IMG/VR virus record: IMGVR_UViG_3300047457_000359
Coordinates: 1-57,730 of that record
DNA: 57,730 nucleotides
Strand: one strand, 5' to 3'
DNA from: a virus
The notes under the pieces were generated by a model. It saw nothing but the letters and a program-made list of their open reading frames with translations, was not told the origin of the DNA and searched no databases. The position numbers were made by a program, and so were the translations under genes. Shown here piece by piece: positions 1 to 57,730 of the stretch (within the stretch, counting starts at the first letter, position 1; every line of letters starts with the position of its first letter).

Positions 1-1
1 G

Positions 2-1000
2 TCTGGGATCTCCAAGTCTGCTACGCATCTGTTGATGATTACCAAAGATGCAGCAGACAGAGCAGGAGTGTTGAAGCACCCTGGTCATGCCGACCAGTCA
101 GTCCACGGAAATGGTGGAAAGAACAGCAGGGCTGGAGCAGCAAGTCTTGCTGGCAGAGCATCAGGAGAAGGCAGCAGAACAAGCGTTGGTGTAATGGATG
201 CTGATGGACGACCAGCACTTGTCAATGCCACTAGTACGCCTGTTCTCGGAGCAAACTTGCAGGTGGGTGACATGATTGACGGCATTGGCGGAACCACCGA
301 AATAGTTGGTTTTGGTGTCGGAGGTCCGTTCGGCAACAGCAAGACCATGACGACACGGCCTGTTCACATGAATGCAAGCAGCACAAAAGGGACTGGTCGT
401 GGTGAAACAAGAACCGACAGTGTGTCGCTAGATCACAACTACCGAGTGATCACAGACTTCGCCCCGTTCGGTGTGGAAAAGGCTGGGGATCCTGTCGTCA
501 AGCACCCAGGTCACGCAGATCAGTCGGTTCACGGCAATGGCGGAAAGAACAGTCGTTCGGGATCCGCAGGGGGTTCGGCTGGTGGTGGAGAAGGGGCAGC
601 CGCCAACAAAGAACTTGATCAAGCAGATTTGGCTGTTTCTGAACTGAAGTCGGAGATCAGGGGTCTGGTAGTTGCTGGCGATAGTCTCGGTGAATACGGT
701 GCCGTCAGGTCAATGGAGCGTGAGATCGTCTCGGCAACAGATCACCTTGGTAATGCACGGTCGGTGAACAACAGGACTGCAGCAGATGGGTTCACTCGGG
801 GTCACAACAAGGGTGTGCGCAACGACTACGCCGACAAAGCACTTGCAGATCTCCAAGGCATAGAAGACAGCCTGATGAGCGTCGTTCGGGGCACTGGTCG
901 TTTGCCGCAACAGGCGTCAACTATGAGCAGTGTCGCAAGGTCAAGGGCGTTGATTGACATGGCACGAACTGCCCTCAACGGAGTCAAAGGAGCACCGTGA
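2..1000 (+). CDS. KHPGH-motif protein, partial at the left edge
   Basis: The frame is open from base 2, so the N-terminus lies outside the window; the first in-window starts are TTG at 32 and ATG at 35. About 332 residues are visible. The motif KHPGHADQSVHGNGGKNS occurs twice (coding 71-127 and 497-553). Between the two copies is a Gly/Val-rich stretch with GANLQVGDMIDGIGG and SVSLDHNYRVI, which looks like a small beta-barrel; a Hint-like fold is possible but unproven. The C-terminal third is helical. The stretch before the first motif resembles the N-terminal module of the next two genes. Function is unknown. It is the first of a run of related genes upstream of the portal. Confidence 0.6.
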   Translation, partial: SGISKSATHLLMITKDAADRAGVLKHPGHADQSVHGNGGKNSRAGAASLAGRASGEGSRTSVGVMDADGRPALVNATSTPVLGANLQVGDMIDGIGGTTEIVGFGVGGPFGNSKTMTTRPVHMNASSTKGTGRGETRTDSVSLDHNYRVITDFAPFGVEKAGDPVVKHPGHADQSVHGNGGKNSRSGSAGGSAGGGEGAAANKELDQADLAVSELKSEIRGLVVAGDSLGEYGAVRSMEREIVSATDHLGNARSVNNRTAADGFTRGHNKGVRNDYADKALADLQGIEDSLMSVVRGTGRLPQQASTMSSVARSRALIDMARTALNGVKGAP

Positions 1001-1587
1001 AACTTTCAGACCAGATCATGCTCGCCAGGTTGCGCAAGTACACCAGGCTCACGGAAAGCCAGTGGTTAGCGTTGGAGGCAGAAGTCGTCAAAGCAGGCGG
1101 GATCCTCAAAGCAACAGGTACGGCACACGCAGAGTTGATGTATTGCGCTGGGGTTGCCAGGGCCGAAGTGTTGAAGCATCCAGGACACCCCGATCAGTCC
1201 GTTCATGGTAACGGCGGGAAGAACAGCAACCCCAAAGGAACCCCCGCAGGTGGCGGTGGTGGTGGTTTGACCCCAGAAGATGAAGAAATGTTCAGTCAGG
1301 CTGAAGCAGATCTTGCTGCTGACAGGCAAGCGATCAAGGACGACATTGCTTCAGGGGATCTTGACAAAGAAGACGCTGGTGAGTACTTGCAGGCAAACAA
1401 AGATGCTGCGCAGGCCGTAGCAGATCACAAGAAAGCCGTTAGCGAGTATCGCAAGAACCCATCGGAAGACAACGCCGACAAGGTCATGGAGATCGGTGAT
1501 TACACTGTCATTGACGGGGATCTCTATGGTGGTAGTAGCGTGATCCAAGACCTGTATCACGCAGCAGAAGACATGATTGGTGTGTAA
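997..1587 (+). CDS. KHPGH-motif protein with N-terminal helical module
   Basis: 196 residues, GTG start overlapping the previous stop (GTGA). Residues 1-57 form a helical module (LRKYTRLTESQWLALEAEV, then KAGGI) shared with the next gene. The KHPGHPDQSVHGNGGKNS motif is at residues 59-77, followed by a Gly linker and an acidic helical tail. I recognise the motif only as a short sequence recurring in phage structural proteins and know of no established function. Confidence 0.6.
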   Translation: MKLSDQIMLARLRKYTRLTESQWLALEAEVVKAGGILKATGTAHAELMYCAGVARAEVLKHPGHPDQSVHGNGGKNSNPKGTPAGGGGGGLTPEDEEMFSQAEADLAADRQAIKDDIASGDLDKEDAGEYLQANKDAAQAVADHKKAVSEYRKNPSEDNADKVMEIGDYTVIDGDLYGGSSVIQDLYHAAEDMIGV

Positions 1588-1787
1588 TGACGATCAGTAT
1601 TGAAGATCAGGAAGCCCTGTTTCTGTTGAAGCAGTTCACCAAGTTGTCGCCGTTGCAGTGGCAGATGGTTGAGATTGCTGTTGCCAAGGCGGGCGGGATC
1701 ACAAATGTCAAAGGTCATGTTCTGCAGGAGTTGCACTTCTGCGCTGAACGAGCAAGAAGCGACGCAAAGAAAGGTTTGCTTCGGTAA
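1587..1787 (+). CDS. Stand-alone helical module, paralogue of the preceding N-terminus
   Basis: 66 residues starting at the ATG inside TAATG. It aligns over its length with residues 1-57 of the gene before it: KQFTKLSPLQWQMVEIAV matches RKYTRLTESQWLALEAEV, and KAGGI is shared. It lacks the KHPGH motif, which begins the next gene instead. The pair 1587 + 1787 thus splits the architecture that gene 997 carries in one chain. Function is unknown. Confidence 0.55.
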   Translation: MTISIEDQEALFLLKQFTKLSPLQWQMVEIAVAKAGGITNVKGHVLQELHFCAERARSDAKKGLLR

Positions 1788-2185
1788 TGGAAGAATGGCT
1801 TCGGCAGCCCGTGTTCAAGCACCCAGGGCATGCTGATCAAAGTGTGCATGGAAACGGCGGTAAGAACTCGCCTCGTTTGACTGGCGGTAAGCCGAACCCT
1901 GACCACAAGCCACTGGGTGGGGATCTGAAGACACGGATCACGCCCAGCAAGGAGAACGAATCCCACCGCACGAGGATGACCTCGTACATGGAGGGGTTCC
2001 ACAAGAACTTGAAGAACCCAGCCGAGCGTGATTACGCAGCAGCCAGGGCAAAGCAGATGATCAACGGAGAGCGTCGTCCGTCTGGAATGTCCGCCCAGTT
2101 CGGGGTTGATAAAGGTAGGGTTAGGGCGTTGGAGATCGTGTTGTACAAGGTGTTCAAGGCAGGAAGGGCGAAGATCGGTGTCTAG
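1787..2185 (+). CDS. KHPGH-motif protein, short form
   Basis: 132 residues, start coupled through TAATG to the previous stop. The motif KHPGHADQSVHGNGGKNS begins at residue 11, directly after a short leader. The rest is basic and rich in Lys/Arg with predicted helices (KGRVRALEIVLYKVFKAGRAK at the end). It may act with the preceding 66-residue module as a two-chain version of gene 997. Function is unknown. Confidence 0.55.
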   Translation: MEEWLRQPVFKHPGHADQSVHGNGGKNSPRLTGGKPNPDHKPLGGDLKTRITPSKENESHRTRMTSYMEGFHKNLKNPAERDYAAARAKQMINGERRPSGMSAQFGVDKGRVRALEIVLYKVFKAGRAKIGV

Positions 2186-2321
2186 TGAACCTGAAGTCCC
2201 AGATCTGACAGATGTTGAGTTGCGACAACTGCAGACAGAAGTAGATACGCAGTTCAAGCGGTTCGGGATCCCAAGTGATGATGAGTTGATGGCGGAGATT
2301 GATCGCCTCAACGCCGACTGA
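2178..2321 (+). CDS. Small acidic helical protein
   Basis: 47 residues, GTG start overlapping the preceding gene by 8 nt in another frame. The protein is acidic, with one long helix (LTDVELRQLQTEVDTQF) and a terminal DELMAEIDRLNAD. Position just before a promoter cassette suggests it ends the leftmost transcription unit. No family recognised. Confidence 0.45.
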   Translation: MSSEPEVPDLTDVELRQLQTEVDTQFKRFGIPSDDELMAEIDRLNAD

Positions 2322-2326
2322 CGCAG

Positions 2327-2380
2327 TGTGACAAACTTCACATAACCCCACATTGACTTTCGCCGCAGGCTGATTACGGT
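2327..2380 (+). promoter_or_regulatory. Crp/GlxR-like operator plus promoter, copy 1
   Basis: TGTGACAAACTTCACA at 2327-2342 fits TGTGA-N6-TCACA. It is followed by TAACCCC, a -35 TTGACT (2353-2358), a 16-bp spacer and a -10 TACGGT (2375-2380). The same arrangement recurs at 20339, 38410 and 56521. The downstream leader carries GGGAAAGGAG before the gene at 2425. Regulator identity is inferred. Confidence 0.75.
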
Positions 2381-2424
2381 CGTTTCCGCTGGAAGCACCA
2401 GCGATCTCGGGAAAGGAGATAGAA

Positions 2425-2913
2425 GTGGAAGTATCGGCACAGGTGGAGGCACTGGAAGCCAGTGCAGCCGCCCACGAGGCGGAGCGGGAGGCGTCGTTCC
2501 AGCGTTGCGACACCGACGGCTTCATGTCGCAGTGGGCAAGCGGGCTTTGCGCTCAGAAGGATCGGGCGGAAGCCAGGCTCCTGGAAGCAGAAGGACTGGC
2601 GGAGTTCCCAGCACTCTTTGACCTCCAAGGGCAGTGGGTGCCCGCCCGTCTCATTGACGGAAAGTTCGGTCCCTGCTGGATGGTCCTTGACCACAAGGGC
2701 GAGTTCAAGGGCGAGTTCGTCGGAGCGTTCCCCAAGCAGGAGGCGACACTCGCAAAGAAGGGCTACTGCGAGGGTGTGGTCATGCGACCCGCCAGGGTGG
2801 ACTTCGTCGGGTCCAGCGCAGTGAATGTGCGGGTGGCGTACCTGGCGGTGGATGAGCCGTGGGAACAGCCTGCCGTGATCATCAGCAGCAATCGCTGGAA
2901 GGAGGACCAGTAA
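2425..2913 (+). CDS. Uncharacterised protein with N-terminal coiled coil
   Basis: 162 residues. The GTG start sits 6 nt after AAAGGAG and downstream of a strong promoter cassette. Residues 1-45 form a Glu/Ala-rich helix with coiled-coil character, followed by a mixed alpha/beta region with WVPARLIDGKFGPCWMVLD. No family recognised. It begins a tight run of genes to 4754 and is probably controlled by the Crp-like site upstream. Confidence 0.6.
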   Translation: MEVSAQVEALEASAAAHEAEREASFQRCDTDGFMSQWASGLCAQKDRAEARLLEAEGLAEFPALFDLQGQWVPARLIDGKFGPCWMVLDHKGEFKGEFVGAFPKQEATLAKKGYCEGVVMRPARVDFVGSSAVNVRVAYLAVDEPWEQPAVIISSNRWKEDQ

Positions 2914-3071
2914 TGGAAGAGATGGAGTGTTGTGAGGAAGCAAACCCCTGGGCAAGCATCTGCGACGGATCGGTGAAAGTCCGCTACAAGAAGGGCTGGT
3001 ACAAGAGCGGCGCAGAGTACTGCGACCAGCACTGGGAGGAAGTGGAGTACATGTTGGAGGGAGTGCTGTGA
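2913..3071 (+). CDS. Small Cys-containing protein
   Basis: 52 residues, ATG overlapping the previous TAA by one base, with GGAGG upstream. Cys pair near the N-terminus (MECCEEANPWASIC) and a further YCDQHW later make metal binding possible. No family recognised. Confidence 0.5.
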   Translation: MEEMECCEEANPWASICDGSVKVRYKKGWYKSGAEYCDQHWEEVEYMLEGVL

Positions 3072-3475
3072 GCAGTCGGTTCATAGTTGTCCTGCACCCA
3101 TCGGAGGTGTCGGGCATGGTGGAGATGCAAGTTCACAAGCAGGAAGGTCCGATCGGCCTGGGGATCCTGCAAGAAGCAGTCGGCGGGTTCATTGAATGCG
3201 TGTTCTCGGGCGAGGTGACGCTGTTCTGCAACGAGGAAGGCAAGTTGCGGGGCTTGCTGCCGAATCATGTGGCGACAGACCTGTGGGATCAGTTGCTGGA
3301 GGAAGCAGAGATCACGGCACCGCTGGATGTCCTCGTCGGGTCGGTCGTTGTGACTGGGGATGTTGACGAGGAAGGCGAACAGTGGGGCATGGACCTCGCA
3401 GGGATCAAGAAGTTCGCCAGCATGGTGCTCGGCAACGCAGACGAGTTTGTCGGTCATTTGGAGGAAATGGCGTAG
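3068..3475 (+). CDS. Uncharacterised protein
   Basis: 135 residues, GTG start in a GTGA overlap. Acidic, alternating strands and helices, ending in an amphipathic helix. It includes GDVDEEGEQWGMDLAG. No recognisable domain. Spacing and overlap place it in the 2425-4754 operon. Confidence 0.5.
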   Translation: MSSRFIVVLHPSEVSGMVEMQVHKQEGPIGLGILQEAVGGFIECVFSGEVTLFCNEEGKLRGLLPNHVATDLWDQLLEEAEITAPLDVLVGSVVVTGDVDEEGEQWGMDLAGIKKFASMVLGNADEFVGHLEEMA

Positions 3476-3724
3476 ATGAGTGACGGACCCAAAGACAGGT
3501 TCAAGAAAACCCAGCACAAGAACGCAGAACAGCGTCGTCAAGATCAAGAAGAGCAGAAAGCAATCGCCAGGGCCGACGAGGGCAAGGAGTTCGTCTGCAG
3601 GAACTGCCGTAGGTGGTTGCCCAGGTCGTACTTTGAGTACGAGTTTGACGGAGAAGTCAAGTTGGCGACACGGTGCGACAGTTGTCGTGAGGAGAATCGT
3701 CAGCGGTATCGCAGGCGAGGGTGA
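3476..3724 (+). CDS. Zinc-ribbon-like small protein
   Basis: 82 residues beginning directly after the previous stop. Basic, with a long N-terminal helix. CRNC at about residues 40-43 and CDSC at about 68-71 form a CxxC...CxxC zinc ribbon, followed by an Arg-rich tail (RQRYRRRG). The charge suggests nucleic-acid binding. This type of small zinc-ribbon protein is frequent in phage accessory regions. Confidence 0.55.
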   Translation: MSDGPKDRFKKTQHKNAEQRRQDQEEQKAIARADEGKEFVCRNCRRWLPRSYFEYEFDGEVKLATRCDSCREENRQRYRRRG

Positions 3725-4236
3725 CACCTGTCACTACACCGCAGTATCGGAGGAAAGGTACGGTACGGATCGTGAGAAGTAAGAAAGCAACTGGTTTCGC
3801 CGTGTATGGCACTTTGCGGGAGGGCGAACCGAACGAAGGAAGGTGGCGGGATCTAGGCAACGCCCGCCCAGGACGGTTCCATGTTGAGAGCCACTGTTTG
3901 TTGCGTCCAGTTGGATGGCCGTTTCCGTATGCCGTCCCGACCGCAGAAGATGGGGATCACATAGTTGTTGACTTCGTCCAGCCGTCGTCCAGACGGGCGT
4001 TCGCCAAGATGCTCCAAGCGTTTGATTGGTTGGAGGGCTATCCGACCCACTATGACCGCAGGGTCGTAGCGATCAAGGACACGGAGACAGGCTCTATCGC
4101 AGGCTATGGCTGGATCTACATCGCAGCCAAGCCGTGGGCGTTGGGCGAATGTGAGATCGTGCCACACGGCGACTGGAAGTCGGTGTGGGACAGATGGGAT
4201 TGGCTGATGAACCAAGGAAAGGAAGGTAGCCGATGA
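3721..4236 (+). CDS. Gamma-glutamylcyclotransferase-like (AIG2/GGCT) protein
   Basis: 171 residues, GTG start in a GTGA overlap. The hallmark substrate-loop motif VYGTLREGEPNEGRW is at residues 28-42, and FDWLEGYP carries the glutamate expected as general acid/base. The fold's strand order (FAVYGTL, GDHIVVDFV, RVVAIKD, GYGWIYIA) is apparent. GGCT-like enzymes cleave gamma-glutamyl or related amide-linked adducts, releasing 5-oxoproline. Such genes are known to accompany amidoligase/ATP-grasp peptide-tagging systems, and this phage encodes an amidoligase at 41854. Substrate is unknown. Confidence 0.75.
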   Translation: MTPVTTPQYRRKGTVRIVRSKKATGFAVYGTLREGEPNEGRWRDLGNARPGRFHVESHCLLRPVGWPFPYAVPTAEDGDHIVVDFVQPSSRRAFAKMLQAFDWLEGYPTHYDRRVVAIKDTETGSIAGYGWIYIAAKPWALGECEIVPHGDWKSVWDRWDWLMNQGKEGSR

Positions 4237-4754
4237 CCAGATTGCTTCTGGTGACCAAGCCCTGCATGGTGCAGGGAACCGCTGTGTACGACGAGGACGG
4301 GGGTGTTGACTGTTACGACACCCGAACGAGCGGAGGCTGCCCCTACTGGGATCATGTTTCCAAGGTGGAGGTGTTGAGATTGAGAACAGGCGGGCAGCGT
4401 CTCGTGCAGACGGTGTGCAGTATTGACCCAGACCAAGCACACGCAGCCACTGTTGGCATAGTGCCGTCTCTCCGATACGGTCTGAACTGGTACGGAGTTG
4501 ACTCGGATGTGGAGTACAGGGATCCCAACGACCATGACGATTGCGAGTGTTGTGTGTTTCACTTTGATGGTTGCACTAGCCAGCATGCCAGACTCCAGGG
4601 CAGAGCCTTGCGGGGAGCCGTTCCCCGATTAGAGCGAGTGATGAATGCTGGGCTAATGGACAAAGAAGCCAAAGCCGAGATCGGTGCTCAATGGCTGTTC
4701 TTGCAATGGTGGTTGGGACTTGCAGCCACGCACGACGGCTATGTGGTGAACTAA
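4233..4754 (+). CDS. Uncharacterised protein
   Basis: 173 residues, ATG overlapping the previous stop (ATGA). Cys/His-rich middle (DDCECCVFHFDGC) and a helical C-terminus with QWLFLQWWLGLAA. No family recognised. Last gene of the 2425-4754 run; a possible promoter and a strong hairpin follow. Confidence 0.5.
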   Translation: MTRLLLVTKPCMVQGTAVYDEDGGVDCYDTRTSGGCPYWDHVSKVEVLRLRTGGQRLVQTVCSIDPDQAHAATVGIVPSLRYGLNWYGVDSDVEYRDPNDHDDCECCVFHFDGCTSQHARLQGRALRGAVPRLERVMNAGLMDKEAKAEIGAQWLFLQWWLGLAATHDGYVVN

Positions 4755-4773
4755 GGTTTAGTCCCGATACAGA

Positions 4774-4860
4774 TACGCTGTAGATCTGGTTCCGAGGGTT
4801 CCTTTCCCCCCTTGTTGAGCCAGCGAACGGGGGAGTCAGCAACCACTGCTCCCCCGTTCG
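4774..4860 (+). terminator. Strong GC-rich hairpin after a candidate -10 box
   Basis: CGAACGGGGGAG (4824-4835) pairs perfectly with CTCCCCCGTTCG (4849-4860) across a 13-nt loop. No T-tract follows. A run CCCCCC at about 4807 could instead pair with the GGGGG of the left arm, giving a mutually exclusive fold. TACGCT at 4774-4779 could be a -10 box, so a short structured RNA or an attenuator-like leader is possible. Confidence 0.5.
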
Positions 4861-4879
4861 TCATGTTATGGTGGGGATC

Positions 4880-5029
4880 ATGTTGGAAGGCTTCAGCGAT
4901 CTTGAACAGAGTGCGATCGCTATGCACGAATGGTTTGTCACCTTGGTGCAGAGTGGTTTCTCGGAGGACCAGGCGTTGAGGTTGATTGCCATGTCAATAA
5001 GCAACCTCGGTAAAGACGAAGACGGTTGA
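4880..5029 (+). CDS. 49-residue acidic protein, probably leaderless
   Basis: ATG lies 7 nt after TATGGT (4867-4872), fitting a leaderless transcript. Acidic, helical, with HEWFVTLVQSGFSEDQALRL. The pattern 'G(F/Y)xxxQAL' occurs in many tiny actinophage proteins of unknown role. A second probable leaderless gene follows 22 nt later. Confidence 0.5.
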   Translation: MLEGFSDLEQSAIAMHEWFVTLVQSGFSEDQALRLIAMSISNLGKDEDG

Positions 5030-5051
5030 GTAGTGCATGTAGGATCGGCGT

Positions 5052-5342
5052 GTGAAGCGGTCAGACAGCACCCCAGGTAAGTTGACCAAGGTTGAGTACG
5101 AGCAGGGACAGATGCTTGTCGTGACCTGGTTGGACGCACACAACTTGGAGTGCGGTTGGCAAGACATGAAGGAAGTGAAGTTCTCCAAAGCCGAAGTGCA
5201 GACGGTCGGACACTTTGTTGCGGTAGCCCAAGAGCAACTGTGGCTAGCAGCAGATTGGTGCGAAGAAGACGACATGGTGAACACGGTCGTCGGGATCCCA
5301 CTAGGAATGGTTGTAACTGTGAGAGAGATTGACAATGGCTGA
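5052..5342 (+). CDS. Uncharacterised protein upstream of portal
   Basis: 96 residues with GTG start 6 nt after TAGGAT (5040-5045), so probably leaderless. Predicted beta-rich middle (MLVVTWLDAHNLECGW) and VVGIPLGMVVTVREI at the end. It overlaps the portal start by 8 nt, so the two are likely co-translated. No family recognised. Confidence 0.5.
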   Translation: MKRSDSTPGKLTKVEYEQGQMLVVTWLDAHNLECGWQDMKEVKFSKAEVQTVGHFVAVAQEQLWLAADWCEEDDMVNTVVGIPLGMVVTVREIDNG

Positions 5343-6831
5343 AGACAAGATCAAGTATGACGACTTTGCTGAGATCGGCACAGGCGGCCTGCGGCGCACG
5401 GGCGGCTTCATTATTGAGGAGTTCCTCACTGGTCTGCGATCACTGCAGGGAGCCAAGGCGTACAAGGAGATGTCCACCAACGATCCCGTTGTTGGTGCTT
5501 TGCTGTTCGCCATAGAGCAACTGATCCGCAACATTGATTGGAGAGTGGATCCGTTCACGGGATCCGAAGAAGAAGAGCAGACGCAGGCTGACAAGGATTT
5601 GGCTGAGTTCGTTGAGCAGTGTCGTCACGACATGTCGTCGTCTTGGGACACGATGATCTCGGACATTCTGTCCATGTTGGTGTACGGGTATGCGTTCTGT
5701 GAGATCGTGTACAAGAAGCGCATGGGCAACGACCAAGACGATCCGTCCAGGCGGTCGCAGTTCCGTGACAACAAGATCGGTTGGCGCAAGATCACGCTGA
5801 GAGCGCAAGAGACAACCTGGATGTGGATGCTTGACGAAAAGGGCGGGATCCAGGGAATGGTGCAAGTGGATCCGTCAACTGGCGGCAGGGGGGCGGTAGA
5901 GATCCCCATTGAAAAGGCGTTGTTGTTCCGCACAAGCAGTAGCCGAAATAACCCAGAAGGTCGCAGTTTGCTTCGCAATGCTTACCGACCCTGGAGGTTC
6001 AAGAAGACGATTGAAGAGATTGAAGCCGTCGGTATTGAACGGGATCTCGCAGGTCTGCCAGTGGCGTATGTGCCACCGCAGTTGCTGTCGGGCAACGCCA
6101 ACGAAGCAATGGTTGGTGCTCGTGATGCGATCCAGGAACTGGTGCGTGGGATCAAGCGCAACGAGAACGAGGGGATCCTGTTCCCGCTGTCGTATGACGA
6201 GAACGGGCGAGAGATGTACAAGTTGACCCTGTTGACCACTGGCGGCCAGCGTCAGTTTGACACTGACAAGGTTGTTTCACGGTACGACCAGCGGATTGCG
6301 ATGACCGTGTTGGCTGACTTCATTCTGTTGGGTCACGAGAATGTCGGTTCGTTTGCCCTCGGAGCATCCAAGATTGACCTGTTCACGACGGCGATCAGCC
6401 AGATCGCAAGAGAGATCTGCGAGGTGTTCAACTCGTATGCGATCCCAAGATTGTTGAAGTTGAACGGGATCAAGACAGACCGTATGCCCAAGTTGGCGTT
6501 CGGCCAGTTGACGCATGTTGACCTCGCACTGCTCGGCAACTTCATTCAGCAGGTTGCAGGTGCAGGTGCTCTTGTGGTGGACGCAGGGCTTGACGAGTAC
6601 CTTAGAACCACGGCAGGTTTGCCGCCCCGTGAGGAAGACGACGGGATCATGCCAGTGGGTGACAACCAGGCGAAGGTTGGTTCGGGAGACGATACGGGCG
6701 ACAAAGAGGACGGAGACGCTGCTCCTAAGAAGCCGCAGGCCGACAACAAGGAGACTGCCTCACCTACACCCAAGGACAAGAAGATAGAAGAAGCGATCAA
6801 GTCGCTGATGGAGAAATACGGCGATCAGTAG
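5335..6831 (+). CDS. Portal protein (DUF935/Mu gp29-like)
   Basis: 498 residues from ATG 5335 (a TTG at 5329 is less likely). It would form the dodecameric ring at the capsid vertex through which DNA enters. Diagnostic stretches are VYGYAFCEIVYKKR near residue 120, LLFRTSSSRNNPEGRSLLR near 210, and YVPPQLL. The C-terminus is a charged, low-complexity Asp/Lys tail. Length suits the family, and it is followed at once by the MuF-type minor head gene, the usual order. Confidence 0.9.
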   Translation: MAEDKIKYDDFAEIGTGGLRRTGGFIIEEFLTGLRSLQGAKAYKEMSTNDPVVGALLFAIEQLIRNIDWRVDPFTGSEEEEQTQADKDLAEFVEQCRHDMSSSWDTMISDILSMLVYGYAFCEIVYKKRMGNDQDDPSRRSQFRDNKIGWRKITLRAQETTWMWMLDEKGGIQGMVQVDPSTGGRGAVEIPIEKALLFRTSSSRNNPEGRSLLRNAYRPWRFKKTIEEIEAVGIERDLAGLPVAYVPPQLLSGNANEAMVGARDAIQELVRGIKRNENEGILFPLSYDENGREMYKLTLLTTGGQRQFDTDKVVSRYDQRIAMTVLADFILLGHENVGSFALGASKIDLFTTAISQIAREICEVFNSYAIPRLLKLNGIKTDRMPKLAFGQLTHVDLALLGNFIQQVAGAGALVVDAGLDEYLRTTAGLPPREEDDGIMPVGDNQAKVGSGDDTGDKEDGDAAPKKPQADNKETASPTPKDKKIEEAIKSLMEKYGDQ

Positions 6832-6833
6832 CC

Positions 6834-8372
6834 ATGCCGTTCCTGTCCAAAGCACGGAATCGCCCGCCAGTACAGTTGACCCAGCGAGAGCGTGAAGTTG
6901 TCAATAGTTTCCTGGACGCAGTAAGGGCGTTGGGTCAGCAACTGGACCTGTCGGCTGTCCAGGCGATGATCCGCAATGGAGTTCCAGGAACGCTGAATGT
7001 GTCTGACTTCATCAGCCAGTTGGGGGGGTTTGTTGATGCAGTTCGGGGCGAAGTAGGTGCTTCGGGACTGTCTGCGATCCGTGAGTCTCTGCCGACTGGT
7101 TACAAGTCTGTCGTCGGTTTTGATCGGCTGGATCCTCGTGCCGTTGCCTGGGCAGAAGAACGGGCTGGTGTGTTGATCGCCCAGATCTCGGACGAACAGC
7201 GTGAAATGTTGCGGCGGACCATCGCCCAGGGGATCACTGATCAGGTGACCGCTGAAGAACTGGGTATGCGCATTAGGAGTCAGATCGGCCTGCACAGTCA
7301 GTGGGGTCAAGCAGTTGAACGGGCAACCAGCAAAGAGTTGAAGCGTTTGATGGCGAATGGACTCAGCATGGAGAAGGCTCTGGAAAGGGCAGAGAAGTTC
7401 CGCCAGCGGTATCACGACAAGTTGCTTCGCACCAGGGCGAGAAACATCGCTAGGACCGAGATCATGACTGCCCAGAACCAGGGCCGTCTTCTGGGATGGC
7501 TTGAAATGGCGAACCAGGGGATCTTGGCACCGAACGCACTGAAGACCTGGAAGGTTGGTCCTTCGGGCTGGAAGGGCAAAGTTGTGTGTGATGTGTGCGC
7601 ACCGCTGGACGGCCAGTCGGTGAAGGTGACCGAGTCGTTCTCCAACGGTGTAGCAATGCCGCCAGCCCACCCCAACTGTAGGTGTACCGCAGTGATCAAG
7701 CCGATCCCGATTGAAGAAGTTCGTCAGTTGATCAGTTACGACGACTCGGATTACGAAGCAGCCGACACGATCTTGTCTGGTGCTCGTGAGAATGAGCCTG
7801 GGATCACGAGGTTGATGACCAGATTGGCGTCTGAATCGGGCGGTCGCATGGAGGGACTGGAGCACAGGCTCAAAGGAAGGGTGTCGTTGGCTCGCAAGAT
7901 CCACGGAGATGTGATTGAAAAGGGCGTTTCGTCAATGGATGCTGCCCGACAGATCAACGACTCGGTGAGGTACACGATGATGTTGCCGCACGGTGACTAC
8001 ACCGATGGGATCATGTTTGTTCGGCGGACGCTTGAATCGGAGGGGTTTGTGATCAGAAATGTCAAGAACTTCTGGGTGCCTGGGAACGACTACAAGGGGG
8101 TTCACTTCATTGTTGCCGACCCCAAAGGCGTGTTGTTTGAGTTGCAGTTCCACACGGATGAGTCAATGCGTGTCAAGAACATTGTTCACGGGATCTACGA
8201 AAAGTGGCGAGTCATGCCAGACGGACCAGACAAGACGAAACTGTTTGAGGAAATGGTGGGGATCTCCAACGAGCAGCCCACGCCCGCCAAGATTGACCTG
8301 ATTGGTAGTCTCGTAGATCGGGTAAAGAAAGCAGCGGAATGGGTCAGGAAGTGGTTCGGTGAACAAAGATAG
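6834..8372 (+). CDS. MuF-type minor head protein fused to a RelA/SpoT-like domain
   Basis: 512 residues. Residues 100-285 match phage Mu F-like head morphogenesis proteins: helical region with RTEIMTAQNQGR, then CDVCAPLDGQ and the terminal HPNCRC zinc/DNA-binding motif near residue 280. Residues 340-470 look like a RelA/SpoT (p)ppGpp synthetase-type nucleotidyltransferase: INDSVRYTMMLP, DYKGVHFIV (the [Y]xG-V-H element) and FELQFHT (the E-x-Q-x-x-T element). MuF proteins are internal or portal-associated head proteins, and several carry C-terminal toxin domains. The second domain may be ejected with the DNA and act on host nucleotides or tRNA. Activity is inferred; the usual Arg in EIQIRT is His here. 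Confidence 0.8.
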   Translation: MPFLSKARNRPPVQLTQREREVVNSFLDAVRALGQQLDLSAVQAMIRNGVPGTLNVSDFISQLGGFVDAVRGEVGASGLSAIRESLPTGYKSVVGFDRLDPRAVAWAEERAGVLIAQISDEQREMLRRTIAQGITDQVTAEELGMRIRSQIGLHSQWGQAVERATSKELKRLMANGLSMEKALERAEKFRQRYHDKLLRTRARNIARTEIMTAQNQGRLLGWLEMANQGILAPNALKTWKVGPSGWKGKVVCDVCAPLDGQSVKVTESFSNGVAMPPAHPNCRCTAVIKPIPIEEVRQLISYDDSDYEAADTILSGARENEPGITRLMTRLASESGGRMEGLEHRLKGRVSLARKIHGDVIEKGVSSMDAARQINDSVRYTMMLPHGDYTDGIMFVRRTLESEGFVIRNVKNFWVPGNDYKGVHFIVADPKGVLFELQFHTDESMRVKNIVHGIYEKWRVMPDGPDKTKLFEEMVGISNEQPTPAKIDLIGSLVDRVKKAAEWVRKWFGEQR

Positions 8373-8577
8373 GTTCTGGGTTATGTACGGCCTGAATGAT
8401 CGGCCCGCAGCCCTGTACAGGTTGTCGTACCCCGCACGATCGTTTCAGCGTTGGGATCGTGGTGTGTGGGTTGATGCGAGTGCTCGGTATGAACGAGTCA
8501 CGCAAGATGCAGCCAACGACGAAGTGGATCTTGAAACTGCCGTGACGCTGATGAAGTCCTGGGCGCAACCGCAGTAG
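8359..8577 (+). CDS. Small protein after the minor head gene
   Basis: 72 residues, GTG start inside the last codons of the preceding gene. Rich in aromatic and Arg residues (YRLSYPARSFQRWDRGVWVDAS). If the upstream C-terminal domain is toxic, this overlapping gene is the obvious place to look for an immunity partner, but nothing in its sequence proves this. Confidence 0.45.
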   Translation: MNKDRFWVMYGLNDRPAALYRLSYPARSFQRWDRGVWVDASARYERVTQDAANDEVDLETAVTLMKSWAQPQ

Positions 8578-8628
8578 ACATAACACTGGTGTAGTCGGGA
8601 TCACCGAAGTTCGGCGTAAGATGCTGTA

Positions 8629-9906
8629 ATGCGCAATGAACCAGAAGCCGCAGTCAAGTCCCTGTCGGACGAACAACTGAAGAAAGCCCACGACGGGCTT
8701 CACGAAACGCTTGATGCCCAGGGGATCACGAAGAGCGACCAGATTGCTGCTCACCATTATCTGGCGCAGGAACTGCGTGAGCGTGGTTTAGTCCACCCTG
8801 ATTCGGACTCCGAAGTCCACAAGGCTGTTGTTGAAATGAGCGTTGTCAAGGTTCCCGTTGGGAGTCTCGCCAAGCGACTGTCAGCCAAGGAAGTTGAAGC
8901 CGTTGTGGAGATGGCTGTCAAGAACGGCACCCCGTATGCCAATGTCCACGAAATGTTGACTGCAAACGGTTGGGTGTTGTCTGCTTCCCCAGGTGAAAGC
9001 GAAGAAGGGGAAGAAGACGAGGCGGAGGAATACGGATGGGATCTCACCGAACGCCAGAAAGCCCTGATGGAAGCAACCGACAAAGTCGTAGAAGAGCACG
9101 GCAAGTACGGCCAGTCGGGGAACGCAGACGATGCCCACTACATGGGCGCATCGGAGAATCCGTTTCGCAGCAAAGGTTTGAAGTGTGTGAACTGTGTCGC
9201 CTTTCACGGCGGCAGGGCTTGTGAGTGGGTTGAAGGCGACATTGACCCAGAAGCGTTGTGCAAGTTGTGGATCATTCCGCAGTCGGTGCTTGGAACCTCT
9301 GTATCCACAAAGTCGGTGTCCTTGTCTCTAAGAAGCAACCAGCAGACGGTTATGGCGACCGTGAAGAACGATCCGACCTCCAACGATGTGCATGTTGATG
9401 GAGTGAACTGGAAGACGCCAAAGAAAAAGAAGAAGAACGAGGGGATCCTGGAAGACGAAGAAGACGACAAGGTTGGCAAGTCCCTGGTCGTCAAGTCGGT
9501 GGATGAAATGATGTTCACCCTCGGCCCGTGGTATGTCCCGAACAAGGCAGATGCTCACAACGAATGGACAGACCAGTTGGAACTGCAGAAGTCGCTGTGG
9601 GAGTATGTCAGAAAGGGTGATCGGACGATCCGCTTGCAGCACACGCCAGACACAAAGGCTGGCGAATGGGTTGAAGCGATGACGATGCCGTTTGACATTG
9701 AAGTTCCCATGTTGGAGCCTGACACCAAGTTGGTGTCCAAGAAGGTGTTCCCTGAAGGGACTGTGTTCCTGGGCGTAGTCTGGGAACCGTGGGCTTGGGA
9801 GATGGTCAAGAAGGGCGAGATCAGGGGCTACTCCATTGGGGGATCCGCAGAACGCCACGAGTTGGAGATCCCTGCGATCATGGTTGACCTGGAGGAAGGC
9901 GAATGA
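8629..9906 (+). CDS. XkdF-like prohead protease with N-terminal extension
   Basis: 425 residues; ATG 6 nt after TAAGAT (8617-8622), consistent with a leaderless start. Residues 180-230 hold CVNC, AFHGGRACEWVEG and LCKLW, the Cys cluster often found in phage head proteases of this kind. From residue 300 the sequence matches the XkdF-type putative serine protease: LGPWYVPNKADAHNEW, LQHTPD and IRGYSIGGSAERHELE. It would cleave scaffold or capsid during maturation. An acidic linker and a Lys-rich stretch separate the parts. Located as expected between portal/minor head and scaffold. Confidence 0.8.
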   Translation: MRNEPEAAVKSLSDEQLKKAHDGLHETLDAQGITKSDQIAAHHYLAQELRERGLVHPDSDSEVHKAVVEMSVVKVPVGSLAKRLSAKEVEAVVEMAVKNGTPYANVHEMLTANGWVLSASPGESEEGEEDEAEEYGWDLTERQKALMEATDKVVEEHGKYGQSGNADDAHYMGASENPFRSKGLKCVNCVAFHGGRACEWVEGDIDPEALCKLWIIPQSVLGTSVSTKSVSLSLRSNQQTVMATVKNDPTSNDVHVDGVNWKTPKKKKKNEGILEDEEDDKVGKSLVVKSVDEMMFTLGPWYVPNKADAHNEWTDQLELQKSLWEYVRKGDRTIRLQHTPDTKAGEWVEAMTMPFDIEVPMLEPDTKLVSKKVFPEGTVFLGVVWEPWAWEMVKKGEIRGYSIGGSAERHELEIPAIMVDLEEGE

Positions 9907-10334
9907 GTCTTGCCGCTGAGTTGCAGTCGGTGTTATCAGATGTGGTAACGCTGTACTTCAAGGCGCAAGGGTGCCACTGGAATGTTGAAGGTCCAGACTT
10001 CTCGCAGTACCACGACTTGTTCGGAGAGATCTACGCAGATGTGTATGGCAGCATTGATCCGCTGGCAGAGAATGTGCGCAAACTCGGTGCATACTCGCCG
10101 TTTACGCTGGAGGCGTTCTTGCAGTTGCGGACGCTGACAGACAGCGAGATTGACACCACCCCAGTAAAGATGGCTGTGTCACTGTTGTCCGACAACGAGC
10201 ATGTGATCACAAGACTGAACTTGGCGTTCCAGGTTGCTTCCGATGAGAACCAGCAGGGAATCGCAGACTTCATCGCTGGGCGGATTGACATGCACCAGAA
10301 ATGGTCATGGCAACTGAGAGCAAGCACGAAGTAG
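9903..10334 (+). CDS. Dps-like ferritin
   Basis: 143 residues in an ATGA overlap with the protease gene. The helix pattern and motif YFKAQGCHWNVEGPDFSQYH fit Dps, the dodecameric ferritin that oxidises and stores iron and can bind DNA. Ferroxidase ligands: His in HWN, His in QYH, Asp in SIDP and Glu in LAEN are present at canonical spacing; the Asp usually 4 residues after the second His is Gly, with Glu next to it. No Lys-rich tail. Position inside the head module suggests packaging in virions or late expression against oxidative stress. Confidence 0.85.
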   Translation: MSLAAELQSVLSDVVTLYFKAQGCHWNVEGPDFSQYHDLFGEIYADVYGSIDPLAENVRKLGAYSPFTLEAFLQLRTLTDSEIDTTPVKMAVSLLSDNEHVITRLNLAFQVASDENQQGIADFIAGRIDMHQKWSWQLRASTK

Positions 10335-10338
10335 CGCA

Positions 10339-10545
10339 GTGGATCCGCACCAGATACAGCAACTCGTTGACGAGTATGTGAGCCACATCGCAGTTTATGA
10401 AGTAGCCGTTAGTAGAGCAAAGGTGACGAAGTCTGATAAGAAGCGTCTCCTTGCAATCACGGATGCCGAGATTGCTTTCAGGGCAGCCCAGGCTGTCAAG
10501 AAGCAACTGAAGGCCGCAGGGGTGGAAATAAAGCGGTCAGTCTAG
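10339..10545 (+). CDS. Small helical protein
   Basis: 68 residues, GTG start 4 nt after the Dps gene stop. Mostly helical and Lys-rich at the C-terminus (AVKKQLKAAGVEIKRSV). No family recognised. Confidence 0.45.
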   Translation: MDPHQIQQLVDEYVSHIAVYEVAVSRAKVTKSDKKRLLAITDAEIAFRAAQAVKKQLKAAGVEIKRSV

Positions 10546-10553
10546 GAGGCGTT

Positions 10554-10856
10554 GTGGTAGGTATCTCTGTCGTTTGGGGCAAGAGGATCGGAAACGCCAG
10601 GACTGTACGCAGGACCGACAGCGGTGTGGTGTACGAGTTTGAACACTACGACGACGCTGCTGTTGAGGAAATGGGAAGCCTGAGTGTTGATTGCCCAGAC
10701 TTTGCCGCTGCGATCAAAGAACTGAACGGGATCATTACCGCACGGTCCAGGAAAGCGTGTTTGGTGAAGTTCACCATCGTAGAACCAGGGCGGATTGTCA
10801 CATCTGATGGGTGGACGCACTCGGGTTCGGCTGCAGGTTGTTTGTCCCAACTGTAG
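10554..10856 (+). CDS. Uncharacterised head-module protein
   Basis: 100 residues, GTG start preceded by AGGAGG at a short spacing. Beta-rich N-terminus (VVWGKRIGNARTVRR, GVVYEFEHYDD). No family recognised. A GGGTGTAGTT element lies immediately after it and before the scaffold gene. Confidence 0.45.
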   Translation: MVGISVVWGKRIGNARTVRRTDSGVVYEFEHYDDAAVEEMGSLSVDCPDFAAAIKELNGIITARSRKACLVKFTIVEPGRIVTSDGWTHSGSAAGCLSQL

Positions 10857-10893
10857 GTGGGTGTAGTTGCGGGGTTGATGATGCAGTGTTTAG

Positions 10894-11682
10894 ATGATCC
10901 CACTTGATTGGAGTCAGGACAGGAACGGCATGACGAAGCAGCGGAAGATGGTGAACCTCGCAGTTGATGAGACAAGCGGCGTTGATCACCCTGCCCACCT
11001 GCACGAAGGCTGGATTGTGTTCAAGAACGCTGACGGCGACGGTGTCGTTGATGCCATTGCCGATCAAGTGGAAGACCCGAACGAAGGAGAGGGAGAGTCC
11101 GTGGACGAACCGAAGGCCGAAATGATTGAGGCAGCAGAGTTTGAGAAGGCTCAGGCTCGCATCGCTGAACTGGAAGCAGCACTGGAGAAGGCAACCGCCC
11201 CCGCTGTTGAGGAGATTGACAGCGAGGAGGCTCTGATCAAGAGTGCCCCTGCCGCTGTTGTGGAGATGCTGGAGAAGGCTCGCAACGAAGCGAACGCAGT
11301 CCGTGAGGAACTCGCCAAGGAAAAGGCAGCCCAGCGTGACCGTGAGTTCATCGCAAAGGCAGCCGAGATGGAGTTCCTGGCTCTTGATCCGCAGGAGTTT
11401 GGTCCTGCGATCCGCAAGATGGCCGACGCCGATGCTGCCCTGGCAGACATGGTGATCAAGGCACTTGCTTCTGCGAACGCACAGGCTGAGTCGGCGGGGA
11501 TCTTTGCCGAACTCGGTCACAGCAAGGGAGCGACTGACAGTGACGCTTACGGCAAGGTTGAGTCGCTTGCCAAGGCCGCTGTCGCAAAGGGCGAGTACAA
11601 GACCGTGGAGCAGGCCGTTGTCGGTCTGATCTCGTCGGATCCCGCCCTGTACGAGCAGTACCGCAACGAGAAGAACGCCTAG
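10894..11682 (+). CDS. Capsid scaffolding protein
   Basis: 262 residues. N-terminus VNLAVDETSGVDHPAHLHE resembles the opening of actinophage scaffold and protease-associated proteins. Residues 70-170 are a long Glu/Ala/Lys coiled coil (KAQARIAELEAALEKA), typical of scaffolds, and the C-terminus is helical with basic residues. It directly precedes decoration and major capsid genes. The protein is expected to template the procapsid and be removed by the XkdF-like protease. Confidence 0.75.
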   Translation: MIPLDWSQDRNGMTKQRKMVNLAVDETSGVDHPAHLHEGWIVFKNADGDGVVDAIADQVEDPNEGEGESVDEPKAEMIEAAEFEKAQARIAELEAALEKATAPAVEEIDSEEALIKSAPAAVVEMLEKARNEANAVREELAKEKAAQRDREFIAKAAEMEFLALDPQEFGPAIRKMADADAALADMVIKALASANAQAESAGIFAELGHSKGATDSDAYGKVESLAKAAVAKGEYKTVEQAVVGLISSDPALYEQYRNEKNA

Positions 11683-11697
11683 GCGAAGGAGAACCAG

Positions 11698-12090
11698 ATG
11701 GCATACCAGATCAGCAACTACTCCGTCAAGGTCAGCCTCGTTGCAGGCGCAGACCTCAGCGGATCTCAGTACAAGTTCGTGAAGTTGAACAGCAGCGGAC
11801 AGGTCGTCGCAGTGGCAGCCGCCACGGACCGTCCGATCGGCGTTCTGCAGAACGATCCCACTTCGGGCAAGATTGCCGAAGTCCTCATCGTGGGTGGCAC
11901 CAAGTTGGTGCTCGGCGGAACTGTCGCAGCAGCGGCGGTTGTCAGCCCGAACGCTTCGGGTGCAGGTGTTGCGATTGTCGCAGGCACCGACACCACCAAG
12001 TACGACTGTGGTTCTGCCCTTACGGGTGGTGCTTCAGGCGAGATCGTCACCGCAGTGATCAACTGCGCCAACCCAGGCCGTGCGGCCTGA
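11698..12090 (+). CDS. Head decoration protein (DUF2190-like)
   Basis: 130 residues with AAGGAG upstream. Pattern ADLSGSQYKFVKLNSSG, then ATDRPIGVLQNDPTSG and AEVLIVGGTKLVL, is characteristic of DUF2190-type capsid cement proteins, which form beta-rich trimers on the capsid surface. Immediately upstream of the major capsid gene, as is usual. Confidence 0.8.
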   Translation: MAYQISNYSVKVSLVAGADLSGSQYKFVKLNSSGQVVAVAAATDRPIGVLQNDPTSGKIAEVLIVGGTKLVLGGTVAAAAVVSPNASGAGVAIVAGTDTTKYDCGSALTGGASGEIVTAVINCANPGRAA

Positions 12091-12111
12091 TTCTGAAAGA
12101 GAGACAGAGAC

Positions 12112-13089
12112 ATGGCACAGCCCACCCAGTACGCAGTTCACATTGATGCGATCCTGACGAACATCAGCGTCGCCTACATTCAGCAGACGGAGAACTTCGT
12201 TGCGACGAAGGTGTTCCCGATCGTTCCTGTTGACAAGCAGTCCAACAAGTTCTTCAAGTACACGAAGAACGACTGGTTCCGTGACGAGGCGCAAGTTCGT
12301 GCCGACGCCACTGAGTCGGCTGGTGGCGGCTACAACCTGTCAACCGATACCTACTCCGCACAGGTGTGGGCGTTCCACAAGGACATCGGTGACCAGACCC
12401 GTGCCAACGCAGACACCCCGATCAACCTTGATCGTGAGGCGACTGAGTTCGTGACGATGCGGATCATGCTCCGTCAGGAACTGGATTGGCAGAGCAAGTT
12501 CTTCACCACCTCTGTCTGGGGCAAGGACTACACGGGCGTGGCGGGATCACCGTCCACCGACGAGTTCAAGCAGTGGAGCGACTTTGCCAACAGTGATCCG
12601 CTGGAGGACATTGAAGCCGCCAAGGAACTGATCCTGCAGACGACTGGCTTCATGCCGAACACGCTGGTGCTCGGCTACCAGGTCTTCCGCAAGTTGAAGA
12701 ACCACCCCGATCTCGTTGACCGCATCAAGTACACGACCAGCAATGTCATCACTGAAGACATGATGGCGAAGATGTTCGGTGTGGATCGGGTCATGGTGAC
12801 CAAGTCCGTCAAGGCAACGAACAAGGAAGGCGCAACTGGTGCCTACGACTTCGTTCACGGCAAGGCTGCCCTCTTGTGCTACTCGGCACCGTCCGCTGGC
12901 CTGCTCCAGCCCTCCGCTGGCTACACCTTCGCATGGACTGGTGTGTCCAACGGCCTGGGTCAGACCATCGGCACCAGCCGCTTCCGCATGGAGAGCCTGA
13001 AGTCCGACCGCATTGAGGCCGAAGCCGCTTGGGACAACAAGGTTGTCGCTAGCGATCTTGGTGCGTTCTTCACAGCCGCTGTCGCCTGA
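12112..13089 (+). CDS. Major capsid protein
   Basis: 325 residues, ATG after GAAAGAGAGA. The N-terminal portion (ENFVATKVFPIVPVDKQSN, KYTKNDWFRDEAQVRA) and the central ELDWQSKFFTTSVW with MPNTLVLGYQVFRKLKNHP match the HK97-fold capsid family found with DUF2190 decoration proteins. The C-terminus SDRIEAEAAWDNKVVASDLG is typical of the P-domain end. It forms the icosahedral shell. Codon choice here is more C-ending than in neighbours, as is common for very highly expressed genes. Confidence 0.92.
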   Translation: MAQPTQYAVHIDAILTNISVAYIQQTENFVATKVFPIVPVDKQSNKFFKYTKNDWFRDEAQVRADATESAGGGYNLSTDTYSAQVWAFHKDIGDQTRANADTPINLDREATEFVTMRIMLRQELDWQSKFFTTSVWGKDYTGVAGSPSTDEFKQWSDFANSDPLEDIEAAKELILQTTGFMPNTLVLGYQVFRKLKNHPDLVDRIKYTTSNVITEDMMAKMFGVDRVMVTKSVKATNKEGATGAYDFVHGKAALLCYSAPSAGLLQPSAGYTFAWTGVSNGLGQTIGTSRFRMESLKSDRIEAEAAWDNKVVASDLGAFFTAAVA

Positions 13090-13283
13090 TGACGGAGTTT
13101 CGCACAGTCCTGCGACCGATCCCTGTTTCCGACCGTGTGTTGGAGGCTGGTGAAGTCGTTGATGTGAGTGGTTGGAAGACCACGAAGCAACTGGTCCGCA
13201 TGGGACGACTGAGCGAAGAGATCACAAAGAAGCCCACAGTCAAGGTGAAGACCGAGACACGAGTGACGACCCCCGAGGAGTAA
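13089..13283 (+). CDS. Small head protein after major capsid
   Basis: 64 residues, ATG overlapping the capsid stop by one base (TGATG). Contains GEVVDVSGWKTTKQLVRMG, a pattern seen in small actinophage proteins following the capsid gene. A head or head-tail joining role is plausible from position only. Confidence 0.5.
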   Translation: MTEFRTVLRPIPVSDRVLEAGEVVDVSGWKTTKQLVRMGRLSEEITKKPTVKVKTETRVTTPEE

Positions 13284-13285
13284 AG

Positions 13286-13648
13286 ATGTCCATCAGTAAC
13301 TACGCAGAACTGAAGTTGCTTGACACGCTCGGCAACACATCGTTCGCCGTTGCGACCTGTTATGTCAAGTTGCACACTGGGGATCCTGGTGAGGACGGCA
13401 CGAACAACGCTGCCACCGAAGCCACCCGCAAGTTGGTTTCCTGGTCGTCGGCGTCGTCGGGATCCAAGGCGTCAAGTGCTGCACTGACCTGGACGAATGT
13501 GTCCACGACGGAGACATACACGCATTGGTCAATGTGGGATGCTTCCTCGTCTGGCAACTGCCTGTGGACGGGTGCTCTGTCGGCTTCTGCGGCTGTCACC
13601 GCTGGTGACACCTTTGAGATCACATCGCTGACGCTGTCGCTTGACTAA
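13286..13648 (+). CDS. Phage structural protein with LHTGDPG motif
   Basis: 120 residues from ATG 13286, two bases after the previous stop. CYVKLHTGDPGEDGTNNAA followed by a beta-rich body (TETYTHWSMWDASSSGNCLW) is typical of a widespread family of small virion proteins placed near tail fibre genes. Probably a fibre- or capsid-attached structural component. Confidence 0.6.
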   Translation: MSISNYAELKLLDTLGNTSFAVATCYVKLHTGDPGEDGTNNAATEATRKLVSWSSASSGSKASSAALTWTNVSTTETYTHWSMWDASSSGNCLWTGALSASAAVTAGDTFEITSLTLSLD

Positions 13649-13662
13649 GTGAGGAGGTCGCT

Positions 13663-14157
13663 GTGGCGACGAACTTTCCAACCTCACTGGACAGTCTTTC
13701 CAACCCGATCTCGTCAGACACGCTGGCGAACCCTGATCACGCTGCTCAACACGCCAATGTCAATGATGCCGTAGAGGCGTTGCAGACAAAGGTGGGGATC
13801 ACCAACTCCGCAGATACCGCAAGCCTGGATTACAAGGTTGCGACGATGAAGTTGGTCGTCAAGAACGCTCAGACTGCTTCGTACACGGCTGTTCTTGCTG
13901 ATGCAGGCAAGATGATTGAAATGGGTGTCGGATCCGCAAACACGCTGACGATCCCCCCGAACTCGTCGGTTGCGTTCCCTGTTGGGACTGTCATAGATGT
14001 CCTGCAAACCAGTTCTGGTCAGGTGACGATCACGCCAGGGGCGGGAGTCACGATCAATGCTGCTATTGGGTTGAAGTTGAGGGCGCAGTGGTCCGCCGCT
14101 TCGGTCATCAAGCGTGACACGAATACCTGGGTGGCCGTTGGGGATCTGAGTTCGTAA
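13663..14157 (+). CDS. Minor tail/fibre-like structural protein
   Basis: 164 residues, GTG start after GAGGAGG. N-terminus NFPTSLDSLSNP, DTLANPDHAAQHANVND and AVEALQTKVG is a recurrent phage attachment module with a short coiled coil. The C-terminal half is beta-rich (TLTIPPNSSVAFPVGTVIDV), like carbohydrate-binding or fibre-tip domains. It precedes the Gly-rich adhesin-like gene. Confidence 0.65.
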   Translation: MATNFPTSLDSLSNPISSDTLANPDHAAQHANVNDAVEALQTKVGITNSADTASLDYKVATMKLVVKNAQTASYTAVLADAGKMIEMGVGSANTLTIPPNSSVAFPVGTVIDVLQTSSGQVTITPGAGVTINAAIGLKLRAQWSAASVIKRDTNTWVAVGDLSS

Positions 14158-15326
14158 TGTTTGGCGCAGGTGTAACTGCCTCCGCCGTTCTGCCGTTGCC
14201 CATAGTGGCACTGAACAGCAGCACGAACTACAACCAGGAGTTGGCGACCCTGAACGCCACCGTTGACGGCCAGGGACTGTCCACCGCAGTAAGCGTGGAG
14301 TACAGCAGCAACGGAGGTTCGTCCTGGTCGGCGTCGCAGACAATGACGGGATCACCAGTCGTCGCAAGCACGAACTTGTACAAGAATGTGTCAGGTTTGT
14401 CGGTCGGGACGGCGTACATCGTGAGGGTGACAGCCACCAACGCCAAGGGGAGTAGTGTTGTCCAGAACGGCAACGGAAACTTTACGACTTGGTCGTTGCA
14501 GACCTATGTGAAGAGTTCGTCGGGATCCTTCTCTGTTTCCGTTCCGTCCGTGACCCCGACTGGTGGGTCTGCGATCGCTCCGAAGATCTACGAAATGTTG
14601 ATCTATGGCGGCGGTGGATCCGCTGCGTATGGAGGAGGCGGAGGGGGCGGCTACCGTTTGGCAAGCGTCGCTACTTCGTCTGTCGCTGGGACGCAGAATG
14701 TCACGGGATCCATTGGCGCAGGCGGGACGAACCCCAGTACGCAGACACCTGGTCCAGCGGGTGGAAGCAGCACGATTACCCTGGGCGGTACGACATGGAC
14801 CGCTGGCGGAGGTGCTGGTGGTGGTTGGTTGACCAACGCTGCTGGAAGTGTGGGATCAGGTGATAACCCTGGATACGGCGGCGGGTCGGGGTACTACGGG
14901 TACACCTACTTCACGGGTTCGTATGTTCAGGTGGTAGTTGGGTATGTGCAGTATTGCTGCCAGGGAACGGACAAGTTGGGCAACTGTTATGGTACATGCA
15001 ACGACACCAACCAACCGATCTATGGCAACGATTACAACCAGCCGATCTATGCTACCGATTACAACCGTTACGCAGGTGGAGGCGGCGGTGGTACTGATGG
15101 CGGCGGCGGCAATGCTTCGTATCCAGATGTTGGTGGCAACGGCGGTCCAGGTGGCGGTGCATACGGTTTGCGTGGTGGCAACGGCGGTCGTGGTGGTGGA
15201 ACTGCCGCACATGGCTCAGACGGAAGTTTGCCAGGCGGATCGGGTCCAACAGTAGGCAAGGGCGGTTCTGGATGGTGGGGATCTGGAACTGACGGCGGCG
15301 TGACCTTCAAGTACTATGGGCCGTAG
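14157..15326 (+). CDS. Fibre protein with FN3 domain and Gly-rich adhesin domain
   Basis: 389 residues, ATG overlapping the previous stop (TAATG). Residues 15-105 look like a fibronectin type III domain (LNATVDGQGLSTAVSVEYS, VSGLSVGTAYIVRVTATNAKG). From about residue 145 the chain is extremely Gly-rich with many GGG/GGGG runs, ending GGVTFKYYGP. Such polyglycine domains form receptor-binding tips in some phage adhesins. A Cys-containing insertion (CCQGTDKLGNCYGTC) and the duplicated NQPIYGNDY/NQPIYATDY interrupt the Gly-rich part. The large minor tail protein at 27220 has the same FN3 + Gly-rich ending. Confidence 0.75.
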   Translation: MFGAGVTASAVLPLPIVALNSSTNYNQELATLNATVDGQGLSTAVSVEYSSNGGSSWSASQTMTGSPVVASTNLYKNVSGLSVGTAYIVRVTATNAKGSSVVQNGNGNFTTWSLQTYVKSSSGSFSVSVPSVTPTGGSAIAPKIYEMLIYGGGGSAAYGGGGGGGYRLASVATSSVAGTQNVTGSIGAGGTNPSTQTPGPAGGSSTITLGGTTWTAGGGAGGGWLTNAAGSVGSGDNPGYGGGSGYYGYTYFTGSYVQVVVGYVQYCCQGTDKLGNCYGTCNDTNQPIYGNDYNQPIYATDYNRYAGGGGGGTDGGGGNASYPDVGGNGGPGGGAYGLRGGNGGRGGGTAAHGSDGSLPGGSGPTVGKGGSGWWGSGTDGGVTFKYYGP

Positions 15327-15328
15327 TT

Positions 15329-16420
15329 ATGTTTGAGCCGTTCAGCCCAGAAGTGATCACCACGCACCGCATGTTCTATTTGTTGCGTGACACGCCTGCC
15401 GATTGCACCCAGTTAGGGATCTACACGCAGACTCCGTCGGGATTGACCCCAGTTGACTTCGTTGATGTGTACGAGGTCGGCGGACGCCTCATGCTTGCGT
15501 GGAAAGAGCCGTTCAAGCACCAGGTGTTGCACAACTTGGTGGTGACCCATGCTGGCGGTCGTGAGATAGCCAACCTGATCCCTGTAGAACGCATGTGGGA
15601 GTTCTACGACAGGCCGCTTGACTCCGACTCGGGTGCGTTCTCGTTTGTCAGTTCACAACCTGGGGATCCAGGGATTGACGAGTGGAGGTGCGACCGTCAC
15701 GGGTACACGGGGCGTGTGTTTGGCTTTACCCAGCCTTTGTTCGCCAGGGCGGAAAGCATCCAGGCTGTTGAGTATGCGCTGTCTGTCAATGGTTTGGGTC
15801 ATGTGATGTATGTGCAAGCCGTGATGTCCAGCGAGTACGAAGATCAGGTCAATGCCGCCGAGGCACCGTTGTCGGCAAGAACATTCCAGGAAATGATGAA
15901 GTTGTTGGATGAATGGTCGCAAGCGACTGAACCGCCGTTTAGCAACCGCCAGGCGTGTGCTGTGGCTGCGTCCCAGTTTCTTGATGAAATGAACCTGACC
16001 AGCGAGGAACTGGCAGAAGTGCGCAGCCAGACTCCGATGCAGGTAGTTCAGTATCTGTCGGGATCCACAGACGCCAGGCGCAGGCCGACAAATGTCAAGC
16101 CGTTGAGTCAGACAATGAAGCGACTGTTGTTCAAGCGGATGGCTTCGTCTTCCGCCAGCGTGGTCTTGTCCCTCGGAGGGGATCATGTCCGTGACTTCCC
16201 TGGTTTGGTTGACATGGAGATGGCCGAACTAAATAACGGGATTAGTCGGTTCCGTCAGTATTACGGGATCCCCGAAAGCGTGGAACTGACGGACATTGAA
16301 CTACTCCTGGCTTCCGTAGCGGGTCACAGAGAGTCGCCTGGTTTGTTTGTTGCCAACCAGGCAAGACAGTTCTCCAACAAGTTGGGGATCTTGGAGGCGG
16401 TGAAGAATGGCGAGATTTAG
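15329..16420 (+). CDS. Uncharacterised protein in fibre region
   Basis: 363 residues, starting 2 nt after the preceding stop and overlapping the repeat protein by 14 nt. First third beta-rich (MFYLLRDTPADCTQLGIYTQ), rest largely helical with Cys residues. No family recognised. Position between two putative fibre proteins suggests a virion or fibre-assembly role. Confidence 0.5.
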   Translation: MFEPFSPEVITTHRMFYLLRDTPADCTQLGIYTQTPSGLTPVDFVDVYEVGGRLMLAWKEPFKHQVLHNLVVTHAGGREIANLIPVERMWEFYDRPLDSDSGAFSFVSSQPGDPGIDEWRCDRHGYTGRVFGFTQPLFARAESIQAVEYALSVNGLGHVMYVQAVMSSEYEDQVNAAEAPLSARTFQEMMKLLDEWSQATEPPFSNRQACAVAASQFLDEMNLTSEELAEVRSQTPMQVVQYLSGSTDARRRPTNVKPLSQTMKRLLFKRMASSSASVVLSLGGDHVRDFPGLVDMEMAELNNGISRFRQYYGIPESVELTDIELLLASVAGHRESPGLFVANQARQFSNKLGILEAVKNGEI

Positions 16421-18152
16421 TGACTCGGCTGTTGTCTATTCGTCGTCAGATGTCATTTACAACGACATAACCACACGCTGTACGGCGTCTGGGTCGGGCG
16501 TTGGTTCCAGTTCCACGACCCAGTTGGTTGACAGAAAGCGATCCGCTACGGGCAGCGGCGTTGGCTCGGGGCAGGCTGTCAAACTTCACACAAACCTTCG
16601 TTCTGGATCTGGCAATGGTTTGGGTTCGGCGGCAACGGCGATTCGCCACCTGTTGTACAGGAATGCTCAGGGTTCGGGTCAGGCGGCAACCGAAGGGACT
16701 GCTGTTGGTGTCAGAACCTCCGTAAAGACGGCGAGCGGCAGTGGTTTGGGATCTCAAACCGTTGTTGGTGTTCCGAAAAGGTTGAGAAACGCTGACGGAA
16801 ACGGTGTTTCGGACTCGGTCGCCGTTCGGGTTGTCACTCGTGTCCGCAGTGGTACAAGCGTGGCAAGCGGCTCTGCGATTACGCAGTCAACACATGTCAA
16901 GGTAAGGCTTGCGACTGGCAGCGGATCCGCACCAGCGGAACCGTTGACGGAGTTCAGGATTGGTCCAGTTCGTTCGGCTGTCGGCAACGGCCTGGGATCA
17001 TCAGACAGTCAGGAACTGTTGACCAAGTATGCGACCGCTAGTGGATCCGCAGTTGGCTCGTCGTCAGTGGACGATCTTGGTGTGTTCTTTCGCCCAGCAA
17101 CTGGAAGCGGCACAAGCACAGAAAGCACGGCGATTGCCCACCTGGTGTACAGAAATGCCCAGGGCGCAGGGCAGGGATCAACTTCGGGCAGTGTGACTTT
17201 CCTGCACACCGTACCCCGCAGTGCGTCTAGCAGCGGGGTTGCATCAAGCAACGCACAAAGCGTGATCGTCCCGCATCGCACGGCGTCGGGTTCGGGATCA
17301 AGCATTGAAGCAAGCAGCCAGGTTCACTCCAACATCAGGTTGGCAGCCGCTGCGGGTTCATCGTCGGGTGTTGTTGTCGGTCTTCGCACTGCTGTATCGG
17401 TGGTGTATGGAGATGGAGTCGGATCAAGCCAGGCGGTCAAACTCCACACGAACCTTCGTGGTGCTAGCGGCAGCGGCACTGCGTCATCAAGCGTGGTCCA
17501 GGTTAGGACGGGGATCCGTACCGCAAGTGGTTCTGGTCAGGCGACCACGGAAGAAACCGCAGTTGGCTTGCACAAAGCCCCCCGAACGGCCAGCAGCAGC
17601 GGCACGGGATCATCAAGCGTGGTTTATGTCCATCGGGTGTACAAGGATGCGGTTGGGTCTGGGGTCGGTTCGTCGCAGAACTCGGTGTTCCACTTGTTGT
17701 ACAGGAACGCCCAAGGCGCAGGTTCGGCTGTTGGGACTGAAGAAGTTGTCCCCAGAACGACACACCTCAGAAGCGTGAACAATGGCGGTCAAGGATCTGC
17801 ATCCGCCCAGTGTGTGCGTAGTGTGTACAGGTCGTTTGCGGGAACTGGTGTTGGGGGATCCAGTAGTTCCAGGGTCATCAGCCGATACAGGGGTGGAGTT
17901 GGCGTTGGACAAGGTGCGTCGTTCTGTACCAAGAAACGCACTGTTCCGAAGGTTGGTGTAGGGGGTGGAACTGGTGTTGCCGTTGTGGTTGGTCTGCATG
18001 TTGCCCCCCGTTCGGCGGTTGGAAGCGGCACGGGATCACAAATGTCCGAAGGTTTCAAGCGTCTGCGGATCAGTACCCAGACTGGTCAGGTTGTAGCAAC
18101 TGGGGTAGGGGGAGAAGTAACCGTGGTTGGGTCTAGACTGGTTGTGAAGTAG
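16407..18152 (+). CDS. Tandem-repeat fibre-like protein (about 26 Gly/Ser repeats)
   Basis: 581 residues. From residue 25 nearly to the end it consists of about 26 imperfect repeats of 20-21 residues. The core is R-(S/T)-A-(S/T)-G-S-G-x-G-S-S followed by a short hydrophobic strand and a basic turn, for example SATGSGVGSGQAVKLHTNLR. Some units recur almost exactly (QAVKLHTNLR twice; HLLYRNAQG or HLVYRNAQG three times). The pattern suggests a beta-hairpin or solenoid-like extended shaft. Location after a Gly-rich adhesin suggests a head fibre or receptor-binding element. The DNA is repetitive too, so copy number could vary by recombination. Confidence 0.65.
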   Translation: MARFSDSAVVYSSSDVIYNDITTRCTASGSGVGSSSTTQLVDRKRSATGSGVGSGQAVKLHTNLRSGSGNGLGSAATAIRHLLYRNAQGSGQAATEGTAVGVRTSVKTASGSGLGSQTVVGVPKRLRNADGNGVSDSVAVRVVTRVRSGTSVASGSAITQSTHVKVRLATGSGSAPAEPLTEFRIGPVRSAVGNGLGSSDSQELLTKYATASGSAVGSSSVDDLGVFFRPATGSGTSTESTAIAHLVYRNAQGAGQGSTSGSVTFLHTVPRSASSSGVASSNAQSVIVPHRTASGSGSSIEASSQVHSNIRLAAAAGSSSGVVVGLRTAVSVVYGDGVGSSQAVKLHTNLRGASGSGTASSSVVQVRTGIRTASGSGQATTEETAVGLHKAPRTASSSGTGSSSVVYVHRVYKDAVGSGVGSSQNSVFHLLYRNAQGAGSAVGTEEVVPRTTHLRSVNNGGQGSASAQCVRSVYRSFAGTGVGGSSSSRVISRYRGGVGVGQGASFCTKKRTVPKVGVGGGTGVAVVVGLHVAPRSAVGSGTGSQMSEGFKRLRISTQTGQVVATGVGGEVTVVGSRLVVK

Positions 18153-18161
18153 GAGAGTCGC

Positions 18162-18872
18162 ATGGCTGAAATAACGATCAAGAAGGGCGACCGTTTGCCG
18201 TTGCTGGCTCGTCAGTTCCTGTTGGACGATACCGCAGTTGATCTGACTGGTTTCACGGTGGTGTTCAACTTGTGGAAAGCGTCGGACGGGACGCAAGTGA
18301 TCACCAATGGTGCTTGTACCCTTGTGAACGCTGGCGAAGGTCGTGTGGAGTACACCTGGACCTCGGCTGATGCGACCCTTGATGCAGGTTCGTATGTCGG
18401 GTCGTTTGCCGCAACTCAGGGGGGCAGGCGGTTGACCGCCCCGAACAACGGTTTGATAACGATCGGGATCCTGGAGTCAACCGAAGCCGTGTGGTCGTAC
18501 ACGGGTGATCCGCAAAGTCGTCAGATTGACCAGGTGAGGTTTCTTGCTGGAGACACAGACGCCGACAACCCAATGGCGAACGACGCAGAGATTGAGTTCT
18601 TGTTGGACAGGTGGAACGGCGACTACTACTACGCCGCCGCCGCAGTTGTTGAACATGCTGCCAACAGGGCTGGTGCAAAGGCCGATTATTCCAAGTCGGT
18701 CGGAGATCTGTCCATTTCCACGCAGTACGCAGCCCTTGCAACTGCTTTGCACACCAGGGCGCATGCGATCCGTGATCAAGCCCAGATGTATGAAGCGTCC
18801 CCGATCCCGACTGCTTCGGCTGATGCGCTGGGCGACTTCAAGTTCAAGATAGACATGGATAAGTGGGTATGA
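18162..18872 (+). CDS. BppU-N-like domain fused to head-tail connector
   Basis: 236 residues, ATG after GGAGAG. Residues 1-105 match the BppU N-terminal/DUF2479-type beta domain (KKGDRLPLLARQFLLDD, VDLTGFTVVFNLW). From about residue 115 the sequence WSYTGDPQSRQIDQVRFLAG then MANDAEIEFLLDRWNGDYY fits gp6-like head-tail adaptor proteins that bind the portal. A fusion of a fibre-anchoring domain with the adaptor would explain why fibre genes lie between capsid and connector genes here. Confidence 0.7.
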   Translation: MAEITIKKGDRLPLLARQFLLDDTAVDLTGFTVVFNLWKASDGTQVITNGACTLVNAGEGRVEYTWTSADATLDAGSYVGSFAATQGGRRLTAPNNGLITIGILESTEAVWSYTGDPQSRQIDQVRFLAGDTDADNPMANDAEIEFLLDRWNGDYYYAAAAVVEHAANRAGAKADYSKSVGDLSISTQYAALATALHTRAHAIRDQAQMYEASPIPTASADALGDFKFKIDMDKWV

Positions 18873-19198
18873 CCATAGAGTCGGCGTTCCTCAGCATGAT
18901 GCCGTCTGTGGTGACGGTGTACAGCAAGTCCAGTCGTGACGCATACGGCAAGGCCAGTTTCAGTGCGTCTGGGACTGAAGTCCGTTGTCGTGTGCAGCAA
19001 GACCGCAATGTCACTTCGGGATCCGACAAGCGTGAGATCATGGAAACTGGGGTTGTGTACTGCTATGGCGTTGTCACCGTTTCGGTAGATGACAAAGTTG
19101 TCCTGCCAGATGGAACTGTCGCCAAGATCACCCAGGTGACGACGAGCAACGATGATGTTGGTGAACACCACACCGCTATCAGGTTTGGACCTGGTTGA
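18869..19198 (+). CDS. Head-tail stopper-like protein
   Basis: 109 residues from the ATG inside ATGA (a GTG 6 nt upstream is also possible). Beta-rich, with GVVYCYGVVTVSVDDKVVLP and a late ITQVTTSNDDVGEHHTAIRF, as in head-closure proteins that follow the adaptor. Assignment rests mostly on gene order. Confidence 0.55.
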   Translation: MTIESAFLSMMPSVVTVYSKSSRDAYGKASFSASGTEVRCRVQQDRNVTSGSDKREIMETGVVYCYGVVTVSVDDKVVLPDGTVAKITQVTTSNDDVGEHHTAIRFGPG

Positions 19199-19199
19199 C

Positions 19200-19595
19200 A
19201 TGGCGGGATCATTTGAGTTTGAGAACATGGAAAGACTCATCGGCCTGTTGGTCAGGGGCGGTAGGCAAGCCCCTACCCTGCTCGGACGGGCGTTGTACGA
19301 TGAAGCGAATGTAATGTTCAACGAGTCGCAGGATCAGGTGCCGATGGACACTGGTGTTCTGCGTTCTTCGGGGAATGTTCACGCCCCAGCGATCTCCCAC
19401 GGCGAAGTGCTTGTTGAGATCTCGTATGGTGGCGCAGCCGCTCCGTATGCTTTGCGTCAGCACGAGAACGAAGAGTACAAGCATGCTCCAGGGCGAAAGG
19501 CAAAGTACCTGTCCGACCCCGTAGAAGACGGTTTGCCAGATTTGGGCAGAAACATCACGGACCGCCTTGAAGCAATGGTGAGAGGGCTGATCTGA
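19200..19595 (+). CDS. HK97 gp10-like neck/tail completion protein
   Basis: 131 residues from ATG 19200. Carries the family signature DQVPMDTGVLRSSGNVHAP, then VEISYGGAAAPYALRQHENE and PGRKAKYLSDPV. These proteins join head and tail. Order adaptor, stopper, gp10-like, terminator is standard for siphoviruses. An earlier in-frame ATG at 19152 would overlap the preceding gene by 47 nt and is less likely. Confidence 0.75.
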   Translation: MAGSFEFENMERLIGLLVRGGRQAPTLLGRALYDEANVMFNESQDQVPMDTGVLRSSGNVHAPAISHGEVLVEISYGGAAAPYALRQHENEEYKHAPGRKAKYLSDPVEDGLPDLGRNITDRLEAMVRGLI

Positions 19596-19993
19596 TGGCT
19601 CTGTTGGATGTGTTGGGATCCTATTTGCAGACCCAGGGGATCGGAACGCTAGGCACAAGTTTGATGCTCGGTCGTTTGCCAGATGACCCCGATGTGTGTG
19701 TCGCCCTGTTTGAAAGTCAGGGACTGTCGCCTTCGCACACGATGGGTTCGGGTGTGTACGGCGTTGATCGCCCCAGGATCCGAGTCGTTGCCAGGGCTGC
19801 CCGAAATGATTACCCAGCCGCAAGGACCAAGGTGGAACAGGCCAGGGCGGCTCTTGGTGCAATGCGTGACACTACGCTGTCGGGGATCAAGATAATGACT
19901 GTTTTGTCCACTTCGGAGGTGTACCCAGTGAGGTTTGACCCCGACGATCGGCCCGTAATGGGATGTGACTTCACCGTATGGATAGCAGAATAA
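19595..19993 (+). CDS. Tail terminator-like protein
   Basis: 132 residues, ATG in a TGATG overlap. PDDPDVCVALFESQG near residue 30, then RIRVVARAARNDYPAARTKV and the ending GCDFTVWIAE fit the minor capsid/tail terminator family, which caps the tail tube at the neck. Confidence 0.7.
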   Translation: MALLDVLGSYLQTQGIGTLGTSLMLGRLPDDPDVCVALFESQGLSPSHTMGSGVYGVDRPRIRVVARAARNDYPAARTKVEQARAALGAMRDTTLSGIKIMTVLSTSEVYPVRFDPDDRPVMGCDFTVWIAE

Positions 19994-20199
19994 GCACCCG
20001 TCAGCAGTTGGTCCAGATGATGGAACTGTTGCGCAACCTGAGAGATCAGTTGGCCGATGTTGAAGACTCGTTGCGTGATGCAATCAACGGGATCCGAGTG
20101 TGTCACCACCCTGTTGAATACAGGGAGGAACTGGGCAAGTTTGGTGACTTTGCCACCTGGCAGTGCAGAATCTGCAACGAGGTGCGCAGTGGAAGATGA
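19978..20199 (+). CDS. Small coiled-coil protein with Cys/His C-terminus
   Basis: 73 residues, overlapping the terminator gene by 16 nt. Residues 5-38 form a helix (QQLVQMMELLRNLRDQLADV) and the end, CHHPVEYREELG then CRIC, could bind zinc. Function unknown. Confidence 0.5.
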   Translation: MDSRISTRQQLVQMMELLRNLRDQLADVEDSLRDAINGIRVCHHPVEYREELGKFGDFATWQCRICNEVRSGR

Positions 20200-20338
20200 A
20201 AAGCCAGACCCATACGGCAGGGGATCCACAGCAGACGAGAAGCCAAGATGCTGGCGTTGCAATCGTTTGTTGGCTGAAATGTTGACTCGCCCCTGGAAGG
20301 TGACATGCACTCGGTGCAAGGCGGTGAACTCGCAGTAG
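20189..20338 (+). CDS. Com-like zinc-finger protein
   Basis: 49 residues, GTG start overlapping the previous gene. CWRCNRLLAEMLTRPWKVTC then RCKAVN closely follows the pattern of the phage Mu Com family (C-x2-C-x-x-L-L ... C-x2-C-x3-N). Mu Com binds mRNA and activates translation of mom, a DNA modification gene. Here it ends the head-tail connector run. The target is unknown. Confidence 0.6.
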   Translation: MEDEKPDPYGRGSTADEKPRCWRCNRLLAEMLTRPWKVTCTRCKAVNSQ

Positions 20339-20393
20339 TGTGACCTACTTCACATAACCCCACTATTGACAACCGTCGGGATCCAGTTACGGT
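20339..20393 (+). promoter_or_regulatory. Crp/GlxR-like operator plus promoter, copy 2
   Basis: TGTGACCTACTTCACA at 20339-20354 is a full TGTGA-N6-TCACA site and also fits the GlxR form TGTGANNTANNTCACA. TAACCCC follows. -35 TTGACA 20366-20371, 16-bp spacer, -10 TACGGT 20388-20393. Downstream CAATCTCGGGAAAGGAG resembles the leader at 2425. Confidence 0.78.
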
Positions 20394-20435
20394 CGTCGTG
20401 TGACACAGCAAAGCAATCTCGGGAAAGGAGAAGCA

Positions 20436-21167
20436 ATGTCGCAAGTGGAAGAAAGGGTGGACTGGGACGCACGGTGGTACCAGTCGTTTCGGGAGAGGTA
20501 TCCCGAAGGTTGGGTAGTTGCCCAGCACGAGCAGAACATGTACCACGATTCGTACTTCTCGGAGACGCTGTTCCTCGCAGACAGCGGTGAGTTCGTGTCG
20601 GTGCAAACGGGGGCAACGGCGTATGGCGGACCCCACACTTCGGGGCTGCCGTTCCTGCGTTCAGCCCCCGAAGAGATCAAGACCAAGGCGGTTGTCGCAG
20701 CAGCGACCAGGGCACGGGATCTCCTGCTGGAACAACTGCCCAGTCAGGTCCAGGCGGTCATTGACCAGCGATCCAGTTTCGCCAACCTGCCGACCGTCGG
20801 AGCAGTCGTTGCAGTGAAGTGGAAGACCAAGGGCTACCCGAAGGGTTCGCAGGGTCAGGTGTTCTGGCAGGGTGTGGATAAGTTCGGTGACGGGGGTGCA
20901 AGGTTCGGGATCCAGATGGAAGACGGTGAGAAGATCTTCGTCAACTGGAAGTCGTTGGTGTTGGTGCAGCACTCGGTGGACTACATTCAGCCGCCGCAGT
21001 ACGAGGTGGACCAGAAGAAGATCCAGGCGTTCGCTCAGGGGATCTGGGATCGTCGCATCGCTGCGGGATACGAAGGCTCGTTCGGAGGACACGGATACGG
21101 GTGGCGGGGCTACTCGGCCAGGGGGTTTGCCGAACAGCAGTGGGAGTCTTTCGTTAGCGAGGTTTAG
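20436..21167 (+). CDS. Uncharacterised protein under promoter cassette 2
   Basis: 243 residues from ATG 20436, preceded by GGGAAAGGAG. Acidic/aromatic N-terminus (VDWDARWYQSFRERYPEGW). A possible small beta-barrel lies near residues 115-175 (VGAVVAVKWKTKGYPKGSQG, NWKSLVLV). The C-terminus is rich in Gly/Tyr. No family recognised. It sits alone between structural and lysis genes with its own promoter, so it is probably expressed at a different time from its neighbours. Confidence 0.55.
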   Translation: MSQVEERVDWDARWYQSFRERYPEGWVVAQHEQNMYHDSYFSETLFLADSGEFVSVQTGATAYGGPHTSGLPFLRSAPEEIKTKAVVAAATRARDLLLEQLPSQVQAVIDQRSSFANLPTVGAVVAVKWKTKGYPKGSQGQVFWQGVDKFGDGGARFGIQMEDGEKIFVNWKSLVLVQHSVDYIQPPQYEVDQKKIQAFAQGIWDRRIAAGYEGSFGGHGYGWRGYSARGFAEQQWESFVSEV

Positions 21168-21201
21168 TCGGGTCGGCCTGGTATCCACACATGGGATCAC
21201 C

Positions 21202-21290
21202 TAGACTGTTACGACGAAAGTGCCGACTAACAAGTCGGTGCCGCTCTGCGAGCACAAAGGCTGGTACACCAGCCCTAGACCACGGAGGTA
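21202..21290 (+). promoter_or_regulatory. Candidate promoter and structured leader of the lysozyme gene
   Basis: TAGACT at 21202-21207 may be a -10 box. The following leader contains two perfect hairpins: CCGACT-AACA-AGTCGG and GGCTGG-TACA-CCAGCC, then GGAGG before GTG 21295. It may regulate translation, but it does not match any riboswitch consensus I know. Confidence 0.4.
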
Positions 21291-21294
21291 TGAA

Positions 21295-21870
21295 GTGACA
21301 AGACTTCACGCAGTGCTAGTTGCAGCCGTTCTTACGGTTGCAGCAAGCGGTCAGGCGAACGCCGCAAAGTTCGCCAACCAGGTAGCGACCACCACAACCC
21401 AAGTTGGCGGTGTACGGGCAACCAAGCAGAAACCAGAAGCCCCTCGTCGGGGATCCCCAGCAGTCACGGTTCCGCCCTCGGTGGCGAAGAAGATCCCGAA
21501 GGACAAGAGGTTTCGGTGTCCCAAATGGGAGCCAATGATTCGCCAGGCGGGACTGCCCGTGCAGGCGTTCTCGTACATTGCTTGGCGAGAGTCTCGGTGC
21601 CAACCGAAAGCAATCGGCTGGAACTACAAGGCAGGCAAGTCGCACAGGGACTGCAGGTTGGCTCCAGCAGCAAAGTACAAGAAATGCAGGGCGGTCAAGT
21701 CTTATGATTCGGGACTGTTCCAGATCAACAGCACTTGGACCACCGTCACCGCACAAGCCTGCGGATCACAATGGGGAGACATGTCGGTGCTGCTATCCCC
21801 GACATGCAACATCAAGGTTGCTACGGTCCTTTACGACAACGGAAATGGTTTCAGCAACTGGAGTCTCTGA
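21295..21870 (+). CDS. Secreted lysozyme/transglycosylase-like protein
   Basis: 191 residues from GTG 21295, chosen because GGAGG lies 6 nt upstream and a signal peptide then begins at once (basic TRLH, hydrophobic AVLVAAVLTVAASGQ, cleavage after ANA). After a Pro/Thr-rich linker, residues 85-191 form a lysozyme-like fold: FSYIAWRESRC with the likely catalytic Glu, then SYDSGLFQINSTW. It would cut peptidoglycan glycan strands outside the membrane, and several Cys could form disulphides. The following two-TM gene makes a lysis pair, although a second lysin lies at 32092. Confidence 0.75.
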   Translation: MTRLHAVLVAAVLTVAASGQANAAKFANQVATTTTQVGGVRATKQKPEAPRRGSPAVTVPPSVAKKIPKDKRFRCPKWEPMIRQAGLPVQAFSYIAWRESRCQPKAIGWNYKAGKSHRDCRLAPAAKYKKCRAVKSYDSGLFQINSTWTTVTAQACGSQWGDMSVLLSPTCNIKVATVLYDNGNGFSNWSL

Positions 21871-21883
21871 GGAAAGGAAAGAC

Positions 21884-22138
21884 ATGGAGAATCTGCATTT
21901 GAAGGAAAGGCGCAAGGCGGTCCAAGAGCGGGTGTTGATCCGCAAGTTGGAGCGAGGATGGAACCCGTACAGCAAGGGCCGCAAGGTGTTGATGGGGATC
22001 TCGGCAACGATGCTCATGTTGGTGTCGGGAACGGAAACGGTCGGTGGGTTTGTTATCGGTGCGATCTCGGCGTTGACCCTGGTTTCGTTGGTCCAGGGAA
22101 TGGCGGCAGTGGATCGTTTGGCGGAGAATGACGACTAA
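21884..22138 (+). CDS. Two-TM holin-like protein
   Basis: 84 residues from ATG 21884, with AGGAAAGGAAAG upstream. A highly charged N-terminus (HLKERRKAVQERVLIRKLER) is followed by two hydrophobic segments near residues 34-50 and 54-72. Size, topology and position right after a secreted lysozyme support a holin role. Confidence 0.55.
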   Translation: MENLHLKERRKAVQERVLIRKLERGWNPYSKGRKVLMGISATMLMLVSGTETVGGFVIGAISALTLVSLVQGMAAVDRLAENDD

Positions 22139-22283
22139 ACGGTGGTTGTGGGTGTGCCCAAAGTGTGGCAACTCGGTGATGATGTTTGTCAAAGTCACGC
22201 AGCCTCCGACTTGCAGCGATCACAAAAGCAAGAAAGTCGTTGAAATGGTTGACACGCCAGTGATCCAACCGAAGAAAGCCTAG
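22128..22283 (+). CDS. Small zinc-ribbon protein
   Basis: 51 residues, ATG overlapping the previous gene by 11 nt. CPKCGNSVMMF and CSDH give a C-x2-C...C-x2-H zinc ribbon. Similar tiny proteins accompany lysis and tail genes in actinophages; role unknown. Confidence 0.5.
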   Translation: MTTKRWLWVCPKCGNSVMMFVKVTQPPTCSDHKSKKVVEMVDTPVIQPKKA

Positions 22284-22378
22284 ATCGGGCTACCACCACC
22301 CAACTTAGTTGGCTTTGAAGCCCTAAGTCGCTCCTAGATGACGGTTTAGTCGCTCGCATGACCGTACTGTTGTATTGT
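22284..22378 (+). terminator. Hairpins and candidate -10 boxes before the tail module
   Basis: GGGCT at about 22287 can pair with AGCCC about 30 nt later. Inside it lies the palindrome CCAACT-T-AGTTGG. No T-run follows. Farther on, TACTGT (22365-22370) and TATTGT (22373-22378) could serve as -10 boxes for the tail genes. Together this looks like an end and new start of transcription. Confidence 0.4.
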
Positions 22379-22485
22379 GCGCCTTAGATCGTGCGCCAGT
22401 CGCCCTGCTGCCTTCCAACGGCGTACCCTGGTGGTCAGGAAGGACCGTAGGGATCACGCATGTCTCTAGGTCCGAGGAGCAGGTA

Positions 22486-22668
22486 GTGGCAAAGTTCAAG
22501 GCACTGGTAGGGATTGACTACCCGCCGAACAAGCGAGTTGAAGCAGGAGATGTCGTTGACGACCTGCCCGCAGACTCGGTGAAGTGGCTGAAAGATCAGG
22601 GCATGATTGAAGCCGTTGAAGATGCCAAAAAGAAGGCCGCTGCCCCAGTTGTGGAAGAGGCGGAGTAA
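22486..22668 (+). CDS. Small protein preceding tail tube genes
   Basis: 60 residues from GTG 22486 (RBS GAGGAGC). Sequence FKALVGIDYPPNKRVEAGDV, then DLPADSVKWLKDQGMIE, is a common small protein at head-tail junctions, with an Ala/Glu tail. It overlaps the next start by one base. Role unknown. Confidence 0.6.
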   Translation: MAKFKALVGIDYPPNKRVEAGDVVDDLPADSVKWLKDQGMIEAVEDAKKKAAAPVVEEAE

Positions 22669-23390
22669 TGGCGTTCAGACATGGCAAGAACACGAAAGTG
22701 TTGTACGGAGAGCACGACCTGTCGTCGTTCTTCAATGAAGCGTCGGCCAGCAGAACGGTTGAAACTGGGGAGACGACGACTTTCGGGAAGTCAGCAAAGA
22801 CATACATTGTCGGCTTGTCTGATGGAACTGCCAGTTTGAGCGGAATGTTTGATGGGGATCCCAACGCTTCGGATGAGGTGTTGGCGGGATCACTTGGTGT
22901 TGATGGTGGGTATCCCGTGACCGTTGCTGTTGCAAGTTTGGCTCTCGGTTCGCCCGTCCAGGTACTGTCCGCAAAGACCACTTCGTATGAGGTGTCCAGC
23001 CCCGTGTCGGATGTTGTTGCCGTGAGCGCAGAAGTTCAGGCTGACGGCGGTATTGATGCTGGGATCAGTCTCCACGATCTGACAGCAGAAACGGCAACTG
23101 GCAACGGTTCGTCGCACGACGGTGCTGCCTCCTCCGCAAACGGTGGCGTGGCTCAGGTTCATGTCACGGCGAACACTGTCGGCGGCAACACGACGATCAA
23201 GATCCAGCACTCAGCCAACAACTCCGTGTGGGTTGACCTCGTCACCTTTACCGTGGTGTCGTCGGGATCCACCACCGCCGAGCGGGTGGAAGTAGCGGCT
23301 GGGACGACAGTCAACCGATACCTGAGAGTCCAGCACACTCTGGCTGCAGCAGGTTCGGTGACCTACCAAGCAAGTTTCTCACGCAGATAG
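22668..23390 (+). CDS. Major tail (tube) protein, long paralogue
   Basis: 240 residues, ATG in TAATG. Begins MAFRHGKNTKVLYG and contains RTVETGETTTFGKSAKTYIV, matching the shorter next gene. Residues 125-240 add a second beta-sandwich-like domain (VHVTANTVGGNTTIKIQHS) absent from the paralogue, probably an outward-facing decoration. It would polymerise into the tail tube, or form part of it. Confidence 0.75.
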   Translation: MAFRHGKNTKVLYGEHDLSSFFNEASASRTVETGETTTFGKSAKTYIVGLSDGTASLSGMFDGDPNASDEVLAGSLGVDGGYPVTVAVASLALGSPVQVLSAKTTSYEVSSPVSDVVAVSAEVQADGGIDAGISLHDLTAETATGNGSSHDGAASSANGGVAQVHVTANTVGGNTTIKIQHSANNSVWVDLVTFTVVSSGSTTAERVEVAAGTTVNRYLRVQHTLAAAGSVTYQASFSRR

Positions 23391-23405
23391 AAGGAGCAGA
23401 GAAAG

Positions 23406-23834
23406 ATGGCATTCAGACACGGAAAAGGCGCAGCCTTCAAGTTGGACAACTCGTCGGGATCCCTTGTGGATCTCTCGGCGTACATTGACGAAGTGGGTTT
23501 CCCGCAGTCGGTGGAGACGGGCGAGACGACAACCTTCGGCAAGACAGCAAAGACCTACATCGTTGGTCTGACTGACTCCACGCTGTCGGTGAACGGCAAG
23601 TGGGACAGCACCCTTGACGCCCATGTCGCAGCAGTGATCGCCGCTCAGTCGGCTGGGACCGTTGCATCGGTGTCGTTTGAGTACGGCCCCGAAGGAACTG
23701 CCTCGGGTCGGATCAAGTACTCGGGCGAGGCTTTGGTGACCTCGTTTGAGGTGAGCAGCCCCGTTGCAGATGTTGTAACCTTCTCGCTGGAACTGCAGGT
23801 GACTGATTCGGTCACCCGTGGAACCTGGGCGTAA
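23406..23834 (+). CDS. Major tail (tube) protein, short paralogue
   Basis: 142 residues, with AAGGAGCAGAGAAAG upstream. MAFRHGKGAAFKLDNSSGS, then SVETGETTTFGKTAKTYIVG and the beta-rich remainder fit siphovirus tube proteins of the compact type. Being C-rich at third positions like the capsid gene, it is probably the more abundant of the two tube paralogues. Confidence 0.8.
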   Translation: MAFRHGKGAAFKLDNSSGSLVDLSAYIDEVGFPQSVETGETTTFGKTAKTYIVGLTDSTLSVNGKWDSTLDAHVAAVIAAQSAGTVASVSFEYGPEGTASGRIKYSGEALVTSFEVSSPVADVVTFSLELQVTDSVTRGTWA

Positions 23835-23843
23835 GAAGAAGGA

Positions 23844-24221
23844 GTGACCGTAGTGTCCAGTTTGCGTGACAAGATCCTCAGTAGCCAAGACACGACTGCG
23901 CAGTTGGTGGAGATCCCCGAATGGGACTGCACCGTTGAAGTGCGGTCAATGACTGGCGCAGCCAGAGCACGGATCATGGCGTTGGCTATGACCGAAGGCG
24001 GAGAAGCAGACATTTCCAGGGTGTACCCCGAAGTGATCATTGGCTGTTCATTTGACCCCGAAACGGGCGAACCGCTGTTCACCTCGGAGGACAGGGAGAT
24101 GTTGATGAGCAAGAACGCCTCAGCCCTTGACCGTGTGGCGACCGTTGCTTCCGAGTTGTCGGGTTTCACCGAGAAGGCGGTTGACAAGGCGGGAAAAGAC
24201 TCCTTGAAGACGGAGAACTGA
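23844..24221 (+). CDS. Tail assembly chaperone (gpG-like)
   Basis: 125 residues, GTG start after AAGAAGGAG. The pattern VEIPEWDCTVEVRSMTGAAR, CSFDPETGEPLFTSEDREML and RVATVASELSGF is typical of the first of the two tail assembly chaperones, which coat the tape measure during tube assembly. A -1 slippery sequence near the end gives a longer product (next entry). Confidence 0.82.
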   Translation: MTVVSSLRDKILSSQDTTAQLVEIPEWDCTVEVRSMTGAARARIMALAMTEGGEADISRVYPEVIIGCSFDPETGEPLFTSEDREMLMSKNASALDRVATVASELSGFTEKAVDKAGKDSLKTEN

Positions 24222-24382
24222 GGTTCCAGTACGAACTTGCTGAGAAGTTGCGACGCACACGCCACGAACTGCTGTATGGCGGTCCAGGGCATGAGCCGAT
24301 CTCGTCTCAGGAGATGACCTACTGGCAGGCGTTGTGGAAGATCAGACACTGGGAGTTTGAGAGAGCGAGTAAAGGCAGGTGA
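23844..24382 (+). CDS. Tail assembly chaperone, -1 frameshift product (gpGT-like)
   Basis: At 24191-24197 the heptamer GGGAAAA is in the right phase (G GGA AAA). After a -1 slip the frame continues for 61 codons to TGA at 24380-24382, giving about 179 residues. The extension contains LRFQYELAEKLRRTRHELL and QEMTYWQALWKIRHWEFE, resembling the T part of lambda gpGT. The extension has no good start of its own and fills the gap to the tape measure. Frameshifting is known for this gene pair in most siphoviruses. Confidence 0.8.
24191..24197 (+). other. -1 frameshift slippery site
   Basis: GGGAAAA fits X-XXY-YYZ with zero-frame codons GGA AAA. It lies ten codons before the gpG-like stop, and the -1 frame stays open to the tape measure gene. 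Confidence 0.8.
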
Positions 24383-24388
24383 TGAGTA

Positions 24389-27220
24389 GTGGCAAATGTG
24401 ATTGATGTTGTTGCTCGTCTTCGTGCTGATCACTCGGAGTACATGCGCAAGATGGGGGAAGCCACCAAGGCGACCCGTGAACTTGAAGGTTCCGCAAAGA
24501 GTGCAGGTGGCGGGATCCGTAATGGTCTGAAAGTTGCAACTGTCGGTTTCACCGCACTGGGTGGAGCAATGACCGCAGCCGCTGGAATGGTCGGCAAGAT
24601 GGGTCTGGGTGTCGCAATGGCGAACGAACAGGCGGCGATCGGCTTCAAGGTGATGTTGGGATCCGCAGAAAAAGCCGATGCCTTCTTGAAGGAACTGGCT
24701 GACTTCGCAGCAAAGACCCCGTTTGAGTTGCCAGACCTCCGCACCGCTGCTTCACGATTGATGTCAACGGGCGTTGCAGCCGAGCGAGTGATCCCGATTA
24801 TGACCGCACTGGGTGACGCCACGAGTGCCAAGGGTCTTGGTGCCGATGCGATCAACAGAGCCGTTTTCGCCTTGCAGCAGATGCAGACTGCAGGCAAAGC
24901 AACTGGTCAAGACATGATGCAGTTGACTCAGGCTGGTATTCCCGTGTGGGAGTCGTTGGCGTACTCAATGAACAAGACGATCCCTGAGATCAAGAAGATG
25001 GGCGAAGCAGGGCAGTTGTCGGTTGACCAGATCTTTACGGCGATAGAGAACTACGCAGGTCCAGGTCTGCAGCGAGCCAAGGGAATGATGGACGAACAGT
25101 CCAAGACCCTGGTCGGCATGATCTCCACGCTGAAAGACACGATCAGCCAGCAACTCGGTCAGTTCATGCAGCCCGTTGTCGGGGCGATCAAGAACCAGTT
25201 GCCAGCGTTCACCGATGCTATTGGCGGAGCACTGGCAGCGATCTCACCAGCAATCGGTGAGATGATGCAGGGTCTGATCCCTGCCGTATCGGGACTGTTG
25301 CCCGTATTGCAGCCGCTGATCATTGCTTTCGCTGGTTTGTTCACCAGTGTTGTGACCGCAGGTTTGCCGATCCTGAGCAGTTTCGCTGGAGTGTTGACCC
25401 AGATGGCTCCGACGCTGTCCGAACTTGGGCCGATGGTCGGAAACCTGATCTCGGCGTTCACCCCGTTTGTGACCGTTATCGCTGACTTGGCTCTCGTTGC
25501 TCTGCCCCCGTTGATTGCTTCGTTGTCGTTCCTGACAGGTCTGTTGGCTGACAACAAGGGGATCATGGAGGTGCTTGTTCCTGTTGTCGGTGGACTGGCG
25601 GCTGGTTTCGTTGCGTACAAGGTTGCAGTTATGGCGTCCAACGCAGTGACCAAGGCAAAGGGTTTCTTTGACATGGCAAAGGGTATGTACGGTGCTGTGA
25701 CTGCCCTGTTCGCACAGAAAGTCGCAACGGATGCGGCAACCGCATCGCAGGTTGGTTTGAACACCGCTATGACCCTGAACCCGATCGGGATCATTATTGC
25801 CCTGATCGTCGGTTTGATTGCTGCAGTTGTTCTGATGTGGAAGAAGTTTGAGTGGTTCCGACGGGCGATCAAGGGCGTGTGGAACTTCATTGTCACCGCC
25901 GTCCAGAAAGCGATCAATGTCATTCTTGGCTACTGGGAATGGTGGATCAACAAGTTCATTGATGGTGTGAACCTGATCATCAAGGGATGGAACAAGATCC
26001 CGTTCCACAAGGATGTCAAACCGTTGGAGAAAGTCAACCTGCAACTGGACATCATGGGAGCGACGATTGACAACAACGCAGCCAAGGCGGAGAAACTGGC
26101 TGGAAAGTTGGCTTCTGCTGCAGATTGGCGCAAGTTTGAAGGCTGGGGCGGTCCGAAGAAGACCACCACGACCCCGACGCTGACCCCTGGTGGTGCTGGA
26201 GGCGGCGGTGCTGGAGATCAGATCAAGAAAGCCGCAGATGCACTGAAGACTTTCGCTACCGACAAGTTGAAGACCGCACGGGATCTCCTGGATCAACTGA
26301 AGAAGAAAGCCGAGGCGTTTGCGCAGACAGTCAAGGATGCGATCATGGATGCGTACTCGTTCACGACGGCGTTGTCCAAGATGAAAGACAGCCAGGAGGC
26401 GTACAAGACCGCAGTAGACAATGTCGCTGCAGCCGAAAAGGCGGTGACGGACGCTCTGGCTAACCGTGACTCGGAAGGCTACGCCAAGGCAGTCAAGGAT
26501 TACGCAGACGCTGTTGCAATCATGAACAAGGCTTCGGGATCACAGATGACCTTCATGCAAGCCCTGGAGGGTCAAGCAAAGCAGGCGCAGGACTTCTCGG
26601 TGCTGTTGAACCGCCTCCGTACCGCTGGCTTGAACGAGTCTGGTATCTCGCAGATCCTTGCGGCTGGCGCAGAGACGGGATCACAGATCGCAACGGAACT
26701 GTTGAATGGTGGATCGGATGCGATCACCAAGGCGAATGGTTGGTACGACACCCTGGTGGCTACCAGCAACGACACGGCAAAGGCAATGAAGGACCAGTTC
26801 TATGCGACTGGTATCTCCACGGGCGAGCAGTTGGTCAAGGGGATCCAGGATGCAGTCAAGAATCTCAACCTGAAGTTGAAGTCCAAGGGACTGACGGAAA
26901 AGCAGATCGCCCAGTTGAAGAAGAACTTCGGTGTAGAGATCTCGTTTGAAATGGAGTCATTGGCGGGACTGGCGACTCCGATGGCAAAGGGGGGCATCGT
27001 CAAGGCGACAAGCGGCGGAACGCTTGCGTTGCTTGGTGAGGCTGGACGGAACGAGGCAGTTGTTCCGCTTCCGTCAAATGGCATCGGTGGAACTGTCAAC
27101 CAGTACAGCATTACGGTAGAGGCTGGTATCGGGGATCCGCAGGAGATCGGTAGGCAGTTGGTGCAGGTGTTGCAGGCGCACGAGAAGAGGACGGGAAGAC
27201 TCCCGATTAGGACGATCTAA
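24389..27220 (+). CDS. Tape measure protein
   Basis: 943 residues, GTG start. Long helical protein with N-terminal tape measure domain (residues 75-200: EQAAIGFKVMLGSAEKADAF, MMQLTQAGIPVWESLAYSM). Several hydrophobic segments span residues 290-490, including a WKKFEWFRRAIKGVWNF region. A Lys-rich coiled part follows and the C-terminus is LGEAGRNEAVVPLP. It sets tail length; at about 1.5 angstrom per residue a tail near 140 nm is expected. The AGRNEAVVPLP ending is common in tape measures of this class. Confidence 0.92.
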   Translation: MANVIDVVARLRADHSEYMRKMGEATKATRELEGSAKSAGGGIRNGLKVATVGFTALGGAMTAAAGMVGKMGLGVAMANEQAAIGFKVMLGSAEKADAFLKELADFAAKTPFELPDLRTAASRLMSTGVAAERVIPIMTALGDATSAKGLGADAINRAVFALQQMQTAGKATGQDMMQLTQAGIPVWESLAYSMNKTIPEIKKMGEAGQLSVDQIFTAIENYAGPGLQRAKGMMDEQSKTLVGMISTLKDTISQQLGQFMQPVVGAIKNQLPAFTDAIGGALAAISPAIGEMMQGLIPAVSGLLPVLQPLIIAFAGLFTSVVTAGLPILSSFAGVLTQMAPTLSELGPMVGNLISAFTPFVTVIADLALVALPPLIASLSFLTGLLADNKGIMEVLVPVVGGLAAGFVAYKVAVMASNAVTKAKGFFDMAKGMYGAVTALFAQKVATDAATASQVGLNTAMTLNPIGIIIALIVGLIAAVVLMWKKFEWFRRAIKGVWNFIVTAVQKAINVILGYWEWWINKFIDGVNLIIKGWNKIPFHKDVKPLEKVNLQLDIMGATIDNNAAKAEKLAGKLASAADWRKFEGWGGPKKTTTTPTLTPGGAGGGGAGDQIKKAADALKTFATDKLKTARDLLDQLKKKAEAFAQTVKDAIMDAYSFTTALSKMKDSQEAYKTAVDNVAAAEKAVTDALANRDSEGYAKAVKDYADAVAIMNKASGSQMTFMQALEGQAKQAQDFSVLLNRLRTAGLNESGISQILAAGAETGSQIATELLNGGSDAITKANGWYDTLVATSNDTAKAMKDQFYATGISTGEQLVKGIQDAVKNLNLKLKSKGLTEKQIAQLKKNFGVEISFEMESLAGLATPMAKGGIVKATSGGTLALLGEAGRNEAVVPLPSNGIGGTVNQYSITVEAGIGDPQEIGRQLVQVLQAHEKRTGRLPIRTI

Positions 27221-30030
27221 TGGCTGCTCCAGAACTGAAGGTGGAGATCGCATTTGACGAAGGTCCGTATGTTGCCAGCCCAACATGGGAAGACATTACG
27301 GAGTATGTGCGTGAAGTCAAGATTCACCGAGGTCGTTCCGACGATTGGGACGACAGTTTCGTTTCCACGGCGACATTAGTCCTGAACAACGATGACAGGT
27401 CGTTTGACCCGTTTGATGTTGGTGGGACATGGTTCAATAAGTTGCGCCCCAGGCGGCAGATTCGGATCCAGGGGATCATAAGCGGCACGGAGTACCCGAT
27501 CTTCCGTGGGTTCGTCAATGGTTTCCCCGTGACCTACCAGGCGGTAGGCAAGGTGACCACGGTTCGTGTTGAGGCGTTTGATGTTCTTGCACTCGTATCG
27601 GCGTCGGAGTTGAAGGGTGACCTCGCTGAGATCTACACGAAGTCGTTGTCGCCAGTCCACTACTACCGTTGCAGTGAGCCGAGCGGTACAACGGTGTTGA
27701 AAGACCTGGGATCCGCCAATGAAAACCTGACGCACAACTCGGCGTTCAGTCGTAAGCCAGTTGCGTATGTCCCGCTGGGACTGGGGCTGTCGGGGACCAG
27801 TGTGAATGTTCCGTATGGATCGTTTGGTAAAGGGCCGACGACGGTGACCTCAACGACTGGTGACATGACGGTGTCTATGTGGTCGTGTGGTACTGGTCAG
27901 GCATCCCGACAGTTGTTCTTGATTGGGGGTTCGGGATCATCGTTCGTCACTGGATGGGTCGGCAGTGGGTACGGATCAGGTGGGACTTACATTCAGATCG
28001 GTTACGGAGACTTCATTACGGCGAACTGGCGTGAGTCAAAGCAGAACGGGTTTGACAGTACGGTGCCGCATCACCTGTTGTTCACCTACAAGAAGTCAAC
28101 TGGTCAAGCAAAGATCTATGTTGACGGCGTTGACCTGACCAACACGACTGGTGGGGATCTCGCTGGTGTGAACATCTTTCCGACCGCCAGTGTGTCGTTC
28201 TGGAACGGCGCATACCAGGAGGTTGCGATCTTTGACAAGGTGTTGACCGCAACCGAAATCACGAACCTGTACCAGTTTGGCGCAGGCAACCAGACGGAGA
28301 ACACCAACGCTCGTTTGACGAGGTTGTTGCAGTTGACTGACATTCCGTCTGCGATGTACTCGGTGTACGCAGCGGGAACCGCCCAGATCGCAGGTGTGCC
28401 AGAGCCGAACTCGCCCGTGATTGAGGCGTTGTTGAAGGCACAGAAGACCGAGGGCGGCTACTTGTTTGTTGACAAGGCTGGTGTTCTCACGGCGACCGAC
28501 AGGTTGTTCTTCCAGGGAAAGGCGTCTGCGATCACCTTTGCAGACGATGGAACTGGTTTTGGATACAGCGGCGACATAGACATGTGGTACGACGGAGACA
28601 ACTTGCGGAATGATGTTGTTGTCAAGTACGGAGGCAACTCGTCGTCACAGGCATCAGGCTTGTTTGACACGGGATCCATAACCGACAACGGCAGGCACAC
28701 GCTGACTGTTGAATCGCAGGCGTCAACCGACACTTCGGCAGACAGTCTCGCCAAGTTTTGGTTGCGGTACGGGATCCAGAACCCGCCGCAGATCAGTCCG
28801 TTTGAGGTTGGTTTGAATGCAAGCACGGCCCAGTGGGTTGATCTACTTGGCTTGGAACTGTTGGATCGTGTGACTTTCAGGCGCACTCCGCCAGCGGGAA
28901 CGCAGTTCCAGAGAGATCTGTTGATCAACAGCATAGAGTTTGATCTGAAGCCCAAGGTGTGGAGCATGAAGTTGTCGGGGTCGTCTCGGTTCACCGTTGC
29001 GATCTATGAGCGGACGGCGACAGGAAGCGGGGCTGCTGGAGCGAGCGTGATAACGCAGCGGATCATTGATGCGCCCGAGATCCGCAATGTTTCTGCTCCT
29101 GCGTACAACCAAGACTCGGCAACTTTCTACGGCGAAGTCAATGCTTTTGGAACTGCTACGAATGTGAGAATCCAGTACAGCACCGACTCGTTGTTTGGCA
29201 CCTACACGGAAGTCACGCCGACTCCGTCTGTTGTAACTGGTAGTTCTTGGACTGGTGTTTCGGCGTATGTGTCGGGATTGTCCAACGGCACGACTTACTA
29301 CTTCCGAGTGAAGGCGTACAACGCTGTCAACACGGTGTATGGCTCGGGCGGCGGGATCACGACATACAGATTGAAGACTGTTCGCCACACCGCAAGTGGA
29401 TCATGGACGGCCCCCACCTGGGGTGGAACTGCGTCCACCGTAGCGTTCTACACCGTGATGATTGCTGGTGGCGGCGGCAGCGGCGGGTGGAACGGCGGTG
29501 GCGGTGGCGGTGGCGGAACCGCCCAGGTGTTGACGAATACTCTTGCAAGCACGATGGTTGCAACTGTTGGTGCATTTGGTGCTGATGGGGCGTCTGGTGG
29601 AGACTCGGGGATCACCAACTTTCCGTACCCGTGTTATGGCGGAGGTAGTGGATCGTCGGGAAGCATCTTTGGCAACCCAGATGGTGGTGCGTCTGGTGTT
29701 GGTTACGGAGGTGGTGCTGGTTTGTATGTGTTCTTTACTGGTGAAGGCATAGGCGGCGGCGGCGGCGGTGCAACGGGCGTCGGCGGAAACTACCAGTCGG
29801 GATCCATAGGCGGAAATGGTGGTGGTGCTGGCTACACCTCGTATGGCAACCATTATTTCGGTGGTGGCGGTGCGGGACACGGCAACGGAGGTTTGGGTAC
29901 GCACGGTGGTGGTACATGGGGCAGGGGCGGTCAGTACGGATCGGGTGGTTCGTCGGGCTTTATTGAGTGGTTGTATTATGGGCCGCCTGGGTCACGAAGC
30001 GGATCTGGTTGGACGGAGGTGAACTACTGA
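27220..30030 (+). CDS. Large minor tail protein: Dit-like, LamG, FN3 and Gly-rich adhesin domains
   Basis: 936 residues, ATG overlapping the tape measure stop (TAATG). Residues 1-140 resemble a distal tail/hub domain (WEDITEYVREVKIHRGR, FDPFDVGGTWFNKLRPRRQI). Residues 145-350 form a LamG/concanavalin-like insertion with VSFWNGAYQEVAIFDKVL. Residues 360-610 continue the hub-like part. An FN3 domain (615-705) and a very Gly-rich domain (725-930) ending FIEWLYYGPPG follow. The last two repeat the architecture of the fibre at 14157. It probably recognises host surface glycans. Confidence 0.8.
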   Translation: MAAPELKVEIAFDEGPYVASPTWEDITEYVREVKIHRGRSDDWDDSFVSTATLVLNNDDRSFDPFDVGGTWFNKLRPRRQIRIQGIISGTEYPIFRGFVNGFPVTYQAVGKVTTVRVEAFDVLALVSASELKGDLAEIYTKSLSPVHYYRCSEPSGTTVLKDLGSANENLTHNSAFSRKPVAYVPLGLGLSGTSVNVPYGSFGKGPTTVTSTTGDMTVSMWSCGTGQASRQLFLIGGSGSSFVTGWVGSGYGSGGTYIQIGYGDFITANWRESKQNGFDSTVPHHLLFTYKKSTGQAKIYVDGVDLTNTTGGDLAGVNIFPTASVSFWNGAYQEVAIFDKVLTATEITNLYQFGAGNQTENTNARLTRLLQLTDIPSAMYSVYAAGTAQIAGVPEPNSPVIEALLKAQKTEGGYLFVDKAGVLTATDRLFFQGKASAITFADDGTGFGYSGDIDMWYDGDNLRNDVVVKYGGNSSSQASGLFDTGSITDNGRHTLTVESQASTDTSADSLAKFWLRYGIQNPPQISPFEVGLNASTAQWVDLLGLELLDRVTFRRTPPAGTQFQRDLLINSIEFDLKPKVWSMKLSGSSRFTVAIYERTATGSGAAGASVITQRIIDAPEIRNVSAPAYNQDSATFYGEVNAFGTATNVRIQYSTDSLFGTYTEVTPTPSVVTGSSWTGVSAYVSGLSNGTTYYFRVKAYNAVNTVYGSGGGITTYRLKTVRHTASGSWTAPTWGGTASTVAFYTVMIAGGGGSGGWNGGGGGGGGTAQVLTNTLASTMVATVGAFGADGASGGDSGITNFPYPCYGGGSGSSGSIFGNPDGGASGVGYGGGAGLYVFFTGEGIGGGGGGATGVGGNYQSGSIGGNGGGAGYTSYGNHYFGGGGAGHGNGGLGTHGGGTWGRGGQYGSGGSSGFIEWLYYGPPGSRSGSGWTEVNY

Positions 30031-30356
30031 TGCACAGTTTCTTTGCGAAAGTTGAGGATGGTGTAGTCACGGCCGTCATCGTTGTCCCCGAAGAGGCGGT
30101 GTGGAACGACAGGGGTGTTGAAGAAGAAGTCGTTGGTCGTGAGTATTGCCAGCAGTTTGGGGAGGGTCTGTGGGTGCAGACATGGCCGACTGGTGAGAAG
30201 CGCAAATGGTACGGCGGGGTTGGGTACGCATACCGAGAAGACCTGGATGCTTTCGTTCCCCCTAAGCCGACAGAAGATTGTGTGCTGGACGAAGAGTTGT
30301 GTCATTGGATAGCCCCCGATGGGACTGATCTGAATGTGCCTCCGTTACCAGGGTGA
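30030..30356 (+). CDS. Small protein after the minor tail gene
   Basis: 108 residues, ATG in TGATG. Starts FFAKVEDGVVTAVIVVPEEA and has YGGVGYAYREDLDAFVPPKP, a pattern of small proteins following phage fibre genes (possible tail-fibre attachment or assembly). Ends with a Cys pair and Pro-rich stretch. Confidence 0.6.
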   Translation: MHSFFAKVEDGVVTAVIVVPEEAVWNDRGVEEEVVGREYCQQFGEGLWVQTWPTGEKRKWYGGVGYAYREDLDAFVPPKPTEDCVLDEELCHWIAPDGTDLNVPPLPG

Positions 30357-30418
30357 TGTTGGGGATCTTGTAGGCTAGTCGCAGAAGTGACCTGCGTGTC
30401 CGAGACATGGAGGTCAAG

Positions 30419-30643
30419 ATGAAGCAGATCGTGTTGCGAGTGTTCGCTGTGTTCGGTTACAGCAGCCTGGCGATGATCGGCGGCGCATCCATGCTCGGCG
30501 TGTCCGTCATCAAGGGTGCAGCCCTCGCAGGCATCGTTGCCGCAAGTCAGGTCATTGAAAAGTTGGCTCGTGCCTACGCCGATGACGGCCAGATCACGAA
30601 GAGCGAACTCAATGAAATCTTCGGTGCTCCAAAGAGTCAGTAG
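30419..30643 (+). CDS. Small hydrophobic/helical protein, holin candidate
   Basis: 74 residues from ATG 30419, preceded by GGAGG; an upstream ATG at 30407 overlaps that site. Residues 5-45 are hydrophobic (VFAVFGYSSLAMIGGASMLG then SVIKGAALAGIVAASQ), and the C-terminus holds DDGQITKSELNEIFG, an EF-hand-like acidic loop and helix. Position at the start of the second lysis module supports a membrane role. Confidence 0.5.
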   Translation: MKQIVLRVFAVFGYSSLAMIGGASMLGVSVIKGAALAGIVAASQVIEKLARAYADDGQITKSELNEIFGAPKSQ

Positions 30644-31877
30644 GCGACTGTTCCTAGTTGTCCCGTTTCTGGGACTGATTGCCCCGCTGACAGGAGTCAG
30701 AGCGGAGGGGATCCAAAGCGGGTTGACCGTGGTGGTGTACAACAACTATGGGTACAACGCCAGCCCGCCGTTGCCACCCGACAGGCCGATTGTCGGCACG
30801 ACAACGGTGGACCAGATTGACCAGAACTTTGATCAGCAGCCGTTGTTCAACATGTACGAAGACTTTGTCGTGCGGTATGACGGCTGGATCCAGGCACCAT
30901 GTACCTGTCCTGTGCAGTTGATGGTCCAGGCAGATGATGGCACGAAACTGTACCTAGATGATGTTCTGGTCACAGATGATTGGCGAGACAAGGGTGGTGG
31001 AGGAACTGTTAGTAGTCCAGTTCAGTTCCAGGAGGGGATCCCCAAGCAGATTCGGGTGTGGTTCTATGAAAACGGCGGCGGAGCATGGGTGCGCATGTAC
31101 TGGATGGTCCAGAATGCCTGGGAAGTTGTTCCAGGGTCGGCGTTTACCAATGCCGTAGCCACGACCACGACGGAGTCCACGACAACCACGACTGTCCCCG
31201 AAACGACAACGACGGAGGTCGCAACCACAACCACCCAGGTACTGGTTCCAGAAGCACCTAGTTCAACGGAGCAGACGACTTCTACGACAGAAATGACGAC
31301 CACGACGACAGAACCGCTTGTGATCACAACCAGCAGCGTGGTTTCCAGCACTTCCCCACCCCCAAATAGCGTGGTCGTGAGCAGCACTTTGCCACCCACA
31401 ACCGTGCCTTTGACATCTGTTGTTGCCTCCACCACAACGGTTATGGAGCCTCCTTCGGCGGCCACCACTACCACCAGCGTGGTCCCTGCACTGGACGGCG
31501 GGATCCCCACCCTCAAAGGCTTGGATCCAGAAACGGTGACGGGTGCCCAACTCGTTGATGTCCTGGAGTCCCCGCAGTTGGAGCAACTGTCGGAGGATGA
31601 AGCGGATCAAGTAGTTGACCTGATCGTTGCCGCAGTTGACAACTTGTCAGACCAGGAACTGGTGGTTCTTGCCGAACAGTTGTCGTCTGCTCCCGTTGAG
31701 ATCAAGGAAGGCTTTGAAGCCCAGGTTGATGTGTACGGAGGAAAGTTTGACACCTATGTGCCAGTTGGATCGGTGGTGTCGGTTGGCAAACGGCGAGTGC
31801 TGAACGCCGTCGTTGCCACGGTGATGGTTGTCCCTGCATCCGCTGGGACTGTCAGTTCGTCAAGGAGGCGATTGTGA
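30624..31877 (+). CDS. Secreted PA14-domain surface protein with Thr-rich stalk
   Basis: 417 residues from GTG 30624, overlapping the previous gene by 20 nt. Signal peptide: RRLFLVVPFLGLIAPLTG then VRA. Residues 45-155 fit a PA14 domain (VVRYDGWIQAP, MVQADDGTKLYLDDVLV, IRVWFYENGGGAWVRMYW), a carbohydrate-binding beta-barrel. Residues 165-290 are a Thr/Ser/Val-rich, mucin-like stalk. Residues 295-385 are acidic and helical. The end, VLNAVVATVMVVPASAG then SSSRRRL, is a membrane anchor with basic stop. The chain looks like a host-type cell-surface protein. It could block superinfection or aid lysis. Confidence 0.65.
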   Translation: MLQRVSRRLFLVVPFLGLIAPLTGVRAEGIQSGLTVVVYNNYGYNASPPLPPDRPIVGTTTVDQIDQNFDQQPLFNMYEDFVVRYDGWIQAPCTCPVQLMVQADDGTKLYLDDVLVTDDWRDKGGGGTVSSPVQFQEGIPKQIRVWFYENGGGAWVRMYWMVQNAWEVVPGSAFTNAVATTTTESTTTTTVPETTTTEVATTTTQVLVPEAPSSTEQTTSTTEMTTTTTEPLVITTSSVVSSTSPPPNSVVVSSTLPPTTVPLTSVVASTTTVMEPPSAATTTTSVVPALDGGIPTLKGLDPETVTGAQLVDVLESPQLEQLSEDEADQVVDLIVAAVDNLSDQELVVLAEQLSSAPVEIKEGFEAQVDVYGGKFDTYVPVGSVVSVGKRRVLNAVVATVMVVPASAGTVSSSRRRL

Positions 31878-32035
31878 ACAAGTTCGTGAGTTCGTTGAAC
31901 GGCCTGGTCTGGACCCTGGCTGGTACTGGTTTGGTGTTGATCACGCTGTCGGGTCCGACGAAGCGTCTGGGGTTGATCATTTCGGCGGTTGCTTTGGCGG
32001 TGAACATCGTCGGGATCCTGTTAGAAGACGAATAA
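31874..32035 (+). CDS. Two-TM small protein, holin candidate
   Basis: 53 residues, GTG in a GTGA overlap and with AAGGAGG upstream. Two hydrophobic stretches (LVWTLAGTGLVLITL and LGLIISAVALAVNIVGILL) are joined by SGPTKR. Directly before the M15-type endolysin, so a holin or antiholin role is likely. Confidence 0.55.
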   Translation: MNKFVSSLNGLVWTLAGTGLVLITLSGPTKRLGLIISAVALAVNIVGILLEDE

Positions 32036-32037
32036 CC

Positions 32038-32059
32038 CTGGTGTAGTCTGCAGTACGGT
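32038..32059 (+). promoter_or_regulatory. CTGGTGTAGT element and -10-like TACGGT before endolysin
   Basis: CTGGTGTAGT at 32038-32047 is followed after 6 nt by TACGGT (32054-32059). The same CTGGTGTAGT occurs before the gene at 47824, with close variants before 8629 and 50953. No good -35 box is visible, so its role is uncertain. Confidence 0.4.
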
Positions 32060-32091
32060 AGTGTGCAGGTGATTGCGACCGAAGGAAAGAC

Positions 32092-32613
32092 ATGGCACGA
32101 AAGTACACTGGCAACACCGATGGAGTTTCCAAGTCGGGCAAGGCTCGGCCAGGAACGGTTCGTCTGTACGAACTCTGCAAGCGCAGGTGGGGCTTCACGA
32201 ACCTCGGAATGTTCGCCAACAGGACGATGAACAACCCGAAAGCCACGAAAGGGGATCCCAAGTGGCTGTCGGTGCATGCAACTGGCAGGGCTGTGGACAT
32301 GGGGTGGTCGGATCGCAAGAAGGCTGTTGAGGCATTTGAGTGGTTCGTTGAAAACGCAGCCGTTCTCGGCATTGAAGAAGTCCACGACTACGCATACGAC
32401 AGCAATGTCAAAGACGGAAAGCCTGGTTGGGGTCGTGGGTACCGTTGTAGCCGTGGTGAGGGCATGAAGGCCGTCAAGATCTATGACGCAAAAGACAATG
32501 CTGGTTCGCAAGGTGGTAAGTGGATCCATGTAGAACTAAACCCCGCTATGGCTGATGACGCAGAGGCGTTTGAAGCCGCATGGCGTTCGTTGCCCAAGCC
32601 TGGTGCAGAGTGA
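32092..32613 (+). CDS. Endolysin, M15-type peptidase
   Basis: 173 residues, ATG after GAAGGAAAGAC. LSVHATGRAVDMGW near residue 60 matches the zinc-binding S-x-H-x2-G-x-A-x-D motif of M15 peptidases (D-Ala-D-Ala carboxypeptidase/VanY-like), and GGKWIHVELNP supplies the third ligand His. No signal peptide. It should cut peptidoglycan peptides at lysis, reaching the wall through one of the neighbouring holin candidates. No separate cell-wall binding domain is visible. Confidence 0.75.
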   Translation: MARKYTGNTDGVSKSGKARPGTVRLYELCKRRWGFTNLGMFANRTMNNPKATKGDPKWLSVHATGRAVDMGWSDRKKAVEAFEWFVENAAVLGIEEVHDYAYDSNVKDGKPGWGRGYRCSRGEGMKAVKIYDAKDNAGSQGGKWIHVELNPAMADDAEAFEAAWRSLPKPGAE

Positions 32614-32614
32614 C

Positions 32615-32914
32615 ATGTCTGAAGCAAGTGTTGTCACGCTGATTGTTGCGATCATTGGTGCGGCTGGAACTGTTGCTGCTTCGGTGTCGTCGGTGTTGGT
32701 TCACCGCACACGCAAGGAGCAGCAGGCGTTCCAGGATGAGAACAGTGAACAGCATGGTCGGTCAATGGAAGCGATCAGGGAGATCGGCCTGGTGACCAGG
32801 GAAACACAGCAAGATGTGCGTGAGTTGAGAGCAGACTTTCGGGATCACCTTGAAGAAGGTCATTCGCCAAAGAAGAAAGCAACTGTTCCCAAGGCGGCTG
32901 CTGTAAAGAAGTAG
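32615..32914 (+). CDS. Single-TM coiled-coil protein, lysis accessory
   Basis: 99 residues from ATG 32615. N-terminal TM segment (VVTLIVAIIGAAGTVAASVS) followed by a charged coil (residues 30-80) and a Lys/Ala tail. This form is frequent beside actinophage endolysins; holin or membrane-associated lysis factor. Confidence 0.55.
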   Translation: MSEASVVTLIVAIIGAAGTVAASVSSVLVHRTRKEQQAFQDENSEQHGRSMEAIREIGLVTRETQQDVRELRADFRDHLEEGHSPKKKATVPKAAAVKK

Positions 32915-32917
32915 AGT

Positions 32918-33211
32918 GTGGTTGTGGGAAAGAACCAGTTGTTGAGCGACCTGGCGTCACCCGAAGTGCCGTCAAAGCGGGGCTACCCGTGTGGTGTGGA
33001 CAGGGTCATGTCCTCCTTGCCAGACGACGAAAGAGCCGCCGTTCAGGAAAAGATTGATGAACTGCGCAACGAACGACAGTTGGTGGGATCCAAAGCCCGA
33101 ACCACGATTACGGCGAAATGGTTGGCTGAAGTTTTGACCCGCAATGGTCACCCAGTAAGTAGTTTGGTCATGCAAACGCATGTCAGAAAGTCGTGTGCTT
33201 GTGGGTATTGA
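32918..33211 (+). CDS. Helix-turn-helix DNA-binding-like protein
   Basis: 97 residues; GTG at 32918 or 32924. MSSLPDDERAAVQEKIDELR, then TAKWLAEVLTRNGHPVS and a terminal CACGY resemble small wHTH proteins encoded next to phage phosphoesterases and terminases. It overlaps the next gene by 32 nt. Regulatory or recruitment role inferred. Confidence 0.5.
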   Translation: MVVGKNQLLSDLASPEVPSKRGYPCGVDRVMSSLPDDERAAVQEKIDELRNERQLVGSKARTTITAKWLAEVLTRNGHPVSSLVMQTHVRKSCACGY

Positions 33212-34352
33212 AGACGATCTGTCTCAGCCGCCACAGAACACCAGGGCGTTGTTGGGCAAGATTGCCGACCTGCTTGACAGATCGGGGATCAACCCAGACG
33301 AAATCGGGCGTGTGGAGAAGATCCGTGTATGGCAGGGTTTCCACAAAGATGAAGACGGAAACGCCCAGACGGTTGACCTTGCTGGTGTTGTGTTGTCTCC
33401 CGAATGGGCCGAAGGTCCGCAATGGCCTGTAGTCCAGCCCGCTGCGCCGACGGTGATCAAGCCTGTAACAATAAAGGAAGAAAAGCGTGATCATAGAGTC
33501 ACCGTGATCCTGCCAGATCCGCAGATCGGCTTCCGCAGAATGCACGACGGAGAAATGATCGCCTGTCATGATGAGCAGGCAATGAATGTCGCCTTGCAGG
33601 TCACCCGAGCAGCCAAGCCCGACCACATTGTGAACATCGGAGACTTCTTGGACTTGCCTGAATGGTCGTCCAAGTTCCTGGTACTGCCCGAGTTCGTCTT
33701 GACCACCCAGCCGACGATTGACACCGCCCACCAGTTCTTGGCAAAGCAGCGATCCGTAGCCCCAAACGCAGAAATCAGTTTGCTCGCTGGCAACCACGAT
33801 GACCGTTTGGGCAAAGCAATAGCCAAGAACGCTATGGCTGCTCTGCGACTGCGCAGGGCGGACAAGCCTGAAGAATGGCCTGTTCTGTCAGTCCCGTACT
33901 TGTTGAGGCTTGAAGACCTGAATGTGAAGTATGTCGGCGGTTATCCAGCAGGAAGGGTGCAACTGACAAGGGGCGGCAACGGGATCACGGCGTTGTGGGC
34001 GATCCACGGCGAAAAGTTGGATGTTGCAAAGGTCGCCAAGGCAGAGCGTCAGTCGTTTGCACAAGGTCACATTCACCGCATTGCGTTCCACACGCAGACC
34101 TACGAGGTGGCGTCACGGCCAGAAACGGTAGTGGCGTTTAGTCCAGGTTGTTTGTGCAGGGTTGACGGTGTTGTTCCGTCCACCAAGGGCGGAGTTGATG
34201 ACACTGGTCGGCCTGTGCTCAGGTACGAAGATTGGCAGCAAGGAATGGCTGTGATCACGGAGCACGATGACGGCTATTGGTCCGCTGAGATCATTCCGAT
34301 CAACGAAGGCAAGGCTATGTGGCGAGGGAAGGTGTTCGTCGCCACTGCTTGA
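33180..34352 (+). CDS. Calcineurin-like metallophosphoesterase
   Basis: 390 residues. All family motifs are present: LPDPQIGF (near residue 105), NIGDFLDLPE (near 150), LLAGNHDDR (near 205), HGEKLDV (near 275) and QGHIHR (near 295), providing the two-metal site. Such phage enzymes may act as nucleases or phosphatases on nucleic acids. About 95 residues precede the catalytic domain. Placed at the head of the DNA-metabolism region. Confidence 0.85.
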   Translation: MSESRVLVGIEDDLSQPPQNTRALLGKIADLLDRSGINPDEIGRVEKIRVWQGFHKDEDGNAQTVDLAGVVLSPEWAEGPQWPVVQPAAPTVIKPVTIKEEKRDHRVTVILPDPQIGFRRMHDGEMIACHDEQAMNVALQVTRAAKPDHIVNIGDFLDLPEWSSKFLVLPEFVLTTQPTIDTAHQFLAKQRSVAPNAEISLLAGNHDDRLGKAIAKNAMAALRLRRADKPEEWPVLSVPYLLRLEDLNVKYVGGYPAGRVQLTRGGNGITALWAIHGEKLDVAKVAKAERQSFAQGHIHRIAFHTQTYEVASRPETVVAFSPGCLCRVDGVVPSTKGGVDDTGRPVLRYEDWQQGMAVITEHDDGYWSAEIIPINEGKAMWRGKVFVATA

Positions 34353-34377
34353 CAGCGAGTCTACCGTAGGTTAGTCT
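34349..34377 (+). promoter_or_regulatory. Sigma-70-type promoter, leaderless
   Basis: TTGACA (34349-34354), 17-bp spacer, TAGTCT (34372-34377); the ATG of the next gene begins 6 nt later, so the mRNA probably starts at the start codon. The -35 overlaps the phosphoesterase stop. Confidence 0.75.
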
Positions 34378-34383
34378 GTCGGT

Positions 34384-34602
34384 ATGAATAGCAATGAATG
34401 TCGCCTTTGTTGGGGCACCGAAACGGTGGACTTGCCGATACTGTTCGGTGATGATGGTGGGATCTTTGAGTACGCCTGCCCCATTTGTCGTCCGTGGAAG
34501 TTCGGTTTCCCAGGATTGTTCTACGGTCCAAGGGTTGTGGTGACGCCAGCGGATCCAGGGCAGCCCGCACGGTATGTCTGGAACCTTGACACACCCATTT
34601 GA
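34384..34602 (+). CDS. Zinc-ribbon protein, leaderless
   Basis: 72 residues. CRLC near residue 6 and CPIC near residue 32 give a zinc ribbon, and the rest is beta-rich (GPRVVVTPADPGQPARYVWN). Expressed from the strong promoter that overlaps the upstream gene end. No family recognised. Confidence 0.6.
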   Translation: MNSNECRLCWGTETVDLPILFGDDGGIFEYACPICRPWKFGFPGLFYGPRVVVTPADPGQPARYVWNLDTPI

Positions 34603-34633
34603 TTAGATCTCGTCAGAGAAGAAAGAGGTAGCA

Positions 34634-35581
34634 ATGGAGAAGATTCCAAAGCCAGAACATGGTTCCGACCAATGGTTGCTCAACCGTTGGCGGGACGCAG
34701 ATGGAAAGACAACATTCGGTGCCAGCGAAGCACCTGCCCTGATGGGGGCTTCGCCGTACCAAAGCCGAGCGGGGCTGTATGTCGCAAAGAGTCAGCCGCC
34801 GAAACCGTCAGAAGACAACCCAGTATTCCGTAGGGGGCATGTGCTGGAGCCAGCACTGCTGGGCGAGGCTGGGTACCTGTTGGGGATCACGGTGTTGACC
34901 CCCGAAGTCCAGTACCGCAGAGGTCGGTTCACGATCTCTATGGATGGTGTTGACAACGAAGATCACCCGACCATCGGCATTGAAGCCAAGACGACAACGA
35001 AGTACAGCATTTCGTCGTCTGGGGATCTCCCAGCCGAGTGGCTCTGGCAGGGGTGGGCGCAGCAACTGGTTCTTGGTTGTCCGATCAAGTTCGTCGTGTT
35101 GGATCGGAACATGTCCATCAGTATGGTTGATCTGCCCGACAACCCAGCAGCACTTGCCGAACTGCAAAGTCAGTCGGAGTGGTTCGGCAACCTGATTGAT
35201 GCGCAGGAACTGCCCGAATGGGATCTTGATGAGTTTGATTCGGATGACATTGCTGCGATCTACAAGCACAGCCCCGCCAGTGTGGAACTGCCCTCTACCG
35301 CCGTTGACCTTGTTTGGGTGCTAGAAGACGCTCGTGCCCAGCGACGAGCAGCAGAAAAGGCAGAACAGGCAGCCAAAGACGCTCTGGCGAGGTTGTTGCA
35401 GGGACACGAAATCGGAACAGTTGACGGTCAGCCGATCGTCTCCTGGAAGGAGTACCAGGGACGCCAGTCGCTGGATACGAAAGCGTTGCAAGCGGATCAC
35501 CCCGAGTTGTGCGCTCAATACCAAAAGCAAGGTGCCTCGTACCGAACGATGAAGGCACTCAACCCAAGAAAGGAAGGATGA
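34634..35581 (+). CDS. YqaJ-type (lambda Exo-like) recombination exonuclease
   Basis: 315 residues, ATG after AAGAAAGAGG. GASEAPALMGASPYQSRAGL and RRGHVLEPALLGEAG (metal-binding Glu), MDGVDNEDHPTIGIEAKTT (catalytic D...E-x-K) and EWLWQGWAQQLVLG make up the PD-(D/E)xK fold. These 5'-3' exonucleases produce single strands for annealing recombination. The C-terminal third is a coil (RRAAEKAEQAAKDAL). The next gene is the probable annealing partner. Confidence 0.88.
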   Translation: MEKIPKPEHGSDQWLLNRWRDADGKTTFGASEAPALMGASPYQSRAGLYVAKSQPPKPSEDNPVFRRGHVLEPALLGEAGYLLGITVLTPEVQYRRGRFTISMDGVDNEDHPTIGIEAKTTTKYSISSSGDLPAEWLWQGWAQQLVLGCPIKFVVLDRNMSISMVDLPDNPAALAELQSQSEWFGNLIDAQELPEWDLDEFDSDDIAAIYKHSPASVELPSTAVDLVWVLEDARAQRRAAEKAEQAAKDALARLLQGHEIGTVDGQPIVSWKEYQGRQSLDTKALQADHPELCAQYQKQGASYRTMKALNPRKEG

Positions 35582-35582
35582 C

Positions 35583-36188
35583 ATGGCGTTCAAGATGGAT
35601 GACTATGTTGATGTAGCCGAGAGGCTGCGGATCCTGAAAGAGAAGCACCCCGATGCGGTGGTCAGGCCGTGGAACCCCGACCAGCCGTACAAGATTGAGG
35701 AGATCGGAGGACAGGTGTTCATCGTGTACACGGCAGCCTGTTTCCGCACCCCCGACGATCCGTTGCCCGCAATCGCTGTTGCATGGGAGGAGTTCCCTGG
35801 AAAGACCCAGTTCACCAGGGGATCCGAGTTGATGAACGCCGAAACATCGGCCTGGGGTCGGTGCATCGTTGCGGCTTTGGTGTCCGACACCAAGAAGATC
35901 GCCTCTTTGCAGGAGGTGCGCAACCGTCAAGCCCCAGCAGTGCCAGTGAGGGAAGTCCCCGATACCACCCCGTTCGGCGGGGCGTCGGCGGAACAGCAGG
36001 AGACGATCCGCAAACTCGCAAAGCAGGCAAGCGTCAAGAACATCGCTGAACTTGCGAGCGGGATGGTCGGGCGCAAAGTCACTTCCGCCAAGGCGTTGAC
36101 AGCCAAAGAAGCAACGGAACTGATCACGCACCTGATAGAGATCCAGGAGTTCGCAGAAACCCCGAACGAACCAGTCCAAGCAGACTAG
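35583..36188 (+). CDS. Candidate single-strand annealing protein
   Basis: 201 residues directly after the exonuclease. YVDVAERLRILKEKHPDAVV, FIVYTAACFRTPDDPLPA and the signature ELMNAETSAWGRCIVAALVS match a protein family that pairs with phage exonucleases; the AETSAWGR motif is reminiscent of ERF/Rad52-type annealing proteins. Residues 130-185 form a separate helical part (QQETIRKLAKQASVKN). Function is inferred from pairing and motif, not certain. Confidence 0.6.
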   Translation: MAFKMDDYVDVAERLRILKEKHPDAVVRPWNPDQPYKIEEIGGQVFIVYTAACFRTPDDPLPAIAVAWEEFPGKTQFTRGSELMNAETSAWGRCIVAALVSDTKKIASLQEVRNRQAPAVPVREVPDTTPFGGASAEQQETIRKLAKQASVKNIAELASGMVGRKVTSAKALTAKEATELITHLIEIQEFAETPNEPVQAD

Positions 36189-36254
36189 GGTCACTCGTTC
36201 CCTAACTGGGTCGTCGGGATCCACCACGACCCGTACATGAATACGGAGGCAAAT

Positions 36255-36938
36255 GTGAGCATCATTCGGGCACCCAGACCCGAAGGCAACTTCACCGTGA
36301 TCCGCAACTCGGTGTTGCGAGACGACAGGTTGTCGTACAGGGCGAGAGGAATACTCGCTGCGATCCTGTCTCGGCCAGACAACTGGAGGACGGACGCAGA
36401 TTCGTTGGCAAGACAAGGCAAAGAAGGGCGGGACGCCGTAAGGACAGCACTGAAGGAACTGGAGGAAGTCGGTTATCTGACCAGGTTTCGGGAACAGGAC
36501 AAGGCGACTGGTCAATGGCGCACCCATTGTTTCGTTTATGACCAGCCCGATAACGGGAAACCCGTCGTCGGGAAACCGAACGACGGAAACCCAGTCGTCA
36601 TAGAAAAGACCGATACGAACAACCGAGAAGAAAGTGTTTCCCCTGTCGTTCCGACAGTGGCTGTCGGGATCACGGCGAGAGATGTCGCTGGACACTGGGT
36701 GGACACCTTTGTGAGCGTCCACGGGGCGTCGCCCCCACAGGTGTCGGTAAAGCGGATCGCACAGGCAGCCAAGCAACTGTTGGGCGAAGGCTTTGATGGG
36801 GATCATCTGTTGCAGGCGGCAGCCGACGCAGCAAGCGGGGGTCACGCCAACCTCGCCAGTTCGGTGACCTTCTTGACTGCAAAGAGCAACCGCAAGCCCA
36901 AGGGGTTTGCGGGGATCAAGGAGTTCTTGGACCAATGA
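36255..36938 (+). CDS. Replication-initiation-like winged-helix protein
   Basis: 227 residues from GTG 36255, which has GGAGG 5 nt upstream; ATG 36237 is the alternative. The N-terminus (FTVIRNSVLRDDRLSYRARG, AAILSRPDNW, LKELEEVGYLTRF) is the DnaD/RepA-type winged helix common in phage initiators. A repetitive linker (GKPVVGKPNDGNPVV) precedes a C-terminal helical part. The helicase-loader-like gene follows, fitting an initiator-loader pair. Confidence 0.7.
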   Translation: MSIIRAPRPEGNFTVIRNSVLRDDRLSYRARGILAAILSRPDNWRTDADSLARQGKEGRDAVRTALKELEEVGYLTRFREQDKATGQWRTHCFVYDQPDNGKPVVGKPNDGNPVVIEKTDTNNREESVSPVVPTVAVGITARDVAGHWVDTFVSVHGASPPQVSVKRIAQAAKQLLGEGFDGDHLLQAAADAASGGHANLASSVTFLTAKSNRKPKGFAGIKEFLDQ

Positions 36939-37495
36939 TGACCAAGCAAGACACGGCGCAGATCTTGGCAGTGTTGTCGGCTGGTTTCCCCCAGGTGGCG
37001 GTGTCCAAGGAGACTGCCAGGGTGTACCACGAAGTGCTGTTGGACCTTGACCCTGGTACTGTCCAGCAGGCCGTTGCTCGGATCCTGAAAACGGCAGAGT
37101 GGTTTCCCCCAGCGGCATTGATCAGAAGAACCGCTATGGAACTGAACGGCTCGTTGGCTGAGTCAAGTCATTCGGCCTGGGCGCAGGTGTTGGATGCCGT
37201 TCGGGATCACGGGTACACCAGGTTCCCTAGTTTCGGCAGTCCGCTGTTGTCAGAGGCGGTGAGAAGGATCGGGTGGCGCACGATTTGTCATTCGGAAAAG
37301 CCCGAGATCGTCAAAGCACAGTTCGGAAAGGTGTACGATGAACTGCGCCAGGAGCATGACAACGCCGTGCTGACTGGGGATCCATTGAAGGAGTTGTCTA
37401 GTGAAACGGTCAGGTCCGTTGAAGCGAGGAAAGCCGCTGCAGCGCAAGACTCCGTTGTCGGCAAAGACCCAATGGAAGCCCAAGAAGAAGAGTGA
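36935..37495 (+). CDS. Helicase loader-like protein
   Basis: 186 residues, ATG in an ATGATG overlap. ILAVLSAGFPQVAVSKETAR, VYHEVLLDLDPGTVQQAVAR and TAEWFPPAALIR fit the G39P/loader family, which brings replicative helicase to origins. No DnaB or primase is seen in the window, so it may serve a host or out-of-window helicase. The last 31 codons overlap the next gene in another frame. Confidence 0.65.
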   Translation: MMTKQDTAQILAVLSAGFPQVAVSKETARVYHEVLLDLDPGTVQQAVARILKTAEWFPPAALIRRTAMELNGSLAESSHSAWAQVLDAVRDHGYTRFPSFGSPLLSEAVRRIGWRTICHSEKPEIVKAQFGKVYDELRQEHDNAVLTGDPLKELSSETVRSVEARKAAAAQDSVVGKDPMEAQEEE

Positions 37496-37739
37496 TCCCG
37501 AATGGCAGAAAGCCAGAAAAGCAGTGATCCAGAGAAGCGGCGGGAGATGTGAGGCTCGGTGGGAGGATTGCATCGGGTCGGTGCAACATGTACACCACAA
37601 GAAAAGAAGAAGCCAGGGCGGGGGTCACGAAGTCGGCAACTTGCTGGCGTGTTGTTTCGTGTGCCACGAAGCGATCCACAGGAACCCCGCACAGGCGTTT
37701 GATAAGGGACATTTAGTGAGAGACGAAGCAAGTGAATGA
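37401..37739 (+). CDS. HNH endonuclease
   Basis: 112 residues, GTG start 95 nt inside the preceding gene. The basic N-terminus KRSGPLKRGKPLQRKTPLSA is typical of phage HNH proteins of this type. The catalytic part has CEARWEDC, HVHHKKRRSQGG (HH), NLLACCFVCHEAIHRNP (N...CxxC...H). The match starts at the overlap, so the overlapping stretch is really translated in this frame. It may be a recombination nuclease or a homing-type enzyme. Confidence 0.82.
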   Translation: MKRSGPLKRGKPLQRKTPLSAKTQWKPKKKSDPEWQKARKAVIQRSGGRCEARWEDCIGSVQHVHHKKRRSQGGGHEVGNLLACCFVCHEAIHRNPAQAFDKGHLVRDEASE

Positions 37740-38205
37740 AGTGATGTTTGACACCATCGTGGAGATGGCGAAGCGTGAAGTCAAAGGGACTGCAAGCCCC
37801 GATGAGATCCTGTACCTCAAAGAGCATGTCGGTTTGACGAGGTGGAGAGAGGCTTTGGCGGCTGCTATTGCCGACATTTCGGAGCAGTTTGCGGACCGCA
37901 AAGACAGGATGGACGGTTTGGCAAAGAAGTTCCAGTTGGGACTGATTAGCAAGGACCAGTTCCACCGTCAGTCCGACGAGATTGAAGAATGGCGTCGCAA
38001 GGCTGGGCGGTACAAGATCGGCCTGGAGAACAGAATGCACGAGATCAACGGCCTGGAACGAGAAAGGAATGTTCGGGCGACGGAGATCAAGTGGCGGTTT
38101 GAGGAACTGGTAAGGGCTGTTGAAACGCACCGAAGTCGCAAGCAGCGACCGTCGGCTGGTGACCGTGAGTTGTGGGAGGCGGCGGAACGCCTCGCAACTA
38201 AATGA
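37732..38205 (+). CDS. Coiled-coil protein
   Basis: 157 residues, GTG start overlapping the HNH gene by 8 nt. Almost all helical and highly charged, including RREALAAAIADISEQF-like and GLENRMHEINGLERERNVRA stretches. No family recognised. Confidence 0.5.
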   Translation: MNEVMFDTIVEMAKREVKGTASPDEILYLKEHVGLTRWREALAAAIADISEQFADRKDRMDGLAKKFQLGLISKDQFHRQSDEIEEWRRKAGRYKIGLENRMHEINGLERERNVRATEIKWRFEELVRAVETHRSRKQRPSAGDRELWEAAERLATK

Positions 38206-38225
38206 CGGTTTGCTACACTGGGATC

Positions 38226-38414
38226 ATGGTGATTACCTCAGAAGACCAGATCGTAAAGGCTGGCAACGACATGGCTGGTGTTCTCTTGGAGATTGATGCG
38301 CTGTTGCGCCACGGGATCCCATTGACGCAGGAACTGTCGTTGTCGGTAATGGAAATGATTGACCTCGCAGTGGATCATTGGAAAGAAGCAGTTGCTCCAC
38401 CCGAAGAAGTGTGA
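38226..38414 (+). CDS. Small acidic helical protein, leaderless
   Basis: 62 residues from ATG 38226, which lies 6 nt after TACACT (38214-38219). Helical with two hydrophobic faces (MAGVLLEIDALLRHGIPL). No family recognised. The Crp-like operator copy 3 overlaps its stop. Confidence 0.5.
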   Translation: MVITSEDQIVKAGNDMAGVLLEIDALLRHGIPLTQELSLSVMEMIDLAVDHWKEAVAPPEEV

Positions 38415-38463
38415 CCTACTTCACTAAACCCCCTATTGACTGGCGTCGCATGATGGTTACGCT
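38410..38463 (+). promoter_or_regulatory. Crp/GlxR-like operator plus promoter, copy 3
   Basis: TGTGACCTACTTCACT (38410-38425) has one mismatch in the right arm. AAACCCC, TTGACT (38436-38441), 16 bp and TACGCT (38458-38463) follow. Spacing matches copies 1, 2 and 6 exactly. Confidence 0.72.
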
Positions 38464-38496
38464 CGTCGTCGGCCATTTAGGAAAGGTAGGTTGGTC

Positions 38497-38886
38497 ATGA
38501 AGGATTGGGTTCATTGCGCAGGATGCGGAGGTGGTGGATCCGATGATCGCCCTCCGTATGTCGGCGTGTGTCGTTGGTGCGGGGGGTCGGGGATCCTGAA
38601 ACCGTGGGAGTACGAGGAGATGCTCATCGCAGATCAGTTCCACGACATTCTGCAGAACGCCTACGAGGAGGCGCAGGACTTGTGGATCCAGGCGCAGGAC
38701 GACAAGACGGACATGGCGGAGTGTCTGCACCGTGAGTCGGACTTCATTCAGGAAGTTGTGATCTCCTGGTGGAAGCAGTTGGGTGCCGACGAAGGCTACG
38801 AGTATGCGGTTGATCTGTACAAGAAGCACCAGCCAGCGTCTCTGCAGGAAATGTGGATCCTGGAACACGAGCCAGTTGGTCCTTGA
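38497..38886 (+). CDS. DnaJ-type zinc-finger protein
   Basis: 129 residues from ATG 38497, with AGGAAAGGTAGG upstream (TTG 38491 possible). CAGCGGGG and CRWCGGSG form the two CxxCxGxG half-sites of a DnaJ-like zinc finger at residues 7-30. The rest is acidic and helical (EEAQDLWIQAQDDKTDMAEC). No J-domain is present. Role unknown; expressed from promoter copy 3. Confidence 0.6.
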   Translation: MKDWVHCAGCGGGGSDDRPPYVGVCRWCGGSGILKPWEYEEMLIADQFHDILQNAYEEAQDLWIQAQDDKTDMAECLHRESDFIQEVVISWWKQLGADEGYEYAVDLYKKHQPASLQEMWILEHEPVGP

Positions 38887-39248
38887 TGCGAGATCTTGAT
38901 CAGCCAACCCTCTTTGACGCAGCAGCCGCCGAAGCGGCAAAGATTGCTGCGATCACCAAGGTAGAACGGAACGCAGATCCAGCCTGGAAAGTAGAAATGT
39001 TGGGTGCGGTTGCTGCCGTCGCCCGACGCATGCACAAGTTCACAAGCGATGATGTGTGGGAGGAACTGCACGGTTCTTCTGACGCCGACACGCATGAACC
39101 AAGGGCACTCGGAGCGATCATGAAGAAAGCCGCCACGGCGGGGATCATTGTCGCTACCAGCGAGTATCGTCCCAGTTGCCGAGTTGCCTGTCACGCCCGC
39201 CCAGTGCGAGTATGGCGTAGCCTTGTGTGCGAAGCACAGGGACTGTAG
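38886..39248 (+). CDS. Winged-helix-like protein
   Basis: 120 residues, ATG overlapping the previous TGA. AVAAVARRMHKFTSDDVWEE, EPRALGAIMKKAATAGIIV and a short basic wing follow the pattern of small phage winged-helix proteins from replication regions. DNA binding is likely; target unknown. Confidence 0.55.
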   Translation: MRDLDQPTLFDAAAAEAAKIAAITKVERNADPAWKVEMLGAVAAVARRMHKFTSDDVWEELHGSSDADTHEPRALGAIMKKAATAGIIVATSEYRPSCRVACHARPVRVWRSLVCEAQGL

Positions 39249-39251
39249 ACT

Positions 39252-39265
39252 GGGTTAGCAAACCC
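39252..39265 (+). repeat. Short hairpin before the HTH gene
   Basis: GGGTT-AGCA-AACCC perfect 5-bp stem at 39252-39265, just after a possible -10 TAGACT. Too short for a confident terminator; could shape the leader of the following gene. Confidence 0.35.
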
Positions 39266-39285
39266 CGATTGATAAGGAAAGAAAG

Positions 39286-39534
39286 ATGAGCGAAGTGATC
39301 CTGTCGTATCCAGCGGAGGCGGAACTGTCCGAGCAAGAAATGCTGGACAAGGTGTCCATGTTGACCCAGATGATGCGAGAGCACCAGCAAGCAGTTGTGC
39401 GCCTCGGGCGTCAGCGCAGGCGAGTGATCCGTCAGATGCGGGAGAAGAAGATCCCCTACAAGTCCATCGCCTATGCGTGTGGAGTGACTGACCAGGCGGT
39501 GTTTGCAGATCTTCGGAAGCACCCCGAAGACTGA
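39286..39534 (+). CDS. Small HTH protein
   Basis: 82 residues, ATG after AAGGAAAGAAAG. N-terminal coil (residues 15-55) and a C-terminal helix-turn-helix: KKIPYKSIAYACGVTDQAVF with A-G-V at the turn. Likely DNA-binding regulator. It directly precedes the split SNF2 helicase genes by 3 nt. Confidence 0.6.
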   Translation: MSEVILSYPAEAELSEQEMLDKVSMLTQMMREHQQAVVRLGRQRRRVIRQMREKKIPYKSIAYACGVTDQAVFADLRKHPED

Positions 39535-39537
39535 TCC

Positions 39538-40362
39538 ATGTCCAATGTTGAAGTTGACTGGCTGGGCGACCAGTTCCAGGTCAAGTTCAAGTACGACCCG
39601 CTAGTAGTAGCAGCCGTCAAGGAACTGCCTGGAAGACGGTGGGATCCAGACGGCAAAGTGTGGTTCGTCAAGGACAGCCCCCAGTTTCGGTCGTTTGTCG
39701 TTAGCCACGATGCAGTTGTCAGCGTTGATGCTGGTGCTGCAATGGCTACAAGCAAGCAATCGTTGGGATCCGTGCGCCAACATGGACCCAGGTTGATACT
39801 GGACAGCAAGTACGACGCCCGATTGGTAGAAGCGATCCGTACCGTTGAAGGACGGAAGTGGGACAAAGACCACAAACGGTGGCAGTTTCCTCTGTCCTCT
39901 GTGCGGTCAGTCAAGGCAATCGTTGATCAGTTTGATCTTGATTGGTTGGTTGATGATTCAGTCCCCGATGCTGATCCCGTCACCGTCCCGATTGTCAAGG
40001 CAAAGGGCGACCAGTTTCTGGTGTACACGACCTATGACAGAGATGTGCTGGATGCGATCAAGGAGATGCCAGGTGCCGAATGGGACAGATGGGAAACGGC
40101 GTTTCGTGTTCCTGTGGAATGTGTTGTTGAGATTGATGAGTTTGTTCATCGGTTTGCAGGTGTATTGGATGAGACAGCGCAGAAGGTTGTTCAGCAAGCG
40201 GGTGAGGTACTGACCATGTTCAAAGCAAGCAGTGCCACTTCCGCCCAGGTGGAGATCAATGGTTTCGGTGGGGATCTCATGCCGTTTCAGGGCGCAGGCG
40301 TTTTGTACGCACTTTCGGCACTTGGGTACCAGTCGGAGGCCGACGCATTGGTGCGTAAATGA
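39538..40362 (+). CDS. HARP-repeat protein, N-terminal part of a split SNF2 helicase
   Basis: 274 residues. Three repeated HARP-like modules: FKYDPLVVAAVKELPGRRW (near residue 15), SKYDARLVEAIRTVEGRKW (near 85) and TYDRDVLDAIKEMPGAEW (near 160), each followed by an aromatic strand. In SMARCAL1-type proteins HARP domains bind forked DNA for annealing helicase activity. The chain ends with LMPFQGAGVLYALSALG, which corresponds to the Q-motif region normally preceding the Walker A helix. The ATPase domain is encoded 117 bp later. Confidence 0.75.
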   Translation: MSNVEVDWLGDQFQVKFKYDPLVVAAVKELPGRRWDPDGKVWFVKDSPQFRSFVVSHDAVVSVDAGAAMATSKQSLGSVRQHGPRLILDSKYDARLVEAIRTVEGRKWDKDHKRWQFPLSSVRSVKAIVDQFDLDWLVDDSVPDADPVTVPIVKAKGDQFLVYTTYDRDVLDAIKEMPGAEWDRWETAFRVPVECVVEIDEFVHRFAGVLDETAQKVVQQAGEVLTMFKASSATSAQVEINGFGGDLMPFQGAGVLYALSALGYQSEADALVRK

Positions 40363-40363
40363 C

Positions 40364-40480
40364 ATGAACACGACCTGCAATCCAAGTACCCCATGTCGCA
40401 GTTGTCAGACGGGCAACAGTCAACGGAGGTTTCGTCCACATGCCGACCACAAGATACGGAGACGCCTATGTCGGGGGTAA
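40364..40480 (+). CDS. 38-residue Cys/His protein inserted between helicase halves
   Basis: ATG 40364 follows the previous stop by one base and its TAA overlaps the helicase ATG (TAATG). Sequence features: CNPSTPCRSCQTG, then RRFRPHADHKIRRRLCRG, so a basic zinc-finger-like peptide with possible C/C/C/H/H/C ligands. Translational coupling on both sides supports it being translated. It sits between the Q-motif and Walker A of a split SNF2 protein. Confidence 0.5.
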   Translation: MNTTCNPSTPCRSCQTGNSQRRFRPHADHKIRRRLCRG

Positions 40481-41790
40481 TGATCGCAGACGAAATGGGA
40501 CTGGGCAAGACCGTCCAGGCGTTAGCCGTGATCAAAGTGATCAACAAGTACCCCGTGTTGGTCGTTTGCACCAGCAGTCTCCGCAAGAACTGGGAACGGG
40601 AGATCAAGAAGTGGTTGCCAAATGTGTCGGTGGAAGTTCTGTATGGTACGACCCCACATGCTGTCAGCAGCCAGGTGCTTGTTGTTGGGTATGATGTGTT
40701 CTATGCCTGGGGTCGGGCATTGCCGACAGTAAATGTGCTGGTGTTTGATGAGTCGCACTTGTTGAAGAACGGCAACGCTCGTCGCACACAGGAAGCGATC
40801 CGATACTCAGACAAGGTCCACAAAGCAGGTGGTTCGGTGCTGTGTTTGACGGGAACGCCAGTGTTGAACCGACCGACCGAGTTGTTGACTCAGTTGAGGA
40901 TCATGAACAGGCTCGGTGAGTTCGGTGGGGTACAGGGGTTCAAGGAGCAGTTTCGGGATCCGAAGAATCTCGTCACCCTGAACAAGCGTTTGCGATCCAC
41001 TTGTTTTGTCCGCAGGAGAAAGTCGGATGTGTTGCAGGAACTGCCCCCCAAACGGTGGGCTGATGTGGTTGTTGACGGAGATCCAACGGTCATGGCTGAG
41101 TACCGCAAAGCCGAGAGAGACATAGTCGGTTTCTTGAAGAAACGCACGGAGGAACTGGCTGCAGCATCGGGCGCAAGCACGGCAGAAGCCAAACGGGCAG
41201 CATGGGAGCAGGCGTTGAGAGCAGAAGCAGCGCAGCACCTTGTGGCGGTGAACACCCTGAAACTGTTGGCAGCCCGTGCCAAGTTGAGCGTTGCGGAGCA
41301 GTGGATCACGGAGTTCGTTGGGACTGGCAGCAAGTTGGTTGTGTTCGGGTGGCACCGAGAGATTGTCGGTGGTATTGCTGAACGATTCGGTCAATCAAGC
41401 AGGGTGCAGGGAGGTATGTCGGACGAAGAAAAGCAATCGGCTGTTGACTCGTTCCAGACGGATGCAGATGTGAAGGTAATCAGTTGTTCGTTGAAGGCCG
41501 CTGGTGTCGGGATCACCCTGACTGCTGCGTCAGATGTGCTGTTCTTGGAGCAGGGATGGACGCCTGCGGATCAAGACCAGGCTGCTGATAGGTGCCACCG
41601 CATCGGTCAGCAAGACAGTGTGACCGCTTGGACTTTCATTTGCCAGGACACGATTGACGAGTACATAGCCGATGTGATCACGGCGAAACGGGCGGTTGTT
41701 GATGCAGCGACTGACGGCGAACGCAACAAGATGGAGCACACGACCAGCGTGTTGGGCGATGTGTTGGTGTGGTTGGCAAACAAGGCGTAG
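40480..41790 (+). CDS. SNF2-family helicase ATPase, C-terminal part of split protein
   Basis: 436 residues from the ATG at 40480, giving MIADEMGLGKT as the first residues, so Walker A is at the extreme N-terminus. Motif II VFDESHLLK, motif III LTGTPVLNRP, motif V/VI with AAGVGITLTAASDVLF and DRCHRIGQQDSV are intact. With the upstream HARP-repeat protein it forms a SMARCAL1-like helicase for remodelling forks or annealing. In-frame starts farther upstream (40393, 40468) exist and would overlap the 38-residue gene. Confidence 0.85.
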   Translation: MIADEMGLGKTVQALAVIKVINKYPVLVVCTSSLRKNWEREIKKWLPNVSVEVLYGTTPHAVSSQVLVVGYDVFYAWGRALPTVNVLVFDESHLLKNGNARRTQEAIRYSDKVHKAGGSVLCLTGTPVLNRPTELLTQLRIMNRLGEFGGVQGFKEQFRDPKNLVTLNKRLRSTCFVRRRKSDVLQELPPKRWADVVVDGDPTVMAEYRKAERDIVGFLKKRTEELAAASGASTAEAKRAAWEQALRAEAAQHLVAVNTLKLLAARAKLSVAEQWITEFVGTGSKLVVFGWHREIVGGIAERFGQSSRVQGGMSDEEKQSAVDSFQTDADVKVISCSLKAAGVGITLTAASDVLFLEQGWTPADQDQAADRCHRIGQQDSVTAWTFICQDTIDEYIADVITAKRAVVDAATDGERNKMEHTTSVLGDVLVWLANKA

Positions 41791-41806
41791 TGTGACCTAC
41801 TTCACA
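41791..41806 (+). promoter_or_regulatory. Crp/GlxR-like operator, copy 4
   Basis: TGTGACCTACTTCACA, identical to copies at 20339 and 56521, begins right after the helicase stop and 48 bp before the amidoligase. The TTGAC -35 element of the other copies is missing here; TTGCCC is at the nearest position, so promoter strength is doubtful. Confidence 0.65.
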
Positions 41807-41853
41807 CTTGCCCCTACTTCCCAGGAGAAGCGTGGTTTGTCACGATTCGTCCG

Positions 41854-42876
41854 ATGCCAACTACAAGAACCACCATCGGATCGGACGGTCGGACTGTCAT
41901 CATCAGTCTCGGCCCCGAAATAGACCAGCAATGCTGGGAGTACCGTCAGGCTGGCTTCACTTGGGGCATGATTGCAGAGATGGTCGGACTCGGCGGAGCA
42001 TCGTCGGCCCGAACAGCAGCGTCACGCCACGGTCGGAGCCTCGGGATCGTGACGGGGTATGTGCCGCCGTCCAGACGGGCTGTCGGAGTGCGGACATACG
42101 GAGTTGAGATTGAGTTTGTCAACTTGACCCGCCTGGATGCTTGCGTAGCCATTGAACAGGCGTTGGGGATCCCCCATGTCCACTTGATGGACTACCACGG
42201 GCGTGATTGCTACCGCTGTCAGCAGCGGGTTCGTGGCTATCGGGAATGGAAGGTTGAGCGAGACGGATCGGTCAGCAACGGCGATTGGGGCGGTGAGGTC
42301 GTGACCCCGATCCTGCAAGGCGACGATGGCTTTGACGCAATACGCAAGGTCATGGCGGGGCTTCGCCAGGCGGGTGCAGAAGTGGATCAGTCCTGCGGTA
42401 TGCATGTTCACCTGAGCGTTGAGCACATGACCAACGGGCAGCGAGCCGAGTTGGTCCAGCAGTGGTATCAGCACCACGACACCTTTGACCGCTTCGTTGC
42501 CAAGTCCCGAACCGTCAGGGGCAACGGTCGTGGCTACGAGTACTGCCGCCGTGAGGATGACCAAGTTGTGGATCAACAGGTTGACCGAATGAAACGCCAC
42601 GGCAACTTCGGGTACACCGACAAGTATCGCAGCCTCAACCTGACGCCGTTTGCCAAGTACGGAACTTTGGAAGTCCGTATGCACCAAGGCACCCTGAACA
42701 GCCAGAAAGCCAGGAACTGGATCAAGTTGTTGATCGGGTTCTTTGACACAGTTGAGAAGGAAGAACTGTCGCAGTTGTCGCCAGGACTTGCTCTGTTGGG
42801 ATCATTGGCGGACGGCGGAAAGATCAGTCAAGAAACAGCGGCGTATCTGATGCGCCGTGCAGAACAGTTGGCATAG
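41854..42876 (+). CDS. Amidoligase (COOH-NH2 ligase, Amidoligase_2-like)
   Basis: 340 residues. An N-terminal HTH-like stretch (residues 25-65: EYRQAGFTWGMIAEMVGLGG) precedes the ligase. Catalytic-domain motifs: RTYGVEIEFVN (near residue 80), WKVERDGSV (near 130), GGEVVTPILQ (near 145), CGMHVHLSVE (near 185) and YGTLEVRMHQGTLN (near 268). This glutamine-synthetase-like superfamily joins amines to carboxyl groups with ATP. The next gene is a class II glutamine amidotransferase, a pairing described for predicted phage peptide-modification systems. An operator copy lies upstream. Confidence 0.85.
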   Translation: MPTTRTTIGSDGRTVIISLGPEIDQQCWEYRQAGFTWGMIAEMVGLGGASSARTAASRHGRSLGIVTGYVPPSRRAVGVRTYGVEIEFVNLTRLDACVAIEQALGIPHVHLMDYHGRDCYRCQQRVRGYREWKVERDGSVSNGDWGGEVVTPILQGDDGFDAIRKVMAGLRQAGAEVDQSCGMHVHLSVEHMTNGQRAELVQQWYQHHDTFDRFVAKSRTVRGNGRGYEYCRREDDQVVDQQVDRMKRHGNFGYTDKYRSLNLTPFAKYGTLEVRMHQGTLNSQKARNWIKLLIGFFDTVEKEELSQLSPGLALLGSLADGGKISQETAAYLMRRAEQLA

Positions 42877-42895
42877 CCAACGGAAAGGAAAGGAA

Positions 42896-43684
42896 ATGTG
42901 CGGAATCGCAGGTTTCAATGTTGCCGACGGAGACTTCGGCAAGATAAACAGCCAGGCGTTGGCACGGGAGTTGATCAAAGCGATTGAGATCCGTGGCACC
43001 GACGCCACTGGCGGTGCATGGACACAGAAGGCAGACAAAGTGACGGAGGTCTGGTACGCAAAGCAGGCGATACGAGCAAGTGCCTGGCAGTCGTACATCA
43101 AGGAGTACATTCCCAAGCGCAGTCGCAATGTGATCCTGCACACCCGATACGCCACGCAGGGCGATCCCAGCGACAACGACAACAACCACCCGATCGTTGT
43201 GCCAGGCATTGTCGGAGTCCACAACGGACACATCAGCAATGACCGTGAGTTGATTCGGGATCTCGGAGTTGAGCGGATCGGCCAGGTGGACTCGGAAGCG
43301 GCGTTCCAGTTGATCAGTCAGCACAGGGACAAGCCCCAGGAGCAACTGGGCGAGATTCGGGGCAGAGCAGCCCTTGCCTGGATGCGCACCGATCGCCCTC
43401 GTGAGTTGCACCTCGCCAGAGTGGAGGGATCACCCCTCGCAATCGGCCAGACCAAGGCGGGGACTGTCGTCTTTGCCTCAACGATGGACCTGTTGAAGAA
43501 GGCTTGCGACAAGGCGGGGATCAAGTTGGACTGGGAGTACCATGTTCCCGAATACCAGTACCTGGTCTTTCGCAACGGGATCATGGATGAGATGGACAGC
43601 GTTGTTCGCAAGCACTGGCCGTCGTACCACCGCACCACGCCGCCGATCTCCAAGGAGAACATGGCTCTGTACCGCCTGTTCTAA
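42896..43684 (+). CDS. Class II glutamine amidotransferase
   Basis: 262 residues from ATG 42896, chosen because it puts the nucleophile at Cys2 (MCGIAGFN) after AAAGGAAAGGAA. Further Ntn-hydrolase features: IRGTDATGGAW (RG-x-D-x-x-G), HTRYATQGDP, NNHPIVV and VGVHNGHISNDREL. It releases ammonia from glutamine. No synthase domain is attached, so it probably feeds or complements the amidoligase immediately upstream. Confidence 0.88.
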   Translation: MCGIAGFNVADGDFGKINSQALARELIKAIEIRGTDATGGAWTQKADKVTEVWYAKQAIRASAWQSYIKEYIPKRSRNVILHTRYATQGDPSDNDNNHPIVVPGIVGVHNGHISNDRELIRDLGVERIGQVDSEAAFQLISQHRDKPQEQLGEIRGRAALAWMRTDRPRELHLARVEGSPLAIGQTKAGTVVFASTMDLLKKACDKAGIKLDWEYHVPEYQYLVFRNGIMDEMDSVVRKHWPSYHRTTPPISKENMALYRLF

Positions 43685-43705
43685 TGGCTGGTATCGTAGG
43701 GATCA

Positions 43706-43987
43706 ATGAAAGTAACGATCTACTGGCCTGACTACACGATGACCAAAGCCGCCAACGCAACCGCTGCTTTGAAGATCATCGCTGAGAAGCAGTGGGAAGA
43801 ACAAGTTTCGGTTGAGCGAATGAAGGAGTTACTCGCTGGTAGGGCTTGGGGTTGGTGCAACGCCGTTGTGGATCCCAGCCTGCCCGATGAGGAGTTCCTG
43901 TCCGCACTTGGTGACACTGGTATGGTGTTCGTGTGGTTCGGGGAAGAAGATCCGTGGCGAGGCGTCGGTGAAGGAGGCTTGGCGTGA
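43706..43987 (+). CDS. Uncharacterised protein, leaderless
   Basis: 93 residues; ATG 8 nt after TATCGT (43692-43697). Starts KVTIYWPDYTMTKAANATAA and continues as a helix-strand protein with WGWCNAVVD. No family recognised. It overlaps the WhiB gene by 20 nt. Confidence 0.5.
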   Translation: MKVTIYWPDYTMTKAANATAALKIIAEKQWEEQVSVERMKELLAGRAWGWCNAVVDPSLPDEEFLSALGDTGMVFVWFGEEDPWRGVGEGGLA

Positions 43988-44462
43988 GCATGCAGCATGT
44001 AAAGGCATGCCCATTCAGTTGTTCTTTGGAACTGACGATGAAGGTCCACGAGATCGGATTGCCCGAGAGTTGCAGGCAAAAGCCGTATGTAAACGGTGCC
44101 CTGTATGGCAAACCTGTTTAGAAGCGGGATCCGAAGATGATTGCTACGGCGTTTGGGGTGGATTGACTATGGTAGAGCGCAGGCGTCGCAAGATGGAACT
44201 GGAGCACCAGGCGTACATGACAAGAAGATTTGGAGAATGGCCGAAGCGGATCCCGACAGTCGTTGCAGAACCGCAAAGCGAGTGGAGGCAGTTGGATCTG
44301 CGCCCAGGTTGGCGGGGGGATCAAGTTGCGATCAAGGTGAGGGACACCGACACGACCGATACTGGGGTTGAATACGGAGTGTTCGTAGATGGAAAGCCGT
44401 CGTTGATGTCGGGCGAAGAAACCGAGGCTTGGTTGTACTTCGCAAGTTTGACGATTACCTGA
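43968..44462 (+). CDS. whiB: WhiB-like iron-sulphur transcription regulator
   Basis: 164 residues from GTG 43968. Four conserved cysteines at residues 11, 41, 44 and 50 (AACKG...VCKRCPVWQTC) would bind a [4Fe-4S] cluster, and YGVWGGLT near residue 60 is the sigma-contact loop, followed by a basic region ERRRRKMELE. WhiB-like proteins occur in actinobacteria and their phages, where they redirect or repress host transcription (mycobacteriophage TM4 WhiB is the known case). The C-terminal 80 residues, beta-rich and ending near EAWLYFASLTIT, are an extension not usual in the family. Confidence 0.88.
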   Translation: MKEAWREHAACKGMPIQLFFGTDDEGPRDRIARELQAKAVCKRCPVWQTCLEAGSEDDCYGVWGGLTMVERRRRKMELEHQAYMTRRFGEWPKRIPTVVAEPQSEWRQLDLRPGWRGDQVAIKVRDTDTTDTGVEYGVFVDGKPSLMSGEETEAWLYFASLTIT

Positions 44463-44477
44463 AGTACAGTTGATGCA

Positions 44478-45695
44478 GTGAAAGACGACATTCTTGTTCA
44501 GGTGCAGACGGTGGGGATCAACACTGTCAGGGAGCATCCCGCCAATGTGAGGAAGGGGGATGTTGACCTAATCGCAGACAGTCTGGTGAACCACGGTCAA
44601 TACCGCCCGATCGTTGTCCAGCGATCAACGGGCTACATACTCGCTGGCAACCACACATGGAAAGCGGCTCGCAGGCTCGGTTGGAAGCAGATCGGCGTCA
44701 CCTACCTTGATGTTGACAATGAAACCGCAGCCAAGGTGATGTTGGCAGACAACCGCACATCGGACCTGGCGGTGTACAACGATGCACAGTTGTTGGAACT
44801 GTTGCACAGTTTGGAAGATTTGGCTGGCACGGGATTTGACGAGTTGGACCTTGATCGGTTGGAAGGTCTGTTTGATGAAGACGAAACCGAATCGGGATCA
44901 TCAGGTGGAACTGGTGGTGTCGGCAAGACCCAGTATGCCTTTGAGTTTGGACCGCTGCGTTTGGACATGCCAGCCCACATCGCAGACGCCTGGGAACAAA
45001 AGCAGAAGTTGGACAACCCGAAAGGGACACTCGCAGCGATCCGCAATCGCATTGACATGGCGGCACCCCCAAGGGAGATGACGGCACAGCCAGTCATTGA
45101 CGCCGCAGATTTGGCGGAGACGATACCCCTATCCGATCTCACGCTGTATCCGATGAACGCACGGCAGGGAGACATTGGTGCGATCTCGGAGTCGTTGCGA
45201 CTGTTCGGTCAGTATCGCCCGATTGTCGTAAACAGAAGAACGATGCACATTCTGGTCGGGAACCACACCGCTGCTGCCGCAAAGTCGTTGGGGTGGTCAA
45301 AGATTGCCGTCAGTTGGGTTGATGTGCCAGAGGATCAAGAAGCGAAGATCGTGCTGATAGACAACAGAAGCGCAGATGTTGCTATGTATGACGAAGATGG
45401 TCTGGCGACACTGTTGACCTCGTTGGGGAGTCTGATCGGAACGGGGTTTGATGGCGATGATTTGGATCAACTGTTGAGCGATGTCAGGAACGGGTATCGC
45501 AACAAGAAGCCAGCATCGCAAAGCAAGGTGAGGTGCAAGGCGGGATCCTGGGTGTGGAAACTGCCGTCAGCGCAGTTTGTTGACTGGGAAGCAAAGCACG
45601 GGACTGTTGAAAGTCCTGAGGGGATCAAGTTTCTGACCGAAGGGCTTCGTTTGACGGAAGGAACATGGACAGTGGTGGAGGACACCGATGAGTGA
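44478..45695 (+). CDS. Double ParB-like nuclease-domain protein
   Basis: 405 residues, GTG 7 nt after TACAGT (leaderless). Two ParB/Srx modules: residues 8-115 (REHPANVRKGDVDLIADSL, NHGQYRPIVVQ, YILAGNHTWKAAR) and 215-330 (YPMNARQGDIGAISESLRLF, GQYRPIVVNRR, ILVGNHTAAAAKSLGW). The GNHT element replaces the GERR loop of chromosomal ParB. Each module is followed by a DNR-S/D stretch. A C-terminal unit (KAGSWVWKLPSAQFVDWEAK) is separate. Such phage ParB proteins may act as nucleases or NTP-dependent DNA-modification partners. Confidence 0.8.
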   Translation: MKDDILVQVQTVGINTVREHPANVRKGDVDLIADSLVNHGQYRPIVVQRSTGYILAGNHTWKAARRLGWKQIGVTYLDVDNETAAKVMLADNRTSDLAVYNDAQLLELLHSLEDLAGTGFDELDLDRLEGLFDEDETESGSSGGTGGVGKTQYAFEFGPLRLDMPAHIADAWEQKQKLDNPKGTLAAIRNRIDMAAPPREMTAQPVIDAADLAETIPLSDLTLYPMNARQGDIGAISESLRLFGQYRPIVVNRRTMHILVGNHTAAAAKSLGWSKIAVSWVDVPEDQEAKIVLIDNRSADVAMYDEDGLATLLTSLGSLIGTGFDGDDLDQLLSDVRNGYRNKKPASQSKVRCKAGSWVWKLPSAQFVDWEAKHGTVESPEGIKFLTEGLRLTEGTWTVVEDTDE

Positions 45696-46380
45696 AATGC
45701 AAGTGGAAAGCCGCAGGCTTGACGAACTGACGATGGACGACAGAAACCCCCGAAAGGGAAATGTCGCAGCGATCATTGAAAGCCTGAAGGAGTTCGGCCA
45801 GCACAGGCCGATCGTTGTGCAGAAGGGGACGAACAGGATCATCGCTGGAAACCACATGTTCCAGGCGGCGCAGTCGTTGGGCTGGGAGACGATCCAGTGT
45901 GTCATTGTTGACGACGATGACGAGAAAGCGATCCGTCGTGGCATTGCCGACAACGCCACCAGCGACTTGGCTCGTTGGGATGATGACCAGTTGAAGGAAC
46001 TGTTGAACGAAGTCGGAACGGACATCGCAGGTGTGGATGACCAGTTGGTGAAGCGGCTGTTTGCGCAGATTGTCGCAGAGAACGACCCGATCTATCCGCT
46101 GGTTCCAAAGCCAGGCGAGAAGTACGACTATGTCGTTCTGTTTGCCGACAACGAGATTGACCACGGTTTCTTGATGACATTCTTCGGAGAAAAGGTGCTT
46201 GATTGGAAGACGCCAAGTCGCAGGGCGCAGCGATCACGCATCTTGCCAGTGTCGGTGTTGAGGCGGTTGATGCAAGAACACGGCCTGATCCCTGACACCG
46301 AAGCGGATCCACAGGTGGAGGCGGAGGACGCAACACCACCCACCCAGACCCCCAAGCCCAGCAGGGCTAAGAAGAAATAA
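45688..46380 (+). CDS. Single ParB-like domain protein
   Basis: 230 residues, ATG overlapping the previous gene by 8 nt. Residues 8-115 form a third ParB-like module: DDRNPRKGNVAAIIESLKEF, GQHRPIVVQKGTN, IIAGNHMFQAAQSLGW. The C-terminal half contains YDYVVLFADNEIDHGFLMTF and a Lys/Pro-rich tail. It is closely related to the modules of the gene before, pointing to tandem duplication. Confidence 0.78.
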   Translation: MSEMQVESRRLDELTMDDRNPRKGNVAAIIESLKEFGQHRPIVVQKGTNRIIAGNHMFQAAQSLGWETIQCVIVDDDDEKAIRRGIADNATSDLARWDDDQLKELLNEVGTDIAGVDDQLVKRLFAQIVAENDPIYPLVPKPGEKYDYVVLFADNEIDHGFLMTFFGEKVLDWKTPSRRAQRSRILPVSVLRRLMQEHGLIPDTEADPQVEAEDATPPTQTPKPSRAKKK

Positions 46381-46391
46381 GAAGACGCTTT

Positions 46392-47153
46392 ATGGAAGTG
46401 AACATCGTGATCCCGAGTATGGGACGGGCTGGAGCGTTGCAGGCGCACAAGGCTGTGTCGGGCGACAGATTGACGCTGTGCGTCCCAGACGCCGAAGTGG
46501 AGGCGTACCGCAAGGCGCACCCTGACATACAGGTGGTTGGTCACCCCGACAGCGTGGTGGGACTGTCGCAGAAGCGTCAGTGGATCTACGACTATTGGGG
46601 CGATGTGATCATGATTGACGACGACTGTGATGCGATCCTGCACCTGGAACACGGTTTGGGCAACAAGCCCTGCGTGTTGACCCCAGAAGAAGGGGTGGAA
46701 CTGTGCGACCGTCTGGCTGGTGAAGCACGGGACATGAATGTGTACCTGTTCGGCGTTTCGTCCTCGGTGGACATTCGCAACTATGTTGCAGTGATGCCGT
46801 TCCGCACGGTTGGTTGGGTGAACGGTGGTTTCACGGGACTGCTTCGGGGATCCAAGTTGTCCTACCACCCGAAGATCATGTGCTCCGAAGACTTCTGGAT
46901 TTCGGCGTTGAACGCATACCACCACCGCAAGGTGTGGGTTGATACCAGGTACGCATTGCGTGATGCCAACGGTTCGGGAACGATGAAGACTCCTGGTGGA
47001 ATGGCGTTTATCCGCAGCCTGGAGAACGAAAAGCGTGACAACGAAATCCTGGCGCAGCATTTCGGAGACGCAATCAAACCCCGCCCGAAGAAGGCGGCTG
47101 GTAGAGTCAAGGCGATCCACGAGTTTCAGCGTTCGTTGACGATCCCGTGGTAG
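46392..47153 (+). CDS. Glycosyltransferase, TET-associated (TAGT/GREB1-like) type
   Basis: 253 residues. VNIVIPSMGRAGALQAHKAV at the N-terminus, VVGHPDSVVGLSQKRQWIYD, then the metal-binding VIMIDDDCDAI near residue 73 give a GT-A fold. NGGFTGLLRG and KIMCSEDFWI later would hold the sugar-acceptor site. The pattern fits glycosyltransferases that phages use on modified DNA bases (TET/JBP-associated). No TET/JBP dioxygenase is seen in this window, so glycan modification remains possible. Neighbours are ParB-like, methyltransferase and deacetylase genes. Confidence 0.65.
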   Translation: MEVNIVIPSMGRAGALQAHKAVSGDRLTLCVPDAEVEAYRKAHPDIQVVGHPDSVVGLSQKRQWIYDYWGDVIMIDDDCDAILHLEHGLGNKPCVLTPEEGVELCDRLAGEARDMNVYLFGVSSSVDIRNYVAVMPFRTVGWVNGGFTGLLRGSKLSYHPKIMCSEDFWISALNAYHHRKVWVDTRYALRDANGSGTMKTPGGMAFIRSLENEKRDNEILAQHFGDAIKPRPKKAAGRVKAIHEFQRSLTIPW

Positions 47154-47161
47154 GAGGAAAG

Positions 47162-47779
47162 ATGACAAACCTTGATGAGTTCTATGCGGAAGCAATCGGG
47201 AAGGCTGTTGAACCGTGGCAGTTGAATGACTACGGATCGGAGCGATCACAGAAGCGGCGGTTCCGAGTGGCGGCTGATGCCCTGGGGATCCGTTCGGGAG
47301 ACACGGTTGTTGATGTCGGGTGCGGAAGCGGCGAGTTGCGTCGGTATCTCTGGGCCGAAGGCATTGATGTGGAGTACATCGGCTATGACGCAGTTCCCGC
47401 AATGGTGGAACTGGCGCAGCGTTACGGCGAAAAGAATGTGATGTTGCTGGACGCACTGGAGAAGGGGATCACTATGTGCGAGCATGTTGTGTGCCTCGGC
47501 GTTCTCGGTGTTATGGAAGGAACTGAAGAAGAGCGCATGGCGAAGTTCAGCAGGTTGTTCAGCAATCTGTGCGACCACGCTCAGGTTGGCGTTGCCGTGA
47601 CGGTGCAGATGTACCGTGAGGGACTGGACAAGTCGGGTCTGCGTTGGTACATGGAGGAAGACCAGGTAGCGCAAGCCTTGATGATGCTTCGTCGGGATCA
47701 CCCCGACTTCGGATGGCAGTTGCGGATGGACTACCACCCTCACGACGCAATGTTCGTCGGCCTGTTCCGATCTTTCTGA
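47162..47779 (+). CDS. Class I SAM-dependent methyltransferase
   Basis: 205 residues from ATG 47162 (AGGAGGAAAG upstream). VVDVGCGSGELRRYLW (residues 48-63) is motif I, EYIGYDAVPAMVELAQ is motif II, and VVCLGVLGVMEGT is motif IV/post-motif. No DNA target-recognition domain or DPPY/PC motif is present, so a small-molecule, sugar or protein substrate is more likely than DNA. Confidence 0.75.
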   Translation: MTNLDEFYAEAIGKAVEPWQLNDYGSERSQKRRFRVAADALGIRSGDTVVDVGCGSGELRRYLWAEGIDVEYIGYDAVPAMVELAQRYGEKNVMLLDALEKGITMCEHVVCLGVLGVMEGTEEERMAKFSRLFSNLCDHAQVGVAVTVQMYREGLDKSGLRWYMEEDQVAQALMMLRRDHPDFGWQLRMDYHPHDAMFVGLFRSF

Positions 47780-47810
47780 AAACACGCCCAACCCTGGTGT
47801 AGTTGGGTGC

Positions 47811-47816
47811 TACTGT
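47811..47816 (+). promoter_or_regulatory. -10 box of a leaderless gene with upstream CTGGTGTAGT
   Basis: TACTGT lies 7 nt before ATG 47824. Upstream is CCCAAC-CCTGGTGTA-GTTGGG, an inverted repeat that contains the CTGGTGTAGT element also seen at 32038. Confidence 0.5.
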
Positions 47817-47823
47817 TTCATGT

Positions 47824-48456
47824 ATGGCAAGCAATAACCCGTGGTACAGCCAGCCAACCGTCAGGGGATACTCCAACCCCGAGGTTGCGTCTGCGCTGCA
47901 AAAAGCAATCAGAAGAGGACAAGTTGACAAGGCTGTGTTCTGGGCAATAGAACTGGACAGGTCGGGCTACGCACAGTATGTGTGGAAGCGTCTGCTAGTG
48001 ATCACAAGCGAGGATGTCGGTCCAGCAGAGCGGCACCTGCCCGCAACCATCTGGGCGTTGTACCAGACCTGGCGTGAGATGAACAGTTGGCGGAACGGGA
48101 ACCACCCCGAGCGGTTGCCCTTTGTTCACGCTGTGATCCTGTTGGCTTCGGCACAGAAGTCCAGGATGTGCGATCACGCAGCCTGTGGCGGCTACAACAC
48201 CAACGAAGCCCTGTTTGAGATCCCAGACGAGGCGTATGACCTCCACACCCTCAAAGGTCGCAGACTCGGCAGGGGTTTGGAGCACTGGTATGCGGAAGCA
48301 GCCAAGTTGGAGAACCCAGCCGATCTCGGGTTTGACCCGTTCGTTGAGTGGAACGCCAAGGCAGACGAGTTCAAGGGCGAGCCGTTGGTCCGCAAGGCGG
48401 GACGGACGGTCGGGGCGGTTGACGAAACTCCCCCAGCCGAACAGTTGTTTGACTAG
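47824..48456 (+). CDS. RarA/MgsA C-terminal-like protein
   Basis: 210 residues. Matches the C-terminal oligomerisation domain of RarA/MgsA clamp-loader-like ATPases without the AAA+ part: ASALQKAIRRGQVDKAVFWA, YVWKRLLVITSEDVG, HAVILLASAQKSRMCDHA. Free-standing versions occur in phages and may interact with replisome or clamp-loader proteins. It is leaderless and its stop overlaps the end of the convergent minus-strand gene. Confidence 0.75.
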   Translation: MASNNPWYSQPTVRGYSNPEVASALQKAIRRGQVDKAVFWAIELDRSGYAQYVWKRLLVITSEDVGPAERHLPATIWALYQTWREMNSWRNGNHPERLPFVHAVILLASAQKSRMCDHAACGGYNTNEALFEIPDEAYDLHTLKGRRLGRGLEHWYAEAAKLENPADLGFDPFVEWNAKADEFKGEPLVRKAGRTVGAVDETPPAEQLFD

Positions 48457-49151
48457 GTGAACAAGTCCGCCAGCCCCTGCCGACCCAGGTGAGCGTAGGC
48501 GTCCCACCAAGACAAGTTCGGTTGGAACTGTTTGAAGACCTGTTTGTAAGGAGGACAGGTCCAGTTCTGCGGGATCACTTGGATGTCGGCGTCAGCCCAC
48601 TGTTGGGGATCAAGGTAGTCCAGGCTCGGCGCACCGCAGATGTAGGTGTCGGCATCAGCCTCTTGACACAGTTCTAGCATCCAGTCGCCCTTGGTCGCTT
48701 GGGACTGGAAAGATGTGTCCAAGTAGACCTTGTGGTGGCACCCGATCATGTAGGCAGCCATGATGGTTGAAGTGGTGTTGAGATCCCCCAGCGAGTCGGT
48801 GTTGATGAACTCCTTGACCTCGGCAAGCATGTCCTCAAAGTAGGGTGCTTTGGCGTAGGAGTGAGTCAAGGTAGCCAGGAACTGTTGTCGCCAGTCCCCC
48901 TGGGCGAGAAGCGTGTCTTTGATTGGTTGCCTCTTGTTGGCGACAGGAACTGTTAGCCAGTGTGGACCGTTGGGGGATCCGACCAGGGCGTGTTGTTGTC
49001 CAGTCTTCTTGCCTTCGGTGTACCCAGTTGGCTTGTTCTTCGGAGTAAACTGGGCTGTAGTCAGAATGACGATGTGGTCGGCTTGCCGCATGCGATCCAA
49101 AAGGTGTAGTTGGGCAGCGACTGGTGGTTGAAACGCAGTCAGGATCGCCAC
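48453..49151 (-). CDS. WbqC-like protein
   Basis: 232 residues on the minus strand. AILTAFQPPVAAQLHLLDRM replaces the usual H-Q-P-x-Y-x-P start, then ADHIVILTTAQFTPKN, HWLTVPVANKRQPIKDTLL and DWRQQFLATLTHSYAKAPYF follow family order. WbqC-type proteins belong to sugar/O-antigen pathways and are thought to modify amino sugars. It overlaps the PIG-L gene upstream by 13 nt, so the two form an operon opposing the rest of the phage. Confidence 0.75.
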   Translation of the reverse strand: MAILTAFQPPVAAQLHLLDRMRQADHIVILTTAQFTPKNKPTGYTEGKKTGQQHALVGSPNGPHWLTVPVANKRQPIKDTLLAQGDWRQQFLATLTHSYAKAPYFEDMLAEVKEFINTDSLGDLNTTSTIMAAYMIGCHHKVYLDTSFQSQATKGDWMLELCQEADADTYICGAPSLDYLDPQQWADADIQVIPQNWTCPPYKQVFKQFQPNLSWWDAYAHLGRQGLADLFT

Positions 49152-49789
49152 AGACGCACCTCGTAAGCCTCTGCATACTGTGTGCCTGCTTGTGCGCCAC
49201 GCATGGTAGCCAGGCTGTGTAGGGCATGGTACGAGCGTTCTGATGGGGACGGGCGGTCCTGGGACTGGTGAGCCTTCATGGCGGAAGTCTTGTCGGCCAG
49301 CATGTCGCCCGACAGTTCCACAAACCAGTTGACCCTGGGACTGTCGCCAGTAAGCGACCAGTAGTCGGGGATCTCCTCGTAGCAGGCGATTAGGTCGGGA
49401 CGGTGACGACCAGTGGATCCCGATGGGCGTGTAGCCGCAAGTACGGCGTTGGCGGTAGCCCTGTGTTCTTGGTGGAAGGACATGGGACTGGGCATGACGA
49501 GGGCGGTGGGACGGATCTCGTCCAGGATGTTCTCCATCGGCCTGACTAGATCAACAAGGGGGCGGTCGTCTAGCCAGCGGGTTGGGAACTGGGTGAGGAT
49601 CCTGAGATCCGCCCCACCAAGCATGTCAACTGCGGTTGCGAGTTCCGAAGCCCTGGTGTCGTTCGGACAGGTGACGCACACAACGGTGACTTTGCCCCCC
49701 TGTCTGTTGACCTTTGAGATCAGTCCGCCCGCTCCGATGGTTTCGTCGTCTGGGTGGGGGGCGACGACCATCAGGTTGTTGATTAGCAT
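49139..49789 (-). CDS. PIG-L/LmbE-type deacetylase
   Basis: 216 residues from the minus-strand ATG at 49789, which lies 6 nt after TATGCT on that strand (leaderless); an upstream ATG at 49819 is possible. VVAPHPDDETIGAGG (metal-binding PHPDDE) and SFHQEHRATANAVL (H-x-x-H region) define the zinc-dependent GlcNAc deacetylase fold. Substrates in the family include GlcNAc linked to lipids or small molecules, as in mycothiol synthesis. With WbqC and the glycosyltransferase it suggests amino-sugar modification. Confidence 0.85.
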   Translation of the reverse strand: MLINNLMVVAPHPDDETIGAGGLISKVNRQGGKVTVVCVTCPNDTRASELATAVDMLGGADLRILTQFPTRWLDDRPLVDLVRPMENILDEIRPTALVMPSPMSFHQEHRATANAVLAATRPSGSTGRHRPDLIACYEEIPDYWSLTGDSPRVNWFVELSGDMLADKTSAMKAHQSQDRPSPSERSYHALHSLATMRGAQAGTQYAEAYEVRLWRS

Positions 49790-49861
49790 GATGACAGCAT
49801 ACAACACCGTGAGGTGCATGTTGGTGTGCTAGAACGATCTGTACGCACAACGGAGGTTTAG

Positions 49862-49972
49862 GTGGACAAGCCTGAATGCAAGCACAGGTTCAACGGTCCT
49901 GCGATCAAGGGCTGGCGGCTGTGTGTCAAGTGTTGTGCGGTCATTGAAGCAAGCAATAGGAGCAAGCAATGA
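49862..49972 (+). CDS. 36-residue zinc-finger peptide
   Basis: GTG with GGAGG 5 nt upstream. CKHRFNG and LCVKCC provide C-x-H...C-x2-C ligands. Its ATGA overlaps the next start. It is the first + gene after the divergent minus-strand pair. Confidence 0.5.
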   Translation: MDKPECKHRFNGPAIKGWRLCVKCCAVIEASNRSKQ

Positions 49973-50286
49973 AGGAATGGGAAATAGCAGCCACTTGGTG
50001 TTTCATCGGACTGGCGATCGGGATCATTGTGTGGATGGCGGTCGTTGACTACGAACAGCGCAAGGCGGCAAAGGCTGCCAGGAAGTCTCCGATCTCGGGC
50101 TACATGTTCGGTCGGACACTCAGCGAGTCGCTGGGGCTGGACCCCAGTAAAGTGAAGTCGGTCACAGTGACTGCTGACGCAAGTAGTCTTGCCGAGATCA
50201 CCGTGGTGATGTATGCTGATTGGAACGCAACCGACGGGATCAAGGAACAGATCAAGGAGTTCGTGTTGCAGGAAAGGAAGCAGTGA
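49969..50286 (+). CDS. Single-TM protein
   Basis: 105 residues. Residues 8-25 (TWCFIGLAIGIIVWMAVV) are a TM segment, followed by a basic juxtamembrane stretch (QRKAAKAARK) and a soluble alpha/beta part with VKSVTVTADASSLAEITVVM. No family recognised. Confidence 0.5.
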   Translation: MKEWEIAATWCFIGLAIGIIVWMAVVDYEQRKAAKAARKSPISGYMFGRTLSESLGLDPSKVKSVTVTADASSLAEITVVMYADWNATDGIKEQIKEFVLQERKQ

Positions 50287-50546
50287 GTCTTGCAACGAAA
50301 GAATGGGACTTTGATGATTGGATCAAGTTCGGTTGGGACAGAGGTTGGTGCGGTCCAGTTGTGTGTTATTCGCATGACGGGCTGCCGCTAACGGCTGACG
50401 AAGTAGACGAATGGGGAGAAGGGTTTGACCCGTGTCTGCATGTGATCCGTGTGTACGAAGACCAGGAGCACCGCCTTGCGGTGGAAGCAAACGATTCGCC
50501 TACACGCTGGCGAGCCAGCAACCAGGGGTGGGAACGAAATGAGTGA
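50283..50546 (+). CDS. Conserved actinophage-type small protein
   Basis: 87 residues, GTG in a GTGA overlap. WDFDDWIKFGWDRGWCGPVV then CYSHDGLPLTADE and DPCLHVIRVYED follow a pattern I recognise from many actinophages, where its role is unknown. Confidence 0.6.
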   Translation: MSLATKEWDFDDWIKFGWDRGWCGPVVCYSHDGLPLTADEVDEWGEGFDPCLHVIRVYEDQEHRLAVEANDSPTRWRASNQGWERNE

Positions 50547-50769
50547 CGGAGGTCACATGGAGCCACAGTTGGAGTTCCCGACCGTTGAAAGGTTGGTAGC
50601 CATGAATGAGCGACTGTCCGAAGCGGCGCACAGAGAACAGTTGCTCGCAGTCAAATGGCAGGGGATCGCCACGGCGTTGTACGAATGCTTGAAGGACATT
50701 GACCAGAAGACGACTTGTCACGGCTGTGCGTTGCAATCGTTTGAACGGGCGATAAGGGGAGAAGAATGA
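50539..50769 (+). CDS. Small helical protein with Cys pair
   Basis: 76 residues, ATG overlapping the preceding gene by 8 nt. Mostly helical (VERLVAMNERLSEAAHREQ) with CHGC near the end. No family recognised. Confidence 0.5.
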   Translation: MSDGGHMEPQLEFPTVERLVAMNERLSEAAHREQLLAVKWQGIATALYECLKDIDQKTTCHGCALQSFERAIRGEE

Positions 50770-50831
50770 ACTGGATCGTGTTTTGGGTGTGGTTCTGCGG
50801 CGGTGTGATCTTGGGACTGCTCCTTGGCTGA
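50766..50831 (+). CDS. 21-residue membrane peptide
   Basis: ATG in an ATGA overlap. The whole product is one TM helix (WIVFWVWFCGGVILGLLLG). Short membrane peptides are common in phages, but at this length coding is uncertain. Confidence 0.35.
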   Translation: MNWIVFWVWFCGGVILGLLLG

Positions 50832-50901
50832 GTTCGCCATAGGCGTCGTTTGTGGGTTGATGATCGCCCTGATCATGTTCCTGGGGATCTGGGGCGACTA
50901 A
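50824..50901 (+). CDS. 25-residue membrane peptide
   Basis: TTG start overlapping the previous tiny gene. Sequence AEFAIGVVCGLMIALIMF then LGIWGD is again a single TM helix. Two consecutive TM peptides in different frames are less likely by chance, which raises support a little. Confidence 0.33.
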   Translation: MAEFAIGVVCGLMIALIMFLGIWGD

Positions 50902-50952
50902 GTCGCTGCACCCTGGTGGTGTACAGTATGCTCAACTGTAAGGAAGGTTGAC

Positions 50953-51399
50953 ATGGGTCGTAGACCGAAACTGACAGCAGATGTACAGAACGCAGTCATA
51001 GAAGCACTCGCAGCGGGGAACTACCTGGAAACAGCAGCCCAGTACGCTGGGATCCACCCTGCCACGCTGTACCGTTGGCTAGACCGTGGTAGAGCAGCAT
51101 TGGAGTCGGAAGATGGGGATCACCCCGACAAGGCTTACGGCGACTTTTGCGAGGCAGTAGAAAAGACGAGAGCGCAGGCGGAAGTCAGGGCCGTTGCTCT
51201 GATCCGCAAAGCAGCAATGGACGGCACCTGGCAAGCAGCCGCATGGTTCCTGGAACGGAGCCACCCAGGCAAGTGGGGGCGTCAAGGCAGGTTGGAAGTC
51301 ACGGGCAAGAACGGCGGGGCTGTTGAAGTAGATGTGTCGGCGTTGGAGGCGAAAGTGTCGCAGATCCTCAAAGACACTGGGGCGTCGGAAGATCTGTGA
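50953..51399 (+). CDS. Terminase small subunit
   Basis: 148 residues, ATG after AAGGAAGG. Residues 8-45 hold a homeodomain-like HTH (IEALAAGNYLETAAQYAGIH then PATLYRWLDRG). The FCEAVEKTRAQAEVRAVALI and WQAAAWFLERSHPGKWGRQG segments are typical of small terminases that recognise packaging sites. TATGCT (50927-50932) upstream may be its -10 box. It precedes the large subunit. Confidence 0.8.
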   Translation: MGRRPKLTADVQNAVIEALAAGNYLETAAQYAGIHPATLYRWLDRGRAALESEDGDHPDKAYGDFCEAVEKTRAQAEVRAVALIRKAAMDGTWQAAAWFLERSHPGKWGRQGRLEVTGKNGGAVEVDVSALEAKVSQILKDTGASEDL

Positions 51400-51475
51400 G
51401 ATCGCTTCCTTGTACCCCCAGAACCTCGGTTTAGAAGTTCTAAGAAGCACGGAGCAGACGGTTTGAGACGGGATC

Positions 51476-53080
51476 ATGTCGGCAACGCTGGTTAGGAGCA
51501 TCTTGGCGGCAAGTCAGGAGCAGCGGTTGGCGATCTACGCCCGCATGTCCCCTGAAGAACGGCAGTATGTGGACGGCCTGTTGGCGCAGCAGTTGGACAA
51601 CCCCTGGAGGAAGTACCGCACCGATCCTGTGAGGTTTGTGGAAGAAGGACTGCAGGAGACGCTCTGGTCAAAGCAGCGTGAAATCCTGGCGTCCGTCAGG
51701 GATCACAAACGCACGGTTGTGCCAGCGTGTCACGCCCCAGGCAAATCGCACATCGCAGCCCGAGCGATCGCCTGGTGGGTGTCCAGCCACGAAATCGGCA
51801 CTGCAATGGCGGTGTCCACGGCAAGCACCTTCCGCCAAGTCAGGAACATTCTCTGGCCGCACATTCGCAGAGTCGCTGTACGCCATAACCTGCCTGGAGA
51901 AGTAATGCAGGTGGAATGGCGGATCGGCACCGAACTGGTGTCCTACGGCTTTGCCAGCAACTCCGACGAAGCGGCAGTTCAGGGGATCCACGCACCGAAC
52001 CTGTTGATTGTCGTTGACGAAGCAGGCGGTGTACACGACACGGTTGGTCGTGCCCTGGAAGCCCTGATGACGGGCGGCAACACCCGCATGTTGTTGATCG
52101 GCAACCCGCCGACAGAATCGGAGGACTCCTGGTTTGAGAGGTGCTGTGGGTCGCCCTTGTACAATGTGATCCCGATCTCGGCGTATGACACGCCGAACTT
52201 CACTGGTGAAGAAGCAGGCGAATGCAAGGCTTGCCCACCCGCTGTAGCCCCCCACTCGGTCACGGAGCATTTAGTTGACCAGACTTGGGTTGACGATGTG
52301 ATCTCGGAGTTTGGTGTTGAGTCGCCCTTCGTTGAAGCCCGTGTTCTCGCCAAGTTCCCCCGTTCGGGCGGCAGCCGAGTGATCCCCTTGGGGTGGGTTG
52401 AGTCGGCAATGCAGAACGAAGATCCTGAAGGCGGCGAAACGATCCGTCTCGGAGTAGATGTGGCGTCGGACGGTGGTGATGAGTTCGTGATCGCTTGGGC
52501 GGACGGTTTCAAGGTGTCCATCAAGCACAACTCGTCGGGCGAAAAGAACGAGAACGCCATTGATGTCACCAAGCGACTGTTGGATGTAGTCCTGGAAGCA
52601 GAGTCGGTACACGCTGCCAGGGGGATCGGGGATCCCGTCAGGGTCAAGATTGACGAAATCGGTCTGGGTTGGGCCGTTGTGTCCCTGTTGAAGCGGTGGG
52701 GCGAAGAAGGCAAGCACAAGTCCGTGATCATTGGGGTGAATGTGTCCGAGCGAGCGAGGCAGGGCGACAAGTTCACGAACCAGCGAGCAGAACTTTGGTG
52801 GAATGGGCGTCTAGCCTGCCAGTACGACAGCATGGGTAGACAGCAGGTCAAGTTGAACATTGACCGCAGGACTATGGCGCAGTTGGCAGCCCCGTCCTAC
52901 AAGGCTGACAGCCAGGGTCGGATCATGATTGAAAAGAAGCAAGACATGAAGAAGCGGGGAGTCACCTCGCCAGACAGGGCCGAAGCAGTGCTGTTGGCTT
53001 TGTATGAGCCACCAGGTGCAGGTCCGATTGAGCCAGTCGCTCCGCTTGCGATCACCCAGACCAACCCTTGGAAGTTCTGA
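51476..53080 (+). CDS. Terminase large subunit
   Basis: 534 residues. Packaging ATPase and nuclease. Walker A-like ACHAPGKSHIAAR (near residue 83), Walker B LLIVVDEAGG (near 175), coupling motif LLIGNPP, then the RNase H-like nuclease: LGVDVASDGGDEFVIAW (near 323), KIDEIGLGWAVV and SPDRAEAVLLALYEP at the end. The Walker A is a variant (no leading Gly), as in several actinophage terminases. Confidence 0.92.
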   Translation: MSATLVRSILAASQEQRLAIYARMSPEERQYVDGLLAQQLDNPWRKYRTDPVRFVEEGLQETLWSKQREILASVRDHKRTVVPACHAPGKSHIAARAIAWWVSSHEIGTAMAVSTASTFRQVRNILWPHIRRVAVRHNLPGEVMQVEWRIGTELVSYGFASNSDEAAVQGIHAPNLLIVVDEAGGVHDTVGRALEALMTGGNTRMLLIGNPPTESEDSWFERCCGSPLYNVIPISAYDTPNFTGEEAGECKACPPAVAPHSVTEHLVDQTWVDDVISEFGVESPFVEARVLAKFPRSGGSRVIPLGWVESAMQNEDPEGGETIRLGVDVASDGGDEFVIAWADGFKVSIKHNSSGEKNENAIDVTKRLLDVVLEAESVHAARGIGDPVRVKIDEIGLGWAVVSLLKRWGEEGKHKSVIIGVNVSERARQGDKFTNQRAELWWNGRLACQYDSMGRQQVKLNIDRRTMAQLAAPSYKADSQGRIMIEKKQDMKKRGVTSPDRAEAVLLALYEPPGAGPIEPVAPLAITQTNPWKF

Positions 53081-53340
53081 TTTGCGTGGTGCAGTCGGTT
53101 CTGCTATCGGACCTTGATTTGCGTGGTGCAATGGGACATGCTACGCACCAAGACGCTGGTGGAGTAGGCGAACAACTGTTCGTTGTGATCTAGAACGCAC
53201 GGAGCAGAACGGACGAACGGATTGTTTGGGCTACCTGTACCCACATTTGTCAAGTCAGCAGTTCCTAGACGAACGGAGCAAGAAGTTTAGGACGCTAAAC
53301 AAACGGTTTAGGCGTATGCAGCATCGGTGTAGAACGCTAG
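53078..53340 (+). repeat. Noncoding, repeat-rich stretch after terminase
   Basis: About 260 bp without a convincing ORF. It has a 16-bp perfect direct repeat TGATTTGCGTGGTGCA (53078-53093 and 53115-53130, 37 bp apart). A GCACGGAGCAGA element (53197-53208) is shared with 51447-51458, and TACCTGTACCCA (53232-53243) is shared with 56489. Several GTTTAGGACG/GGTTTAGGCG copies occur. Location after the terminase genes makes packaging-site, origin or regulatory roles possible. Confidence 0.55.
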
Positions 53341-53394
53341 TGTGACTTATTTCACATAACCCCCCTGTACCTGGAGAATGTTGGCAGATACGCT
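53341..53394 (+). promoter_or_regulatory. Crp/GlxR-like operator plus weak promoter, copy 5
   Basis: TGTGACTTATTTCACA (53341-53356) has perfect TGTGA...TCACA arms. -10 TACGCT at 53389-53394; at the -35 position only TGTACC is found, so this copy probably needs an activator more than the others. Confidence 0.65.
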
Positions 53395-53417
53395 TTCGGG
53401 GTAGGGAAGGAGGTGAA

Positions 53418-53681
53418 ATGAGCAAGCAGAAGAAATCGGAGGAGCGTCTGGCTTACGAAGCAGCAGTTGCCCTGCTGGAGCCTTGTCCGCAAGCAGTCAA
53501 GTCGGCAAGCGGATGCAAGGTGTCCTGGAGGTGGTACGCCACTATGGAGGAAGCCCAGATCGCAGCCCAGTGGGCGTATCACCAGGCAGTGTGGTACGAC
53601 AGCATGGGCTACGACTTCGGGTACCAGTGCCCAGGGTCGGTCGCCAAGGACGGCGAGTTGTTCAAGGTGACCTTCCCGTAA
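53418..53681 (+). CDS. Paralogous small protein A (SGCKV...GYDFG...VTFP family)
   Basis: 87 residues, ATG after GGAAGGAGG. Shares SGCKVSW, a helix with EEAQIAAQWAYHQA, GYDFGYQCPG and the C-terminal KVTFP with the gene at 53911. The layout strand-helix-strand suggests a small alpha/beta fold, function unknown. Confidence 0.6.
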   Translation: MSKQKKSEERLAYEAAVALLEPCPQAVKSASGCKVSWRWYATMEEAQIAAQWAYHQAVWYDSMGYDFGYQCPGSVAKDGELFKVTFP

Positions 53682-53730
53682 GGGGAGGTCGCAGTGATCC
53701 ATCGGAACGCAAGACAGAAAGGAGAAGGTC

Positions 53731-53856
53731 ATGCAACTAGCAGTGTTGTTCCCAGACGGGACGAAGGCACCGATCGCAGAAGATCAGGTGATCAAGTACA
53801 ACCTGACAGTCGGGCAGTTGACACCGTTCAGCCGCCTGCCCATCGTTGAGGCGTAA
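53731..53856 (+). CDS. 41-residue protein
   Basis: ATG after AAAGGAGAAGG. Sequence LAVLFPDGTKAPIAEDQV then LTVGQLTPFSRLPIVEA. No family recognised. Good RBS and position between two paralogues support it. Confidence 0.5.
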   Translation: MQLAVLFPDGTKAPIAEDQVIKYNLTVGQLTPFSRLPIVEA

Positions 53857-53910
53857 GGGCCGCAGCGATCACGAACAAGCAAGCAAGACCCAGGAAAGGG
53901 GGTGAAAGCA

Positions 53911-54156
53911 GTGACCAAGCAGATGACATACTGGCAGGGCATGAACGAAGGAGTTCCCCAGCCAATCTCGTACATGTCGGGGTGCAAGGTCGCTTGGTAC
54001 ACATTCCGCACCGTCAAGGAGGCGGAGATTGCAGCCAAGTGGGCACGGTCGGAGGCAGCCAGGAAGGAGGCACTCGGCTATGACTTCGGCTGGTGTACGC
54101 CAGGCGAGATCAGCAAGAATCACAAGAAGAGGCGGTACACGGTGACCTTCCCCTAG
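53911..54156 (+). CDS. Paralogous small protein B
   Basis: 81 residues from GTG 53911 (GGAAAGGGGG 8 nt upstream; GTG 53902 is also possible). Shares with 53418 the segments SGCKVAWYTFRTVKEAEIAAKW (here cited in part: SGCKVAW, EAEIAAKWA), GYDFGWCTPG and TVTFP. Clear tandem paralogue. Function unknown. Confidence 0.58.
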   Translation: MTKQMTYWQGMNEGVPQPISYMSGCKVAWYTFRTVKEAEIAAKWARSEAARKEALGYDFGWCTPGEISKNHKKRRYTVTFP

Positions 54157-54171
54157 GTCACAGTCGCCAGC

Positions 54172-54206
54172 GATCACTTGACCATAGTGATCACAGAAGT
54201 TACGGT
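54172..54206 (+). promoter_or_regulatory. Promoter overlapped by a GATCACT palindrome
   Basis: TTGACC (54178-54183), 17 bp, TACGGT (54201-54206). The -35 box lies inside a perfect inverted repeat GATCACT-N7-AGTGATC (54172-54192), so a repressor could bind there. It drives the gene at 54230. Confidence 0.7.
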
Positions 54207-54229
54207 TCGCCGTGAGGAAAGGAAAGGCA

Positions 54230-54544
54230 ATGGAGGAGACAGAGCGGTTGAAGTGTCCGCAGTGCGAGAAGGTGTTCGTTTTCGCAAGCGACGCTGAAGA
54301 AGAGTGGGAGAAGCACTGGGTTCCAGAGGAAGGGCTGTGTGCTTCCTGCTCGGAGTACAACGCAACGCACTGCCGATACTGCGGCAAAGCCCCCAGCGAG
54401 GGCAACGCTCGGTACACGGGAGATGGTTGGTACGCCACCTGGACCGAGTGCAAGGACTGCGGCGACGAAGTTCACGGGGCGGAAGAGATGGATCGTTGGG
54501 TGACCAGGTGGTTGGCGGGGGGTCGCAGTGGCTTCTGGGACTAG
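54230..54544 (+). CDS. Multi-zinc-finger protein
   Basis: 104 residues from ATG 54230, after GAAAGGAAAGG. Four CxxC knuckles: CPQC, CASC, CRYC and CKDC, in two pairs at residues 9-45 and 48-80. Could bind DNA or RNA or be a structural scaffold. No named family recognised. Confidence 0.6.
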   Translation: MEETERLKCPQCEKVFVFASDAEEEWEKHWVPEEGLCASCSEYNATHCRYCGKAPSEGNARYTGDGWYATWTECKDCGDEVHGAEEMDRWVTRWLAGGRSGFWD

Positions 54545-54557
54545 CAGTGATCTCGGC

Positions 54558-54586
54558 TTGACCAAGGTGTAGTTGTTGGTTACGCT
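54558..54586 (+). promoter_or_regulatory. Promoter TTGACC-N17-TACGCT
   Basis: -35 TTGACC 54558-54563, -10 TACGCT 54581-54586. The spacer contains the GGTGTAGTTG element. Start of the downstream gene is 20 nt after the -10 with a GGAGGG ribosome site. Confidence 0.7.
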
Positions 54587-54605
54587 GAAACGGAGGGAAG
54601 AAACG

Positions 54606-54773
54606 ATGAAGTACCAAGTAGTTGTCAAGGCGCAGATGCAAGACGGAACGATCAAGGACAAGGTGATCGGCCAGTACGACAACATGACAGACGCCGTGGC
54701 GGCAAAGATCAGAGCCTGGGTGATGAGTGAAGATCCGAAAGAAACGATCACCGTCAAGGAGTTGGTCGCATGA
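54606..54773 (+). CDS. Small alpha/beta protein
   Basis: 55 residues. KYQVVVKAQMQDGTIKDKVI, YDNMTDAVAAKIRAWV, then ETITVKELVA: a strand-helix-strand mini-domain. It overlaps the following ATG by 4 nt. No family recognised. Confidence 0.5.
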   Translation: MKYQVVVKAQMQDGTIKDKVIGQYDNMTDAVAAKIRAWVMSEDPKETITVKELVA

Positions 54774-54916
54774 TGGCGTACAGCCACCGCAGGAGTCGGG
54801 GATCACGCTCGGCTACCTGCATACCCGATCTTGCACACAGGTGTGTGCTAGAACCGTCGTATCGCTACGGCGGTCAAGACAAGCAAGACAAGGAGAACCA
54901 GAAATGGGCATGTTGA
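54770..54916 (+). CDS. Possible 48-residue basic protein
   Basis: ATG in an ATGA overlap, AAGGAG 8 nt upstream. Arg/Ser-rich (YSHRRSRGSRSATC), ends inside the next gene by 13 nt. Fills an otherwise empty 130-bp gap; composition is unusual, so support is weak. Confidence 0.33.
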   Translation: MMAYSHRRSRGSRSATCIPDLAHRCVLEPSYRYGGQDKQDKENQKWAC

Positions 54917-55179
54917 GAAGGTTCCAGGCGCAGTGCGATCACTGCAAGCGGAAAGACACAGAATCGGGTCCGTGGGCGACAGACCTGCGGGAACGGATCG
55001 GACGCCTCGGATGGACGGTCGGCAACCAGTTGATCTGCCCCGTGTGCAACGGCACCGACGATGCGTACAGCGAGTTTGAGGGCGAGACGGCTTCCGTTGA
55101 TGCGATCCTCACGCTGGACCAGCAGAAGGCAATCGCTCGCAAGGCGTTGGATCGCTACCTGGCGGAGATCGGCAAGTGA
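54904..55179 (+). CDS. Zinc-ribbon protein
   Basis: 91 residues from ATG 54904 (AAGGAGAACC upstream). CDHC near residue 11 and CPVC near residue 45 form a zinc ribbon containing IGRLGWTVGNQLI, followed by a C-terminal helix. No named family recognised. Confidence 0.55.
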   Translation: MGMLRRFQAQCDHCKRKDTESGPWATDLRERIGRLGWTVGNQLICPVCNGTDDAYSEFEGETASVDAILTLDQQKAIARKALDRYLAEIGK

Positions 55180-55406
55180 TCCTGACCGTAGCCCAGGCGA
55201 TTGAACAGTTGAAGACCATCGCCCCGACCGACACGCTGTACATCAACTGGATGGAGTGTTGGGAGATCGCAGACGACGAAGAAGTCAGCCAAGATCTGTG
55301 GATCAAGGCGTTGACCCAAGCCGAAGACAACTGCGGTTCGGGCGAAGACATGGCAGCCGAAGCGATCCAAACGGCGTTGTGGGATCTGCAGGGCGGACAC
55401 CAGTGA
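55176..55406 (+). CDS. Small acidic protein
   Basis: 76 residues, GTG in a GTGA overlap. VAQAIEQLKTIAPTDTLYIN, then DEEVSQDLWIKALTQAED: helical and acidic. No named family recognised. Confidence 0.5.
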   Translation: MILTVAQAIEQLKTIAPTDTLYINWMECWEIADDEEVSQDLWIKALTQAEDNCGSGEDMAAEAIQTALWDLQGGHQ

Positions 55407-55642
55407 GCAGCCAAGATCAGCCACGGTTTAGTTCCGTTGTTGTCACCGCCACGAGAACCGTTGCGTACAGTGTGCCCGACATGATCGCCCAGTTGGTGGA
55501 AGACGGCGAAAATGTGACCTGGGAGCAGGTGTTTGACTGGATCCAGGAAAGGGCCGTTGAAGACATGGACGGTCCCTGGAAGGCGGGGATCCCATTGGTG
55601 TTCAGGGACCAAGACGGCGAAGTCCTCGGAACGCTGTACTGA
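55403..55642 (+). CDS. Small acidic protein
   Basis: 79 residues, GTG in a GTGA overlap with the previous gene. FSSVVVTATRTVAYSVPDMI, then VTWEQVFDWIQERAVEDMDG. No family recognised. Confidence 0.5.
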   Translation: MSSQDQPRFSSVVVTATRTVAYSVPDMIAQLVEDGENVTWEQVFDWIQERAVEDMDGPWKAGIPLVFRDQDGEVLGTLY

Positions 55643-55806
55643 TGCCAAAGTACGGAGCCTGGATTGAAGTCACGCAGCACTACTGGCATGTAGTTGAAGC
55701 GGCATCGCCAGAAGAAGCAGAAGAGAAGATCCGCCGCAACGAAAGCAGTTGTGAAGACAGCCAGGAGACTTGGCACTTGACGGATGTTCAGTTGGTTGAT
55801 AAGTAG
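55642..55806 (+). CDS. 54-residue protein
   Basis: ATG in TGATG. KYGAWIEVTQHYWHVVEAAS followed by EEAEEKIRRNE and WHLTDVQLVDK: strand-helix-strand pattern like the gene at 54606. No family recognised. Confidence 0.5.
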   Translation: MPKYGAWIEVTQHYWHVVEAASPEEAEEKIRRNESSCEDSQETWHLTDVQLVDK

Positions 55807-55812
55807 GGGATC

Positions 55813-56043
55813 ATGAAGCGCAGGTTTGAGAGCGACGAAGAGTACGAAGACTACTTGTGGAGCAAGCGTCGCTGTACCTGCAATGTCGGTTGGAACTGGG
55901 AGAACGGACCGTGCGACTATTGCACGGACGATCGGTGCGAAGACTGTCGGCACGAATCGGGATCATGCCCCGACGATTGCTACTGCGGGTGCAACGACAA
56001 TGTTGACCCTGAAGACGAAGATCCCGACAACCAGGAGTGTTGA
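55813..56043 (+). CDS. Cys-rich acidic protein
   Basis: 76 residues with 11 Cys, mostly in CTC, CDYC, CEDC, CPDDCYCGC, and an acidic tail DPEDEDPDNQEC. Metal binding is likely (zinc, or thiol-rich metallothionein-like). No family recognised. Confidence 0.5.
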   Translation: MKRRFESDEEYEDYLWSKRRCTCNVGWNWENGPCDYCTDDRCEDCRHESGSCPDDCYCGCNDNVDPEDEDPDNQEC

Positions 56044-56054
56044 CGCTCGGAGAC

Positions 56055-56112
56055 GCAGTACGGAGAAGGCCGTAGTTGAAACGGTGACAGGTTCGGGTAC
56101 CTGTATCCCAGG
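56055..56112 (+). repeat. Left copy of a direct repeat flanking the minus-strand gene
   Basis: GCAGTACGGAGAAGGCCGTA (from 56055) and TACCTGTATCCCAGG (56098-56112) repeat with near identity as GCAGCACGGAGAAGGCCGCA (from 56446) and TACCTGTACCCCAGG (56489-56503), with the same 39-nt offset. Confidence 0.6.
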
Positions 56113-56114
56113 GT

Positions 56115-56405
56115 TTAGCCCCCGATGACTAAGACATGCAGAACCGCAGTCGTAGTCTTTGCGATCCCGTAGAACTTGTCCTTCCAGGTGTACTCGCCCG
56201 ACAGAGTGTATGACTCGTCGGCGTCCAAGTGGATCCCGAAGTTGGTGTTTGTCACGCCAGGGCCGCCGATCATCGCCACATCGTTGTTCTGCTTGTCTGT
56301 ATTGAAGATGATGGTCACCCCCCGACGCTGGCTCTCGGTGTCGTTCAGCCCGACCAGTTCCTGAGCAGTAGTGGTGAGGTTGAATGTGTAGTGACGGACA
56401 GCCAT
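56115..56405 (-). CDS. Minus-strand beta-rich protein in a repeat-flanked cassette
   Basis: 96 residues from the minus-strand ATG at 56405. FNLTTTAQELVGLNDTESQR, GVTIIFNTDKQNNDVAMIGG, then DADESYTLSGEYTWKDKFYG resemble beta-sandwich phage virion proteins such as decoration or fibre-associated factors. It opposes all genes around it and lies between two imperfect direct repeats. The 24-residue extension to 56477 lacks a better start. Confidence 0.55.
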   Translation of the reverse strand: MAVRHYTFNLTTTAQELVGLNDTESQRRGVTIIFNTDKQNNDVAMIGGPGVTNTNFGIHLDADESYTLSGEYTWKDKFYGIAKTTTAVLHVLVIGG

Positions 56406-56445
56406 GTACGCAAAGTAGCACACGGGATCATAAGCAGCCATTGAC

Positions 56446-56503
56446 GCAGCACGGAGAAGGCCGCAGGCGTTCATCAAGAAAGGTCGCCTACCTGTACCCC
56501 AGG
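56446..56503 (+). repeat. Right copy of the direct repeat
   Basis: Pairs with 56055-56112. The CACGGAG core also occurs at 51448 and 53198, and TACCTGTACCC at 53232, so this is a dispersed repeat family confined to the 51-57 kb region. Confidence 0.6.
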
Positions 56504-56520
56504 ATCCTGTATTGGTGCAG

Positions 56521-56574
56521 TGTGACCTACTTCACATAACCCCCCCTTGACTTATGTCGCAAGTTGATTACGGT
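56521..56574 (+). promoter_or_regulatory. Crp/GlxR-like operator plus promoter, copy 6
   Basis: TGTGACCTACTTCACA (56521-56536), TAACCCCC, TTGACT (56547-56552), 16 bp, TACGGT (56569-56574). Leader ends in GGGAAAGGAG as in copies 1 and 2. Confidence 0.78.
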
Positions 56575-56605
56575 CGTCTCCGTGATCAAGGGAAAGGAGT
56601 CACAG

Positions 56606-56812
56606 TTGAAGTTGGAAATGGAGGAGTTGTTCCAGCGAGCAGCCCTCGCAGGAGTCCAGGCGGGAGACACCGTTTGCGTGGATGGCAAGGAAGTCGTTGC
56701 CAAGCATGTGCTGTTCTACGGCGATGGAAGCATTGAAGTCGGCTACCTGTCGGAGTCGGGCGAGTTCCACTACGGATGGTTCAAGAAGGGAGAGGAAGTT
56801 GTCGCAGTCTGA
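56606..56812 (+). CDS. Small protein with TTG start
   Basis: 68 residues. TTG 56606 is chosen because AAAGGAG lies 6-7 nt upstream; ATG 56618 lies too far. LEMEELFQRAALAGVQAGDT, VDGKEVVAKHVLFYGDGSIE and GYLSESGEFHYGWFKKGEEV suggest a helix plus a small beta sheet. No family recognised. Confidence 0.5.
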   Translation: MKLEMEELFQRAALAGVQAGDTVCVDGKEVVAKHVLFYGDGSIEVGYLSESGEFHYGWFKKGEEVVAV

Positions 56813-57008
56813 GGAGTTGGACCTGGTCAAGAAGGTCCAGACCACATGCCCACTGTGCGGTGAGCGCACCGTCGGTTGGGACTTTGTGATCATTGGCTAC
56901 TGGAGTCCAGAGGAAGTCTGGTACGGAGCCTGTGGATGCAAGATCTACGGGTTTGAGGAAGGACTCGCAGCACTGGGGATCCCCAAGGAGGAATGGTGTC
57001 AGTACTGA
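56799..57008 (+). CDS. Small zinc-binding-like protein, TTG start
   Basis: 69 residues; TTG 56799 with GAGAGG upstream, overlapping the previous gene by 14 nt. CPLCGERTVGW and GACGCKIYG give CxxC...CxC ligands. No family recognised. Confidence 0.5.
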   Translation: MSQSEELDLVKKVQTTCPLCGERTVGWDFVIIGYWSPEEVWYGACGCKIYGFEEGLAALGIPKEEWCQY

Positions 57009-57172
57009 CGGAGCATTGCGAGGGCATGCAGGGCTTTGAAGGCTGGTACCTGCTGGAAGTCGGATTGACCCCAGTTGTGTACAGCAAGAACAAGCAGTTC
57101 GTGGAAATGATCGCTGCGCACAAGCGTCAGCAGGGAGAGCAAGTGTTGGTCGTGTTCAAGGAGGCGGCGTGA
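56993..57172 (+). CDS. 59-residue protein
   Basis: ATG 56993 (GTG 56996 better spaced) behind AAGGAGG. GMQGFEGWYLLEVGLTPVVY, QFVEMIAAHKRQ, VLVVFKEAA: strand-helix-strand pattern. No family recognised. Confidence 0.45.
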   Translation: MVSVLTEHCEGMQGFEGWYLLEVGLTPVVYSKNKQFVEMIAAHKRQQGEQVLVVFKEAA

Positions 57173-57345
57173 GCAAGATGAAAGAAGCCCTGTACCAAGC
57201 CCAGGAAGACAAGGCGGTGTTGGCACCGTTGTGGGCGGAGATGGCACGGGATCAGTTGGACAAGTTGATGGCGGAAGGTGTGCCAGTCCAGGAAGCAGTC
57301 GGGATCATCAAGTTGTACATCAAGCAGTTGGTGAACCCCGTTTAG
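57169..57345 (+). CDS. 58-residue helical protein
   Basis: GTG in a GTGA overlap. Helical and mixed charge (YQAQEDKAVLAPLWAEMARD, VQEAVGIIKLYIKQLV). Shares a general form with other tiny helical proteins of this region. No family recognised. Confidence 0.45.
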   Translation: MSKMKEALYQAQEDKAVLAPLWAEMARDQLDKLMAEGVPVQEAVGIIKLYIKQLVNPV

Positions 57346-57385
57346 ATCGTTCAGCCACCAGGCTGGAGGAAAGGAAAGAAAGACA

Positions 57386-57730
57386 ATGAAGGCAGTGGAT
57401 TTGGCGGAGGCATTCGTCAAGATGATGGAGGAAGGCACGGAACCGCAGGAAGCGCAGTTGTTCGGACTGTCCCCCGATGGGTTCGTACCGATCGCCAAGA
57501 GCGAGGATGTGTACGGCCTGCTGGACATGACGATCATGGTCAAGTACGAAGGACTCGGCTTGTTGACCACTGGTTGGGCCGCACCGCTTGACGAGAACGG
57601 CGAGGTGGACGGGATCCCCAGCCAGCACCCTGGTCGCAAGCGAGTGATCCTGTTCTCCTGCTACAAGAAGGGCAGCGAGCACCCCGAAGTGCTAGACAAG
57701 GGATCGTGCTTGAAGTTTGGGGATCAGGAG
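57386..57730 (+). CDS. Uncharacterised protein, partial at the right edge
   Basis: At least 115 residues; the frame is open to the last base. ATG after AAAGGAAAGAAAG. LAEAFVKMMEEGTEPQEAQL, KSEDVYGLLDMTIMVKYEGL, WAAPLDENGEVDGIPSQHPG. The pattern resembles small uncharacterised actinobacterial phage proteins; function unknown. Confidence 0.55.
   Translation, partial: MKAVDLAEAFVKMMEEGTEPQEAQLFGLSPDGFVPIAKSEDVYGLLDMTIMVKYEGLGLLTTGWAAPLDENGEVDGIPSQHPGRKRVILFSCYKKGSEHPEVLDKGSCLKFGDQE

Follow-up and report, generated by a model that had tools for sequence, protein, structure and literature searches.

A phage amidoligase with an HTH-like N-terminus and an adjacent class II glutamine amidotransferase as candidate subunits of an amide synthetase

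Described phage amidoligase cassettes

Phage cassettes that combine an amidoligase with a glutamine amidotransferase (GATase) are a prediction from genomics, for which the primary paper is reportedly Iyer 2009. They are annotated in many phages. No report of their reaction and no assay of PF12224 or of a phage amidoligase cassette turned up in the literature found, in line with the first-pass annotation of the DNA studied here, which knew of no biochemical proof. In the phages LUZ24/tf/UFV-P2 and RIO-1/phiEco32 one early-region cluster contains Amidoligase_2, a class II GATase of 486 to 510 residues and a protein of AIG2/GGCT type, together with COOH-NH2_lig (PF14395) and an ATP-grasp enzyme. 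The amidoligase, GATase and GGCT-like genes of RIO-1-like phages were labeled a "peptidoglycan modification cassette" (PMC5498523). OM43 phages also have the pair, and their authors repeated earlier suggestions of roles in superinfection or secondary metabolites (PMC10580990). AIG2-like and amidoligase genes were noted in cluster AL Arthrobacter phages (PMC5513430). CmoY is a phage DNA-carboxylate amide ligase of a recently proven pathway with ParB neighbors, and one cluster of ligases has a glutaminase domain (PMC12783734).

The window, meaning the whole stretch of DNA that was analyzed, comes from IMG/VR, where it is a linear virus record of 57.7 kb. It shares Amidoligase_2 and the class II GATase with the LUZ24-type cassette and differs from it in a GATase of glutaminase size and a ligase that bears an HTH-like region. 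PF14395 was matched in none of 25 records including the window, in a scan whose positive controls did not score either. No ATP-grasp ligase was named among the window proteins scanned, which were part of the ORFs. The window resembles the CmoX/CmoY systems in having a predicted ATP-dependent phage amide ligase and ParB-domain neighbors, and some ligases there have a glutaminase domain. It differs from them in the ligase, which in CmoY is of the asparagine-synthetase type and not of the GS/GCS fold, and in the requirement for CmoA/CmoX.

The nearest cultured counterparts compared were Arthrobacter phages. The Laroyevirus-type phages of cluster AL (Waltz, Laroye, Salgado, Shrooms) encode an amidoligase 31 to 33% identical to that of the window followed by a class II GATase at 38 to 40%, with a SNF2-type helicase 5' of the pair as in the window. 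Unlike the window they have a GGCT directly 5' of the amidoligase, and the exact Crp-like site was absent from the stretch read. In Arthrobacter phage Ottawa the SNF2, amidoligase, GATase, ParB-domain and terminase genes are ordered as in the window, but a GGCT adjoins the pair and a TAGT match was not seen. This GGCT, gp64 (L005, 11204-11671), is annotated as hypothetical; it aligned with the cassette GGCTs and is 38% identical to the one directly 5' of the Waltz amidoligase. Arthrobacter phage Kharcho also has the pair, which was carried by 14 Arthrobacter phage records in total. The pair in the window is not unique and belongs to a widespread phage lineage.

The locus and its two enzymes

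The features of the locus are given in Table 1. The coordinates proposed for the pair and for the GGCT in the first-pass annotation were correct. Upstream of the pair a HARP-domain protein and a SNF2-family helicase were present as two adjacent ORFs (39538-41790), in place of which Ottawa (L005) and L055 have single longer ORFs. The WhiB family is mostly actinobacterial, and the WhiB gene 3' of the pair suggests an actinobacterial host; the host of this phage is probably an actinobacterium.

Table 1. Positions of the amidoligase-GATase pair, its neighbors and the Crp-like sites in the window
Feature	Position	Strand	Basis or remark
GGCT / gamma-glutamylamine cyclotransferase-like gene (PF06094)	3721..4236	+	38 kb from pair; possible remote partner
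Crp/GlxR-like palindrome TGTGACCTACTTCACA	41791..41806	+	exact TGTGA-N6-TCACA; 63 bp 5' of amidoligase ATG
Amidoligase (PF12224), HTH at ~21-62 and GS/GCS-fold ligase at ~79-340	41854..42876	+	profile, PHROG, model
Stand-alone class II (Ntn) glutamine amidotransferase, Cys2	42896..43684	+	GATase_6, PHROG, motifs
93-aa protein without assigned function	43706..43987	+	counterparts 3' of GATase in L040, L055, L056, L062 and L069
WhiB-family protein, start probably near 43985	43866..44462	+	3' of pair in most close relatives
ParB-N-domain protein, two ParB-like halves	44478..45695	+	3' of pair in many relatives
Second ParB-N-domain protein	45688..46380	+	profile match
TAGT-type glycosyltransferase (PF20691)	46392..47153	+	equivalent position in L040/L062/L069
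Crp-like palindrome sites	2327, 20339, 38410, 41791, 53341, 56521	+	38410 with one mismatch

The identification of the first gene as an amidoligase held. Its 340-aa product matched Amidoligase_2 (PF12224; E 9.5e-32, 111 bits against a cut-off of 22) and the PHROG "amidoligase enzyme" (E 1.4e-42). An AlphaFold model built on a 54-sequence alignment was confident, with a mean pLDDT of 90.2. On structural alignment residues 79-340 of the model matched the carboxylate-amine ligase YbdK (Z 13.2) and its Salmonella homologue 1tt4 (Z 13.7), and the model also matched glutamine synthetases (Z ~13), the plant glutamate-cysteine ligase GCL (Z 12.2) and Dop (Z 11.9). The fold of the model is thus that of the glutamine-synthetase/GCS ligases. 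No solved PF12224 structure was matched by sequence. Seventeen residues were invariant in all 54 aligned homologues, among them E85, E87, D137, E148, H184, H186, R219, N262, R275 and H277. The motifs GVEIE (83-87), CGMHVH (181-186) and EVR (273-275) are the counterparts of the ExE, GMHxH and ExR motifs by which glutamine synthetase binds metal and nucleotide. As far as sequence and model say, the active site looks intact, and the inactive site named beforehand as evidence against the pair was not what was found.

The second gene was likewise what it had been taken for, a stand-alone Cys2 amidotransferase. It lies on the same strand after a gap of about 20 nt, and its ATG at 42896 gives a Met-Cys2 start and a product of 262 aa, within a longer ORF that opens at 42857. 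The product matched GATase_6 (E 5.8e-16) and the PHROG of phage glutamine amidotransferases. All catalytic motifs were present, with MCGI at 1, HTRYAT at 82, HNG at 109 and DSE at 132. A profile of nine relatives matched the GlmS glutaminase domain with E 4e-23, with the Cys, HTR-AT, HNG and D-E positions aligned. The GATase itself scored 4e-19 with the GlmS glutaminase and 3e-5 with EgtC. Across the GATases surveyed MCGI was kept in 71 of 72 and the remaining motifs in 72 of 72, and the GATase active site looks intact by these motifs.

The HTH-like N-terminus noted in the ligase was also confirmed, as three helices at residues ~21-62 (pLDDT ~87-93). When this region was modeled alone, the nearest PDB folds were mostly DNA-binding (DosR, NarL, GerE, TraR, LuxR and Lrp/AsnC types). 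The best matches spanned an rmsd of 1.3 to 1.7 (1je8, 1.7; 1fse, 1.5) with E values of at least 0.6, which are weak because the domain is small. Ligase homologues scored with the Pfam families HTH_23, Sigma70_r4_2 and GcrA (best E 2e-5). In the dereplicated set 34 of the 43 ligases coupled to a GATase had a recognizable HTH-like N-terminus, against one of the 55 others, by a profile seeded with coupled members and so biased towards coupled ligases. The single HTH-bearing ligase counted among the others is L021, the sequence of which stops 126 bases beyond the ligase, so that it may be coupled as well. Without any use of the HTH profile, the median N-terminal length was 86.5 residues in coupled viral ligases, 15 in uncoupled viral ligases and 30 in bacterial ones. 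About one fifth of GATase-coupled ligases had no HTH. The association of HTH and GATase is a correlation by shared descent and reflects few independent events.

Distribution, neighboring genes and the Crp-like sites

Amidoligase loci were surveyed after dereplication at 90%, which left 56 viral or phage loci and 57 loci from bacterial genomes. Of the 56, 43 had a GATase directly 3' in the same orientation (median gap 19 nt), against 1 of the 57; the viral loci were picked by similarity to the window, so these percentages describe its neighborhood and not all of PF12224. The lone bacterial case, L090, is a 5.4-kb MAG contig with a ligase inside the phage clade, and it is therefore possibly viral. 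GATase-coupled amidoligases are essentially one phage clade: in a tree of 98 ligases they fell within one group of 46 (SH-aLRT 97) with three state changes. Searches that started from the GATase gave eight viral loci, each with an amidoligase just 5'. A GATase was present in 39 of 50 amidoligase-bearing viral records. Amidoligase, GATase and GGCT were absent from nine relatives recognized by a tail gene, in which the PF12224 scan had no positive control that scored. A terminase-based search for relatives of the window gave no matches. Fisher tests of the amidoligase-bearing records against the nine relatives gave p = 1e-5 when GATase was counted and p = 0.008 when GGCT was, on records that are related, are in some cases near-copies and are in many cases fragments. 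Co-occurrence lends strong support to a functional link between amidoligase and GATase. Since the two genes co-occur and both active sites look intact, neither of the results that the first-pass annotation had said would speak against it was obtained.

The GGCT had been proposed as a third partner under an operator of the same class as that of the pair. The gene does belong to PF06094 (E 1.9e-12), and GGCTs were found in 24 of the 50 amidoligase-bearing viral records, in 18 of the 27 such records of at least 30 kb, and in none of the nine amidoligase-negative relatives. They adjoin the pair in some lineages only, in several of which they lie directly 5' of the amidoligase and GATase. The cluster in the window has no GGCT of its own; its copy is 38 kb away and only 20 to 23% identical to the cassette GGCTs. 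A GGCT was also missing from L010, L011 and L019, close relatives from records of 32 to 61 kb. Co-occurrence of the GGCT with the pair is partial. The operator at the GGCT was rejected. GTGACACCTGTCAC at 3721 is a loose half-match, and half-matches of this type were seen 25 times against 35 expected. The nearest exact site, at 2327, is 1.4 kb 5' with ORFs between.

Downstream, L040 and L062 have the order ligase, GATase, small ORF, ParB, ParB, TAGT and MgsA as in the window, and L069 keeps it up to its contig end. The window differs from this order by the WhiB and methyltransferase genes. A TAGT was found in 3 of 25 records. The two-half ParB-N-domain protein precedes a third ParB-domain unit. 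The TAGT and the small methyltransferase that follows it (46392-47779) may serve to modify DNA bases. In T-even phages, enzymes of the TAGT type add sugars to modified bases (PMC13390438). The methyltransferase, at 47147, had no near relative among the loci compared and no curated match. WbqC-like and PIG-L deacetylase-like genes lie on the minus strand at 48453-49819, with the bacillithiol enzyme BshB2 as best NCBIfam score; neither had relatives in the cassette loci. The TAGT/methyltransferase/PIG-L/WbqC block was rejected as part of the cassette, as only the TAGT and the MgsA-like gene recur, in one related lineage. No C5 cytosine methyltransferase (PF00145) was found in the window, while 7 of 25 related records passed the cut-off and the controls scored. 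The 5-carboxymethylcytosine pathway (CmoA/X/Y) was rejected on this absence. A defense system was also rejected, as PADLOC gave no match for the ligase, GATase or GGCT.

The Crp-like operator had been described as a feature of the pair. It is real, with five exact TGTGA-N6-TCACA sites in the window against 0.12 expected, a number reached in none of 100 shuffles. TGTGACCTACTTCACA abuts the stop codon of the upstream SNF2-like gene, and several copies start flush with the end of a preceding stop codon or overlap it. The palindrome repeats are followed by TAACCCC. At 2327, 20339, 38410 and 56521 the palindrome is followed by a conserved TTGAC(T/A)-N16-TACG(G/C)T promoter, and at 53341 by the -10 element only. 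Neither the TTGACT nor the TACGGT hexamer was recognizable at the corresponding spacing after the 41791 site, so an activator would probably be needed if this site drives the pair. A phage-encoded Crp factor was rejected, as HTH_Crp_2 had no match in the window while controls scored. A host Crp/GlxR would therefore be the simplest binder, with an unrelated protein of the phage as the alternative, and the repeated element looks, by its sequence, like a phage regulon under a host factor of this type.

The sites did not follow the cassette. Of 35 amidoligase-bearing records searched, four had an exact site anywhere and none had one before the pair. Outside the window, an exact site just 5' of the amidoligase was seen in L014 only, at a distance of 105 bp. 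L179 (G060:12500-20500) and L180 (G061:1500-9500), relatives of 87 to 93 kb by the shared tail gene and without the cassette, had eight and seven exact sites in ~6 kb. In these two records the sites adjoin short inverted repeats (CAGCTTTAAAGCTG, GGCCTTTAAAGGCC). The operator was thus rejected as a part of the cassette. As it is rare with amidoligases and abundant in two cassette-less relatives, it is a regulatory trait of the phage group and belongs to the regulation of the phage itself.

Possible reactions and targets

On the reading that we consider most likely, with a probability of roughly 0.55, the two products are the subunits of an amide synthetase that depends on glutamine and acts on a carboxylate. 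The class II glutaminase would release ammonia from glutamine and leave glutamate. With ATP, the amidoligase of GS/GCS fold would activate a carboxylate to an acyl-phosphate, which would react with the ammonia from the glutaminase to give a primary amide. A small amine may be the acceptor for the ligase instead. The ligase and GATase are predicted to form a complex with ammonia as nitrogen donor, and the HTH may bring the ligase to DNA or to a target bound to it. This reading rests on the intact motifs, the ligase fold, the same-strand adjacency over great divergence and the HTH that tracks the GATase. Against it, an enzyme of GATase fold that is paired with a GCS-fold ligase may do something other than supply ammonia. 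EgtC, the partner of the GCS-fold EgtA, has the GATase fold and is a gamma-glutamyl hydrolase.

The main chemical rival follows from that precedent. In it the ligase would make a gamma-glutamyl or similar amide that the GATase-fold enzyme, the GGCT or both would remove, as in EgtA/EgtC (ergothioneine) and BtrJ/BtrG (butirosin). The ligase fold matches YbdK and GCL, the GATase has its weak EgtC score, and GGCTs both lie directly 5' of the pair in several lineages and are confined to the amidoligase-bearing records in the comparison above. The GATase is however far nearer to GlmS and keeps the GlmS motifs, some close relatives have no GGCT, and the GGCT of the window is remote and divergent. We regard such a cycle as doubtful. 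The cell-wall and DNA-base readings concern substrates and are compatible with either chemistry, so the likelihoods given to these readings do not sum to one. Amidation or extension of host peptidoglycan stem peptides, directed against rival phages or altering lysis, has been proposed in print for related phage cassettes (PMC5498523; PMC10580990). Its chemistry would be akin to amidation by MurT/GatD (PMC3267633). The pair has no visible peptidoglycan-specific domain or membrane anchor, the HTH and the WhiB/ParB neighbors do not point to the wall, and neither COOH-NH2_lig nor an ATP-grasp enzyme, which accompany the pair in the LUZ24-type cassette, was seen in the scans described above, within their limits. 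This target appears unlikely.

DNA hypermodification, in which the pair would amidate a base carboxylate together with the TAGT and ParB-domain proteins and so evade restriction, was judged similarly improbable. It draws on the HTH of the ligase, on a gene order from amidoligase to MgsA that the window shares with the diverged L040/L062, and on CmoY with its ParB neighbors and the ligase cluster with a glutaminase domain (PMC12783734). The window nevertheless lacks PF00145, few of the records have a TAGT, the CmoY fold is different, and the methyltransferase at 47147 has neither a near relative in the loci nor a curated match. With an HTH and ParB neighbors, and sometimes a glycosyltransferase, a nucleic-acid-associated target or a regulatory role fits at least as well as the cell wall. 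The narrower proposal, that the HTH-ligase fusion and its dedicated glutaminase form an amide synthetase that works on DNA of the phage or the host, or on a protein bound to it, next to the ParB-domain proteins and, in some phages, a base glycosyltransferase, is a tentative one with the odds well against it. If true, amidation of DNA or nucleoprotein by an HTH-ligase and a glutaminase would be a previously undescribed route.

GATase coupling is thus essentially a trait of one phage clade, with a single and possibly viral case among the bacterial amidoligases surveyed. It travels with the ligase HTH, which gives a testable reason to examine DNA and nucleoproteins besides peptidoglycan. The cultured Arthrobacter phages that carry the pair are the place to seek its target.
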